From assembly GCA_038049695.1 (NCBI GenBank), contig CP142456.1, positions 17,636,501 through 17,700,500 of the forward strand: 64,000 nucleotides of DNA, given 5' to 3'. The DNA comes from Cinnamomum chago. Lineage: Eukaryota; Streptophyta; Magnoliopsida; Laurales; Lauraceae. The position numbers and the translations under genes were made by a program. Of this stretch, positions 1 to 64,000 are shown piece by piece (within the stretch, counting starts at the first letter, position 1; each line of letters starts with the position of its first letter). The notes beneath the pieces were generated by a model. It was not told the origin of the DNA. It saw nothing but the letters and a program-made list of their open reading frames with translations, and did no database searches.

Positions 1-222
1 CAAGTGTAGAAATATGGAATGGACAGCCAACAAATGGTCTTGGTGTCCAAACCTAGGGTGCTTGGAGCTAAGAAGAAACCATACAAGTGGGAAGAGGAAG
101 CCCGTGCTACCAAATGAAAAGCCTATAAATGTGGGCAGGATAATCCAAAGCACAGCATACAGCTCAAGATTGGTTCTTAGGCTGTCGGGTGACTTGCGGG
201 GTTGCATCCAACTGAGCAACAT
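1..222 (-). CDS. possible partial ORF running off the left edge, unidentified
   Basis: On the minus strand a frame is open from an ATG at 220-222 to position 1 (74 codons, no stop in view) and also stays open upstream of that ATG. The translation begins MLLSWMQPRKSPDSLRTNLE and then has a hydrophobic stretch (AVLWIILPTFIGFSFGSTGF) followed by a second one (LFPLVWFLLSS), which would suit a membrane protein. I recognise no family. The plus strand is also open here (14-370), so this may be chance. It is kept because the minus translation looks more protein-like than the plus one. The gene, if real, continues to the left of the window. Confidence 0.2.
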   Translation of the reverse strand, partial: MLLSWMQPRKSPDSLRTNLELYAVLWIILPTFIGFSFGSTGFLFPLVWFLLSSKHPRFGHQDHLLAVHSIFLHL

Positions 223-1639
223 CTTAATGTCATGGAGTAGGAAAAATGTTCTCTTATGGGCAGACTGCATGTGCAGTCCTAGGGCCCACAGGGACCCACA
301 TTTGATTAGTGCAACCCTTATTATAATCTTATCATCACATGATTTGGCATCAAGCCTAATCTTACACTAATTGAATCTTTACTCACCGTTGGATCGAATC
401 TAAAAAATATTATATAGTTATACTGTATTTAAAATAATATATTAAACTTTAAGGTTATTAGGTTATTAAATCAAAGTCTAGGATAATTTGATTGACAGTC
501 TTTTTGTTTTTTTTTTTGCTTCCTTTGTCCATAGGGAGACATTTCCATCTGCCTCCTCCCATTGGCATACATTTATCTAAATGAGCCCCCATAAGCTGGA
601 CCGCATATGACCAACATGCAGTATGCTTGTAAGAGAACATTCTCACAAGTTGGAACAGTGGTAAGGTATCGCCTCATGTGAGAAATTTTAGCAAAAGAAA
701 ATCAAGGTCCCATCTCAGACTATCATTATAGAGAATTTTATACTAATTAAAGTTAAGTTTGTGCAGAAAATTAATTTAGTTCATTTTTTCACTTTTTCTT
801 AAAAGAAATCAGTTGCATCAAAATAGAACTTTCTTCTCCATGGAAAAGCGCTCTCACTTTCTAAACTTTTCTTGCCATAAACATAACCTACATTTCCTAG
901 CACGTCTGCACCTGGCTTCATCTTACTAAAAAAAAAAAAAAAAAAAATCCTTGCTCACCATCATTATTTCTACAGTTGCCATCCATTTCTGATGAATCAT
1001 ACTTGGGTTCTGATACATAACAGAGGTCCAAACATGGTCATATAGAATCAATTTTGACCGGATGATTGCAGTTGAATATTCTGAAGAACTTGCAACACCA
1101 ACAGCGGTTCAGATGAAAAGGACAAATTTTGGGTGAGCTAACGTGTAGGCATCCTGATTTGTCACATCCAGTATGTGTACCTAGGACATGTTTGCAGAAG
1201 TGCTCTTTACTTTAAGGCTATTTGTTTTTACTTTATTCGTGACTTGACCTCCACCTTATTTTTACTCCTCCACAGTGCAAGCAAAGGACCTGTTTGCAAG
1301 GGGGTTTCTGCCGATTGGAACGCTCGGCTGTTTTTTTTACTGGAATACATGAAATTTTTGTCCGGAAGATTTTGAAATTATCAAACATACTGAAATTCTT
1401 GAATGCACGTTAGTACTTAAACATGTAGAAATTTCACCAAAAAGCATTGTGGTTGGAAATATTTTTAAATTCTCAAAGGTCATTTGAGTATTTTTAAGTG
1501 GCTGAAATTTTAAAATGCTTACGAAGAATCGTGACATTTACATATACAAGAGGATAATATGTCACATCATGTCCAAAAAACTCAAATATGGCAAATTTCT
1601 GTAAGAGATTCTAGTGAAGAAACAGTCTTGTTTCTAGAG
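223..1639. other. intergenic, no gene seen
   Basis: AT-rich DNA without a supportable ORF. It contains an A-run near 930-947. A short stretch around 600-650 resembles, in inverted orientation, the sequence around 240-280 (shared core AAGAGAACATT), which hints at an old foldback element, but no clear termini are visible. Confidence 0.5.
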
Positions 1640-2215
1640 AGAATTTCACTTAAAGGAACTATTTGTTTGGTGTGAGAATTCCGAGAATTCCAAATGCTTC
1701 CCCTGAAATAGATTTCCAAATGCTCAACCCTTTTCTAGCATTTGGAATAATGAAATTCTAAGAATTCATAGGCATGTTTATTCGTAAGAATTGTGAGAAT
1801 TCTTATCTATGAGAATTTTGTGAATTCCAAATGCTACCCCAAAAGTAGAATTCCAAATATTCAACCCCACTTTAAGCATTTGGATTGCTAGAATTCTAGG
1901 AATTTACAAGACTAAAAGTGCCTATTCAAGTAGTTAGGAATTATGAATTCTTACAACAAACAGTACATTTAAAATGCTCAAGGGACAAGAAGCCACGTTA
2001 TGCTAGAAATCCCTAACAAGCCCAAATCCTTGTAAAAAATACATTGAACCAAACAAGCTCTAACGAAAGTACATTTTCATGTGGTCTAAAATTTCGAATT
2101 CTTGGGTCAAACAAAATATTTGAAATGCTTAGGGAACAAAATGTCACATAATACCAGAAATTACCAAAGCCCAATTCCTTGTAAAAAATGTCTTTAACCA
2201 AACGGGCCCTAAGAG
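1640..2215. repeat. internally repetitive TE-derived segment
   Basis: Phrases such as GAGAATTC..CCAAATGCT recur through 1660-1930. A unit of about 160 bp is duplicated in tandem at roughly 1975-2060 and 2135-2215; both copies hold CTTGTAAAAAAT followed by AACCAAAC. The right boundary CCAAACGGGCCCTAA looks like a Harbinger-type terminus, but I found no matching left end, so the element is truncated or rearranged. Confidence 0.4.
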
Positions 2216-3889
2216 AAGCTTATTTAATATTTTCTTGCAATGTTTTATATGGTGGGATTCATTGGGATTGGTGATAATGTGACATGCTTGTGGGGTGTGA
2301 TCTAGGGATCCTCAAGGCATTCCTGAGGCTGCTTAGTGAAACTCTTTATCAAAAGTCTAAATTGCTCAAAAGAATGTCAAGTTCTCATGAGCTATTAAAA
2401 AGTCTCACTACAGTAACAGTAGGGCACATTAAAATTATCACCTATATTTTCCTGAATATGTTCTTTGAACTGATGAATTAGATGAGAACCCATACCAGAG
2501 GAGTCATTTGAGTAGATTAGATTTTTTATAAATTGCCATTTTGTTGGATCACACGAAGTTTTCGCGAGTCGAGCCTCAAAAATGAAATCGCACGTGTAAC
2601 ATCATCGACCATTTTAAATTATTAGTAAATAGATTAGTCTCTCCAGCAGTATTGCCTGCCCATTTTATCCAAAGCTGCAGTAAACAGGGTTAAGAATTAA
2701 AAAGAAAAAAAAAACCAGAAATTGCTCCCCTTCAATTTCAATGTTAAGGAAAGTGCCAGAAAAGTCTGGAGAATTTAGAGCAGTTTTCAACGGCCATTAG
2801 TATTTCTGGCCATGGCAAGTTCACATTCTTCATTGGATTACTTTATCTGTCGGATCACTAGCTCGTATATGGATGTAGGCTGATCTATTGTTTATATTCT
2901 TCAAATCCCATGCTAATTTAGGGTATGACTAGATCCTGGCAATCCCACACAGATTAAGGGTCAGGATCAAGGATACAAGGGCCCTTGTACAATTGCTGTG
3001 TCTAAAGAATTCCATTTTCACAAGCAAAGCATTATCCCTTCCAAGAAGTGAAAGATAAAAATACATGGTCTCCCTTTACTATTTACCCCTCAGTTTGTTG
3101 TGGGCCACTCAAGTGAGATATAAATGGAAGGTCCAGGCAGACACTCTAATGGCCCACCCATCAGTATAGTTGGTCTACCTTTTTTTTTTTTTTTTTTTAT
3201 AACTTTTTGGCAAACCTATGCATAGTACCTAGGTAAGGAAGGGTCCTTCCAATCACAACTTTGTTTTTTTTTTTTTTGTGGTAGAACTTCCAATAACTTG
3301 GACTCTAGTAATTTCAATTCAGACAGTAATCCAGCAATAAAACTCAAAACGCTCTCTACCGTTGTATTTGTTTTCTTGCTCATTTCTTCATAGTACAAGG
3401 GAGGAGTTGATAGTGGTCCAACTCCTCCCACTTCTGTTTAAGAGCAGTATAGTACTCTTGCATGGAGGATTTCGAGTTGAAAAGTGACAATTTCTCTCTC
3501 TAAAAGATAAATTTGATTCAAAATGATTTTCTGAAAATATATATTTGGCACATGTTTGATGTAGAACAAGTAGCAAAACTATTTTTGGAACAATAAGATC
3601 ACAAATCAAGCCGAAAAGCTTAAAGGATAGTGTTAACTTCAAACAGCATAACTTTTGATCCAAGTATCATCTCACGACATACAGGTACTCATTTTGAAGA
3701 ATAAGTTCTCCACAAAAACTGCATTTGACCTCCAAAACGGCCTCATTCATGTTCAACACTAATTGTCATTGGTAGGCAGTTGTCAATAGCGCAGAGTACG
3801 TTGATAGCTTCAAAATGAGTACTCGCACATCGTGAGACGATAAAATAGGTCAAACTTGTTCCATACAAACTTAAGAGTATGTTAATAAC
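2216..3889. other. intergenic, no gene seen
   Basis: No coding pattern. Holds a T-run at about 3180-3200 and a shorter one near 3264-3278. Minus-strand open frames at 3216-3663 are low-complexity and match nothing I know. Confidence 0.5.
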
Positions 3890-4014
3890 TAGTTACACCA
3901 AAAGCTCGAGCTGTTACTGAACGTCATAACAAAGTATAACATTCCCCCCCAAAGGAAAGCCGCTCTAATTCCAAACAAACCTAACAAGCAAACAGAACGA
4001 CAATGTATCCTTGA

Positions 4015-4122
4015 ACGGCTTTCCGTTCGAATTCAAAACCCAACAGATAGAAGGATGGAATGGAACAAACGGCTTTCTGTTCGAATTCAAAACCCAACAG
4101 ATAGACGGACGGAATGGAACAT
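4015..4122. repeat. 54-bp tandem duplication
   Basis: Two adjacent copies of a unit starting ACGGCTTTC(C/T)GTTCGAATTC at 4015 and 4069 (period 54), with few differences. The duplicate lies just upstream of a SINE-like segment. Confidence 0.6.
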
Positions 4123-4144
4123 ACCAGACAGATGGAGGTAACAT

Positions 4145-4245
4145 GCCTCTCAAGGGTCTCGAACTCGTGATCTTTGGCCCTGATGCCATATTAATAACTG
4201 GAAACACCAAAAGCTCGTGTTGTTAATGAACGTCATCAGAAAATA
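4145..4245 (-). mobile_element. possible tRNA-derived SINE fragment
   Basis: On the minus strand GGCATCAGGGCC is followed by GAGTTCGAGACCC, which resembles a pol III B box. A flanking phrase (CCAAAAGCTCG) recurs at about 3900 and 4209. No poly(A) tail or target-site duplication was found, so this is tentative. Confidence 0.3.
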
Positions 4246-4837
4246 TATTAACAGAGTAGAGCATCACCTTGGTGGGAGCAACAACTCTCACAAATAAAGC
4301 AAGACAAAGCACCCATTCAAATATGAAAAAGAATGAAACGAATAATGCGTGAACTGATGTAAAACAAGTGGTTAAACAATTCCTAGAAAAAGATCTCAAG
4401 ATCAAGCCAAAAGACTTTAATGATAATGTCAAACTTTCAATGGTCATAACTTTTGGTCCGGTTATCGTCTCGCACGAAGTACTCATTTCAAAACTTTTAA
4501 CGTGATCTACCCTATAGACAATTGCCAAATGCAGTTGGTGCCATAGGAGAAGGTTTGAGACTTGAGAGCATTTAAAAGGTCAAAAATGCAGTTTTCTTGT
4601 AAATCTTACTATTTATAGTATGTTTCTATTTTTCTTATTTTAGGGCTCTTTTATCCATTTGAGTCTGAATTTTTATTAAATGTCCTAAGAAACAAATTGG
4701 AATTAGTTCGAAGGTTTTTATGAAATTTGAATTTTTTTTTACTTTTTTTTTATAGAAGTCATATTATATTTCTAATGAGAATAATATGATTTGAATTTCA
4801 TTCCAATCTTTATCAGAAGTCTCCAAAGAGAAATAAT

Positions 4838-4979
4838 CTATGATGCACGGATACTTCGAAATGGGCAACGTATTGTGTCGTATCGTATCCGATACTTCAC
4901 TTTTTATGTGTTAAATCCGTGTCCCTGCCATGTCTATGGCGTATCCTAGCCGTATCCATACCGTATCTGGGCATCATAG
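4838..4979 (+). mobile_element. 142-bp hAT-like MITE, copy 1
   Basis: Terminal inverted repeats CTATGATGC...GCATCATAG bound a 142-bp element flanked on both sides by the exact 8-bp duplication GAAATAAT (4830-4837 and 4980-4987). An 8-bp duplication is the hallmark of hAT transposition. Inside are repeated GTATC/CGTATCC phrases. The same family occurs at 29922-30059 and 32070-32211. Confidence 0.85.
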
Positions 4980-4987
4980 GAAATAAT

Positions 4988-6272
4988 ATGGTTTTCAGTT
5001 TCTCTTTAGGACATGTTTGTACAGTGTGCATGGAGTTATTTGATGAGTCCCACCTGATAAAGACATCAAAAGAACTCAGTTGTAAAGAAGACCCATACAA
5101 ACCGTAGATTGAAAGTTTGGTTTTACCCATTTAGGAAAGAAATTATGTTCATACCTTCGGAATGTACATGAGACTATAAGGCCCTTTGATCAACAAGAAA
5201 GTCCAAGATCAGCAGCAACAAACATGTATGGTCCCTTACGAACCTGATCTGTTTATCAAGAAATGGAGGGCTTGGATGGATTGATGACAGAAGTAGAATG
5301 GCCTTCATATCCTACCAGTCTTCATGGATGGTCCTAGGAACTTGATGAGCATGCTCGAAAGACCTTAACAGCCTTGGTGCCTACTAGATAGAGCGGCCCA
5401 AAGGGCCGGCCAACCCTGCTGTAAAGGACACTACCACTAGATTTGGGACTAAATCTGCTTGCGGACGGTAGAGGATGGGGAGGACAGATATCTAAAATTA
5501 ATCTTGCAGGCGAACTAGCTTGTTGATAAAAATAGTAAATAGAAAAGGAAGAATGAAGAGAATAAGCTGATCCATCAAAATAGCATGCCCAACAACTGGA
5601 TTCTTTTGGCTTGCAGCCCTTGATTACAAATATGGTAGGATTTTAGGGATACTAAACGAAGACAAACTGTAATCAATCGATCTACTTACAATTACTACAA
5701 TGAATCACTCAAATATGTAAAAGAAAATTGTCTTATATGGTGCTCCACAATACCATGTAACTTCCAACAGTGAATATTTCATGCTAACAAAAAATTCCAA
5801 CAGCGAATAAAATCAGATTTTAGTGAAAAAGAAGAAAAGAGAGAATACAAGAAGAGAGGAAAATAGACTAATGTGTGTTTAGATTATTAATGTCTTCTAA
5901 ACACATTATTCATATGTAAGCCTACGCCAATATACAAAAGTATCTGACACTACCACACAGATAAGATGAATAAATAGTAAAAAGTGAAAAGAAATAAGAA
6001 TCCCAAATCCCACCCCCAGGTCCCAACACCTCCACCCACTAATAAACAAAGCCAACCTCTCTTTTTCAAGCTGGAGCAAAAATATTAGCTATGCTCAGAA
6101 GTCAGAACTTGCACCAAGTTGTTAAGATAACTCTCACTGATGCCTTCCTGAAAAACCAGCACGTTGCTCGTCAAACTTGCTACAAATAATCAACGTTCCT
6201 CTTAAGTGACCCATCCTCTAAAAAGGTGACAAGCCATCTACTTGATTTTTCAGTAGGCGACAAATACAAGTA
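4988..6272. other. intergenic, no gene seen
   Basis: AT-rich sequence with no supportable coding region, RNA gene or bounded repeat. Confidence 0.5.
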
Positions 6273-6314
6273 TTGAGCATAATGACTGAATCAATGGACA
6301 CCAGACATATCCGA

Positions 6315-6480
6315 AATATCCATCAAGGCAGACCATGGTTAAACCATAGGAATGCAACATATCTCGTATGGGACATATGCATATGCATTCACCAAGGATG
6401 GAAAGAAACCATACTCCACCTTATGAAACCTAGACATCTAGCGACAAGATCCATATCCAGCATCATTAAGTAATTGTTGA
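6315..6480 (+). pseudogene. Ty3/gypsy protease-region fragment
   Basis: The plus-strand translation around 6320-6475 (GRPWLNHRNATYLVW, then LHLMKPRHL and SISSIIK) lines up with the protease-region translation on the minus strand at 8553-8789 (GRPWMHDKNVTYGMR, FHPMKPTPP, SISIIIK). That region lies upstream of reverse transcriptase in plant gypsy polyproteins. It is an isolated piece with no neighbouring pol, so it is a decayed insertion fragment. Confidence 0.55.
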
Positions 6481-6838
6481 TATGGGTTTCTGACCCACTT
6501 AAGTAATGAAAAAAAAAAAGGGAGAGCTGTAGTAAAAAAAAAAAAAAAAATCAAGAATAGAGTTCTTTCTCAAGTTGAAAGGGAAACATAGGAGTAAAAA
6601 GTAGGGTCACTGAAAGGAACCATACTCCACCTTATGAAGCCTAGACATCTAGCGACAAGATCCATATCCAGGATCATTAAGTAATTGTTAATATGGGTTT
6701 CTGACCCACTTAAGTAATGAAAAAAGAAAAAGAAGAGGGGAGAGCTGTAGTCATAAAAAAAAATAAAAAATAAAAAATAAATCAAGAATAGAGTTCTTTC
6801 TCAAGTTGAAAGGGAAACATAGGAGTAAAAAGTAGGGT
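6401..6838. repeat. direct tandem duplication, about 211-bp period
   Basis: The segment beginning GAAA(G)AACCATACTCCACC at 6401 recurs at 6612 and runs in parallel to about 6838, differing mainly in A-run lengths. The duplication includes the 3' end of the gypsy fragment, so it happened after that insertion. Confidence 0.75.
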
Positions 6839-8211
6839 CTCTCTTTGGAGTCGAGATCAGAGCATCTTAATTTTTCCATCATAGTTGAGATTGCTGTTGA
6901 AGCCTAGTGCCTTCGGAGAGTGTCTAATTTCTTCTAAATAGCTTGAAAATTTGGTTTACAATGAGAAAGTGGGTGTTCATGATCTCCGTTGAAGCCTTGG
7001 TGTCTTTAAAGAGTGTCTGATTTCTTCTAGATTGCTTGAAATTTTGGTTTGTGGTGAGAAAGTGGGTAATATTGGATCATGTTTATTTGATTTAATACCT
7101 CAAGTTTTGGGCATAAACTTGGGAAGAAGGATGGATTGAATTCTCCCTTATTTTTATAGTGAATTTTCCTAGGATATTCCCCACAGTTGTTTCCTTCTCA
7201 TTGAATGGTTTGCGTAAAATTTCTTGTTTGAGGTTTCATAGGAGTGGCTGGTGCTTGCTTTTCTTTGGATTTTTCTCAATATTGTGAATACCTACTTGTG
7301 GGTTTTTTTTTTTTTAATTCACACAGAAGGCTTCGTTTTCAACAAGTAATCTCTCCAAGTGGAGCAAGTTTTAAATGGGAATGAAAACAAAAGAAGAGCT
7401 CATGTCAAGCTCCTTTACAAAATAGAAAAATGGCACACATAAGAATCGTGAGGTAAAAGATGGATCATTCTTGCATATTGGGCCCCTAGCCCAAAAATTG
7501 GACCATGGTCCACACATTCCATGCAATTTTTGTTGTTTCCTATTTATTATTTGGCTAACGATTTGCTTTGTTATTTTAAGCAGGATGGACAAAATATTCA
7601 TTTGGTAGATATTTGGTATCTAAATAATGAATAGCTTAGATCAAAACATTTCCGACCCCTTAACTAATAGATTATTGGATTAGAGGCTTCAGTTTGGTGC
7701 AAGACAACGTGCATAATACATATTCATGAAATAAGCTGGATGATCATCTCTTTACTATTAGTATAAAAATTTTTATGCGAGAAGCCCTTGTTGGGATTCG
7801 TAGCTCCCTATGAGATTAGAAGTGTTGTCTAAACCATGGATCTTTTTCTCGTGTCTCAGGCAAGGACTGGAATCAACAAAAGATCAACACATCATATAGT
7901 CCACTTTTAAGGCTGGATTTGAACCTTTGTTCTATTCTCCACACATGTTTTATATGCTGGTGGCTGTATGTACAGTTTGGGGAGTTTCATGACTGTTCTT
8001 AAATCCCTTCTAAGGTAGCATCAGATCTGTTTGGAGGACACATCTTCCAAGCACTTGCCTGATTTCCAAGTCGAGTATAAATCCAGTTTAGCCTTGTTTC
8101 CGGGTTGGAACTTTAAATCTTAAGACAAAGCGACACTCTGATGCTATCAGTCCCTTCTAGGTTGTAAGGACTAAAACTATCTGGGCAGCCTATAACAAGA
8201 AAAAATCATGA
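6839..8211. other. intergenic, no gene seen
   Basis: No convincing coding region. A degenerate duplicated phrase (TTGAAGCCT..TGTCTGATTTCTTCTA) occurs near 6895 and 6985. Confidence 0.45.
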
Positions 8212-8555
8212 TACAGGCCATAGGGTTAGGGCTTGAGTGGAAGTGCCAAAGCATGTGTCCACAAACACTATCCGAGATGTCCACAGAGATTTAACCCCAA
8301 CAGATAACACCAATTCAAATTGTATTAATCAAGTCTGAGAAACAAATCTCGACAATGCAATATAAATAAGAAAAGCAAACTTAGGAGCTAAGAAAACCTA
8401 ATCAAACTAGGAAACTAAGCAATTTTAGAAACTCATCCTAATTACAACTCTTAAATAAAATTAGAAACCTACTAAAAAATAATTAGAGAAATATAAAAAA
8501 TTATTCCTAAACTATCTTGGGTGGGACCACTTGTGGGCCTATCCGTTTTGCATCA
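8212..8555 (-). repeat. gypsy 3' LTR
   Basis: Aligns along its length with 10029-10387. Its outer end is TA rather than TG as read on the plus strand (TACAGGCC), a decayed terminus. The polypurine tract sits immediately inside, at about 8556-8566. Confidence 0.8.
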
Positions 8556-9950
8556 TTCCCCCCAGGTTGAAAGAAGAGTCCGTCCTCGCACTCGGGTCTT
8601 CTTCATGTTGCCATTGTAGACATGGTGTACTTGAAGAGCTTCCTTTATGATAATGGATATTGATCCTTTCTTTGGCGGTGTGGGCTTCATAGGATGGAAG
8701 GTGACTTCCTTTCCTTTGTGAGCAAACATATTGGTATTATTGCGCATGCCATAAGTTACATTCTTGTCGTGCATACATGGTCTTCCCAATAGTATATCAC
8801 GTCACCACTATCCATAGGTAGCACATCGCACCAAACTATATCTCTATAATCTTCACCAACGGCAAAAGTAACTTGACATGTATATCAGACTAGTACTTTG
8901 TCGCCTGTCATAAGCCATTTGACAAAATAGAGATGATAATGCTTTCAAACCTTCAGCTTTAAGCAATCCACAAGACATTGAGATATAATGTTTTCACAAC
9001 TTCCTCTATAATTACAACTATGCAAGATTGACCCTCTACTGTACATGTTGAATGAAAAATATTTTTCCACGATCATTTCTTTTTAACAATTGCCGTAGAC
9101 TCTTTGAGGATCATGAGAGCTTCACCATCCTTTTCAGTTTTTATTTCCTCCACCTCCTCTATTCCTTTGTCTTTAGGATCATCTTGTGTGTCCGGTTCAT
9201 CATATGCACCTTCCATGAAATTCATTCATTTTGGACATTCAAATGAAAGATGCCCCCTTTTGTTTACAATGAAAACATGTGATCCTATTCTGGTCTTCAG
9301 GCTTGGAGAAATTTTTTACCTAGGAACTCTCATTTGGATTAGAATCCAGCTTGATGGGGTCTTTTGTGCAGCCCATTTAGATGCAAGGATATGTTGTATA
9401 TCTATTCTCGAGCTTGATAATTTGCAATGCCTTCAGCCTTGATGGCATGTTGAATGATCTCATCAACATTATCAAAATTCTTGAATGCAAGGATATGTTG
9501 TATATCTATTCTCAACCCATGAAAATATCAGTCAACTACAACATCAACAAACTCATTTCGACAACAACAAGCTTGTATTATCATAGACTCTTTAGAATAT
9601 GCAACAACTGACCTGGATCCTTGTTTCAAATCTTGAAAACTTGAATGTGTAATTGACCGGGAGAAACTTTTGTTTCAAAAGATTTTTCATTTTTAATCCA
9701 AGTTTCAACAGGATCTATCTTTTGGTTCCTCCTTCTCTTTTGCAACTTGGCCCACCATATCGCAGCATAATTGCGAAATCGAGTTGCCACCAGTGTGACT
9801 TTACGGCCCTCCGTCATTGGCTTGTGCAAAAATATTCTCCACACACTAACCAATCCATAAATTCATTTGGTTTCAATTTTCCATCATATTCAGGAAGCAC
9901 GAGTTTAATCCCTAAATCTTGATCAACATTGAATGATGGGTTGATGGAAT
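8553..9950 (-). pseudogene. gypsy gag-protease remnant
   Basis: In minus-strand order: a gag segment at about 9930-9640 (EYDGKLKPNEFMDWL, then KVTLVATRFRNYAAIWW, typical of retrotransposon gag); a CCHC zinc knuckle at 9277-9234 (CFHCKQKG, then GHLSFEC after a frameshift); and a protease-proximal region at about 8900-8553 (VTFAVGEDYRD, GRPWMHDKNVTYG). Several frame changes and stops break it. The knuckle spacing C-x2-C-x4-H-x4-C is intact across the frameshift. No RT follows. Confidence 0.75.
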
Positions 9951-10008
9951 GGATAGGGAATAATCAGGATGATTACCTGACCACGCCAATCAATCGAAGG
10001 GGATTGTT

Positions 10009-10022
10009 CGGCTCTGATACCA
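10009..10022 (-). promoter_or_regulatory. retrotransposon primer binding site
   Basis: Minus strand reads ATGGTATCAGAGCC directly inside the 5' LTR, complementary to the 3' end of initiator tRNA-Met. This is the usual primer site for minus-strand DNA synthesis in plant LTR elements. Confidence 0.85.
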
Positions 10023-10028
10023 TACTGT

Positions 10029-10387
10029 TGCAGGCCCTAGGGTTAGGGCTTGTAAGGAAGTGCCGAAATACGTGTCCGCAAACACTATCTGAGATCTCCA
10101 CAGAGATTTCAGCACGAGGACGCACCTCAGTGGATAACACCAATTCAAATTCTATTAATCAAGTCTAGGAAATAAATCTCTACAATGTAATATAAATAAG
10201 AAAAGCAAACTTCGGGGCCATGAAAACCTAATCAAACTAGGAAACTAAGCAATTTTAGAAAGTTATCCTCATTACAACTCTTGTATAAAATTAGGAAACA
10301 ACTAACAAATAATTAGGGAAATATTAAAAAAAATATTCCTAAACTATCTTGTGTGGGACTACTTGCGGGCCTATCCGTTCTGCGTCA
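10029..10387 (-). repeat. gypsy 5' LTR
   Basis: 359 bp, TG...CA ends intact (TGACGCAG to GGCCTGCA in element sense). Pairs with 8212-8555. Confidence 0.85.
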
Positions 10388-13300
10388 TACGAGCAATCAA
10401 AGGTTCAATGTTTCCGCAATAAACTAGACCGTTGACTCAGTTTGGGGCTCAACTAGAGTCATACAGAGAAGGGAGAGCCTCCTTCCAGTGAATGACTACT
10501 TATTTGCCATGTCTGTGCTGAACTCTCATTGCCCATTTTGGCTAGTTGTTTGTGAAATATTCAGACTTGATTTAGGGATTGCTAAATGCAGTTCTTGTGT
10601 ATAGTTGAGTTTCTGTTTTATGGTGAATGCTGTCTAGTTTGATTGGAACTTAGACTTGAATCAATTCATTGTCCCAAAACAATGGTATGCACTAAAGATT
10701 GTAGCAAAATCGTATTTATACTATTGATGAACAGACCTATACTGATATCCTAACCAATTTTTAAGAAATATACAACATTCAAATAAAAAGAACTAATGAT
10801 ATACACATTCTTATACTCGGTGTATGAAACAGGCATGTAATCAATAAAATAAATAAAAATCTTATAAAAACGAAAAAGATGGCCACCAAATTTGAGAAAA
10901 AAAGAAGAAGAAACAAATGCATAAATCTGATCTTCCCTCATCCAATGATTATGCCCTTAATTCACATTTCCTGGAAGAAATTAAGAGGGACCAAAGTAAG
11001 GCCAGGTTTTCCTTGTTCCACTTAACGAACCTGGTGACAGAAAAAAAGAATAAAAGGAAAAAAAAGAAAAGAAAACTAAAATACCTTTAGTAGTGATGAG
11101 TCATACCGGCCAATATATCAGCTGTATCATGATAAGTAGAGACTTTTGAAAAATACCCATACATCCCAATATGCTGTATCAATGACCTTTAGACCCCAAT
11201 ACTATCATATCAGCAATATTTTGAACTTCGAATTTGAACCAAGGTTCAGTTACATTTAATCAGAACATAAACTTATGGAAAATATTTAAATTGAATATGG
11301 GGGCAGCTCGATTATTGTAAAAAGAACTGAACTTCATACCTAATGATTTAGTTATGAACCTGATGCAAAGTAGAAGCAATGGTCTACAAGGGGATTCAGG
11401 AACTTCAGCAACATTCCCACCACCAAAATGCATAGCAATGGTTTGACCCTGCGATATATCTTGCCGGTCAATGCTGGGCATGAAATCACATCAGTTCAAG
11501 ATAAATATATCACACTACATAGTGCCTGAGATTTTCTCCTAGCAAATGCCAACATCCTGTGGGGGCTACCTGGATGCAAGGGGGATGGATAGATTTAGCA
11601 GTGGATAAAAGATGGGTGCGACATCAGTTAGTGCGTGTAGAAAGGTCATAGTGGAGGAGTGTAGTAAATCATCAATGAAAGGTAGCAGTTAAGCTTAGGT
11701 GGCTATATATCATGCAGATTTATTGTAATAAAATCCAACGGTGACTAATGTTTGGATCAGCGTCAATTTAAGACCAATTCCAATGCAGGGGTTAGGTGTC
11801 TGAAGAAATTTGATGTATCACAGGTTGCCCTCATATGAAATCCAAAAAAAAAAAAAAAAGGCATGAAAAATTAGTAGGGGGCATTTGGAGGATTTTTCAT
11901 GTACAAATAAAAACCTTTTGTGATTTTTTATGCAAAGGAAAGCTTTTGGGAAAGGGTGTTTGGAATCTCTGCTAATCCAAGGAAAAAGATCAAATCAACA
12001 TCATAAATGAAGAATTGAAGCCGATATGCAACCATAGGTTGAGGGTTGCCTTCGAGTTGAAAATATTTGAAAATGAGTAAAATATTTAGGTCCTTTCTGC
12101 TTGTTAGGGGTCAGATTGAGTTCCAAATCATTAGTGTGTGTTTGGAGCACAGATTTCTCTTACATGCATTAATATTTGGGACATTGAAAGGCTCTTTGGG
12201 GTTTTTTTTTTCATGATAACCAAAAGCCACTATAGTTAGGTATTCAATGTTGACTACTGTGTAGTAAGTCATTAGTAATTGACAAGGGACCTGTAAATCA
12301 TTAACTAGTAACTAGTAAGTACTAAGTAGTAAATATTAAGCACTGACGATTTTTTTTTCGGTGGTTTATCAATTAACATTTTACTAGGTTTTAATTTCAA
12401 ATAATAGAGTAACAAAAAACAAATACATCAGCATTGTTCATTTAAAATCGAACAACGATACAGAACCCGTATGACATTGAACTGATCAATACATTTATTG
12501 CAGTTACTAATAAAATAACATTAAAATATAACATTTTCCAATATTTTGGGTACTTTTACCCATAAAACAATTTGTTCCAATTGGATACATATCTCCATAC
12601 TTGATACCGTATTTCTCAATACTGACTGGTATGCCATCTGCAACAAATATTTAGATCTTTGCTCTTGTACTATGGTTGACATGAGTAGGTAGTTAGAGGG
12701 GAGGGAGGTAGTGGGGGATGGGACTTTAGGTGGTCCCCACATGGGTTGTTGCCCATGTCAGGCCCACGTATCATGTAACTGTGGACCAAAATCAGTTAGA
12801 TTGGATATCAAATGATCTAGATATTAAGGCTTTTGTGTGAGTTCACATGGGACCAAAAATCAGCTTGACCAGATCCCAAATGATCTACATACCGTGCATG
12901 TGTGTAACAGTTCCATCAGTCTGGGATCCACATAAACATGTCCCAGTCCTTGGATGCATGTCTAGACACAAGTGGGTGAGCTCCACAGGCTATTTCTTAT
13001 ATTAACATATAAATGTTATAGCAATATGTGGAATTAGCTGATGTTGCTATGTTTTAGCTGTGTTCCATCATTACAGAACTCAGGTCTAATAAGTCTTAGC
13101 CACTGGGCTCAGGCCCAAGCCAACATGTGCAAAAGTAGACCTGCTATATTTTGGGGTTGTGGGGGTAGGGTCCATTCAACACTTTACAGCCATAAATGAA
13201 ACCCACATTGGACTTTCAAAGTCAAAGATGGAAGCAATTTTATTTTATGGTGACTAAAGCAAAATAGCATACACCGGTGGCAGGGTCTCTAACGTCAGTT

Positions 13301-13831
13301 GTCGACAGCTAGACATTCTGCAAGTAACATGGCAGAATTTTTACAAAATGAATATGAAAAAAAAGTGATCCAAGCATGCAATCAATACTAAATAGTATGG
13401 TTTGTTATATTTAACTCACTACTGCATTGGATATTTTGCAAAATGGATAGTCAACCCACATTATACATTTGGGAGGTCAGAGAAACCAGGAAATAGCATT
13501 AGGTTTGTGAACTTTTTCAGAATTTTCTGCCCAAATCATTATAACATTCCCAAGTAACTGATATTGATTTTGCAGGATATAGATTTTAACTTTTATCTGT
13601 GAAGGTAAATTTTGCAGGACTCCAATGAAAGAAACTTACATACCTGGATGGGGAAAACTATAATTCAACAAAAAAGAATCTATAATTCAGCACAAGTTAC
13701 CGTGAATGCATCAGAAAATGCAGAGAGGACATACATGAACATTTGTGGATTTGCCTTCCATTAGTCTGTTGCACTAAATGTATACATACAGATCCTGGCA
13801 ATTTGAAGCAATCATTTAAGCAGGAAATATA
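10388..13831. other. intergenic, no gene seen
   Basis: Scattered short open frames only. The stretch 11100-11220 and the area near 12430-12640 contain GTATC/ATATC-rich phrases that may be decayed relatives of the 142-bp MITE family, but termini are not clear. Confidence 0.45.
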
Positions 13832-14340
13832 CAGGTGAGGTAAGGATGTTTATACTTCAACATATCCTGGTCTGTAGACTCTTGCTGAAGACTGTATGCT
13901 GGCACAACAATTGCAACCCAAACACACTGGCAACTAGAATCCTTTCTCCCAAATGAAATGTCCCTAAACTGGTAAGAGTATGCACAACTCATAAACTGTT
14001 ATAACATCTACAAGATCTGATTAAAATCCTTGTTGTAAATGTGGGTATATACTTCCTTTGAATCATATTAAAAAAAAAAAAAACTGTACCTGGGAAGCTG
14101 TAACCAGTTCAACTAAGCCAGAACGAGTTAGATAAGAGACTCCGATGCATTTATGGACCTTCTGTCATTGTGTTCCATGCAATGCATTTCATGCGGATGG
14201 ATCATGAATCCCACGCGTTGTAAAGTATGATTTTGGTCAATCAAAGAAGGCAAGTTACAGGTAAGGATTTATTTAACTTCAACATGTCCTGGTTTACAGG
14301 ATCCTTGCTGAAGAATGAATGCTGGCGCAACAATAATGCC
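13832..14340. repeat. pair of direct repeats about 425 bp apart
   Basis: A segment of about 85 bp at 13832-13920 (CAGGT(G)AGG..ACTTCAACAT.TCCTGGT, then TTGCTGAAGA.TG.ATGCTGGC.CAACAAT) recurs at 14258-14340. This indicates an old local duplication upstream of the kinase 3' end. No ORF spans it. Confidence 0.5.
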
Positions 14341-14649
14341 CCCAACTAGACCATCAACTTGTAGCTTTTCTTCATAAACCAAATGTCCCTCAAAAGGCAC
14401 ATGCTAGCACTCATTTGTATCTAATCAAACATCCTTTCCTGATGGTAAAAGTGGGAATGGCCTCTTATCACCTTTGCTTTTCCCAGCCTTTTAGAAAAGA
14501 TATTTTAGATGGGATAGCAGAGGTTTTGACCTTTTTTTTCAAAAAAGTTTGCAGACAATGAAAAGGCAAGTAAAGTTCTCAAGGATCAGAAAGTGCAACA
14601 CATGCATGTAAAGAGAAAAGGCTGTTCAATTCCTCAAGAAAGTATAGAT

Positions 14650-14655
14650 TTTATT
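14650..14655 (-). terminator. possible polyadenylation signal of the receptor-like kinase
   Basis: AATAAA on the minus strand about 310 bp past the kinase stop codon. This is the canonical near-upstream element of plant 3' ends. The assignment is positional only. Confidence 0.3.
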
Positions 14656-14961
14656 GATCGGGGCAGCATAACAACAACTTTCAGCTTTACAATCATGTCC
14701 AGAATTCATGATTTTCAACATAAACAAAAGGAGGGTCTATGTCTTTAATCTCTCTTTTCGGCCTGAATCATGTCTATTCTGAAAAGTGACTCATTCAAAC
14801 TGGCCATTTCCAAAAGTCAGATGAAGAAAAGGAGCACTAAATCCATGGATTCAGCTTTTATACATCAATCATCTCCAATGGATGAAAAAATAAATAATGA
14901 GATGATCTACAACAGTTCTACTATGAGAGACCAAAAGTACAATTGAGAAGTTTTTGGTAAC

Positions 14962-16950
14962 TCACCTACCCCTTTTATGGGACTTGAATGAAAACCCAGA
15001 CGGCGGCGATGGCGAGAATTCGATGGGAAGGTGGGGAGGCTCCAGCTCTCCAGATAGCATCCCCGCCACTTCTTTGATAGTGGGGCGGTGAGCGGGCAAC
15101 CGCTGGAGGCAGAGGAGTGCAACAGTGATGCAGAGAAGCACCTGCTCCTGATCCAAACCTTGAAGAGAGGGGTCGACGAGGTCCATAAGCTTTCCAGCGC
15201 GAGAGAGATGCCGGGCCCAAGATAGGAGGTTTGCGCGCTCGAATTCCGACATGGGCGAGGCTGTCATCTGGAGGGGCCGGCGGCCGGAGACCAGGACCAG
15301 GAGGAGGACTCCAAAGCTGTAGACGTCGCATTTCTCGGAGAGCGGCCCGCCGCCACCATATTCAGGGGCAATGTAGCAGACTGTGCCCCTCATACTGGGG
15401 GTACTGCTGACTCCGCCGCTCTTGGGGATGTCACCGCTCATCCAGTCCAGGCTGTTCCGCCGCCCGAACCGGAATTCCCCACTCAGCCCTTCAATCCACC
15501 AGTCCATGCTGTTCCGGCTGCCGCGGCTCCTCCTCCCTCTCCTCTTCTTCTTCTTCCTCTCCGGCGTGTCACCGCTGCCGCCCCTCTGCCACCAGGGGTC
15601 TGAATTTCCGCCATTTGCCTCTGCAATTCGCTTCTGCTTCTTCTTCTTCTTCTTGCTCAGCTCCTCGCAGAACTCCTCGCGCCACCACTCCCGCGCCTGG
15701 CGGCATTTCTCCTTCTTCCGAGTTCGGTCCTCGTCCAACGACCCCCACCACTCCAGCCGCCTCTGCTGCTTCTTCCTCCCGTCCGGTTTCCCGACGGCTG
15801 GTTTGTCGTCGCCGGCAGATGCGGACCCGACCATCCAATCACTCTTCGGCCTCTCCTTGCGGATCTCGGTCCCGATCCACTCCATCACGTAGTCCTTGAC
15901 ACCACCCGAATCCGAGGTCCCTCCGTTATCCTGCCGCCACCACCAGTCCTTGCCGGAGACGCTCTTCTTCCTCCTCCCCTTCCGGCGGCTCCCGTCGACG
16001 CTGTGCTTGTCGAAACACCCTTCCGAGCCACTCGTCTTCTCCAACACGTCCGACGCCGACGCGGCAGTGACAACCGTCTCCGGAGACGCTTCAGTCTCCG
16101 GGATCCTAGAGAAACTCTCCGGCGACTGCTCCGTCGCTGCCGCGATGCTTTCGCACTCTTCAGTGATCGATCCGTTGTCTGTGTCGATCTCCTTCCCCCT
16201 GGGCGATCCGGAGACTCGTACAGGCGGAGGCGGATCGATCTCGACCGTCAGATCGGTCTTGATCCTGGCGAGGCCGAAATCGGCGATCTTGGCAGAGAAA
16301 TTGCGGTCCAGGAGGATGTTGCTGGGCTTGATGTCGCCGTGGATGATCGGCGGATCGCAGATCGTGTGGAGGAACTCGAGCCCTCGGGCAATGTCGAGGG
16401 CGATCGAGAGCCGCCGGGTCCAGATCGCGAGCTCCGGGCACTTCCGGTCGATGAGCGCGTCCTGCAGGCTGCCGTTCGGCATCAGCTCGTACACGAGGAG
16501 GAGGCGGCAGCGGCGCCGGTCGGAGCAGAAGCCTAGGAGGGAGACGATGCGATCTGAGCCGTTGATCTTCGGGGCGAGAGACAGCTCGTTCTGGAACTCG
16601 CGCTCGCCCTGGAGGGATCCGGCGTCCATTAGCTTGACGGCGACGTCGACGCCGGAAGGGAGAGCAGCGCTGTAGACAGAGCCAAAGCCGCCCTGGCCGA
16701 GCTTCCGGGAGGCGGAGAAGGATGCGGTGGAGCGGCGGAGGACGGAGTACGAGAAGCAGTGCGGAGGTTTCAGGTCGGAGGGGGCAGTCCGGCTCCGGGA
16801 CAGCTTCCGGTAGATCACCGCAACGAAAAGGAGCACGGAGACAGCAACCGCAGCGGCCGCGGTCGGAACCAGGAGCGGAGAGTGTCGGTGGCGGTGGTGG
16901 AGCGGCAACGGAGGCGGTGGTAGCGGCGGCTGCGGCTGTCGAGATGGCAT
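14962..16950 (-). CDS. receptor-like protein kinase, At1g80870-like, with split kinase domain
   Basis: A single uninterrupted 662-residue frame starting at an ATG at 16948-16950. Residues 1-27 are Pro/His-rich, residues 28-47 form a transmembrane segment, and there is no ectodomain. The kinase starts with a glycine loop (LGQGGFGSVY from L84) and the ATP-binding lysine K106 (VAVK). It has a non-RD catalytic loop HGDIKPSN (H204-N211) and DFG at 224-226. About 290 residues (232-521) are then inserted before the APE motif (IAPE, 527-530), and the C-lobe continues to about 635. The insert is basic and carries repeated aromatic motifs (DWWW, EWIG, EWWG, EWWREE, DPWW, DWWIEG, LDWM). The architecture matches the putative receptor-like kinase At1g80870 of Arabidopsis, also long in the activation segment. 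Key catalytic residues are present, so activity is possible. The coding region is much richer in GC than its flanks. Confidence 0.92.
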   Translation of the reverse strand: MPSRQPQPPLPPPPLPLHHRHRHSPLLVPTAAAAVAVSVLLFVAVIYRKLSRSRTAPSDLKPPHCFSYSVLRRSTASFSASRKLGQGGFGSVYSAALPSGVDVAVKLMDAGSLQGEREFQNELSLAPKINGSDRIVSLLGFCSDRRRCRLLLVYELMPNGSLQDALIDRKCPELAIWTRRLSIALDIARGLEFLHTICDPPIIHGDIKPSNILLDRNFSAKIADFGLARIKTDLTVEIDPPPPVRVSGSPRGKEIDTDNGSITEECESIAAATEQSPESFSRIPETEASPETVVTAASASDVLEKTSGSEGCFDKHSVDGSRRKGRRKKSVSGKDWWWRQDNGGTSDSGGVKDYVMEWIGTEIRKERPKSDWMVGSASAGDDKPAVGKPDGRKKQQRRLEWWGSLDEDRTRKKEKCRQAREWWREEFCEELSKKKKKKQKRIAEANGGNSDPWWQRGGSGDTPERKKKKRRGRRSRGSRNSMDWWIEGLSGEFRFGRRNSLDWMSGDIPKSGGVSSTPSMRGTVCYIAPEYGGGGPLSEKCDVYSFGVLLLVLVSGRRPLQMTASPMSEFERANLLSWARHLSRAGKLMDLVDPSLQGLDQEQVLLCITVALLCLQRLPAHRPTIKEVAGMLSGELEPPHLPIEFSPSPPSGFSFKSHKRGR

Positions 16951-17340
16951 GGTGACGGAAAGACAAGAACAGAAAAAACGAAAATTCCCAATCAGAGAAC
17001 AGAATGCAGAAGCATTTGCGATTTCTGCAATAAAAAGGACCGTTTGGATGTTCCAAGTAAATTGAAAACGAGAGTGATAGAGTTTGCGATTTCTAAAGAC
17101 CGTTTGGATGTCTTCAAAAAGTGCACTGAAAACAGAGAGAAGGAGAAGCAGAAGCAGAAGCCAGTCCTTCTCTCTTCACTCCTCTCACTCACACAGTATG
17201 TAATAGTGGAAAATAAAATGTCCGAATTCAAACATGTGTATGTATATGTACATGAAGATGATGTTATTTTAGAACCTATGGGTGTTGATGCATTTTGATC
17301 CAGACCGTTGATCTCTTTATACTTTTCCACTATAAATGGG
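16951..17340 (-). promoter_or_regulatory. upstream region of the kinase, with a duplicated motif
   Basis: Two copies of a ~30-bp phrase, GCGATTTCT..AA(AA)GACCGTTTGGATGT, lie at about 17019-17051 and 17082-17112, within 170 bp upstream of the ATG (plus-strand wording). No convincing TATA box is seen in the correct orientation; TTTTTATTG on the minus strand at about 17029-17037 is the nearest candidate. Confidence 0.35.
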
Positions 17341-17600
17341 AATTGGGTTCCTAAGTTGACAGCCTAAAATTAATTGCACTTTGAGGTCCACCTTCTTGAA
17401 TTCGAGCCAATCAGATTAAATCTCTCACCTAAAGATAACCCAAATTCTACTCTGATCTGACTGGGGATGACCAATTATTAAATATATGATCACTACATGA
17501 GTATGACTGCTTTCTTGTTTTAAATCATACAATTTGATGGTTGGTTGGTTCATTTCTGATTAGAATGAAAATTAGCTAGATGTTAGAAAGAAAAATAAAG

Positions 17601-17903
17601 AGGATTTTACTAGAAAAATCTAGAAATATAGTCATTTATTCCGAAAGGTCATCACAAATTGTGTAGCACTAATGAGGTCCTCTCGCCAATTTTTTATATA
17701 TTTTTTTTATAAGTGACAATATCGTCATTATGGGCGACGTTAGCGTCGCTCGTCACACACACCTATCTACTACACACAGTCGCACCAGCACCTCCTTCTT
17801 TCCTTCCTTCTTTCTTTCTTCTCTCCCTCATTAGTGCTACACAATTTACAAAGACCTTTCGGGATAAATGACTATATTTCAAGATTTTTCCAGTAAAATT
17901 CTT
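17601..17903. mobile_element. Mutator-like foldback MITE
   Basis: Inverted repeats of about 80 bp (left from AGGATTTTACT at 17601, right mirror ending near 17903) surround a ~130-bp centre. The flanks carry an exact direct repeat AAAAATAAAG (17591-17600 and 17904-17913), fitting the 9-bp duplication of Mutator-like elements plus one chance base. The centre holds a small hairpin around GACGTTAGCGTCGC. It sits about 650 bp upstream of the kinase start codon. Confidence 0.8.
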
Positions 17904-17977
17904 AAAAATAAAGAATTATAACTTCAACAGGATGGATTGATGAAAATAAGCCCCAACATGAAAAAAAAAGAAGAAGT

Positions 17978-17985
<8 letters not shown>

Positions 17986-18013
<28 letters not shown>
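17986..18013. repeat. (AT)n microsatellite
   Basis: About 14 uninterrupted TA units. Confidence 0.9.
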
Positions 18014-18016
<3 letters not shown>

Positions 18017-18026
18017 GCAATATGCC

Positions 18027-18960
18027 TAGGGGTAGCAAATGGGTTGGTTTGGGTAAAAATGGGTCGGGTTAATAAAGGGTATTTGACATATTTCTAAAAT
18101 AAGTCAAGTAATTTCAACCCACACCTGATGCAAGTCAAGTTGTGAATAGGATTGCAAACGGGTATTCAATTATCTGATTACACGGAAGTCTCGACCCGCC
18201 AAGAATGGAGTCGAGAACCTATTTTAGGTTCCTATTCATAAACGAGTCCGGGTTCGAAACTCAATTTACGTTTCGATTAATAAATGTGTCCGGTTCTTGG
18301 TCCATATAGGTTCTGACTGGTGGACCCAATATATGAATCTTTGATATTATTACAAATTGTATCTCAAAATTAGCTTTTTTATATATATATTTATATATAA
18401 TATTGGAGTTCGTAGACTTGATGTACTGTTATAAATTGAATGAAATGCTTAGTTTAAGGAAAAATTTAAAAAAAATGAAGAAAGATTAGAAAAGGTTTTG
18501 GTGCTATATTATAGTCCTCTAGGTGGATCCAATTCCCAAACCATATTCAAATTTTCCTATCGGAACCGGTTCCGAAACCAATAAAATAGGTTCCGAGTCA
18601 AAATCGGACCCTGAATCGGAACCGTTATTTAGAAATGAGTCCGGGTCCAATATGGTTCTGACCCGGAACCATTCCGTTTGCAACCCTAGTTGTAAATCTT
18701 GGTCAAAATTCATTTTATTCCAAACATCAAAGCAAAATTTGAGTAAAGTTATTGAAAAAAAAAAAAAAAAAACCAAATACAAAGTTGGTTCATTCCATAT
18801 GAGGTGAAATTAAACTATAGAACTGTGTAAATGAATTTATATATGCGGATTGACGCTAACTTAATCCATCTAAATAAGTTAAATGAGTTATACGGGTTGA
18901 ATGGGTTGACCTTAACCCAACTCATTTAAATGCAAGTTAGGTTTTCCCCGATCCATATAT
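18027..18960. mobile_element. truncated hAT-like element carrying a nested MITE
   Basis: A hAT-type left end (TAGGGGTAGCAAATGGG) at 18027 begins a segment with repeated GGGTTGA / CAACCCA phrases that resumes after the nested element at 18147-18688. No matching right end was found, so the outer copy is incomplete. Confidence 0.4.
18147..18688. mobile_element. hAT-like MITE (TAGGGTTGCAAACGG family), copy 1
   Basis: 542 bp with inverted termini TAGGATTGCAAACGG and CCGTTTGCAACCCTA. Flanks GTTGTGAA and GTTGTAAA agree at 7 of 8 positions, as expected for a hAT 8-bp duplication. Interior has recurrent CGGAACC / GGTTCCG phrases. Relatives: 22327-22821 and the interrupted copy 49682-51258. Confidence 0.8.
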
Positions 18961-18975
18961 AGTGTAGGTCCGATT

Positions 18976-19106
18976 AATTAGAGGTCACGGTAGTGTCAAA
19001 ATAGAAATTTTAAAGAAATTTAACCCCCACCCCCACCTACAATTAGAGGTCATGGTAGTGTCAAAACAGAAATTTTAAAGAAATTTAACACCCCCACCCC
19101 CACCCC
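18976..19106. repeat. 65-bp tandem duplication
   Basis: AATTAGAGGTCA(C/T)GGTAGTG starts at 18976 and again at 19041, each unit ending in a (CCCCCA)n tract. Confidence 0.75.
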
Positions 19107-19475
19107 CACAATTAGGGCATGGCCCACTCCTATTAGGGGGAGGTTTTTATAGTTTTTATAGTTTTTTTTTTTTCAATCAAAGGCATGTCTGGTTTTATTG
19201 TTCTACCCCACCTCGTCCTGTATATAATATATATTTATTTATTACTAAAATAGAAATAAAATTTATATAGTATAGGTGGTGTTGGGCAAAGGCATTGGAA
19301 AAGAGAAGGTGGTGTATTCAATTTTGATTGTACCCATTCCCATGCATTTTTATATATTTAAAAAATTCTTAAGGCTTTAAATTCAGCCCTAACCAATGAC
19401 CCATCACCAACAAGTTTAAATGAGGTAAACTTGAGACAAGGTGAATTTCGATTTACTCCAACATGTACCAAATCC

Positions 19476-19654
19476 GCCCCTTTGATAGCTCAATAGGCCT
19501 ACAACCACAGTTTGCACCCGGTGGTTGTGGGTTCGAAACTGCACTATCACATTGAAAATTAATTGGAGTTTACCTAGATTCCATCTAAGTTTAGAGGGAT
19601 TAGTTTAGTCTAAAGGGATAAAAACCCTCTGTTAGCCAAAAAAAAAAAAAAAAA
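19476..19654 (+). mobile_element. tRNA-derived SINE
   Basis: The 5' part resembles a tRNA: an A-box-like GATAGCTCAATAGG at 19484-19497, and 31 bp later a B box GGGTTCGAAACT (19529-19540), the spacing used by pol III promoters. A tRNA-unrelated body follows, ending in a 17-bp A-run. No clear target-site duplication was found. The copy is intragenic to nothing and probably silent. Confidence 0.6.
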
Positions 19655-21047
19655 CATCCCTACCAAAAAAGAAAAACGAAAAAGAAAATATCTGGAAAGT
19701 CCAAGTTCAAAATTTGATTGTAGAGCATGAATTTTTGGAATGAAAACGATACTCGTGTATGTGATGTGTATCGTTTGGCCTTACATGCAGTGGTGCCACG
19801 TGAAATGTGGATGGCTTATACTCCCTCCTTACCTGTTTCTTTGTTTTTCATGTTATTCTTTCAATTGAGTATCTGAAAGAACAAACTCCCCTCGTTTTAT
19901 ACACACACTTCCATATCTGATGGACGTGTGGAGTGTAGCTCAGACCCAATAGTGTTTTGTCACAATCTAAACACCAATTGAAATCTCAGAATCAAACAAG
20001 TGAAGATGTAGAAAGAAAGAAAGAAAGGAAGAAAGAGAAGAGAAGGATTTTATTAATACCATGCCACAAGAGGTTAAAATGGCAGCTGTCATGAATCTGT
20101 GGTGGGCCCAGAAATGGACGAATAAGATTGTTGGAAAATGGCTATGGGTGTGTGATTTATTGTCTTCACGTTTTAGAAAACGGTTTCTTGAATGGGTTGG
20201 ATTAGTAATTAAGGAAAGTAGGTCTGTTTATGGCTTTCTTTTCTTCCTTCCTTTTTTTCTTCTAATATATTGTTATCTTGTGCAGCTTTTCATAGCTGGT
20301 TTTGACTCAAGGAGCACGTGGGAAGTAATTAATAAGCATTTATTCACACTTCACATGCAGTGAGGGTTAGAGCAGCTAGTGGATCACATATTATTCTATA
20401 AAACTTATAGAATGAAAACAAAAATGTCAGGGAAAGATATTGTGGAAAGTGAATTAGCTTTTAGTTATTGAAAATAGGAATGTTATGAGATATTGTTAAA
20501 CATTGTTTTTATAGGTTAATCCAAATTCTTCTTCTTTTTCCCCATTTTCATTGTTATGGTATTTTTTATATCATTTTAGTGATACTTATCACATTATTAC
20601 AAGCAGGAAGTTTTAAATATAAATCCCGATATTTTTAATAGATTTGAGGATTTAGGATTAAGGATTAAGGAATGGGGGTGACCCGCACCATATAGACTTG
20701 CCACATGACACCTAAGAATCATGAGGCTATGTATTTAATTACATGGGACCTTCTATTACTAGATACAAGAAATTCTAGAATCCATCCATGTGCTAACATT
20801 CAGATAATTTGGAGCCATCTAATCTTTGTCCAAGTAAAATCTTTATTTTGATTATTTATTCCATATCCTAGTCTTGATGATTATCTACATTCATTAGACT
20901 TTGATGATGATTCTAGTCATCTCATATTTGGTAAGATACATAAGAGCACACAAATTCTACCACGTGTCCTATAAATCTTCATATTGAAGGTGAATGGTAG
21001 CAGTTGCTTTCTAAAATGATGCAATTCATATGGCCATGGAGCCCACT
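19655..21047. other. intergenic, no gene seen
   Basis: A 100-codon frame at 20061-20363 has no recognisable domain and is not counted as a gene. (GAAA/GGAA)n-like purine tract at about 20012-20045. Confidence 0.45.
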
Positions 21048-21564
21048 TAGGGGTTGTCAATTATGTCGTGTTAATGAATTCGGTTTACGGGTTAATGAAT
21101 TCGGGTTAAAATCACTTCAACCCGTACACAACCCGCTAACTTGACAGGTCAAAAAATCCAACTCGAACACGACCCGCCAATTTAACAGGTTACACTATCC
21201 AACCCGTTAAGTAATTAAGTCATTTCGAAAATTAAAATAATATCCATACAAAAATATATAAAGAGAAAAAAATATAAGCCACACAAAACTTTAAGTGAGG
21301 ATCTTGATTGAATCTCACTTAAAACCCCACTATAAAATAATAAATTTTAATTTCTTTTTTATGAATATAAATTAATTCTAACTACACTTAGGGATTAAAA
21401 AAAATTTAACGAGTTAAGTGAGTTGTTAATGGGTTACTAGTTTAATTCGTACACGACCAGTTAACTTAATGTGTTAACGGCTCTGACCCGTTAACGACCC
21501 GTACCCGTTAGTATCGTGTTGATTCGTGTCATGTTAACGGGTCGGTAGCATTTTGATAGCCCTA
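21048..21564. mobile_element. hAT-like MITE (TAGGGGTTGTCAA type)
   Basis: 517 bp between TAGGGGTTGTCAATTA and TTTTGATAGCCCTA. Flanks AGCCCACT and TGCCCACT match at 7 of 8 bases. The interior is rich in GGGTTAA/TTAACCCG phrases arranged as a loose palindrome. It has no coding capacity, so it is non-autonomous. Confidence 0.75.
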
Positions 21565-21914
21565 TGCCCACTTAACTACATATCAATCACATGACTAGAG
21601 GAATAAAAAGAGTATGATAAGGATTAGATTTGGTCAAATATCACTTTAATTAGATCATCATCACTCTTTATTCTTAAGGCCTCACAATCTAATGATTTTA
21701 TAGGTGCATCATTTATTGTGGATCAATTCAAAAGTAGCGGATGGTTGGATTAGTATCAAATTAGGATCAAGTTGGGATAAGTGCAACCACATATGCATCT
21801 ATGAGGGTTTCGATTGACCATAAGTGGCCCTACTACAGTACTACTATATAGTCTGTTGTTGAATCTTCCAGTCAGTCCCCTGTTGTTTCCTGGCCTTTGT
21901 GCAAGTTTTTAAAT

Positions 21915-22318
21915 TAGGGGTGGAAAAATTGTAACCTGACCCACTAACCCGACTTGTATTCGACCCGTATTTCTGTATAACCCGACCAACATCCTATAAG
22001 GGTTGGTCATGAGTAGATAAACTTGACACACGCAACCCATTAAAATGGTGGGTCAGGTCAGGGTTGCCCCCATATCTAAACCGAGTCATATGGCTTTGTG
22101 TTTAACTCAAATATAACTTAAATTACTTGAAATGAATTGGGCTCGGGCCAAACCTCTACAAGTTGGGCTGGGTTGGATTGAGTTGACCCGCGTTGGATGT
22201 GGATTTTGACGGTCGGGTCAGGCTGTCTTGCAATGGGTGCGCGTTAGGTTACCTACGAGTTGGGCTTCAACCTATCCACAATGCTAATCAACCCGACCCA
22301 ATCAATTTTCCACCCCTA
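21915..22318. mobile_element. hAT-like MITE (TAGGGGTGGAAAATTG type)
   Basis: Near-perfect inverted termini TAGGGGTGGAAAAATTG and CAATTTTCCACCCCTA bound 404 bp of CCCGAC/GGGTTG-rich sequence. The expected 8-bp duplication is not found, perhaps because a second MITE inserted directly at its right edge. Confidence 0.65.
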
Positions 22319-22326
22319 GTTGTAAC

Positions 22327-22821
22327 TAGGGTTGCAAACGGATATCCGATTTTCCGAAGACCCGAAAGTTCCAATCCGCAAAAATACCGGGGTCTGGAAT
22401 GTATTTTAAGTTCCAATTCATAAACGGGTCCAGTTTCGGGCCCATATAGGTTCCGACACGAAGATCTGGGACCCGACATAAGAGCCTTTGATAATACAAA
22501 TTGTACATCAAAATAAACTTTTCTCTTTGACATTTTTATGTATAATACTGGAGGTAGTAGACTTGATGTACTGTTATAAATTGAATGATATGCTTATTTT
22601 AAGAAAAATGAAAAATAAAGATAAATTAGTTACAATTTTGGAACTAGATTCATGTCCTCTAAGTGAACGTGGTTCCGAAACCGAATCCGGGTTTTCCTAT
22701 TGAAACCGGGTCCGAAACCAACAAAACGGGTTTCAAGTCAAACCGGATCCGGAACCATTAAACGGGTTCGGATCTGGGTCCACTATGGTTCCGATCTAGA
22801 ATCGTTCCGTTTGCAACCCTA
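22327..22821. mobile_element. hAT-like MITE (TAGGGTTGCAAACGG family), copy 2
   Basis: 495 bp with termini TAGGGTTGCAAACGG and CCGTTTGCAACCCTA. Flanks GTTGTAAC and ATTGTAAC match at 7 of 8. It starts exactly 8 bp after the previous MITE ends, so its target was that element's immediate flank. Confidence 0.8.
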
Positions 22822-22829
22822 ATTGTAAC

Positions 22830-24661
22830 ATACATATAACATTAGAAAATCATCTCAGGTTTCACTCACCTACCCAAAATTCAAGTATGAGCCCACCCAA
22901 ACTATATTCAATCTTCAAAAACCAGGCCAAAAGTCTAGGCCTGAGCCTCAAGACCCTCATCCAAAGTTACATCTTCATCCGGGCTTGGTTGTAAGATGAA
23001 GGTTTGCATTGGCCCAAGTTCTATCTGTAGTCTTTAGACCCAAAGATGTGGGTCCATTATTGATGGCCCACACCCTTAATTTCAATGAATGGCCCAAAGT
23101 CGATTGATGCATTTAAAACCTTTAACGGCTAGAAGATTAAAACCCATTCAACGGCAAGCTAAATTGGACCGTTGTAATTGAATGCCTCCATAAAGCCCTC
23201 TATAATAAATTTACACAAACATCGGAAAATCAGATGTCAACCATTGCAGAATGTCCCTTATAATAATGATAGAAGCTCAAATGGGTCCACAAGGGTCGGA
23301 CACACTTAGGGCCCCACTCCAAGATTGGGTCAGATGGGATAGTTGGCATGTTTGTGGGACCCGCTGTTGATATTTATACCCAAGATTTGATCAGATGGAC
23401 GTTGGTGGGTATCCTTTCGATCGCCATCAAAGGGATGGTTCAAGTAAGAAATTAGATCTTTATTTTCCAATCATCCATTTTATGGTCATAGATAAGTTGC
23501 TTATAAAATTTATTGGATGTAATTTTCGTAGATAGCTAGATCGGTGACTATCAGGGGATTTCCCATTGTGTGATCCACTTGTATGGACCATAAGCTGGGC
23601 CCCACCAAGTGTTTGCGTTTGGCAAGCGAGCTCACCGTAGAATTTCCCAATTTTAAATAAGTCCCTCACTATAGTTAAGGCTTTAAATACTCTTCAGATG
23701 AACATAATGACCTCTTTGAGATATAAGGTGAGAGAATGAACAGTCAATGAAAAGTATGCCTCAACAACATGATTGAAATTGAATTATTTGTTGAGAAATA
23801 ATTGGGTGCATCTGGATGCACCATGGACCCCTACCAGTTGTTTTGCATTTTTCCGACCCTCTGGGGCCATTTTTTCTTGGAGACGTAGTTGGATCTCAAC
23901 TCACCCATTGATTTATTCAGTGTGTTGATTGGATTGAATGATACCAAAGACCTAACTTCAGGCATCATCTAATCTAGTGGTGAACATCACTGAAAAGCCA
24001 AGGTTAACAGGCCTACCATCTTAAACACAAATCTTAAAAAGAAATAGAAAAACTCTTCTTTTCTGGCACTGGCGAAATCTTCCTCATATCAAAACTGAGG
24101 GCCCATCATTAGATTGTTCATGTGTAGAAAAATGTGATTATTCTTCAGTCAGTGAGAATGGAAAATTACCGGGTCTTTTGCAGCTTCATGAAGCAAAATC
24201 ATAGCTAGCAGCCTTTAAAATGTCTTCTGAGTCTTTTCTCTCTCATTCTGTTGTAGCTACTTCTGCTGCTGTGTTTTTGACTGACACATGCTGTGGGTTT
24301 CCTTTGCTTGCCCAAGCTATGGGTTTTCTCTATTCAGCTGACTGGCTTGTAGGTTTTCTTTTGGTTTTCCACTTTGTGGTTAGCTCTCCCTCTGCTACCT
24401 TTTACTGGGCTGCAAACTTTGTAAAGCTGCCACCCACAATCACCACCCCCTTCTTTTTGTTATTTGCTTATTTCTCTTTGCAATATACATACTTTTCACT
24501 TATCTTCCAAAAACCAATGTGATTTAACAATAAACATCAAAGTGATAATAGAAATGATTTGAGCCATTTGAACTTAAGAAAGTGAGCCCTGCTAAGGGGA
24601 AATCTTTTATTGGACACATAAGTCAGAGAATTGCATTTAACTCTTTTTAGTTTTTTAGCAG
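22830..24661. other. intergenic, no gene seen
   Basis: No supportable gene. A 100-codon hydrophobic frame at 24220-24522 (plus, ATG start) resembles no family I know, lacks any visible promoter or intron context, and is left unannotated. Confidence 0.4.
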
Positions 24662-24965
24662 GAGGGATTCTATTGGCACCTCAAAATTTGCTCTCGCACT
24701 GCACAACAGAAAAAGAAAAAAAAGAAGAAGAGGAAGAAAGTTTTCCTACACTACCCCTCTTCACTCTCCCACCCTCCCCGCACCCCCGCGAGGGAGCGAG
24801 CGAGGGAGGGGAGGGAAAGAAAATAGATGGGGAGGGAGGCCGGCTGGGGCTCCCTTCCTGTCAGGGACAGGGGGAGGGAGGCAACGTCATTGAGAAATTT
24901 TTTTTATTTTTTTGTCTTCTAGCGTAGGATAGAGAGGAAAATTTCTGGTGCCAATAAAAATCCTC
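24662..24965. mobile_element. Mutator-like MITE
   Basis: 304 bp with inverted ends: left GAGGGATTCTATTGGCACC, right mirror GGTGCCAATAAAAATCCTC. Flanks TTTTAGCAG and TTTTAGAGG match at 7 of 9, consistent with a 9-bp Mutator-type duplication. The centre is strongly purine-rich (GAGGGAG runs). Confidence 0.65.
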
Positions 24966-25477
24966 TTTTAGAGGGAGCCTCACATAGTTTTGGATACAAA
25001 CCTTCATAAAATCATGTGTGATGATGATGATGACGATAAAGATGTTATTATGATTCATGTTCTTTTTTTTTTTTTTTTTTTTTTTCTGAGAAGCCCTCCA
25101 ATCTGAAATGGCTCTTATTGTCCCACTGACCATGACCATGGCCCATCAGAGGTAGGGTCCACCATGTGATAGGCTCAGAAGTCAGACCTCCCTCACCCAA
25201 CCCACAAAGTAGAATCCTTGATAAATATTTATCTATGTATATACAAATGCTAACTTTATTTCAAACTTTGAAAAGTTCAGGAGCTGTGACATACATTAGA
25301 TAACATATCCTTTTTCCAATGCGCCTATGCCTTTTGGCCTTTTTCATGTCCTTTCCACCTTTACATGCAGGCAGAGGAGAATGTATAGTTGTTGGTTTGG
25401 AGAGGAAAACGACGGCGCAGACACTGCAAAATGCTTCGAGACATTCCAAAAAACACCATGACCGAGGACCCGTAAAC

Positions 25478-26085
25478 TAGAGATGTCAAATGGGCCGGGC
25501 CGAACCCGCTAGTTAACGGGCACGGCCCACAAGGTACGGCCTGTGATATGGGCCGTGTTGGGCCGAGGAGGCTGGGCCCGTTGACCCGCCGTCTAAAAGT
25601 GACTTTTTTTAAAAAAATTGTCCATTTTACCCCCCCCCCCCCAACAGCAATAAAACGATCATATAAGGAATATTTTATGTCATTTTCAATTTTACAAAGT
25701 CTATAATACTCTAACCCTCTTATTCTTTTTCTAAATTTATTAGTGTTATTTATACTATTCTAAGTTTCTAACCCTCAAATATTTCTATGTAAGAAGTGTA
25801 TATCGTGACAACTTGCCAATAGGCTCAACTTTGCTAAAAGTTGGATTAAGAAAAAAAAAAAAGAAAGAAAGAAAGAAAGAAAACAAAGAAAGAAAGAAAG
25901 AAAAAAAAATAAAAAAAGAAAGAAAGAAAGAAAGAAAGAAAAAAAACAAAGAAAGAAAGAAAAAAAGAAAAAAAAAAGAAAGAAAGAAAGAAAAAAAAAA
26001 AACAAAGAAAGAAAGAAAGAAAGAAAAATAAAAATAAAAACAAAGAAAGAAAGAAAAAAAACAAAGAAAGAAAGAAAGAAAGAAA

Positions 26086-26125
<40 letters not shown>

Positions 26126-26217
26126 AGACCACGCCCAGCAGGCCCGCCTGGCCCGGCCCGCTCCAGGGGCGGGCCGTACCAGGGGTTTTTCCCGGCCCGG
26201 CCCGTTTGACATCTCTA
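25478..26217. mobile_element. hAT-like MITE swollen by an (AAAG)n tract
   Basis: Inverted termini of about 24 bp starting TAGAGATGTCAAA with a GGGCCGGGCC inner part, mirrored at the right end. Flanks CCGTAAAC and CCGGCAAC match at 6 of 8. Of its 740 bp about 275 are simple sequence (25848-26124), so the ancestral element was probably near 465 bp. Confidence 0.75.
25848..26124. repeat. compound (AAAG)n / poly(A) microsatellite
   Basis: Blocks of GAAA repeats interrupted by A-runs and ACAAAG, ending in about 40 consecutive A. It lies wholly inside the hAT-like MITE. Long open frames here are pure low-complexity artefacts. Confidence 0.9.
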
Positions 26218-26225
26218 CCGGCAAC

Positions 26226-28924
26226 CATCCCTCTCATTCCCATTCATTGGCCAAATCTTGCTAAGAGTGCTGATAGCATGGGTGTCCTAGAATTAGAATA
26301 TGAGGGCCCTCACTTTTTTTGTTTTGTTTTTTTCACAGGAATGTCTGAAAGTTGTATCTACTGAATCATGAATGTCTGAAGATTTTAAATGCTGAATGTT
26401 TGAATGCTACTAAATTTTTTATTTTATTCATGCTGAAATTTCTGTTGGAAAATTTTATACAACTTGAATTTCATAAAATCATAACTTCTAGGAGGAAGTA
26501 TGAATCCTTTGATGCTTGGATCACAGAAAATTTCTGACATTGGAGGATCCAAGCGTTGGGCATGTTTCAGATCCAAGCGTCATCCTAAGCCTTTAAAACT
26601 TACTTCATCAATTTATTCAAAACTTAGTGAATTATATATATATATATAATATTCATAAAATTTTACTATTTTTATGATATAAGTAAAAAAAAAAAAAAAA
26701 GAAGTGGTCTCATATAAAACCATGTTAACACCACTTCTTTTGGCTTGGGGACCTAAGTCTTGTCATGTAGTAAGTTACCATTTACGCAACTGCCTTAAGT
26801 GCAATTATTTATTTATTTTTTATAACGTGGGTATTCTGAGCTATTCGACCCAATAAGACTAATCCCTCATGAGACACCTTCTAAATCTATACAAATGTAC
26901 ACTGAAAAAATCTAAGACGGTTTGGAATGCAAGACACGGGAGAGCGAGCAAAGCCACCACTTATGTCACTCTACTTACTCCCAAGGGAGTACATTTGCAT
27001 TAGTACTCATTCTTGCTTTTCACAAATGTCCCCAAGTGAGGCGTTTGTTTGCAAAAACTCCCTACGAGATTTATTCTTGTTAGGAAGTTCCTAATAGCAT
27101 GTCATAGACTGTCGTTCAGCATTTAAGCAGCTTGTTTGCTTTGAGAATTGAAAAAAATCCAGCCTTACAATATATATATATATTTATCACTTAACAGATA
27201 TCCAACTTTCGAATTGCTCAGGTCTTTGAACATTTGTGAATCCATCAAAGGGACAACATTTAGAATTTTCACATATCCTGCGAGAATTATATCCTCTAAG
27301 CAACCAGGTTAGGGATATATGATGTGCAAATGCCAAAAAAGGGAGAGTTTCCACTGCAGGTCATTTAAAGAATTGCAAGTGGTAAGGCACATTATTTGTT
27401 GTAGTGCCAAACTGCCAATGGTGTGGAATTTGAGTGTAGGGTATGTGTGTGAGAAAGAGTATTTTACCAGAGGGTACATAAAGCACGTGGATGCAGAACA
27501 GTGGGAAATTCTCTTCCTACCAAATAAGAAAAAAAAAAAAAAGAAGTAATTCTTTGGGGACCAATAATTGATGATGTGTACAATTGAATAATTGGAAATT
27601 GAAAGATTTTACCCTTTGATATGCAGCCTTTGAAGAGATGGTTTAGAGGGGAACATGACGATCCATGCTGTAAAGAGAAGAAATATTTTTAAAAAAGGAC
27701 ATACTGCAAAATTATTGGTGTTTAGAGCATCCCCAATATTCTCAAACACGATTTTGTAGATCCAATTGCTGGGGCTAATTTCTCTGCTAACTGGGAAAAA
27801 GGACAGAACGTTCCTAAGATAAGGACTGCCTTGGTGTGGGGGCCAACTTGAAAGCATTGCAATCATCGGTGTTTCAGATTCGAAATCTCACAACCAACCT
27901 ATCTATTGAAAATAAAAACCATGCAATCTAAGAGAAGTACTGTTTTCAGAAGCTCAAAGTTGGTCAAATTCTTGCCATTAGATAAAGTGGGATGGGTGCC
28001 AAAATTTGCAATCCTGATTGAAGGGCAAACCAAAATTCAGACACATATATCATATTTGGATAATAGCTAATTTACAATGTTTTTTTTTTTGGGAGTAGGG
28101 TTGGGGGATACAGGATGAGTGTCAATCAAACTGATTAGAAAACCCCTTCATCTTTCCTCTTTTCTTCTTTCTTTCTTTTGGGTTTCTTTTCCAATGGTAA
28201 CATGACTCAGCCTCTATGGTTGCCACATTGAGCACCTTCCAACTTAGTTACGGGCTCTTAATAATTCCCCTTCATTGTTATTTCTATGAGGAATCCTGCC
28301 AATGTTTCGGTATATATATTACACGAAAGGAAAAAAAAAGATTTTCAAATTTCACAAAAAGGGGAAAAAGTCTATTTGTTAATTCTTGTGTGCAAGGAAC
28401 TATTACATGCAATTAAATTATGAGATTTTTCCCTATAGCTTATCTTTAGAGATGACTTTCCCCTACTTCTTCCCAAAAACTTTAATAATCCCTACACCTT
28501 CTCTATGATAGGGGAAATGACAAAACTACCCAAACCTTCTTAAGGCATCTTCTTTCCTTGATTTTTACATTTTCTCCCCGCTTGTTATGAGTTCTCTTTT
28601 GCTCTTACCAAATATTTGGTCATTGCAACATGTGTGGTCCACCTTTGTGTGAACAATCCACCTTTACATATTAAGCTGAAATTTAATACAATGAACATAT
28701 TGGGAGTGGTTGTTCATCCAACAACTTTAAACAATAAAAGAAAAGTCTCGAATAGGATAAATTAATTATTTCTCTATTTTGTAATAAAAATTGGTATTTT
28801 TTCCATGATAAAAAAAAAATGTACATTTTCTTGATACTAACACCAAAAACCACATTGATTGATAGATAGTAAGGATGGAAGACTCATAAAATTTTAGTTG
28901 TCTATCTTGCTAGGGCCGATTTGA
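26226..28924. other. intergenic, no gene seen
   Basis: AT-rich DNA with short (AT)n tracts at about 26634-26650 and 27171-27184 and several A/T runs. No coding, RNA or bounded mobile element recognised. Confidence 0.45.
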
Positions 28925-29330
28925 TTGCATGAAAATAAGTTTCAGGAATTATAAGGAACCACTTTACCACTAATTTCTTATCTTGAACATAGAACATGGC
29001 TTGTTTATTTGCATGGAATTGAATTCTCAAGAATTTAGAGAAATTAATTCATTATTGTTAAAATAAGATTGGGCCAATCTATTAGTATGGATCTGAACTT
29101 TTAAAAATTCAAAAAGGCACTCATTATGCCATAAAAGATAGGACCTATTTGTTCACATGAAATTGAATTCCTACAAATTTAAAGGAACTCATTTTACCAT
29201 GAAATCCCTTATCTTGAAAATTTATATCATGTTTGCTTGCATGAATAGAATTCTTAAAAAAGCAAAGAAACTCACTTTACTGTGAATTCCTTATCTTGAA
29301 AATATAATTAGAGATTGAATTCCTAAAAAA
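28925..29330. repeat. degenerate tandem repeat
   Basis: The phrase order GCATG(A)AAT.GAATTC, AAGGAACTCA.TTTACC, CCTTATCTTGAA recurs three to four times at intervals of roughly 110-180 bp, with substantial divergence. Confidence 0.45.
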
Positions 29331-29580
29331 TGTTGTCATCATCTTGTCATTTAAAAATACATTGAAACAAAATCATAAAGTTATTAACCATTTATTTGAT
29401 TTGAAAATTAAGCTCAATCTTGAATTTAGCTTATATTATAATATGACAGGCAAAAAAAAAAAAAAAAAAGCATAATATTGGATTGTATACAATAATAACT
29501 CACTTCTTATGTGTAAAATCTGTATCCAACTCTCTAATTTCATCTATGAGCATCCAAGAAGCTATGTTGTGGGGCCCAAA

Positions 29581-29918
29581 TGATGCAAATCCAGTTTAAT
29601 TTCTTATTTAATTATTCAATTGCAATTAGAATTAGCTTTACAACTTTATAGGATTTCTTATTTTATTTTCCAAGGTAATTATTAGTTCGTTTCCTAGTTT
29701 AATTAGGTGACTCAGCCCCTAACTTTTCTTTTTCCTATTTATACGCACGTTGTAAAGATTAGAATTCATAGAGTTGATTAATAGAATTGAATTTCCCCCT
29801 TGAGGTGCATCCTCTTTTTTATGGTCTCTATGGAGACGTGTAGTGTTTGCGGACACGTGCTTTGGCACCAGTATTGTGCTTCGACACTTCCTCGCAGGTC
29901 CTAACCCTAAGGTCTGCA
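29581..29918 (+). mobile_element. solo LTR of the 8.2-10.4 kb gypsy family
   Basis: 338 bp from TGATGCAAATCC to GGTCTGCA aligns, in opposite orientation, with the LTRs at 8212-8555 and 10029-10387. Shared blocks include TTTCCTAGTTT.ATTAGG and GTGTTTGCGGACACGT. No internal region or second LTR follows, so it is a solo LTR left by recombination. No target-site duplication was recognised. Confidence 0.75.
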
Positions 29919-29921
29919 TCA

Positions 29922-30059
29922 CTATGATATCCGGATACTTTAGAATAGGAAATGCATTGTGTGCAGATCGTATTTCATACCTCACTTGTGTATAATCCAC
30001 ATCCCTGCCACATCCATGGCATGTGCTTGCCATATCCATGTCGTATCGATGCATTATAG
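29922..30059 (+). mobile_element. 142-bp-family hAT-like MITE, copy 2
   Basis: 138 bp, CTATGATAT...GCATTATAG, aligned with copies at 4838 and 32070. It begins 4 bp after the solo LTR. Flanks do not match, so one end may have been rearranged. Confidence 0.65.
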
Positions 30060-30915
30060 CCAAGAAGGCCTTCTTTGGTCAACAAAAATGCTCATGACTT
30101 TTCAAGAGGGAAAAAAACATATGGAAGAAGAAACACCAGTAAATCATTCCTAATTAATTGGCAACTCTATCCACTACAAAGAATCTTCTAGAATTTTGTG
30201 GAAAATGACCATGTTATCAGGAAATCATCCATTAATATCAAATCTTTTTTCTGTATTTGGTTATTCCCTAACATAGTAATTTGGTTGTCAATCAGAAATA
30301 GCCATTAATTTTACTTTGAATCATTAATAATTATTCAGAAAACTGGCTCCAGAAAATACGATGGTGCTTTGATGATGATGAACAAAATTAAATAAACCAA
30401 AGGTTTATGAAACATAAAGTACAACAGTCAGTAGTCACTACTTTTTTTTCCTAAATATGTAAGTAAAACAAGGCACTCGAGATAGTTCAGAGCTAATTAT
30501 GCAAAAAATAAAGTTCGAAATTAAGAAATATCATGTAATTGATGTAAATTTGACGTGCATAAGCATCCAAATTTTGCTAAATTCCAAAAAGTAACCGTGC
30601 TGATTGTAAGTAAATATAAAAGATACACATCATATCCTTACCCAGGATGTCAATAAATAGAAGAATCAAGCACCTAACAATAACTAAGAATATAAAAATC
30701 ACCTGGTGGAGTTGCCACAGCTGATGTCATGACACCTGGTGGACCTGCTTCCTTGAGCAACATGTAAAACCATCTGGACTCTCTCCATTGGTTTGAATTG
30801 ACGTATGCAAATAAACAGTAAGTGTTCATTCATAAGGCCTCCAACAAGTCTGCGATGTACCTCATGCTATGCAATGGATGATAAAAGCCAATCAATCTCA
30901 AGCAAGAGACAAAGG
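30060..30915. other. 3' flank of the GMT1 gene
   Basis: No separate gene. The GMT1 3' UTR should lie at the right side of this stretch on the minus strand; I could not choose a polyadenylation signal with confidence. Confidence 0.4.
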
Positions 30916-31076
30916 CTACCAGAACCATTCATGTCGAGAATCTACTGCTTTCACATTAGTTGATATCAGAGGCATGGTACCATAGAGGGAAACGAAGTCA
31001 TTGAGACATTTATTCCTTGTCTTGCTATGACCTTTCAAGCTACTGATTCCCGAGGCTCCAATCTCATATATCTTTC
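30916..31076 (-). CDS. GMT1: GMT1 exon 5
   Basis: 161 bp after acceptor TGTACAG. Encodes KIYEIGASGISSLKGH to the C-terminus DSRHEWFW and stop TAG at 30916-30918. Confidence 0.9.
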
Positions 31077-34000
31077 CTGTACATGTGAGAACGATTTTGT
31101 TGTGAGGTTAAAAAGAACACTCGACTTCAAGTAAAACCAAGTATTATTTGGTTTGAAAACTTTAGGTAAAACTGTTAGATATCTGTTCAGCCATATGTTT
31201 TGGTAGGGTGAAAAATCAAGAACATAGGCGGTGGGTTGTAATTTGTCCAGTTTTTGCACAATGCCACAGTAAAGATAAGAAGCATTGAAGGGAGAAAAGA
31301 ATATCCTATTGTGGTCATTTTATTGATACACAGAATACATAACCATCCGTTCTTTTTTATCAGCAGTACATAATCATCCTTTCTATCAAATATTGAAAAA
31401 TGATTATGATTTGGGAATATCCAGATGCCCATAAATTGACTGGTGACTACAGTAACTTCTCCAAGGTGCATGTAACCAAAATAAGTTAAATATAAAAATA
31501 TAGCCGCAAAATCAAGCTAAAAGAAACCAAGGCATCCATATATAGTTCCAGAAAAGGTAATGACCAGAAATGGATTACTTCGTCATGTTGTGCTGCATCC
31601 AATTCAAGTTTTTTTTATATGGTTGGACATGTTCACAGAAGACCAGAACAATTTTACAAGTTCAAAGAAGCATATAAACATGCAAAAGCATACAAAAGTT
31701 TCTCTCAATATTACATTCCGGGCCATCTGACAAATGCATGTATGAAAATCCATACAATCAATGCACATGCACGTACAGAAGTCAAGTGATAAAGTAGGAG
31801 TTTAGTTACAGTTATCTTTTGGTATTATCCTTCAGTGATTTAAATAAATGGATTGATGCCCAGTTAGGTAGGAGATTTGTTGGAGAGATTTGATTGATCA
31901 GTAGCCATTAGCCAAGGAATCGTGCCAACTTCACAAAGTATCTAGCGAAGGATTACACTACTCTCCTCAAAACTGTGTAGCACAAAGAGGATTTCTTCCC
32001 CTCTTGGTGGGGTTGGGCCCCTATCACAGTGTTATCAATGGACACATGCAACATCTCAACACTCCTAACCTATGATGCACAGATATGACATGGATACGGC
32101 AAGGACAAGCTATAGACACGGCTGGGACACGGATTTTACAAATAAAAAGTGAAGTATCGGATACGATACTACACGATACATTGCCCATTTTGAAGTATCC
32201 GTGCATCATAACTCCTAACACCCTCTTTTAGAATAACATCTACTTCTTCGTTAGCCCCTCCAAAAAAAGGGCAAGGATTGTATTTCTATGCAACATGGAA
32301 GATAAATAGATAATATGGCCCATGGATTCTTTGCCTGACAGTGCTAGATCTCTCTACATCCTAGGAGAAACGGTATGGCCTCATGTCCAAAGAAGAGAAT
32401 TAATTCCGCAAAACTTTCAAATGATTTTTTCATTCAAGTAATATTGAAAAGTAAAAACTCTGACAACCACATTTGCAAATTTATTGAATTTTCATAAGAG
32501 AAACGAGACAAAGCCCTATGCTAAATCTAAACCAACCACCTAATAACTCATTTAACCAAGTCTTAGAAAAATAACAAAGTAACAGAGTTCCAATTTACTA
32601 AAGGAAAACAACAGCTACCCAACACTTGCATGAAATTCTTATTCAAGAAAGTCAAAACTAAGAAATCACCTGACTCCCTTACATATTTATAAAATTCACT
32701 ATTAGAGAAACAAAATAGAATCCTTTTTTTTAATGGTAAACAAAATAGAATCCTATGCTAAATCTAAACTGCTCACCAACATTTCATGTAAGCCTTAGAA
32801 AATTAACATAGTAAAAAGACTTCCACTTAACATAACTTCTTCAAACACTAGGACTCCAGAAAGACATACCCTACAAAATAACGTCTTTTGGAATTAGGAA
32901 AGAGGAGTGGCATCCTCATATTGGGATATGCAAAACCCATGGTACTTGTTGGTCTGTGACCCCATTTCCATGTCATGCATCACATTCTCACCCACAAAGA
33001 GGCAGGCATACTGCCACCTAATGTTATTATTTTCCATCCTAATAATTCGGTACGAATCCAATAGCTTCTAATTTATTTACGTTGGAGATTTTGTTCATAT
33101 TCACAATTATAAACATTCATTCATATAATATGGATAGTTTACTTGCACAATTTTGGAGCATGAAATAAATCTTTGTCGCGTTAACAGTGTATATAGTAGC
33201 ATGTAGTCTCATGAAAATGACTCGAGGAAAACTAGCAAAGCACTTACCTTTGACCCATATAGGAGGAGCACTAGTGGCATTAGCGACCAACAAAGACATG
33301 GCAATGTCTTCACAATTTCTGCAAGCAAACAAGAATGGATCACATATGGAACTTGTTCTAATAAGATACATGGATGAGGAAAGAAGCAAGTATCTAATCA
33401 GATAACTTAGATTAAATATGATATATATCTGCTAGGGCCTACCTGGGGCCCCATAGATCTTTGGGGGTGGGGGTGGTGGATGGAAAGATCCACTCATGAT
33501 GGACCCAAATGTTAAAAATGGGGTCAATCTCATGCCTCTAAATTGGAAAAAAATTTGCCCCTTGATCCAATGGTATAGTCCATTTGACTATAAGGGGGGT
33601 CACATGTGTGTGAATAGTTCGGATGGATCATAAGGTGGGTCCACTGGAAGTTCTCACCATACAACGGTGAGAGGAGTTCACAGAGGAAATTGCATACATA
33701 TGGAACTTGTTCCAAGATTTAATTGCACAAATTCATGAAATGATAAAAGGATGGGTGAGTAGATTTGTCTTCACATATATGAAGGTCTCAAAATTCCATG
33801 TAGGAACAACTAGAAGTAGGACCAGGCACACGAGCAAGATTCTGAAAAGGAAGCCATGACAGCACCAAGGTAGAGGGTTCTACAAGACAGCAACCACAGT
33901 TTTGAGAATACCTTTCTCTGGTTACATAATCATGAATAGATGAGGGCATCTGATAGGTGTACAAATCCAAGTACTTTCGATGAAAAAATGCTGCTTTGGA

Positions 34001-37000
34001 GACCACCATACTGTAAGTACCCATCCACCACACTGACCACCAACCACCATAACTGTAGTATGCCACGCCATCTTTCTACAGCAAACAAAAGCAACAATAT
34101 CAAGAGATAGAATCTGTGTAAGGAAACATCCAGAGGTGTTTTCTGTGAGAAAAACATAGGAGCTGTTTGCACTGTTGAGATGGGGTTCAGGAATCAGGAC
34201 AACGCAATGTTGCCCATCCTGAGTTCAATTCTCTACTGGATATAATGACACGTCACTGATATGCCACACTTCCCAAGAAACAATAGAGATAAAAAGTGCT
34301 GACGCTGAAAATAGAAAGTTCTGCACTGAGTGGTCAACTTCAGCACCGTATACTTTTGGCAATAAGGTGTCGCTCAGTGCCCAATGTTGGCAAACAACCA
34401 CATAGGGTTAGAGCTCCATATTCTTACTTCATGGTTTAGATAATAACTACAGATGAACTATTGCAAATGATAGTTTAGCAGGTGAACTTGCCAGTGATTA
34501 ATGCAACAAGGCATAACTGCTCATTTTGCTAAGAGGCGCTTACTAGATCAATCAAAGGAGCTACTTATATGAAGTAAGAACCCTTTTAAACAATCACAGA
34601 AGAAGAGAGCATCCATCAATTTGTAAGACATTAAATTGACACAGCAAACAGAATAGACTAGAGTACAGAGAGAGTGCTATGGTGTAGCAAAATTACAGAG
34701 TTATGCAAACATTATTTCAATGTAATAAGACTGCAGAAAATCCAAAGAGTATTGAAATTTGAAAGAGTACAATGGTGTAGCAAAGTTACAGAGTTTGGAC
34801 ATATTTTTGAAGAAAGAAATTGCAAAAAATCCAAAGAGAAAACCAAAAGTCGAGGAAAAATGGTTTACTGATCCCCAAGACTGCATTAACCTATTGATAA
34901 AACCAAAGGAAAACCAAAAGCACTTGGTTTGGATAGATCACATGAATAGATTTCCAGAGAAATTATTAGTATGCCTGTAAGATCCCGACCCTAATTAATC
35001 TGTTCATAATTAATTAATTGTATTTATATTTAATTAAGTGGGATTGGTGGCTAAGAGAGTTGGGTTTAGTGTTAGAATAGTGTGTGAAGTTTGGTTTGGC
35101 TTGGAGGGAATTTGGTCCTAGTAGGGAGTGGTTTGAAATTTTGGGAGAAATTGTGAAGGGTTTTCCATAAATTTAGAATTCTTCGATTTTGGGTATGTGT
35201 GTTACAGCATGTGAGTTCAAGTCTCCAATGTAGCAAAAATAAAAAATAAAATAAAATAAAATAAATTAATCGAGTGACAGCATGGCAACATGCATGACAT
35301 AGCTCACCTCTTTATCCAACCAATGCATGCGTGGTACAAAACCCACCATTGTATCTGAAGCACTTTGCCATACGGTAAATGCAAAATCTAAAGTAGAGCA
35401 ACGGACAATTACATCATCATCAACTGAGAAGATCGCGTCCGTTCTGAGGTCCTTGATTGGCTTAAATCGATTATTCAGATTATCCTCCTCATTCAGGTCA
35501 AACCTGAAGTTAGGTTTGTGAGCACTTTGAGACTTTGATAGCACAATCTTGCTAAGATAGGCTTTCAAACTCTCTGACGGTGGATCACGTTCACTCCAGA
35601 CTACACGTATTGCATCAGTCCCGCTGCAAGATGCATAATGGGCCACAGCTTGCTTGAGAAGAGAATTGCGCTTCCAAGTGTTAATTAGTACTGTGTAGCC
35701 ACCCCTATATGAAGTACCAAAAGCAATTGAGCAAGCAGTTGAGCAACTTCGAAAATATTGATTAGTTAGAAAGGCATTCACAAAACCAAGCAAAAAAACA
35801 AGGTTCAAGAGATTCTTTGGTGAAGCAGATCCATCAGATCAAACCAAGGTCACAGTGTGGCCAAGCCTCGACTTTTCTGTAGGCGTTATCTTGAACTTGG
35901 GATCCATACCCATTTTTAGAGAATTTGGATTCCAGTGGGACAAACAATCTCTTATACATGCTGTTTATCCACTGGTCGTATAAACAGTCCCTTACTAGGA
36001 GTGTAAGGCTAAGCCAATGATATGTGGGCCCACTGCAACCCATATTAAGGTCTGCGTGATCAACATTAGGTTGACAGCCTGTATGGGCTTGTGACTCCCT
36101 AGGCCTGGTCATCCACCAGTCCGTTTGGGACAGACAAGCATCCCTTTGGTTGTGTGCAACCTATGTGCAGGTTTTAGTCCTTTCATGTGCAGGCTTTACT
36201 TACTTTCTTTTTTTATTCTTGAAGCATGTGAATGGCTAGGATTTATTTCATTGTTAATTTATGTTAGATGAATTTTTTGGATTGTTAATAGGGTTTTAAC
36301 TTTAAGCTCTGTCTACCCATATTAAAAATGCAATTGAACTGCTGGCAGTCATGCCTGCTGTGTTTGGACATTTTGCAAGAAGAACCTGTCTATTGGGATG
36401 TATGGAGTGAAATAACCCCTATCCCTATGATTAGGATAGAGAGCCCATTCTTCACCACTTTTGATTGGTTTGATGAGCATCTTTCCCCTTTCTCTTCCAT
36501 TACTGCTGTCTAAAAGGAAATCCAGTCACAAAGGCTGATGTCCCGGCAACTAGTAATGAGTTGCAGTCCATGACTTGCATCTGGGACTGCATCATTTAGA
36601 CCCATTAATGAATTGCACAAAATTTATGAAACTGTATTTTTTATTTTTTTTAAGTTACGACATTGTTAAGTTAAAAAGTTAACTAGAAATGGGAACAATA
36701 AACAAATTAATGAAAAATATCGACAAGCAATTTAGAAAGCACTTTCACTACTCATACAGATAGCCAAACAGACGTCACTCAACAATGAGCACAGAGGTAC
36801 GTATTTGCTTCAGCATGAGAATATCTGCTCCTAGAACAGATTGCACAGGCAATATCCACAATAAGCTCCATGAGGTCTTCATTTTACTATTTTTGCATTA
36901 GTGGGTATAGTTTCGGCATTCTTTGAGCGAGGCAAATGAGATGGCTGATTCTTCAACTAAGATTTTTTCACCTAGTAAATACATAAACACAAACACTCAT

Positions 37001-38122
37001 ACACTATACAAGTCCTTAACCAATAGGGCAACAACCGGGGATTGGTCCTTGGTCGTCCCTTTGGAAAGGAGATGCCTAACCACTGGACACCGTTCGTGGG
37101 TTGGCTTAACCGAGGTATCGATGGTTGGCAGTGGGTAAGCTTAATCCTATGTTGTAATCAATCTATTAATTTTCTTGATACAGTATTCTAACTTACAAGT
37201 CTCCAATGCCATGCTCATTTTCTGATGTATTTCTCTCCTACTTTGCTTTTTAATAAGATCTTTACCATTACAAACACACAAGACACATACACACTTAACA
37301 CACACACAGATTTTCCCAACATTTACAAGTTACCCTAACCATCCAGAATAGATGCATATATTTAAGATTTCAGATCTTTAAAAAGGGTGCCCATAGTGCA
37401 ACGTGAGCTCCCTTGACCTAATTGATAAAGTCGATAAAATTAACTATTTGTTATTACATTCTTATGAATATCCACATAGAACAATCAAATAACTCCTCTT
37501 CTACATAAAATGGTTACCTGCCTATCACCGATATCATCTCACCACCTTATTACTCCTTCAATGAATTCGCTCTTCAAGTCCTACAAATTCAATAAGAAGC
37601 AGGCAAAAGGGTCCTTCCTAAAATCCTAATATCAAAAACCACTTTTTTGGTGGGATACTATATTTAAACACCACTCTACCATAACATTCAAGACCCCAAT
37701 TTTTAACAGCACAGCAACATCCAAACACACCCAAATAGATAGTTAAACAAAACCCTATACTTTTAAAACATCATATGAACATCCAAACGCATAAAAAGAG
37801 ACAATTAAACAAAACCCCACTAAAATTCCAAAAACAAACATCAAAACGCACAGATTCAAACGCACCCCGAAGGAGATGAGACGGAAGAAGAGGGGCTAGG
37901 GTTCCAGCCCATGATCGAGCCGATCCGGCCAGCAATGAGAAGTGTGGCAAAGGCGATGCAGGCGGCAAGGTGGAGCTTGACCCTGGCGCCGCTGAGTAGG
38001 TGGCGGAGCCGCATCGGCAGAGAGCGACTGTGGTAGACGCCTCTGGTGGTGGCCTTCTCCTTGGCCGGAGAGTAGGGCACGGCGGCGGAGACGCCATCTC
38101 TGAGTCCGATGATGGCAGACAT
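30916..38122 (-). CDS. GMT1: GT64 glycosyltransferase, GIPC mannosyltransferase GMT1/EPC1-like
   Basis: Five exons with GT..AG borders join in frame to a 349-residue protein: 38122-37866, 35704-35308, 34075-33912, 33318-33248, 31076-30916. It is a type II membrane protein: a cytosolic tail, a signal anchor at about 51-66 (HLAACIAFATLLIAGRIG region), then a GT64 domain from 87. The domain begins GGYTVLINTWKRN, carries the metal-binding acidic motif FSVDDDVIV (DDD 181-183), GGWWSVWWMGTYS (228-240) and RNCEDIAMSLLVANAT (273-287), and ends VKAVDSRHEWFW. Sequence and architecture match Arabidopsis At3g55830 (EPC1, GMT1). That enzyme is a Golgi transferase adding mannose to glycosyl inositol phosphorylceramide sphingolipids and is needed for growth and cell adhesion. 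All parts of the family length are present, so the gene appears intact. A hAT element sits 144 bp upstream of the ATG, so its promoter may be altered. Confidence 0.93.
31077..33247 (-). other. GMT1 intron 4
   Basis: 2171 bp, holds the 142-bp hAT-like MITE at 32070-32211. Otherwise AT-rich without coding content. Confidence 0.75.
32070..32211 (-). mobile_element. 142-bp hAT-like MITE, copy 3, in GMT1 intron 4
   Basis: CTATGATGC...GCATCATA(A), exactly 142 bp, flanked by the perfect 8-bp duplication CTCCTAAC (32062-32069 and 32212-32219). The body is inverted relative to copies 1 and 2. Confidence 0.85.
33248..33318 (-). CDS. GMT1: GMT1 exon 4
   Basis: 71 bp micro-exon encoding NCEDIAMSLLVANATSAPPI and WVK. 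Donor GTAAGTG is a strong match to consensus; acceptor TTGCAG. Confidence 0.92.
33319..33911 (-). other. GMT1 intron 3
   Basis: 593 bp. Most of it (33437-33700) is a dispersed genomic repeat that recurs at 52372-52640 and 53112-53430, with the theme GGCCCCAT, GATGGAAAGA, ATCCAATGGT.TAGTCC. Confidence 0.7.
33912..34075 (-). CDS. GMT1: GMT1 exon 3
   Basis: 164 bp encoding KDGVAYYSYGGWWSVWW through HDYVTRER; phase 2 exit (AG|A). Donor GTATTC. Confidence 0.92.
34076..35307 (-). other. GMT1 intron 2
   Basis: 1232 bp, ends TGCTGTAG. Near 35213-35268 (plus strand) a GAGTTCAAGTCTCC phrase followed by an (AAAAT)n-rich tail may be the 3' part of an old SINE. A repeated ATGGTGTAGCAAA(A/G)TTACAGAGTT phrase occurs at 34678 and 34770. 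Confidence 0.75.
35308..35704 (-). CDS. GMT1: GMT1 exon 2
   Basis: 397 bp. Starts within the GGG codon of SGGGYTVL and ends in phase 0 after GAG (WLDKE). Encodes the first half of the GT64 fold including the DDD motif. Donor GTGAGC. Confidence 0.92.
35705..37865 (-). other. GMT1 intron 1
   Basis: 2161 bp, donor GTGCGT, acceptor CATATAG. Contains CA-rich simple sequence around 37270-37312. No gene or bounded mobile element seen inside. Confidence 0.8.
37866..38122 (-). CDS. GMT1: GMT1 exon 1
   Basis: 257 bp: ATG at 38120-38122, 85 codons plus two bases, donor GTGCGT. Encodes the cytosolic tail and signal anchor (LLIAGRIG). A frame reading MASPPPCPTLRPRRRPP on the same strand here is a GC-rich shadow. 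Confidence 0.88.
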
Positions 38123-38266
38123 GGCTCACCGCCATCAATGGACAGCCCAGATCATGACCGTTGGATCAGAAGTAGAAGCTGGTGGTTCTTCTGGGTTGCG
38201 GAGGTTGTTGTGTTTGTTGGGCTGCCACACCAAATGGCTATGTTTGCTGCTTTTTGGACTGGCATC
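38123..38266 (-). promoter_or_regulatory. residual GMT1 5' region between ATG and hAT insertion
   Basis: Only 144 bp remain between the start codon and the hAT left end. No TATA box in the right orientation is seen. Transcription must start either in this short segment, as in TATA-less housekeeping promoters, or inside the transposon, where TTTTTATAG-like words occur at about 38346-38360 on the minus strand. Confidence 0.4.
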
Positions 38267-38620
38267 CAGGGGCGGATCTTGGACTTTTAATCTGGGGGCT
38301 GTACTTAAGTTACACTAAAAAAATAGTAATAATATCTCACCAAAAACTATAAAAAATAGCAACAATGTCCCACCAAAGATAGCAACAATGGGCGCTTGAT
38401 AATGCGACATTATAACCTAAGATAGTAAATAATCATCAATATACAATACATAAGACCGGTTTTAATTTTTTTTTTCCTAAGTTTTTTTTTTCTTTTCATT
38501 TTCAACTCACAATGAAGTGATGAACAAACAAAGTTACAGAGGTACTGTAAATGGGAAACCCAATCCCATAACGTGGCAGGCTGACAGCTTCTAGTAACAC
38601 AAAGAACAAATCTTTCTCCA

Positions 38621-39010
38621 CAACCACAAAGAATCAAGATGAAGAATAAAAAGAAATTACAAAACCTCCATTTCAGAAAACCATAAAAAATGAACAAAAA
38701 ACCAGAAAATGAACAAACCCATGTAATAAAAACACCCCAAATTTGTACTTGAGATCCAGAGGGCACAACCACAAAGAATCAAGATGAAGAATAGAAAGAA
38801 ACTACAAAACCTCCATTTCAGAAAACCATAAAAAAAGAACAAAAAATCAGAAAATGAACAAACACATGTAATAAAAACACCCCAAATTCGTACCTGAGAT
38901 CCGGAGGGCATAACCACAAAAAATCAAGATGAAGAATAGAAAGAAACTACAAAACCTCAATTTCAGAAAACCAAAGAAGAAGAACAAAAAATAAAAAATG
39001 TGAAAAAACT
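38621..39010. repeat. 145-bp tandem array inside the hAT element
   Basis: Unit starting CAACCACAAAGAATCAAGAT at 38621, 38766 and 38911 (exact 145-bp spacing); the third unit is truncated and runs into the captured fragment. Each unit carries CCCCAAATT(T/C)GTAC(T/C)TGAGATCC. On the minus strand GGTACGAATT occurs both in the unit and at the end of the captured frame, so the array may derive from the intron or 3' flank next to the captured exon. Confidence 0.85.
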
Positions 39011-39019
39011 AATTTTTTT

Positions 39020-39751
39020 TCAGGTACGAATTGAATTTCCAGCAACTGCACCCGGATCCAATCCCGAAGTTCCACTGCACTTCCCCAAAGGCGCTCCGCA
39101 GAGGCCAGGGTTGTTCCCTTGAAACGACTCTGCGCCAATCTTAGAATTGAATTCTCGCAGCACCCCACTAAAATTGTTGTAAGAAATATTCAATCTTTCC
39201 AAATTCAACGCAGAAATCCCCTCCGGAATCAGCCCGAGCCCGGAGAAGAGATTGCCCCCAAGATCAAGCTCCTTCAAATCGTGAAAATTCAAGAGAAATC
39301 TCGGAAACCCGCCTTCGAACCTGTTATTCCCCAAGTCTAACACTTGCAAATTCCCGTAACTCGCATTGGGTAGGGCAGGTTCTGGGAGAAATCCAGAAAG
39401 GGAGTTCCCATCGAGCCAGAGCGAGGAGAGGCGATCGCAGAGGTTCCAAATCGACGGCGGGAGAGAGCCATTGAGCGCGTTCCCGCTCAAATCAACAGCT
39501 GAGAGCGAGGGGCTGTTCCCAAGCTCAAATGGCACCGACCCAGACAACGAATTGACCCCAAGATACACAGATTGCAGGGACGAGAGCTCTCCAATCTCTT
39601 TCGGGATAGTTCCAGAGAGCCCAGAAGCTGGGAGCTTGAGGGACAGAAGCTGGAGAGTGGGGTCCAGTGAAAGAGTGAGATTTGTACTGTGAGAAGCGTC
39701 TGAGCAGAGAAGAAGAGAGCCGTTGGAGAAACCCCATTCGAGGCCTGGCAT
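39020..39751 (-). pseudogene. captured TMKL1-like LRR ectodomain fragment
   Basis: A 243-codon frame without stops. It reads as the extracellular part of the putative kinase-like protein TMKL1 (Arabidopsis At3g24660): GFSNGSLLLCSD, then LRRs such as LSSLQSVYLGVNSLSGSVP, then LPPSIWNLCDRL, GNLQVLDLGNNRFEGGFP, NISYNNFSG, GNNPGLCGAPL and PGAVAG. Homology seems to start at about 39757 (CDMPGLEW against C-x-W-R-G-L-x-W) directly after an in-frame stop, and ends at about 39038 after GAVAG; the last five residues (NSIRT) are transposon-derived. The signal peptide, transmembrane segment and kinase domain are absent, so a product would not be secreted. Intact reading over 240 codons suggests recent capture or constraint. 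Confidence 0.8.
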
Positions 39752-39835
39752 ATCACATCAAAAAATGTGGAGAAAACTTTTTTTTTTTTTTGGCTGAAAG
39801 CTGGGGTGGCTGCAGCCCCCCTAGATCCGCCCCTG

Positions 39836-40016
39836 ATGGTATCAGAATCAGAAGGTAATATCGAGAGAGAGAGAGAGAGAGAGCTTGGTGGTTGCTTCTA
39901 TGATACAGATAAAGATAGAGATAAAAAAGAGGTTAGTTGGTTAGTTAGAAGTTGAGAGAGTCCGGATACTTGAAGGCAACAACTTGGAGAGGAGAGGTTG
40001 TGATGGGGAAGACTTA
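39836..40016. other. spacer between hAT and Harbinger elements, with (GA)n
   Basis: Contains a GAGAGA tract at about 39862-39881. No gene. This would be original GMT1 upstream DNA before the insertions. Confidence 0.5.
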
Positions 40017-40769
40017 GGGTCTGTTTGGGAAGGGGGGGGGGGAATGGGGGGGAGGAAAAAAAGGGGGGAAAGTGGAGGGAAAGTGCTTTTGGGGGGGTGT
40101 TTGGGAAGGGGGGAGGGAAAATGGGGGGGAGGAAAATGGAGGGAAAAATGTACCTTTTTGCCTCAAAATTTTCCCCACCCAAAACAGGGGGGAAAATGAG
40201 GGGAAAGTGAGGAGAAAGGGAAGAAATGACCATATTGCCCTTTTACTTTATTTGAACTTTTTTTCAAAAGCAAGGGTAAAATAGTCTTTAAAATTATACT
40301 TTTTTACTTTCCTTCCCCCTACTTTTTTACTTTCCAAACAAGAGGAGGGAAAATTAATTTTTCCTCCCCTCCCCTTCATTTTCCTTCCCCCTCAAATTTT
40401 CCCTCCCCTCCCCTTCATTTTCCTTCCCCCTCAAATTTTCCCTCCCCTCCCCTCCCCTCCCCTCCTCCCTTCCCCTCATTTTCCCTCCCCTCCTCCCTCC
40501 TCTTGTTTGGAAAGTAAAAAAGTAGGGGGAAGGAAAGTGAAAAAGTATAATTTTAAAGACTATTTTACCTTTGCTTTTGAAAAAAGTTCAAATAAAGTAA
40601 AATGGCAATATGGTCATTTCTTCCCTTTCTCCTTACTTTCCCCTCATTTTTCCCCTGTTTTGGGGGGAGAAATTTTGAGGCAAAAAGGTACATTTTCCTC
40701 CCCCCTTCCCAAACACCCCCCCAAAAGCACTTTCCCTCCTTTTTTTTCCTCCCCTTCCCAAACAGACCC
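40017..40769. mobile_element. PIF/Harbinger-like foldback MITE
   Basis: 753 bp with arms of about 265-330 bp that mirror each other, from GGGTCTGTTTGGGAAGG to CCTTCCCAAACAGACCC. Exact TTA on both sides (40014-40016, 40770-40772) is the Harbinger/Tourist target duplication. The loop (about 40345-40504) is a CCTCCCC/TTTTCC repeat. No transposase. Confidence 0.85.
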
Positions 40770-40777
40770 TTAGGAAT

Positions 40778-40780
<3 letters not shown>

Positions 40781-40812
<32 letters not shown>
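40781..40812. repeat. poly(G) run of about 32
   Basis: An uninterrupted G-run between the Harbinger MITE and the copia LTR. Run length in an assembly is unreliable. It could form G-quadruplex structures. Confidence 0.8.
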
Positions 40813-40814
<2 letters not shown>

Positions 40815-40817
40815 GGT

Positions 40818-41090
40818 TGTTGGAATGTTAGTGAGGAATCAGGAATCTAAGTATAGTTTATTCTATTTTGAATTAATGTAATGTAACAACATATTTAAAA
40901 ATGTTATAAGATATGGATTTTGGTGGATGCCCACCTAAGATGAGTTAGAATTAGGGTTCCTCTCTTATGAGGTTACATTGTCTATAAATAGGCTTCTCCC
41001 CTTGTATTTATATATACATTAATGAGATAAGAAAGGCTTTCTCTTCTCCCTCCTAATCTTTTTTCTCTTGTCTCCCTTTCTTTCGTAACA
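40818..41090 (+). repeat. copia 5' LTR
   Basis: 273 bp, TGTTGGAATG...TTCGTAACA. TATAAATAG at 40983-40991 is a good TATA box for the element. The last ~98 bp recur as the 3' LTR remnant. Next to it lies CGTTATCAACACGG, the usual post-LTR sequence of this copia group. Confidence 0.7.
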
Positions 41091-41785
41091 CGTTATCAAC
41101 ACGGAGCTTTAAAAGAATGAAGAATACCCGTCTTCTTAGAAGAGAAATCCTTTCCTACACGGATTTTCATGGCGAAATCCTTCCTTGCGCTGATTTCCAT
41201 CGCAAAATACTTCCTAGCGAGGATTTCCGTCGCGGATTCCCTACGTAGATTCTTTTCTAGCACGGATTTTCATCGCAGATTCCTTCGCAGCGCTAATTTT
41301 CATCGCAGATTCCCTGCACCGATTCCTTCCCAGTGCGGATTTTCATCGCGGAATCATTCACTGCGCGGATTTCAGAAAAGGGCAATATTTTTCTTCAAAT
41401 ACAGTAAGTTGTATCTAAGCCATTCTCCAAAATCAATTTATTAGAATGGATGCAACTAGTTTATAATGCTTGTTTACATTAATTATAGTGTTTGATTACT
41501 GTTCATCTTCTTGCATAATTTTTCTTTTAGTTTAAATTTTCAATACTATGAATGGATCAGAAAATAGAACCAGAAGTTCTAAATCTGAACCTAAAGTTCA
41601 CCAATCTATGGACCAGCTATCCTAAAAGTTGGAATACTGACATGAACCTATAGATTTATATCCATAAATAAAAACTTGGAGCTTTTTTATTCAAATCCAA
41701 ATAAATTATAAGGCCATGAAATTAAGCATGAAAATGTAACATAACCAAAAGTTCTGACCATTTGTTAGAACCAAAACTTCTACCT

Positions 41786-42080
41786 GAAGTCTTGATAGAA
41801 CCAGCAGTTCTGATTCTCAAAGTTATGAACATGAAGTTTTGAATCAAGCCTGAAGTCTCGACAGAACCAGCAGTTCTGATTTTCAAAGTTATGAACCTGA
41901 AATTCTATTTTCAAAGTTATGAATCTGAAGTTCTAAATCAAGTCTGAAGTCTTGACAGAAATAGCAGTTTTGATTTTCAAAGTTATGAACCTGAAGTTCT
42001 AAATCAAGCCTGAAGTCTTGAAAGAACCAGCGGTTCTAATTATTAAAGTTGAGAACATGATGTTCTAATTTTTCATCCGC
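41786..42080 (+). repeat. 66-bp tandem repeat in the copia internal region
   Basis: Units beginning GAAGTCTTGA.AGAACCAGC at 41786, 41852, 41946 and 42012. The normal period is 66 bp (22 codons); the second unit has an extra 28-bp internal duplication. Confidence 0.8.
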
Positions 42081-42529
42081 CAACCTCTGAATAATGAGGC
42101 ATTTATATGGGGAGCACCCCTTGGCATGGTCTAGAAGACCAATAATTCTTTGAACTTTCACAAACTTAATTTTTAGTTCATTTGATATGCATGTTTCTTA
42201 GACTTTTCCTTTAGGATGGGGATCTTTATTTTTCATTAATGTCCTAATTTACGGTGAATGGTTTAATTATTTTAGTTTTATCATGTGATTGTATAGTAAT
42301 ATTGATTTATTATTTAAGGTATGAATCATGGAACTAAGGACAATTTATGTTTGGTATATAGAGTCATAACACATACCATTATGAAAAATCAGAAATTTTT
42401 CTCAGAATTGTTGTTCATTCCACGAAAGGTTTCCACCATAGTTAGACCTGTGCAAATAATTAAAGGCTCCAGAAGAACCCATATGATAAGATAATATTCT
42501 CGCCGTTAGGGGGAGATAAGAGAGTTCCT

Positions 42530-44720
42530 GAAGAACGTATGGTTCCTATAAAACAACCCGTTCATGAAGAATGGCGAGAACTAACATGGAATACTCCAAG
42601 TCTGATTCATCTAGATCCATGTACTTCACAATGTGAAAATGAAATACGCAAGAAGCATGGCAGTCTTATAGGTTTAAAGGACTCAGCTCTGCGGAAAATG
42701 AGAAATGAACAATCATCATCACTTCCTTTCGAAGAGGCACGTAGCCCTCCTAAAGATGCTCCTCTTGAAGAGGCATGTAGCCCTCTTGAAGAGGCAAGTA
42801 ACACTCTTGAAGAGGCTCCTCCCAAAGAGGCACGTAAACGCTCTTGAAGAGGTTCCTCCCGAAGAGACAAGTAACGCTCCTAAAGAAGTTCCTCCTGAAG
42901 AGGCACATAACGCTCCTGAAGAGGTTATGGTAAAATCCATTCTCTCTAGAATAATGGAAGTCCCTGGTGAGACTTTGGAAGCCCCTGAAGAGGCACCGGT
43001 ACTGGAAAATGAAGAGATTTTTATATTTTATAATTATTCAAAAGAGAGATTGATAGAAATGAAATTATCATCGATGATGCATTTGCATATGTGATAGCTA
43101 TACAAATATCAAAGGAAAATGATGGTGATGATTGGGACACAGAACCACGTTCTACAAATGAATGTCGACAAAGAAAGGATTGGCCAAAATGGGAAAGTGA
43201 CATCAAAGCAGAGTTAAAGTCTCTCAACAAACGTGGTGTGTTTGGACCTATAGTACAAACCCCAAAAGATGTTAACCCTGTAGGTTACAAGCAGGTGTTT
43301 GTAAAAAAAAATGAATGAGCTGAATGAAATTACCAGATATAAGGCACGATTAGTGGCACAAGGTTTCCTACAAAAATTTGGGATTGATTATGAGGAAACA
43401 TACTCCCCCGTTATTGATATAACAACATTCAAATACTTGATAAGTTTAGCAGTTTTTCAAAATCTAGAAATGAGACTCATGGATGCTGTAATTGCTTACT
43501 TATATGGGGATCTAGACACAGAAATTCACATGAAAATCCAGGAAGGATTTCATTTGCCTGAAGCAAAGCCAAGGAGTACGTACTCAATCCAATTAAGGCA
43601 ATCATTGTACGGCCTGAAGCAATCCGGAAGAATGTGGTACAACCGTCTTAGTGAATACTTGTCTAAAAGGGGGTATGAAAACGATTCCATTTGCCCGTGT
43701 CTATTTATAAAGAAATTCTTTAAGGGATTTGCAATATTAACAGTTTATGTGGATGATATAAATTTGATAGGGACTCCAGAAGAGCTAGAAGAAACTGCTG
43801 ATTATTTAAAGAAAAAATTTGAAATGAAAGACCTTGGAAAAATGAGATTTTGTCTCGGATTGCAAATCGAGAGAAATTCTAATGGGATGTTGGTCCATCA
43901 ATCTAATTATACCGAGAATGTTTTAAAACGATTTGGTATGGACAAGGTACATCCATTAAGTGCCCCTATGGTCGTCCGGTCTCTTGATATAAAGAAAGAT
44001 CAATACCATTCCATCGAGGAAAATGAAAAAGGTATTGGGTCTAGAAGTACCATACTTAAGTGCTATTGGAGACCTGATGTACTTGGCATAATGCACTAGA
44101 CCAGATATTGCATTTTCTATGAATCTACTTGCCAGGTATAGCTCCGCACCAACTCAAAGGCACTGGATTGATATTAAACACATCCTACGATATCTGCGTG
44201 GAACAACTGATTTAGGAATATTTTATTCTTACGATCATAAAGATTCCAGTTTTGTAGGGTGCAGATTCAGGTTATCTGTCTGATCCTCATAAAGGTTGAT
44301 CATAAACAGGTTATGTGTTTCTAAATTGTAATACTGTCATTTCTTGGCATTCTACTAAAAAGACTTTGGTAGCTACTTCCTCTAACCATGCTGATATTTT
44401 GGCTCTTTATGAAGCCAGTAGGGAATGTGTATGGCTAAAATCTTTGATTCAACATGTTTGTAGTTCTTGTCAATTACCTTCTATTGCAGGTATCCCAAAT
44501 ATTATCTATGAAGATAATAAAGCATTCATAAAACAAATTCAAAAAGGTTTCATTAAAGGTGACAAGACTAAGCATATAGCACAAAAGTTCTTTTTTACTA
44601 ATGAACTTCAGAAGAACAATGAAATTGAAGTCAAGCAAGTTCGTTTGAGTAACAACCTTGCTGACCTGTTTACCAAATCTTTACCAAAAATCAGCATTCT
44701 AGAAGTTTGTATATGAGATT
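42530..44720 (+). pseudogene. copia polyprotein remnant: linker, reverse transcriptase, RNase H
   Basis: The linker is recognisable at 42560-42710 (ELTWNTPSLIHLDPCTSQCE, then GSLIGLKDSALRK). After an EEA-rich repeat the RT reads ARLVAQGFLQKFGIDYEETY, MRLMDAVIAYLYGDL, SLYGLKQSGRMWYNRL and the catalytic YVDDINLIG (about 43747-43773). A stop near 44097 and frame changes interrupt the connection [20 protein letters not shown]. RNase H follows at 44330-44716 (VISWHSTKKTLVATSSNHAD, LYEASRECVWLKS). The copy is non-functional. Confidence 0.85.
42728..42935 (+). repeat. Glu/Pro-rich coding minisatellite in copia linker
   Basis: Degenerate units around GAAGAGGC(A)CGTA/GCTCCTCCCGAAGAGGC encode EEA-NA-PEEVPP-like repeats. 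Two frames share the array because a one-base shift occurred inside it. Confidence 0.7.
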
Positions 44721-44988
44721 GACATGCATATAGTTCATTATCAAACTATGTAAATGGTTGTTATCATCAGGGGGAGTAATTTATCAGGGAGCATCCTGAA
44801 GTATGCTACCCATGGACATTTGTGCGCTGTACTCTTTTTCCTTTTCTAGGTTTTATCCCATTGGGTTTTCCTAGTTAAGGTTTTAATGAGATAGCATTAT
44901 GCAAGTCTAACCCTAGTTCAATGATCTTGAAGAATGCTGTACTCTTTTTCCCTTCACTTTGGTTTTTTCCTACTGGGTTTTTCCTTCT

Positions 44989-45083
44989 CCCCTTGTATTT
45001 GTATATACATTAATGAGATAAGAAATGCTCTCTCTTCTCCCTCCTAATCTTTCTTCTCTTGTCTCTCTCTCTCTTTTCTAACA
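44989..45083 (+). repeat. truncated copia 3' LTR
   Basis: Matches 40993-41090 of the 5' LTR (CCCCTTGTATTTnTATATAC, GCTCTCTCTTCTCCCTCC) and ends TAACA. The first ~175 bp of the LTR and the polypurine junction were deleted, joining the 3' untranslated region straight to it. Confidence 0.75.
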
Positions 45084-46079
45084 AAAGATGAGATATCATA
45101 CAATTTGGAAAAACCTTAGGTGACAACTATATTGGTTTCAAGTGATTTATTTTTTAAAATTTCAACGGTTAAATAAGTGGTTTTAGAAATTTAATAAAAT
45201 TCCTTGTTAGAAATTCTACAATTGAAAATTTTTTTTCACATCTTTGGAAAAGAATGTAGAACTCCATGATGTGGAATCCAAAGATGTAGAACTCCATGAT
45301 GTGGAACATTCCACATTCTATGTTGATTATTTTTTCTTATGGAGAGGACCCAGAGCTCATGCACTCTTATTTATTAAAATGAGGACTTTTAGTGTCCCTA
45401 ATCTACAAAGCTGCAATCCGAAATACTAATTTTAGCCACAGTAGTTGATTTTTGAAATTCCATCTATTAAAAATGGAATTTAGGGGGATTCAAAATATAA
45501 GGTGTGCCAAATGTATAGAAGTTTTAGTCTAACTTCTACTTAAAATGTCTCATTATCACACATACTCATATATTCTCTTGCCTTATCACTAGACCCTCGT
45601 GGTGCTCACCTTCGAAATCTAAACGAATCCAAATGGTTGTCACCTATGGAAATCATCCATAAAGGATACCGTGAGAACTCGACTATGGGGCCTATTTAGG
45701 GCATTGCCAACGATGTGACTTGGAAATATGCAAAATATCGCCCTCATTAAGTCATCATAACCTCTTGATATATGTCTCTCAAGTTTAATGGTTTTAAAAT
45801 GCATCATTTACTTGGATTTCAATCCAACGAGTACCGGTAGGATGAGCATCGAATTTCATTTAGTGAAAATTCAAGGCAAGTGTTTGTGTGTGCATGCGCG
45901 CGCTTGCATAGGGTGAACTATATATAAGAATCATATGGATGGTTCCCGCTTGAATATTTTTTTTATATACATAGGACAATTCTCACTCTAGAGGTACCTT
46001 TCATAGTTTATATATGAGAGGTAAAAATATATGTCTTGTGGAACCCATGGAACATGTTAAGCACATGGGAGATAATATG
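45084..46079. other. intergenic, small tandem duplication at 45251-45308
   Basis: A 30-bp unit (GATGTAGAACTCCATGATGT) is duplicated at 45251 and 45281. No gene is seen in the stretch. Confidence 0.5.
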
Positions 46080-46660
46080 ATGAAAGGTCTCATTGTGGAT
46101 TTCATTTTAGGCAAAATTCATTTCAATCGGATTATCACATGGCATTGAAAGTTTAACAATTTACTAAGTTATGTTTTATTTTATTTTATGAAATTCTTTC
46201 CATCAGTGACAATAATTCCAATGAGTGTCAAATCGGTACCAATTCATGGGAGGTTTGCACAAAGGGGTTAGATTTCTCATTGTAGATCATATTGGGTTAA
46301 AAGGTGATCTCAATCGGATCAATACAATAATGGATTTAGGCACCCTAGAAGTTTAATGGTTTGCTAAGTAACATTACTTTTTATGAAATTCAATTCAACA
46401 GTGAAAATAATTCAAAGAAATTTCAAATCGGTGGGTAGCATCTCATGGGCGGTTTACAATTGAAAGGGGGTTAGATTTCTCATTGTAAATAAGATTTTGG
46501 GCAAAAGGTCATCTCAATTGGATCATTACTGTTGATTTAGGGGCCTTATAAGTTTAGTGGATTGCTAAGTTATGATTAAAATAATTTAAATGATTGTCAA
46601 ATTGATTCGTGCAAATTCATAGAAGGTTCGAGAGAATGTAAGGGGTTGGTTGATGATAGG
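46080..46660. repeat. satellite-like tandem repeat, about 190-bp unit
   Basis: The marker TCTCATTGT occurs at 46088, 46275 and 46478. Each is followed in the same order by GGCAAAA/GGTTAAA, ATCTCAAT.GGATCA, AAGTTTA.TGGATTGCTAAGT and TCAAAT.GGT. Three to four diverged units with periods of 187 and 203 bp. Confidence 0.65.
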
Positions 46661-46949
46661 TGAGACTAGAGAGAGAAATTGAATTTTAGACACATCTCCC
46701 CAGGGACCAGGGTGCAACTCGGTTGGCTCAAGTATTCGCTGGACCCACTATGCACTCCCAAACTCAAAATTAACCCATTTGAAATTCAACCATATGCGAA
46801 TGGATTTTAAAATTTTCTGCCCAAATACAAGTAGAGTCGAGTGGGGTTGATTTTATTAGATTACCAAAACCAAAATTTTTGAATTTTGTTTGCTTTACAA
46901 TATAGATAACCTGTGAATGGATCCTTGGAGGATTGGATTTGAGTAATCC

Positions 46950-46987
<38 letters not shown>

Positions 46988-48104
46988 TTGATGATGTGGG
47001 CATCTCTAAAAGGTCTTCCAGTCAACAAGATTATTCACCCGGGAGGCCCACTAAACCCACACAAATGCATACAGGACAAATTAAGAGCGGATTTTCACAT
47101 GGAAAGCAAACATGCACCTTATGTGTCTCGACCAACTCCTAGTGTTAAAGGAGTGTAAATCCACAGTGGGGCCACTTATTTTATATCTAAGCCTCTTAAA
47201 ATAAATACCTTCTTTGTATAAGCAATGACACCACATTTTACCCCCAATAGGAGTTGGTCCCACCGTAATATTAAGTGTTCGATGAAAACCGTAATTAATA
47301 TATAATTCATATATATGATGGTGGTATCTATTTTATTTTTTTATTTTTGGATAAATTAGCCAAAGTTCCCTTAACTTTGTCATTTAAAGGCTTTAATCCA
47401 CAAGACTTTCGGTTAAAGCCTGTAGTTCATGCAACTGGACATATTTCAGCCGGAGGTCTCTAAATAAGTTAGATCACACATTGGCTTGACTGATTTGCCC
47501 ATGTAACTGTCTCTACATGTCACGCATAACCGTCTGAACATGTCACGCAATTTAAGCCCTCATTTTATGTGCATAAGCATAATCTTTTATGACTGGTTGC
47601 CCCTGTAACTTCTGGTAGATCAAGTTTTGAATTTCAATTGGTAATGGCAATCGATAGTGATATATGTAGAAAATCTCCTTTGAGCTTTGTAAGGGAATCT
47701 CCTTCCTTGATTCAAGTTTTGAATTTCAAGTTTTAGGCGTGAGAGACGGATTTTGCGACCTACAAGTTTTCAAAGTAGACTTTTGTGAGGGTTAGATTCT
47801 GCAGCCTTTCTAATTTAATATAGTATCTACAATCCGAATCAAAGAAATAAGGCTCAAATCAATCCGAATCAAAGAAATAGGGTTTGGATGATTTAAATTT
47901 CGATCTAAATCCCACAATCTTCTTGGTTCTCGTTTTTTCAATCTGGATGAATAAGGAGAAGTGCTGTTGAGATATTTCATATTTCAACGAAAGAAGAGTT
48001 TCTTACAATGAAGCGTTGTATTGTTTTCGTTTTATATTTCTTATATCATGAGTGTTTTTGTGTACAATCCAGTCATGTCATTTGCTATAATTTTATCTGA
48101 GTTT
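46661..48104. other. intergenic; (ATT)n at about 46950-46987
   Basis: Contains an ATT/TAT microsatellite of about 13 units. The phrase GTAAGGGAATCTCCTTCC occurs at 47690 and 48628, either side of the minisatellite, suggesting a duplicated segment or element ends. No gene. Confidence 0.5.
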
Positions 48105-48410
48105 ATGCTACAAACTCAGATAAATTTTATATATCGGTAACTCAAATAAATTTATCTTGATTTTGGAACAAATTTATTTGAGTTTTGGACAAATTTATCT
48201 GAGTTTTGGAACAAATTTAAATGAGTTTTACATAAATTTATCTAAGTTCCTGGACAAATTTATCTGAATTCTAAAATAAATTTATCATAGTTTTGGAACA
48301 AACATATCTGAGTTCTGAACAATTTTATCTAAGTTTTGGAACAAATGTATATGAGTTTGTACAAATTTATCTGAGTTCTGGAACTATTTATGTGAGTTTG
48401 TGATAGACAG
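48105..48410. repeat. minisatellite, 25-35-bp unit
   Basis: About eleven imperfect copies of GGAACAAATTTATCTGAGTTTT. Confidence 0.8.
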
Positions 48411-49681
48411 ATAGATAGGGTTCCGACACAATGAAAGTTCGCAAATGAGAAAATATTCAACTTACTTGTTTTTGAGTGAGTGAATGTTAACGGTTTGTAT
48501 GAGGAGATGCCTGGACTGGTCTAGATTCTATATCTTCTAGGGTTCGAAATCAAACGAACCACTTCTACAACAACTAAATGGATAATGAAACTGTTTTTTC
48601 GAAGATGTTACGAATGCTTGCGGCTTTGTAAGGGAATCTCCTTCCCTGATTCACATTCCCTCCTTCTCCTTGCGTTGGATGTTCAAAATCCCTAATTTCT
48701 CGCTTTCGTTCCTTCTTTGCCAAGTTACAGAGATTTCAGGCTTAGCGTTTTTTAATAAAGCGATAAGAGATTATGATGGCATTATTGTCCTTTCAAGTAT
48801 ATAAAACGGTTAAAGGGACCTTTGCCTCCACGAAATTAATCCGTGGACTGTTTGCAACAAAAACCAATATTGAGGGACCTCCGGCCAAACGCCCTCCCTT
48901 TTTTTATCATCAAATGGTTAGTCCTATGGTAAGACAAACTCATATTGAGGTAAAATTTAGATATGTCATGTGCACTGGTAGGGTGATTATCTTGAGCAGC
49001 TTAGATTTTTAATAGGCAAATCCCACTTTGAGAGTTTCAATTCTTGAAATTAGGATTTCTCTAGATTAAAGCTTAGAGGATCCAAACTTATATGACCAGG
49101 TACCTGAAGGTCCTGCTGCCCAAACATGAAACCATTCATGAGAGTTCCACTTTAGGTTAGAGTTTGGCAAGATCCAAGTTGCACTAATCTTAATTTGATA
49201 CTAATTAGAATTTCTTCCCTGAATTTATTAATTTAAGCTATGTGTATCTAACAATCGTTGGAAATCGAAAAATAAAAAGGTCATGATTATTTAATTGGAT
49301 TGGTATAATGGCCATCCCAATTCCCACCCCACATCCAAATCTCTCCATCCCATGGCCTTATGTTTTGTCTAGGACTAGGATAACACTCTAGTTCTCTTCC
49401 AACTTTTATGGCTGAGCACATGCAACGGGCTCGTAGACCCACCACACAGGCACCACCAACAGATAAAAGGGGGAGTTTTGTTTAATTATTTACCAAAAGA
49501 TTCAATGAACTCCAAACGACTGATGTATCAGTGGCAACCTGACAGAGGCACGTCAGTTTTATGGTGTTGGCAAAAGGGTCTTTCTGTAGAACAAAAAAAA
49601 GATTAAGGGGCTTCATGTTAAATCAAAGGGGATTTCTATAAATTTAGGTGGGCCATGGCTATCATCTGCTGTTGCTGTATT
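48411..49681. other. intergenic, no gene seen
   Basis: A 79-codon frame at 48773-49012 has no recognisable domain. Nothing else supportable. Confidence 0.45.
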
Positions 49682-51258
49682 TAGGGTTGCATATGAGTAT
49701 CAGATTACTCGAATATCTCAAAGTCTCGAATTCTAAATAAAGTGGGTTTGAAATCTTAAGAAATTTGGATGGAGTTTTGAATTCATGCATGTAGGATCCG
49801 GAACATTCAATATTGGGACCCGATCATGTATATTCCATCCCAATGACTTGAGTCTAGAAAATTAGGGCTCGTTTGGCATCGCTCCTTGGTTGTTCTTGAT
49901 TCTATGTTGAGTTTGGGTTGTACTGAGTTAGATCGTGCTGTAGAAAACTTGTTTGGCATTGTTATGTCAAATTATTCCCCTGAGAACATACCATGCAAGA
50001 CTTGTGTTCGATAACATTAGGGCTATTCAAAGAAAAAATATAAATATGAAAATAAGGAAAAAGTAGAGACAAGCAAGAATGATGAATGGAATAGTCAATA
50101 TGATTCAACTGGGAAAAATCCTTTTATCTACAAATTTGATTGAGTTTTATTCAAATTTCACATCAGACCCAAACTCGTCCTTTTCATATCCTCTCCCCTA
50201 TTCAAATTTCACCAACCAAACAGCACTCAGAATCTTGTCTATTGCAGACATGTACCTTCTCAATCATATCAAACAAGCCCATGGCAAGATCTTCTTTCAT
50301 GGCTTCGACAATCATCCCCTTCTATAACCAAACTCGCCATCTATACATTTCTTTCCAATCCATCCATTGTGCAAATCTCTCTCATTACTCTCAAAATCCA
50401 AAAAGCTACATATGGTGGGACATGATAAGGTGGGTTAATTCCACAAATGGCCTGTTTCACCACTCCTTGAAAGTTGTAGGTAAAGAGGAGGGAGAGAGGG
50501 TGAAGCGTGAGAGAAAAGAGGAAGAAAGAGAAGGGGAGAGATGGAGAGAGAAGAGATGTTTGAGAGAGATAGAAGAAAGGGGTGAGAGAAGAGTTATGGA
50601 CGGAGAAAAGGGGTGCGGCTGGGAAAGAGAGAGTTGTAGCGAGGTGTAGAGAGATGTGCCCAGAGAGAAATGCACACAAGCGAAGATCCGGAGGTTGATG
50701 CGGGAAGATCTTTAGACAGGCACGTGATTGCATTTGTGCTGGCGAGTTGATTTTAAAAAAATGAAAATCTTTTATTCCGAATTTCCTATGCCAGCAAGTC
50801 AAGATCTTGGACATCGGTCCAACGAGAGTAAAATTTGGAACAAATGTTAAGGTTACCAAACAAGTTTCCCAATGCCTTAATTCGTGGGAATGTATGAACG
50901 TCTGAGTGGCATGATGCCTAATAGGCCCTTACATTCGCATATTATAAATATGTATAAATTTTAAGACTGACCAGTGCTTGAATTATACTCATATTTGAGA
51001 GTCTAGTTGATTTTAATCATATACCATTTAATATTACTATTTGTGTATTTACAAAAGTTTATTTTGGGGCTCTTTTATCTAGTTATATTAATGCACTCCA
51101 CATTTTATACTGGATCTGGATTTGAAATTGGATCCGCTAAGTTGAAGTCGGATTTAGATGCAACACATAGGTTTTGAATCCGGAGCCAAACTATAAAGAT
51201 GGATTCGAGTTTAGATCCATTGTGGTTCTGCGCCGAACCCAACCCGCTTGTATCCTTC
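49682..51258. mobile_element. hAT-like MITE (TAGGGTTGCAAACGG family), copy 3, split by a nested element
   Basis: The left end TAGGGTTGCATATGAG (49683) and right end CCGCTTGTATCCTTC (about 51258) resemble the family termini at 18147 and 22327. Flanks GCTGTATT and CTTGTATT match at 6 of 8. Removing the nested 1074-bp element and one TTA leaves 500 bp, within the 495-542-bp family size, which supports the assignment. Confidence 0.65.
49865..50938. mobile_element. PIF/Harbinger-like element nested in a hAT MITE
   Basis: 1074 bp with inverted ends GGGCTCGTTTGGCATC and GATGCCTAATAGGCCC and exact TTA flanks (49862-49864, 50939-50941). A subterminal AACTTGTTTGGCATTG is also mirrored near 50860. The interior has a GAGAGA-rich stretch (50480-50640) whose open frames are low-complexity. 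No transposase. Confidence 0.75.
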
Positions 51259-52176
51259 CTTGTATTACACTGGTGCTGCTACCAATGCTCAATCTACTTT
51301 CTACATATAAATCTATTCCCGTCAATTTAACACTGAGTCCGGAGCCCCCTGTTTCATCTAATCAAAATTAGCCAATTGTGTAAAATCTCATGTCAGCTAA
51401 TGCACTCTCTCAATTGCTTCCCTGGAATGATAAAACAAATGAAGAAGTTTTACACAGCCGGCTAATTTTGATTGGAAAAAATTGTATCTCTTTGTTTCTA
51501 CGAAACATGAGATCTGGACTCATTTGCACCTGACTCAATTTGACACTGATCCAAATATAATTCATTGTTGAAATTAGTAACAGATGATTTGTACCTTATA
51601 TGCTATTAAACTTTGAAGTCATTAAATTAAGAGATAGGATAATGCAACACAAAATTGGGCCACCCCATGCCTTCATGTTTATCTATTTATGTCCGTACTC
51701 TTGTCGGTAGTAAGACATTCTGGTACTCCCATTTGAGATGTACTCCCAAAGAGTTTATATCACTATTTAAACTGCCCTAGAACGAGTTCTATCGCACAAA
51801 ATGTAAAAGGATTCAGCCATTACCAACATCTATTTTTTTATTGTTTAATTTTAAGCTTAAAATGTATTAGAACACTATATTTACCACCTTTATATTTTAT
51901 TCTACCATTTTATTTACATCTAAAACACTCTAAAAACAATAAAAAAAATGAAAATTTATGATTTTCTATTCTCTAGGTATGTTTAAGGGTTTTTTTTAAT
52001 AATAAAAAGGTTGAAACAGACTAATATGTAAATGTAGTACAAATATAAATTGCCCAATGCATAAAGGTTTTGACTCTAGCTAGGGGTGTTCAAGGGTGGA
52101 CCCAGGTCAGGCCAAAGCTTGTTCAAACTCAACCTGTTGAACTACCAGGTCTAATAACATTTTAGGCTCAAGCCAT
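51259..52176. other. intergenic; hAT-like left end at about 52082
   Basis: TAGGGGTGTTCAAGGGTGG near 52082 looks like a hAT-type end, but no partner was found. No gene. Confidence 0.4.
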
Positions 52177-52335
52177 CCTATTTTTAAAAGGGAGACGGTT
52201 CTATGAGGATCGTCTTAACTCACTCTGCTAAGGACTAATCCAAGGTTGAACGGACTGGTGGATTAGTCCTTGGCATAGTGAGTGAGGTCAGTCCTATGAT
52301 GGTCCTCATAGGACCGTCTCCCTTTTCAAAATAGG
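52177..52335. mobile_element. 159-bp hairpin MITE
   Basis: Nearly the whole segment folds on itself: CCTATTTTTAAAAGGGAGAC at the left mirrors GTCTCCCTTTTCAAAATAGG at the right, continuing through CTATGAGGA and GGACTAATCCA. The target duplication was not resolved. Confidence 0.7.
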
Positions 52336-52371
52336 GTAATATTTAGGTGGGAATTGTTCTCACATATAATG

Positions 52372-52705
52372 TGAGAATTTTTTTGTGGGGCCCAATTGTG
52401 GGCCCCATTTAGGGATGAGACCATGGGGGATGAAAAGATCTATGTGAGACCACCCCAAGTATCAAGTTTGACCCCAAACTCATGCCCCTAACTCCTTCAT
52501 CCGTGGCCCAAAAGTTCAATGACTTCATATTCAAAAAAATATTTAACTTTCGATCCAACGGTTTAGTCCATTTCTGATGTGTGCCAATCCTTGTGATTAG
52601 TGACTATTAGGGGTTTCCCTATTAGTTGCTAGGTTTGGATGGGTTGCTAGTTAGGCCTCGTAAAATAAATCTCATATAATAGTTCTCACTTGAATATTTC
52701 CCTTT

Positions 52706-52739
<34 letters not shown>

Positions 52740-53430
52740 TCACTTTATTTAAATGTTATGCTATGTAAGGATGAGCGGTGCCTCTAAACATTTAGCCATG
52801 CTACCTGGACCGAATGGGGGACCGAATTCGAACCTGATCCCCCATTCGGTCCATGTGGACTTTCCCCTAAACATTTATAGGCATTAGGTCTAAAAGTGAG
52901 GCCCCAATCTAAAAGACAACCCCTCATTGAGTGCGTTCTGTCAACCGTGGCCGTAATTGAAAGTAAAACCTACAAAATAGCATAGCACATCTAACTAACA
53001 TCTTCTCTTAGGTCAAGTCCAATGTATTATAGCAACATCTCTGATCTTATTTAAGGTCATAAAAAATGAAGAGAAATGCTCTCATGCATTTATCTCTCAT
53101 CGTCTTATGGCAAGAGGTAGGTTGATGGAGCCCACCTGGGGCCTTATTGATCACAGAAGTAGGGGGATGGAAAGAGCCATCTTGGATCAGCCTGGATATA
53201 AAATTTGGAGTTAATTCCATACCTCAAACTCCTTCATTTGTGGCCCACAAATTTAAATAATTTTATATTAAAGAAAGAAAATTGGACCCTCAACCCAGTG
53301 GTTAGGTCTGTTTGAATCGGTGCAAAACCAATGGATCCATTGTAATTCAGAGGACCCAATCACCAAATGTGTGTGGAAAGCTTGTGGATTGGTTATATCT
53401 GGGCCCTAGCATGGTACCTCAAAAAAAAAA
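52372..53430. repeat. two copies of a dispersed repeat also found in GMT1 intron 3
   Basis: 52372-52640 and 53112-53430 share, in order, GGGGCC(C/T)..ATT, GGGGGATGGAAAG, TCCTTCAT..GTGGCCCA and CC.ACGGTTTAGTCC.TTT. A related copy is at 33437-33700 and perhaps at 54105-54340. An (AT)n tract at about 52709-52736 and a TGTCTCCC-rich flank lie between. No termini are recognised, so the class is unknown. Confidence 0.45.
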
Positions 53431-53464
53431 TTTCTCTAGTAAACATTTGCATACACGCCGCCCT

Positions 53465-53625
53465 TACTCAAGTCCTTCAACAACAGATCTACAACTAGGT
53501 TTTGGTCCCCTCTTACTCAAGAGGCAAGTCCTTTAACAGCAGTTCTATAAATAGGTTTTGGTCACCCCCTACTAAAGTCCTCCTTCGACAACAGATCTAC
53601 AACAGGGTTTTGGTCCTGATATTTC
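53465..53625. repeat. tandem repeat, three units of about 60-70 bp
   Basis: AAGTCCTTCAACAACAGATC then ACTAGGTTTTGGTCCCC is repeated at about 53465, 53525 and 53575 with point differences. Confidence 0.6.
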
Positions 53626-54807
53626 TCAAGGACATGTACCTCGCCACTAAGCTATGGATTGACAATCTTACTAATCTTACTCTTCTATGGCCTATTTCTC
53701 AAATGCCCCCAAAATTCCCAAAAACCCCTTATGGTTAATAATTTTTTTTTATCAATTCTCATTTTGGGCCCTAAGAAATTCCTTTTTTTTTTTTTTTTTC
53801 CCAGTGGCTCCCAAGGTATATTTTTTTAGTTCCACACCTGCACACGCAAGATAATTGTTACCACCCATAAACCCTGAGACTTTTGGGCAATTTCTAGGAA
53901 TTATTTCATACAAAAGTACTAAAATTGATGGACTAAAGATAAATATTTACAAGTGGCCATCAAATGGTCTCCTTTTGTTAGATAATAATTTTCAGCCAAC
54001 ATATCAGTGAATCAAATTATTAAAAAGTTATCTACACCCTACATCTTTAATACTCATTATCATGTTCTCTTTTCCAACCAATTTAACTATAAACTCATAG
54101 GAGTTAAAAACAAGGCCTCCTCTACCTCGGTTGGGGGGATCAAAAGATCTGAACCCCCATGGCCTCATACAAGGTGATGGAGGTTTGAATCATCTTTCTA
54201 ACTACTGTATCAATTATCCACAAGTTTTTACCATCTAAATGAGTGCACGTCGATCCAACAATCCAGTCCATTCAAATGGATGCCACACGTGAGAAGAGAG
54301 TTTCTATTTTATGATTCACTCCTGTAAGTAGGGCCGTTCGAGGTTTTCCGAAGTTAAATACAGGGGGAAAAAAAAAAAACCCATTCTACATTGGATCCAT
54401 CTTAAATCTTAACCAGTAAGCTATTAACCCACCAACTAGGCCGAGTGTCCCATTAAAAAAATGAGGCAAACACATGTAAGAAACCAGAATCCATGGCTTT
54501 GAGTCAACTGTGATATTGTTTACATTTGATTTATTATACTCAGAAGCAAAACCATCAGCTGTAAACACTCCAAGAAATCAACAAACAGCTGTAAATTAAT
54601 AGTAAGATTGTGTTGTTAAAACTCACACATACGGAGACAACTGTAATGAAATGAAATGGCCTTCAACACTCAACAGCAGAATAATATAAGTTAAAACTAT
54701 ATATAAAAAAAAAAAAAAAAATCAAAAGCCACAGACAATCTCTGCTGACACAACACAGAGGGTAAAAATCTACAAAAAAGCAAAATAGAAGAGAAGGGTT
54801 ATTTTCG
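53626..54807. other. intergenic / 3' flank of the phytocyanin gene
   Basis: T-run at about 53779-53798, A-run at 54704-54721. No gene. Confidence 0.45.
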
Positions 54808-55793
54808 TCATACCACAATAAAAAACCCTAACCAGGATAAGATCAGAACCCAAGCAACACCTGCAACCACCTTCTTCGACCCGCCCTTGTAGAAGCTCTC
54901 GCTCTGCGTCGTCGTCGCCGGCGGCGTCCCCGACTGATCTGGGGCGGGAGGCGGCTCCTCGTACGGTGGAGGAGGCGGCTGGTTGAGGCTCGGAGGCAGG
55001 CCGCGGCCTTGCCCCACGACGATCCCGAACCTCATCCCCCCCTCGCATTGGCTCCCGTCGTCGGTGTCGGAGAAGTAGAACTGCTTCCCTTCGGCCGTCA
55101 GCGGCACCGCCACCGTCACTGGCGCGGCGGTCCCGTTCCCTGTGAAGAAGACCGACGTCTGGTTGCCGTAATCGTCGTCGGCGCTGCAGGCATTGTATGT
55201 CGTCTTGTTGTAGGTTTGCATCACCGTGACGTTGTCGTTGGTGTTAAATACTGTAAAGAGAGGAGAAGAAGAAGAAGAGATAATTTTACAAATAGCCCCC
55301 TATAAATATTTCTTCTTTCAGTTACACCTTACAATTACATAGATATCATTTTTTTTTTTTTTTGACAAATAACCACATTCTCAATCATGATATCTCACTC
55401 AACCACATTAATGGGGCTCTACGTAAAATTGAAGGAACTTTTTTGAGATAAGGTGAAAACGCAAGGGCTTATTTGAGACTCTCCCATTTATAATGGTGTC
55501 CCAGGCCGAGAGAGATTTCAATTACTGCTTGCATGATTAGATCTATCAAAAATAGACGAAGATGGAGAGAGAAGAGAGATTTTACTTAGAAAGTCGCCGA
55601 GATTGAATGTCTGATTAGCGGCCCAGATGGTGTAATTGGTAGAGGGGTTGTTGGAATTGGCATTGAAGAGCCATCCAGCTGGGCCACCCACTGTGTGATT
55701 GGTGTAAGGTGGAAGAGAATCGGACGCTGCAGAAGCCATCTGGAGAAGAAGAAGAACGGCTGAGATTGCTACCTTTGCCATCATCCCTTCCAT
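54808..55793 (-). CDS. early nodulin-like phytocyanin (copper site lost), GPI-anchored
   Basis: Two exons, 55793-55586 and 55250-54808, join (donor GTAAAA, acceptor CTTTACAG) to 216 residues. A signal peptide (1-22, AISAVLLLLQMASA) precedes a plastocyanin-like domain at about 29-149: YTNHTVGGPAGWLFN, NYTIWAANQTFNLGDFL, IFNTNDNVTVMQTYNKTTYN, then GKQFYFSDTDDGSQCEGGMR. The structural disulfide cysteines C81 and C138 are kept. The copper Cys is Ser130, the C-terminal His is Gln137, and the N-terminal His position is Asn/Asp (75-76), so copper binding is not expected. A Pro-rich arabinogalactan-like linker (155-180) and a hydrophobic tail (197-216) predict a GPI anchor. Such ENODL proteins act at the plasma membrane/apoplast in development and reproduction. 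There are seven N-glycosylation sequons. Family length is normal. Confidence 0.88.
55251..55585 (-). other. intron of the phytocyanin gene
   Basis: 335 bp; the single intron lies just after the GDFL motif, the position conserved in phytocyanin genes. Contains a T-run at 55350-55364 (plus strand). Confidence 0.85.
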
Positions 55794-55873
55794 GACTCCT
55801 ACACAGAGAGGGTGTGGAGGAGCTGAAATGGGAAAGAGCAGGTCAAGACTACATGTACAAATGGGTGTCAGTA

Positions 55874-55883
55874 GTTATATAAT
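55874..55883 (-). promoter_or_regulatory. TATA box of the phytocyanin gene
   Basis: TTATATAACT-type TATA on the minus strand, about 80 bp upstream of the ATG, a normal distance for a short plant 5' UTR. Confidence 0.55.
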
Positions 55884-56592
55884 AGAATAAATGAAACCAA
55901 TGATTTGATGCTGACCGTTGGATGAAGATCGGTCGGTGATAGGGACTGGATGGAGACTAGAAGATTATTAAAGAATTTATGCAAAGGAAGAGAAGGAATA
56001 CTAACGTCTACTGATTAAGATGTCACATGGGAGGAAAGCTGTCTTGGGTTGCTATTTGACTTTTTCCCATTGGAGCAAATGGTGGCAATCTTGTCCGTTG
56101 GTTTGATGGCCCCCACATTTGATAGGAGGAGATGGTGGATGTGGATGGGCCCATAAAAGGTAGAGGTCCCAAAGACCGTTAGAATTCTTTTGAGTGGTCA
56201 AAAGGTGAGAAGAAAGATGACAAGCAAATGACAAAAAGAAGAAAAAAAGAAAAAGAAAAGAAAAGAAAAAAAAAAGTGGGAAAATAAAAGAGAAAAATAA
56301 AAGCATTGTTCAATCAATGAACATGTTTTCTTTTTAAATGAAGGGGAAACGTTTCAGAGGAATCATGTGTTGTGTGAATTCTTGACTCTGGACCTGGCTC
56401 TCCCAAGAGTGTTTTTATTTTTATTTTTATTTTTTTATCTTAGATAAAATAAAATAAAAAGCTGTTAGCCCTCCTTCTTTGTTCTATAGCAAAATAAGGT
56501 TGTGTTTGACAAATCTATTTTGTGAGTGCCTAAAAGTTCAGGACCCAGATTAAGTTGGTATGAGAATGGTGATTTGCTGTTTAGGCTTCTTC
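55884..56592. other. upstream flank of the phytocyanin gene, no other gene seen
   Basis: AT-rich; purine tract of AAAGAAAA type at 56225-56275; (TTTTTA)n near 56416-56440. Confidence 0.45.
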
Positions 56593-57338
56593 GGGGAGAA
56601 TAGATCGCCTTAGGACCTGAAAGGAGAGAAGAAATAAAGATCAGAGACCCTCACTGCCGTCAGCCAAAGGTTCTCCGATGCCTGAGTTAATGCTGTCACT
56701 GAACAAAGGATGAAGATGAGAGACAAGTATGCTAGCATCGCGTTCTATAACGCGTCATGCATTATCTTGTATATTATGTGTGATGTTCTACAAAACACCA
56801 CCTCTCTCCGAAGGGATTCTTACCCTTGTATATTTAGAGGTTTCACATGGCGCACCCTTAATGGGGATAGGTGGAAATACTGTCGGGTCGAATCAAGAGA
56901 TGAACCCTGGTATTAATACGAATGTGATCGATCAAGGCGACACTTGACCACCATTCGGCGCCTGTCTTGTCTGTCAGCACGTTGTGCAACGTAGCCATAA
57001 CTTCATGGAAGTACAATGATGCCCTAGTACCCATCCCTGTGGACGAACCGAGCTGAGGATGGTACTGAGGCCGGGTTCGGATGCATCCTCACACTATTGC
57101 CGAGCTGCCTTATACTGAGATCGATATGAGTCCAGTTGGTACTCTTACCGAGACTGACTCAAGCTGGGTACAAGCTGACACTGTTTGCCGAGCTGAAATG
57201 AGACGTCTAGCAAGTATCGTTACCGAGCTCGATGGATCTTGGCGCTGTAGCAAACTTGGATACTGAGATCGTGATGCACTGAGCTGGTACTACTACTGAG
57301 ACCAATGTAATCCTTCGGTTAGGAAAACACCCCGCACA
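56593..57338 (+). repeat. LTR-retrotransposon-derived segment ending CACA
   Basis: 56593-56710 has phrases such as CCTCACTGCCGTC and GGTTCTCCGATGCCTGAGT that I associate with LTR/leader regions. The segment 57240-57338 (GGATACTGAGATCGTGATGC to AAAACACCCCGCACA) reappears inverted at 63905-64000 at the right edge, starting TGTGTGGGGTGTTTTC. The shared TG/CA boundary suggests an LTR end. (C/T)ACCGAG(C) words recur every 35-45 bp in 57045-57300. Confidence 0.45.
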
Positions 57339-57347
57339 TATTTGTTG

Positions 57348-58361
57348 TCCCTATTTGCCTTTAAATTCTTTGAAACGACTTTTAGACTCTTTGGTAATAT
57401 ACACTCGTCCATGTCTATTTGAAATGGCTTTTAGATATATTTCCTTTGTTTCAAATAAGCAAGAAAATGGGAAATTTTCAAAATGACGTTGACTTCTAAA
57501 GCTGAAACATATTCGGGTGAACAATGATTTGGACTCCTTATGGGCCAGTCGGGCTTATAGTTTTTCTTAAAATTTTAAGATAGTAAACTAAGATCCAAAC
57601 CATTGGATAGATTCAAAAGGTTAAACACGACTATGTGTCAAGATCTCAACCATTGGATCATCGTAAATCTTGAAATATTTGCAAAAAGTCTAGATGCTTA
57701 GTTCTACTTTTTTTTTCCTTCGATGGGCTCCAAGCTCAAGATCCAAGCCGTTAACCCTCTTTGGAAGGCTAAATATGTATATCAGGTCAAATTCTGAGAC
57801 TTGATTTCCTTGTGGATCTCAATAAATTCGCAAGATACTTTCAACCGATGAACTTGTCATGCATTCACTACTGGGTTGTGAACATTTCCATATGCAGTCT
57901 GGTTTTTTGTTTATTTCTTAGATTCTGGGACCGTAAATCATGACCCCAAAGCATTGGATAGATCAAGAAGGTAAAAAAGGTTAAACACAACTATATATCG
58001 GTCCAGATTTCATCCGTTGGATTGTAATGTATTTTGAGATATTTAAAAAAAAAACAAGATAGAAGTTGTGGTTTTTTTTTTTTTTTTTTTTTTACATTTG
58101 TGAGGCCCAAATGAAAGATCCAAACTGTTAATTCCTTTTGTAAGGCTAAATACAGTTATAGGTCAAATTTCAAAGCTTGATTCTTTATGGATCTCCAAAA
58201 AACTTTCAATCGCTGATTTAAAAAAGTGTATTTCAATCAGTTTCTTTATGCTACCAAACAAGGTATTTCTAAAACATCTATTTCAAACAGGGCAATTTGA
58301 AACATATCTGTTTCATGTAGATTTGTTTCATATAGATAAGATTTGCCAAATAGGGCCATTT
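57348..58361. repeat. possible large MITE with internal duplication
   Basis: Ends GTCCCTATTTGCC (57351) and GGCAAATAGGGCC (58345, opposite sense GGCCCTATTTGCC) could be inverted termini. Inside, CCATTGGATAGAT.AA..AGGTTAAACAC.ACTAT is repeated at 57600 and 57953. T-run at 58071-58093. Confidence 0.4.
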
Positions 58362-58378
58362 TACTTTTTGGCATCTAG

Positions 58379-58870
58379 TGAGAAACTGCCCATAGTTCAA
58401 TCACACATGAGTAGGTTTTTCTTCTAGTGGGCGTAGGTTTATCTCAGTTAGGTTTATGTCTTATATTACGGTTTAACCAAATTGGTTCATTGGGTTGGCC
58501 AATGTCTAGGTTCAGGGTCAAGGGTATTTTGGTCATTGTACCGGGGCTTTATTATTATTTTTTTTGGGGGGGGGGGGGGGGGTCAAGAAAGCAAAAAATA
58601 TATATTAATGCAATCGGTAACCCTAGACTGTGGGAGTGAGAGAGGTGAGGGCTTTCTCTCCCGTGGTTCCCAACCATGGAAGGGGCATATGTGAGAGCAA
58701 GATTGAGACCTATGCGAAGTGAGTATGTTAAGTTTTAGAGGGTTTGAAATCCTTGTAACAAGTTGCCCGTGGACGTAGGTAATTGCCGAACCCCGCAAAT
58801 CTTTTCTGTCGTGTGATTGCTTGTGGTTAATTGATCGTGTGCGTTTTTTCCTAATTAAAATTTACCAACA
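58379..58870 (+). mobile_element. Ty1/copia 5' LTR
   Basis: Ends TTTACCAACA directly before a primer site. Contains the phrases CTTGTAACAAGTTGCCCGTG and GTCGTGTGATTGCTTG known from plant copia LTRs. The start TGAGAAACTGCCCATAG is a best guess. A G17 run sits at about 58566-58582. Confidence 0.6.
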
Positions 58871-58871
58871 A

Positions 58872-58885
58872 TTGGTATTAGAGCG
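58872..58885 (+). promoter_or_regulatory. copia primer binding site
   Basis: TTGGTATTAGAGCG immediately after the LTR is one base off the tRNA-iMet complement TGGTATCAGAGC. Confidence 0.7.
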
Positions 58886-58921
58886 AGGTTGAAGATCTTC
58901 GGATTTTGAGCGAGTTCCTCA

Positions 58922-61900
58922 TGTAACAACCCAATTTCGGATACCGATAAAGTCGTTCGAATACCCGAAGTTGGCGCGCTACTTCCCAGAAAATCCGAGA
59001 ACTTCCAAGATCGTAGGCCCGTAGTGAGGTCCAATTTAAAACTTTTTGGACGATATAGTAATAACAGTTAAATTGCGGAAGCATAAGAAATAAGCGGAAG
59101 CAATAGGTATCGATATATATTAAATAAGAGCGGAACAGTAGTCTAGTAAAAGTATCAGTTGTTAATCAAAAGTTAATACATCTTTGTTAGCTACCCGGCT
59201 CACCTACAAAATTCTCTCAAACCCAAAATAAGATGGACTCTCAAAACCCAGGTAGCTCATCTCAGCCCTCCGACTCGACATCCGGGTCGGCCGGACCCCA
59301 TTCGTAATCTCCGACAATCGGCTCCTTTACTAGTGCTAGTGCATCCTCTGGGATCTCTGGGTCAAGGCCTAAGCACCAAAGATGGGTCATATCTAAAAGA
59401 TCTGGCAAGTCACAGCATACTACTAACGTAGAACATACATATCAAATGAAATAGAGACAGGTAAATAAATTAAAGAATAGCAAGGTAAATGAGCTAGGCA
59501 GTTGAGCAATATAATCATAGAGAATCAGGATAATCTAAACAACATCTAATCTACTACAAAATGGCACATTCACATTGGCTGAAATACCACGGGATATTAT
59601 GCCACGGCCCTCTCATACTAAACACAGTTGCGGCGGGGAAATCTCACCAGTGCTGGGAATTACTAATCCCGCAAATCACTCATCATCTCATCACACTCAT
59701 CACTCAAGACCGGACACGGTATCACACCGTCCGTCTGAACCACACAGCCCATCATGATAGCTCCTCAACACTCAAATAGCTCCTACCGGGGATGATCAGT
59801 CCACAGGCTAAGCTTAAATCAACCGAGTGAATGTCTATGCCGACTCAAGAATAACTCTAAGGGTCTATGTCTGTCTAGGCTTTGCCTTGCATGAACAAGG
59901 TCCTAACCAAGTCTCTAAGAGGTCTGTACATATCAATCAATCTTTCTAAGTCCAAGCCCTCTCGTTGGATCCATACCAAGGCCCATCAACATATGGCCTG
60001 GTCTAAATCTGTCCAAACGAGGCAACAAATCCATTTACTACTGATAAGCAGTTCCTTCAATCCATCATGACTTAAAAGCCCAATATAAACTACCTCCTCC
60101 AACTAAAGGTACACATTTCCACACTTAGGCCCAATAAGGGCCCGCCTAGACACAGACACGGGTTAGTGATCTCCAAATCATGCTAACAGGTCACCTCTAA
60201 GATATCCTAGGTTTAGGTCCTCCAATTTCCATTAATTAACAGTTAACAGCTACTCTAAAGATCTAAGAATGACAGCATTAAACAAGGTGAAGTGTGAACT
60301 TCAACATGAGAATCAATAGGGAAATACAACGGTCAAATCCTAGGTAATGGGCCACGTTAGGTTCAGGTCTATCTACGGTAATTTGATCCCTAAACGAAGT
60401 CACCGATGCCATATGATACTGTGTTTGGTGCTTAGGAGATTACGGGCATCATTGACAACTCTTAGAGGTCAAATCATCTTAGATTAACAACCAAAACCCT
60501 AATCAGTGGTCCCCACGAGTCAAGGTTGAGCCACACCGTTGACTCGGGCTTAGAACATTGATAAATGTCCATTTGGATGGTCAATGGGCCCCACAACTGA
60601 TCACAACTCCTAAATGTTGAAAACTGAAAAATTAGGGTTTTCCCAGTGTGCTGGGTCGACCTGGCACAGGCTGGGTCGACCTGGCACACTGGGGGATTGA
60701 CCCCCAGGTGGACCTGATGTGTAGTGTGCTCGGTTGACCTCCTGGCCAGGTGGGTCAACCGAGTGCACTGAATAACCTGAATTAGGCCTCCTGAAAGTTT
60801 AAGTTTGTTTTCAAAGGTTCCCAATGTGTCCGGTCAGTCTCCTGGCCTGGGTGATTGACCGCATACACCAAAACCATGAAAAGGGTGATGTCTCAGCTTT
60901 CAGACATTTCCTACTGCAAATCCTAAGTATCAGGTCGATCTGAACATAGAGAGTCTGAGTTTCAGGTGAAAAACCAACTTTCAGTCTATTCCTGCATAAA
61001 CAGTGTGTACCGGGTCGACCTGGGCCTGCAGGCAGGTTGACCTGGTACACAGAAAATCATCTTTGCAGAAATTTCCTAACTGAGAGCCAGTTTTCCCAAA
61101 ATGCAGTGTACCGGGTCGACCTGGGCTTGCAGGCGGGTCGACCTGGTACACTGCAGGTGGACTCAGCAGGTCGACCAACTGAGGCTGAAATTTTTCCAAA
61201 ACCTAGTGTCCCGGGTCGACCTGGGCCTGCAGGCAGGTCGACCTGGTACACTGCAGGTGGACTCCCAGGTTGACCTGCTGCACGAAAACTGGGAAAAACA
61301 CAGTTTCAATAACTTTTCTATTTTAGCTCGTTTTTCCTCCAAACCACTTCCAATCCTTCCCAAACTTCACCAAATCATCACAAAACATAGAATCACTCCA
61401 ATGCCCATTAACCAACATCATTTGGGCCCATTAATCTTCCAAATGGGGGGTGAAACCCCCATCCATCAATGGCCAACCATCCAATCAACAAAACCACTAA
61501 GCTCCAGGTAATTTCTAGGACTAATTAATAACATACATGAACTGAAAACACAGAATCAAAGAAATAAACATACATTCTAAGTTAGGAGTAAATGCACTTG
61601 CCTTTTGTGAGAGGTAGGTTGTAAAGATGGAGAAGAAAACCAATCTAATGCAATAAGGGAGAAGAAGAAGTGGCTGCTGCTCCTAGCTATTCTCCCAGCA
61701 CAATAGTCCCAGCACAACAGTAGCTTAGAAAGAGGGAAATGAGAGAGGAAGAAGAGAGGAAATGAGGGATGAATAGTTGCTAGGGTTTTTCTTGGAAATA
61801 GTGTAGTATTTATAGATTTTGAGGAGGGATTAATGACTATAATAGCCTTTAGGTTTACATAGGATTAGGGTTAGGGTTAGGGGCTCTTTAGTCTTTAGGT

Positions 61901-62179
61901 TGGAAGGTTCTAGAAATGGTATTTTGCAATGACCCCCCTCTAGTTCACTCAAATCCCTAGTAAGGGCCTCCCTACACTAGTTAACCTTAGAATTACCCAA
62001 AACACCCTACTAACCAAATTACTAACCCAACTAAGCTAGTCTAACTATAACTTAGGAAAATCTATCTAATTACCCTGATTAACCCCTAATTAGCATAATT
62101 AGCTAGTAATTAGCAATAATTAGTAATAATTAGTATTCAAAAACCCAATTAGAGGGCCCACAAGGGGTGGGGCCTCACA
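58922..62179. mobile_element. 3.26-kb solo LTR
   Basis: Starts TGTAACAACCCAATTTCGG and ends GGGGCCTCACA (TG...CA), with an exact CCTCA 5-bp duplication on both sides (58917-58921, 62180-62184). No primer site, polypurine tract, second LTR or coding region is inside, so it is a solo copy of an unusually long LTR. LTRs of this length with ACGACCC/ACAACCC starts are typical of Del/Tekay-type gypsy chromoviruses; that class is an inference. It holds the hairpin array at 60640-61285. Confidence 0.8.
60640..61285. repeat. array of near-palindromic GGTCGACC hairpins
   Basis: At least six imperfect palindromes, each of the form GTACCGGGTCGACCTGG, centre CCTGCAGG, then CAGGTCGACCTGGTAC. Starts are at 60648, 60726, 60838, 61008, 61108 and 61208. 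The last three are exactly 100 bp apart and the best conserved. The arms contain GGTCGACC, itself a palindrome. A partial seventh (CCCAGGTTGACCTGC) is at about 61265. Open frames on both strands here (RSTWASR-type repeats) result from the palindromes and are not genes. Confidence 0.85.
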
Positions 62180-62835
62180 CCTCAGGTTTCGCTTGAGGTG
62201 GAGATCGCTCGAGAGAGCCTAGGGTTGCACAATCGATCAAGGGAGGTTAGAGATTAAATCTTAGAGGGCACTGAACATTCAGATCAGTCGTAGAACGCCA
62301 TTGTATAGAAGTACAGATCAGTGTCGAAATCGCAAAGCAGATCCATCGCAGAGGAGTCAACCGAACAAAGAAGAAGAAGCCCCGACATCTGCGCACAGAT
62401 CGAAGAAGAAACCCCAACGTTTGCTATAGAGATCAGAAGATCAAAGGTGGGCAATCCATATCAAAAGGAAGAGGGAGATTGGCTATTGATCTCAAGGAAG
62501 GCCACACAAATAGGTCCTAGTTACGCAGAGATTCTAGAAGCAACAGATAGTTGCAGATCGGAGAATCTGATCTCTACTTGGAAACAGAGAGTCAAAATTG
62601 AAGTTTTTCCATCCCTAGTCGCTGGAATCGGAGATAGAGAAGATAAAAAACGAAGGGCACGTCTGGTGTTTGGCAATTGCGGTTGCAGAGGTCATCCATC
62701 GAAGAGTAGGGCCTAGCAAAGATCTACAAAGGAGACAAGCTACAGAGAGAGATAGAACGATCTTTTGATCATAGAACTCTGAGAAAGGAAGATCAGAGGT
62801 TCCAGCCCTAGTTATTGGTTGTGGAAGTGAAAAAG

Positions 62836-63904
62836 TGTCACGACCCGAGCCCGAGATCCTAGTAATCGGGATTAACCCCAGGTCGCGAATCCAATCATAC
62901 TTACTCCCGTAAACCCCGAATTAACCAAAAGTCAAGACGAAGTCCACAAGGGATCTTACATACGTACCTGTCAATGTACATTTTGCAGAAACATATGTAT
63001 GTATACATTGACAACTATTAAAAACTGAACAAGTTCTTACATAAAGTGAAGTCAATATACATAATTCACTTCCTATTGAAGTCAACCACTGCATATTCAA
63101 TTACAATGCATGTGACATCTAATTACTATGCAAAAAGAGTATACAAAAGTATCTATCAAAACATTTCCCAAAATATCCCTTTCGTTGGCACTCCAATTCA
63201 CGTCCATTCGATTAAACCTCCTGGAGGAATTGGATAGGCCTCCTCCGCTGGCGGTGCGGCGTCGGCATGACCGACATGAGCAACTAGGCCTATAATGTTC
63301 ATTGATAACACCGTGAACACGACAGTTCAATAATGTATATACAATTCTATGATAGTTCATGTTACCATATACAATAACCTGTCAATCTATCAATTTAACA
63401 ATTCTAAACAATTCCATTCAGTACAGTAATTATTCATGAGAGTCAAGTAATACTAATTACTAAATTGGCAACTACAATAACATTTGTTTCAACTCAGTTC
63501 ACTTCTTCCTAAAGGAAACAGTCGTTCATTTCATGTTCATTCATTTGTATTCCATTCATTGATTTCACTGAATATGAATTCAGTGACTTTTCAGTCTATG
63601 TCTTTTAGATAATTTATCAAGTGAGACTCTTCAGTCCATATATGTGTGGGATCTACTAGTGTTTTGATCAGAGATCACTGGCATCGCCACGGAGCTCTAG
63701 AACACCCAAGTCCATCTGCTGCAACAGGATCGTTCATTAATTCATTGTTACATTTAGTAACTATTCATTATTCGGTGTTACATTTAGTAACTATTCATTA
63801 TATTAATCAGTTCGGTTTGATAACGAGTTGAGAAATCACTATGTAGTGCCAAGACTCAAGAAATCTACTCAATCTATCATTTAATGTAGATTTCTAAACC
63901 AAAC
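62836..63904 (+). mobile_element. start of another long LTR, truncated by insertion or window edge
   Basis: TGTCACGACCCGAGCCCGAG at 62836 is a typical start of long gypsy LTRs. It interrupts the copia leader. A 32-bp unit (TGTTACATTTAGTAACTATT) is duplicated at 63745 and 63777. The right end is not reached. Confidence 0.5.
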
Positions 63905-64000
63905 TGTGTGGGGTGTTTTCTTAAGAGTAGGGTTACGTTGGTCTCGGTAGTGGTACTAGCTCAGTGCATCCCGATCTCGGTATCCAAGTTCGACCACAGC
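63905..64000 (-). mobile_element. inverted copy of the 57.3-kb LTR end
   Basis: From TGTGTGGGGTGTTTTC to the window edge the sequence is the reverse complement of 57240-57338 with about ten differences. It begins with TG, so it is likely the border of a further nested insertion. Confidence 0.55.

Follow-up and report, generated by a model that had tools for sequence, protein, structure and literature searches.

Gene capture by hAT transposons was reported in grapevine in 2008 (PMC2528002), gene pieces were described in maize Ds elements in 2011 by authors who call capture rare for hATs (PMC3260210), and Pack-hAT elements have been reported in maize and rice (PMC8903248). The original prediction for the locus studied here had held that capture is less often reported for hAT elements. 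As far as the excerpts of these papers go, this view needs to be tempered.

The window, i.e., the whole 64-kb stretch of DNA that was analysed, corresponds to C6:17636501-17700500 of the 1.06-Gb Cinnamomum chago assembly. It contains a 1,569-bp non-autonomous hAT element at positions 38267-39835 (Table 1). Our main reading, with a probability of about 0.94, is that this is a Pack-type hAT element in which break repair copied an LRR piece from a gene on C4, and which was moved in trans and has since decayed.

Table 1. Features of the element and its surroundings, in window coordinates.
Feature	Position	Strand	Remark
Likely exon 1 of a GT64 (glycosyltransferase family 64) gene	37856..38122	-	Inferred gene model; GT64 domain in 35269-35838
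Left flanking 8-mer CTGGCATC, target site duplication	38259..38266	.	6/8 with right flank
Left terminal inverted repeat CAGGGGCGGATCTTGG	38267..38282	+	Like ends in MITE copies
MITE-derived left part (element 1-754)	38267..39020	.	~95-97% identity to other scored MITE copies
Subterminal short repeats	38314..38390	+	
145-bp tandem repeat, 2.6 units	38619..39000	.	
Left copy of the ~28-bp duplicated MITE sequence around the captured piece	38993..39020	.	
Filler at donor 3' junction, ~18 nt	39020..39038	-	Contains 13-nt AATTCGTACCTGA
Captured donor segment, 708 bp	39039..39746	-	702 bp in donor L032
243-codon open frame and stop across the captured LRR segment	39020..39751	-	ATG in filler, stop at other junction
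Filler at donor 5' junction, 13 nt, GATGTGATATGCC	39747..39759	-	
MITE-derived right end (element 1491-1569)	39757..39835	.	
Right copy of the duplicated ~28-bp MITE sequence	39760..39787	.	
Right terminal inverted repeat	39820..39835	-	
Right flanking 8-mer ATGGTATC	39836..39843	.	

Ends and captured frame of the element

The element is bounded by perfect 13-nt terminal inverted repeats, CAGGGGCGGATCT, located at 38267-38279 (+) and 39823-39835 (-), which are the sole two perfect matches in the window; over a longer arm of 16 nt, the two ends are complementary at 15 positions. GC-rich 13-bp inverted pairs spaced 200-3000 bp apart occurred at a mean of 0.08 and a maximum of 1 per shuffled window (50 dinucleotide shuffles), and the same scan of the real window returned the hAT pair, a pair at 22329-22819 and many pairs from a fold-back element at 40017-40769. 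The flanking 8-mers CTGGCATC (left) and ATGGTATC (right) agree at 6 of 8 positions; agreement of at least 6/8 at the same spacing is found at 0.76% of window positions. No transposase was found inside the element, where a Pfam scan of the 245- and 122-codon frames returned LRR and nothing, respectively. The inverted ends, the 6/8 matching 8-bp flanks and the lack of a transposase had all been predicted and are borne out. Elsewhere within the 64-kb window, the search for further copies of the element gave short matches only. The subterminal short repeats form a possible transposase-binding region. The GC content is 52.5% in the captured part and 31.9% in the left part.

The open frame comprises 245 codons from stop to stop (39020-39757), or 243 codons from an ATG at 39751-39749; the longest frame over 500 shuffles of 38900-39835 had 235 codons, with a mean of 132. 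The stop codon (39758-39760) is situated where non-donor filler meets MITE sequence. The frame matches the Pfam family LRR_1 (E=1.5e-16) and carries no secretion signal, membrane anchor or kinase, which confirms the predicted LRR frame of 243 codons without signal peptide, membrane segment and kinase. Single-sequence structure prediction of the frame gave a mean pLDDT of 55. The captured piece and the C4 gene described below are presumably of TMKL1 type, a name taken over from the original prediction. A PDB sequence search with the frame yielded 159 distinct sequences, the best 60 of which are mostly LRR receptors; none of these 60 is named TMKL1, and therefore no subfamily is assigned by PDB. 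Searches with the frame in viral contigs gave 8 pattern matches, none of them related, and those in bacterial genome contigs gave 11 LRR loci at 25-46% identity, which are not informative. In potato, LRR-RLK subfamily VI includes TMKL1, according to one table line (PMC6162732). Among the literature matches listed for TMKL1 together with transposons, there was one paper, on a spruce genome.

Parent family, donor gene and second copy

The empty parent family is a hAT MITE of ~820 bp. Paired ends of this type, allowing two mismatches, are present in 35 of 36 further copies fetched, and the target duplications agree at 8/8 in 29 copies, at 7/8 in three and at 2-4/8 in three, one copy being without a pair; the script that paired the ends favours matching flanks. 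The second sample of 15 new copies comprised seven with 8/8, two with 7/8 and one with 3/8 duplications, and five without a right end. The ends and body are shared with many other genomic copies, 29/36 of those fetched having a perfect duplication; the original prediction, which ends without any other genomic copy would have refuted, thus stands on this point.

Matches to DUF4371 are numerous in the genome (150 of 779 candidates were scored). Four transposase loci were read: two have a full pair of ends with an 8/8 target site duplication, one has a pair with 3/8 flanks and one has no pair. L087:898-4490 and L090:1191-4787 are complete-looking hAT elements of ~3.6 kb with 8/8 duplications and transposase frames of 796 and 831 aa, both of which hit DUF4371 and Dimer_Tnp_hAT. 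Their ends, CAGTGGCGGATCCA and CAGGGGCGGAACCA, are of the same type as those of the MITE family. No element combining both CAGGGGCGGATCC-type ends with a transposase was found in the four loci. The terminal sequence given for Tip100 is CAGGGGCGGAG (PMC12511174). Since like-ended elements encode DUF4371 and Dimer_Tnp_hAT, and since the Tip100 end is CAGGGGCGGAG, the element can be filed by its ends, target duplications and transposase relatives as a Tip100-like non-autonomous hAT, for which these relatives might provide a helper.

The captured fragment matches four places in the genome: the two Pack copies, a gene on C4 (98%) and a gene on C12 (77%). The protein search placed the same four first, with 72-100% identity and E <= 4.8e-102, and the next match had 39% identity and E=1.9e-22. 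The open first block of the C4 gene (L032) has a hydrophobic start, LRRs and a membrane stretch, together with kinase-like sequence, while the remaining kinase domain is in a second block; the hydrophobic start and membrane stretch were called by hydropathy only, LRR and kinase by Pfam. At 98% DNA identity, the C4 gene is the donor of the captured piece, and the C12 gene, with a Ks of 0.76, an older paralogue. Donor similarity spans 39039-39746, corresponding to aa 64-297 of the 456-aa open first coding block of the donor, and the piece ends just short of the donor's membrane segment. The capture boundaries predicted earlier (39758 and 39038) are thus right to within a few bases. The prediction that a single exon had been captured is not supported, the piece being internal to the first coding block. 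A 6-bp in-frame duplication is present in the window copy and absent from the second Pack copy and the donor.

The whole element matches once more at near full length, on C9, with 96% identity. The C9 copy has AAGCACAT on both sides, an 8/8 target duplication, and the same junctions as the window copy, and its flanks differ from those on C6. In a tree built from the left 735 bp of the two Pack copies and 35 other copies, the Pack copies are sisters with a support of 0.949. Scored by simple identity across the left part, each of them is marginally nearer to L065 and at least two others than to its sister (0.969), and the sister grouping therefore rests on the tree and the shared junctions. The shared junctions, different flanks and sister placement are explained by one capture followed by transposition. 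The search of the genome for other copies and for the parental gene, suggested along with the original prediction, was successful on both counts, yielding the C9 copy and the full receptor gene on C4. The element has the hallmarks of a Pack-TYPE transposon: it lacks an internal transposase, it holds a piece of a host gene whose donor lies elsewhere (C4, 98%), and it moves with this piece, as seen from the second copy on another contig with its own target site duplication and the same junctions.

A resident LRR gene with terminal repeats arisen by chance was also considered; the open frame itself is all that speaks for it, and it is ruled out by the MITE family ends, the donor elsewhere and the second mobile copy.

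Junctions, decay of the frame and neighbouring genes

In MITE copies without an insert, the sequence at 38993-39020 is single, and in the Pack copies it stands on both sides of the insert, the two versions being 79% alike in the window copy. The comparison of the two insert flanks scored 36, the best of 1465 background stretches of the window scored 32, and the score was also above those of 2000 shuffles. The 13-nt sequence AATTCGTACCTGA within the filler at the donor 3' junction occurs in 21 of 35 MITE copies and is located here at 38885-38897, on the opposite strand. The 13-nt filler at the other junction matches neither the donor nor, over 10 nt or more in at least 5 copies, the MITE. The ~28-bp MITE duplication and the short fillers fit break repair with template switching. 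A retroposed origin, prompted by the 28-bp direct repeat, was rejected: the insert ends within coding sequence and is without the donor's 3' end.

The order of repair steps that we infer begins with an ~820-bp MITE with Tip100-like ends, in which a break or replication stall would have occurred at an A/T tract in the right subterminal region. Repair would have copied ~702 bp of the LRR region from the TMKL1-type gene on C4, where the donor sequence was retained, and its return to the MITE ~28 bp upstream of the exit point would have left the duplicated stretch and the short fillers. The enlarged element, with both ends intact, would then have been moved in trans by a transposase, giving rise to the copies on C6 (window) and C9, and the captured frame would afterwards have decayed at about the neutral rate. 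As a single genome contains the donor, the MITE family without the insert, the two mobile copies and the two junctions, the repair route is directly readable.

The receptor piece could instead have a compound origin by end bypass, whereby two adjacent MITEs around donor DNA moved jointly and the inner ends were lost later. End bypass has been published for Pack-TYPE elements, including hAT (PMC8903248), and another insert of the same MITE family, designated kind A, appears to have arisen in this way. In the four copies read (L039, L041, L056, and L070), its ~470 bp start right after a (nearly) complete inner right terminal repeat and are closed by a second right end; with L083 as the fifth place, kind A is found in MITEs at five genome places, and the kind A copies (L039, L041, L056, L070, L081-L085) show what looks from their sequence like an end-bypass structure. 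For the receptor piece, however, such an origin is unlikely. The 48 kb read around the donor yielded no MITE, the left part breaks off short of its right terminal repeat, and both junctions contain fillers, one of which shares 13 nt with the MITE. We therefore prefer template switching during break repair for the receptor capture.

On the Pack branches, 18 polarised substitutions are divided into 10 N : 8 S, with the paralogue as an outgroup and the ambiguous codon 160 taken as silent. Spectrum-matched neutral simulation gave a mean of 11.7 N : 5.9 S and P(N<=10 given no stop)=0.22, and 66% of simulations with 18 substitutions of the observed kind were stop-free. C>T and G>A account for ten of the 18 changes, as would be expected for methylated DNA. 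Pairwise Ka/Ks values of 0.27-0.37 (binomial P 0.034-0.055) are a weak hint of constraint, contrary to the spectrum-matched test. The frames fit neutral decay, and the open frame is therefore no evidence of function; the captured frame most likely has no protein role. That it represents a new gene, coding for an LRR protein or decoy under selection, is very improbable. Such a gene would agree with a frame open from the same ATG in both Pack copies (243 and 241 codons) and with pairwise Ka/Ks below 1, but the high share of stop-free simulations and an N:S split inside the neutral range argue against it. Besides, the capture did not include the hydrophobic start of the donor, leaving no route to the cell surface, and the window copy has acquired Cys-to-Tyr and Pro-to-Arg changes.

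The predicted ATG of the likely GT64 gene lies 144 bp left of the element, and the captured frame runs in the same direction as this gene. Small RNA from the Pack copies, sense or antisense, might act on the donor, or the insertion might alter the adjacent GT64 gene. That either effect occurs we consider quite unlikely, although the 98% identity to the donor across 700 bp and the position of the element, which separates the predicted GT64 start from the GA-rich sequence upstream, are in favour; a contribution of Pack elements to transcripts has been published (PMC8903248). The best other match to the GT64 start (C3, 74%) ends ~31 bp upstream of the ATG, and because it stops there it offers no empty-site comparison.

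The likely GT64 first exon (37856-38122) also matches 14 other genome places at 70-74%, 12 of them over query positions 3-260 or 3-268; these are perhaps scattered copies carried by another element. Right beside the hAT element, the 755-bp stretch 40016-40770 has long inverted arms and G/C runs (GGGTCTGTTTGGGAAGGGG...) and is probably a fold-back MITE. At 22327-22821, the inverted pair TAGGGTTGCAAACGGA, with a spacing of 495 bp, resembles the termini of another small DNA transposon. The window further contains a Copia-type reverse transcriptase remnant at 43305-44096 (RVT_2, E=2.6e-50) and, at 14965-17175 (-), a 737-codon frame that covers the initial portion of a protein kinase domain.

Recurrent inserts and comparison with known elements

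The first sample of MITE copies was ranked by whole-element similarity, in practice that of the left 754 bp. So that the right side would not enter the ranking, the left 340 bp of L067 served as a query, blind to inserts inside those 340 bp, and the best 40 of 469 candidates were scored. Inserts of five unrelated kinds, all in one and the same right-subterminal region, are present in 13 of these 40 best-matching copies (2 receptor, 4 A, 3 B, 3 C, and 1 D). Of the remaining 27, three (L094, L098, and L100) lack a right end within the sequence read, and the other 24 show no insert; some of the latter differ in the number of tandem units, and the flanks of L040 and L044 match poorly. The 145-bp tandem repeat makes certain MITE copies appear longer or shorter by one unit.

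Kind B comprises 262 bp and is present in five copies of the MITE. Its positions 42-262 are also matched at a sixth place, on C7, where the 3.2 kb read contained no MITE; this place is therefore likely the donor of this kind. Kind C (350 bp) was found in three of the 15 new copies; a place on C8 matches it at 99% over 7-344 and is its likely donor, as judged by the match ends only. Kind D (~750 bp) was found in one of the 15; its likely donor is a place on C12 that matches at 96% and showed no MITE over the 1.1 kb read. The inserts of kinds C and D (L091, L101, L104, L105, and L107) are 99-100% identical among copies and therefore probably recent.

The right end resumes at MITE position ~730-760 in all five kinds, and the left junctions are located at ~759, 818, 779, 588, and 567. 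The junctions at 588 and 567 would fit the same neighbourhood given one 145-bp unit fewer. We tentatively propose, at slightly less than even odds, a preferred acceptance site: unrelated host DNA enters the A/T-rich right-subterminal region, followed by a re-acquired right end of ~60-90 bp, which would act as a detachable module and make the family a repeated capture device. The clustering may reflect breakage at A/T tracts with microhomology, the need for a functional right end, or a genuine preference. A recurrent acceptance site is absent from the titles and abstract openings of the hAT-capture literature listed. If the shared site is real, the family would offer a series of natural captures at a single place, on which template switching and end bypass could be tested against each other in plant DNA transposons.

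The following comparison draws on excerpts of the papers cited. Tip100 of Ipomoea resembles the element in the first 10 nt of its end, CAGGGGCGGA, and in its 8-bp target site duplication, and differs in being an autonomous 3.8-kb element with an 808-aa transposase (PMC12511174). The Hatvine-6 elements of grapevine are also hATs, whose variable regions match exons, introns and non-genic DNA, but they share a transposase coding sequence, which the element here lacks (PMC2528002). Maize Ds2 and Ds-l4 are hATs with filler DNA, partly genic, for which break-repair errors were suggested as the cause; unlike the element here, they have 11-bp Ac/Ds ends, and the excerpt mentions no common insertion site (PMC3260210). 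The Pack-TIRs of animals, explained by gap-filling or FoSTeST, share template switching, microhomology and breakpoint insertions with the locus and include a multi-copy frog hAT, whereas they belong to animals and the excerpt mentions no recurrent single acceptance site (PMC8277862). The Pack-TYPE hATs of maize and rice are likewise non-autonomous and multi-copy, with 8-bp target site duplications and coding DNA from elsewhere; they carry Bg and Ac terminal inverted repeats, and their acquisition is described as a fusion of neighbouring insertions, unlike the template switching proposed here (PMC8903248). Overall, receptor capture by a hAT element is a known type of event, and the recurrent insert site is the less ordinary part.
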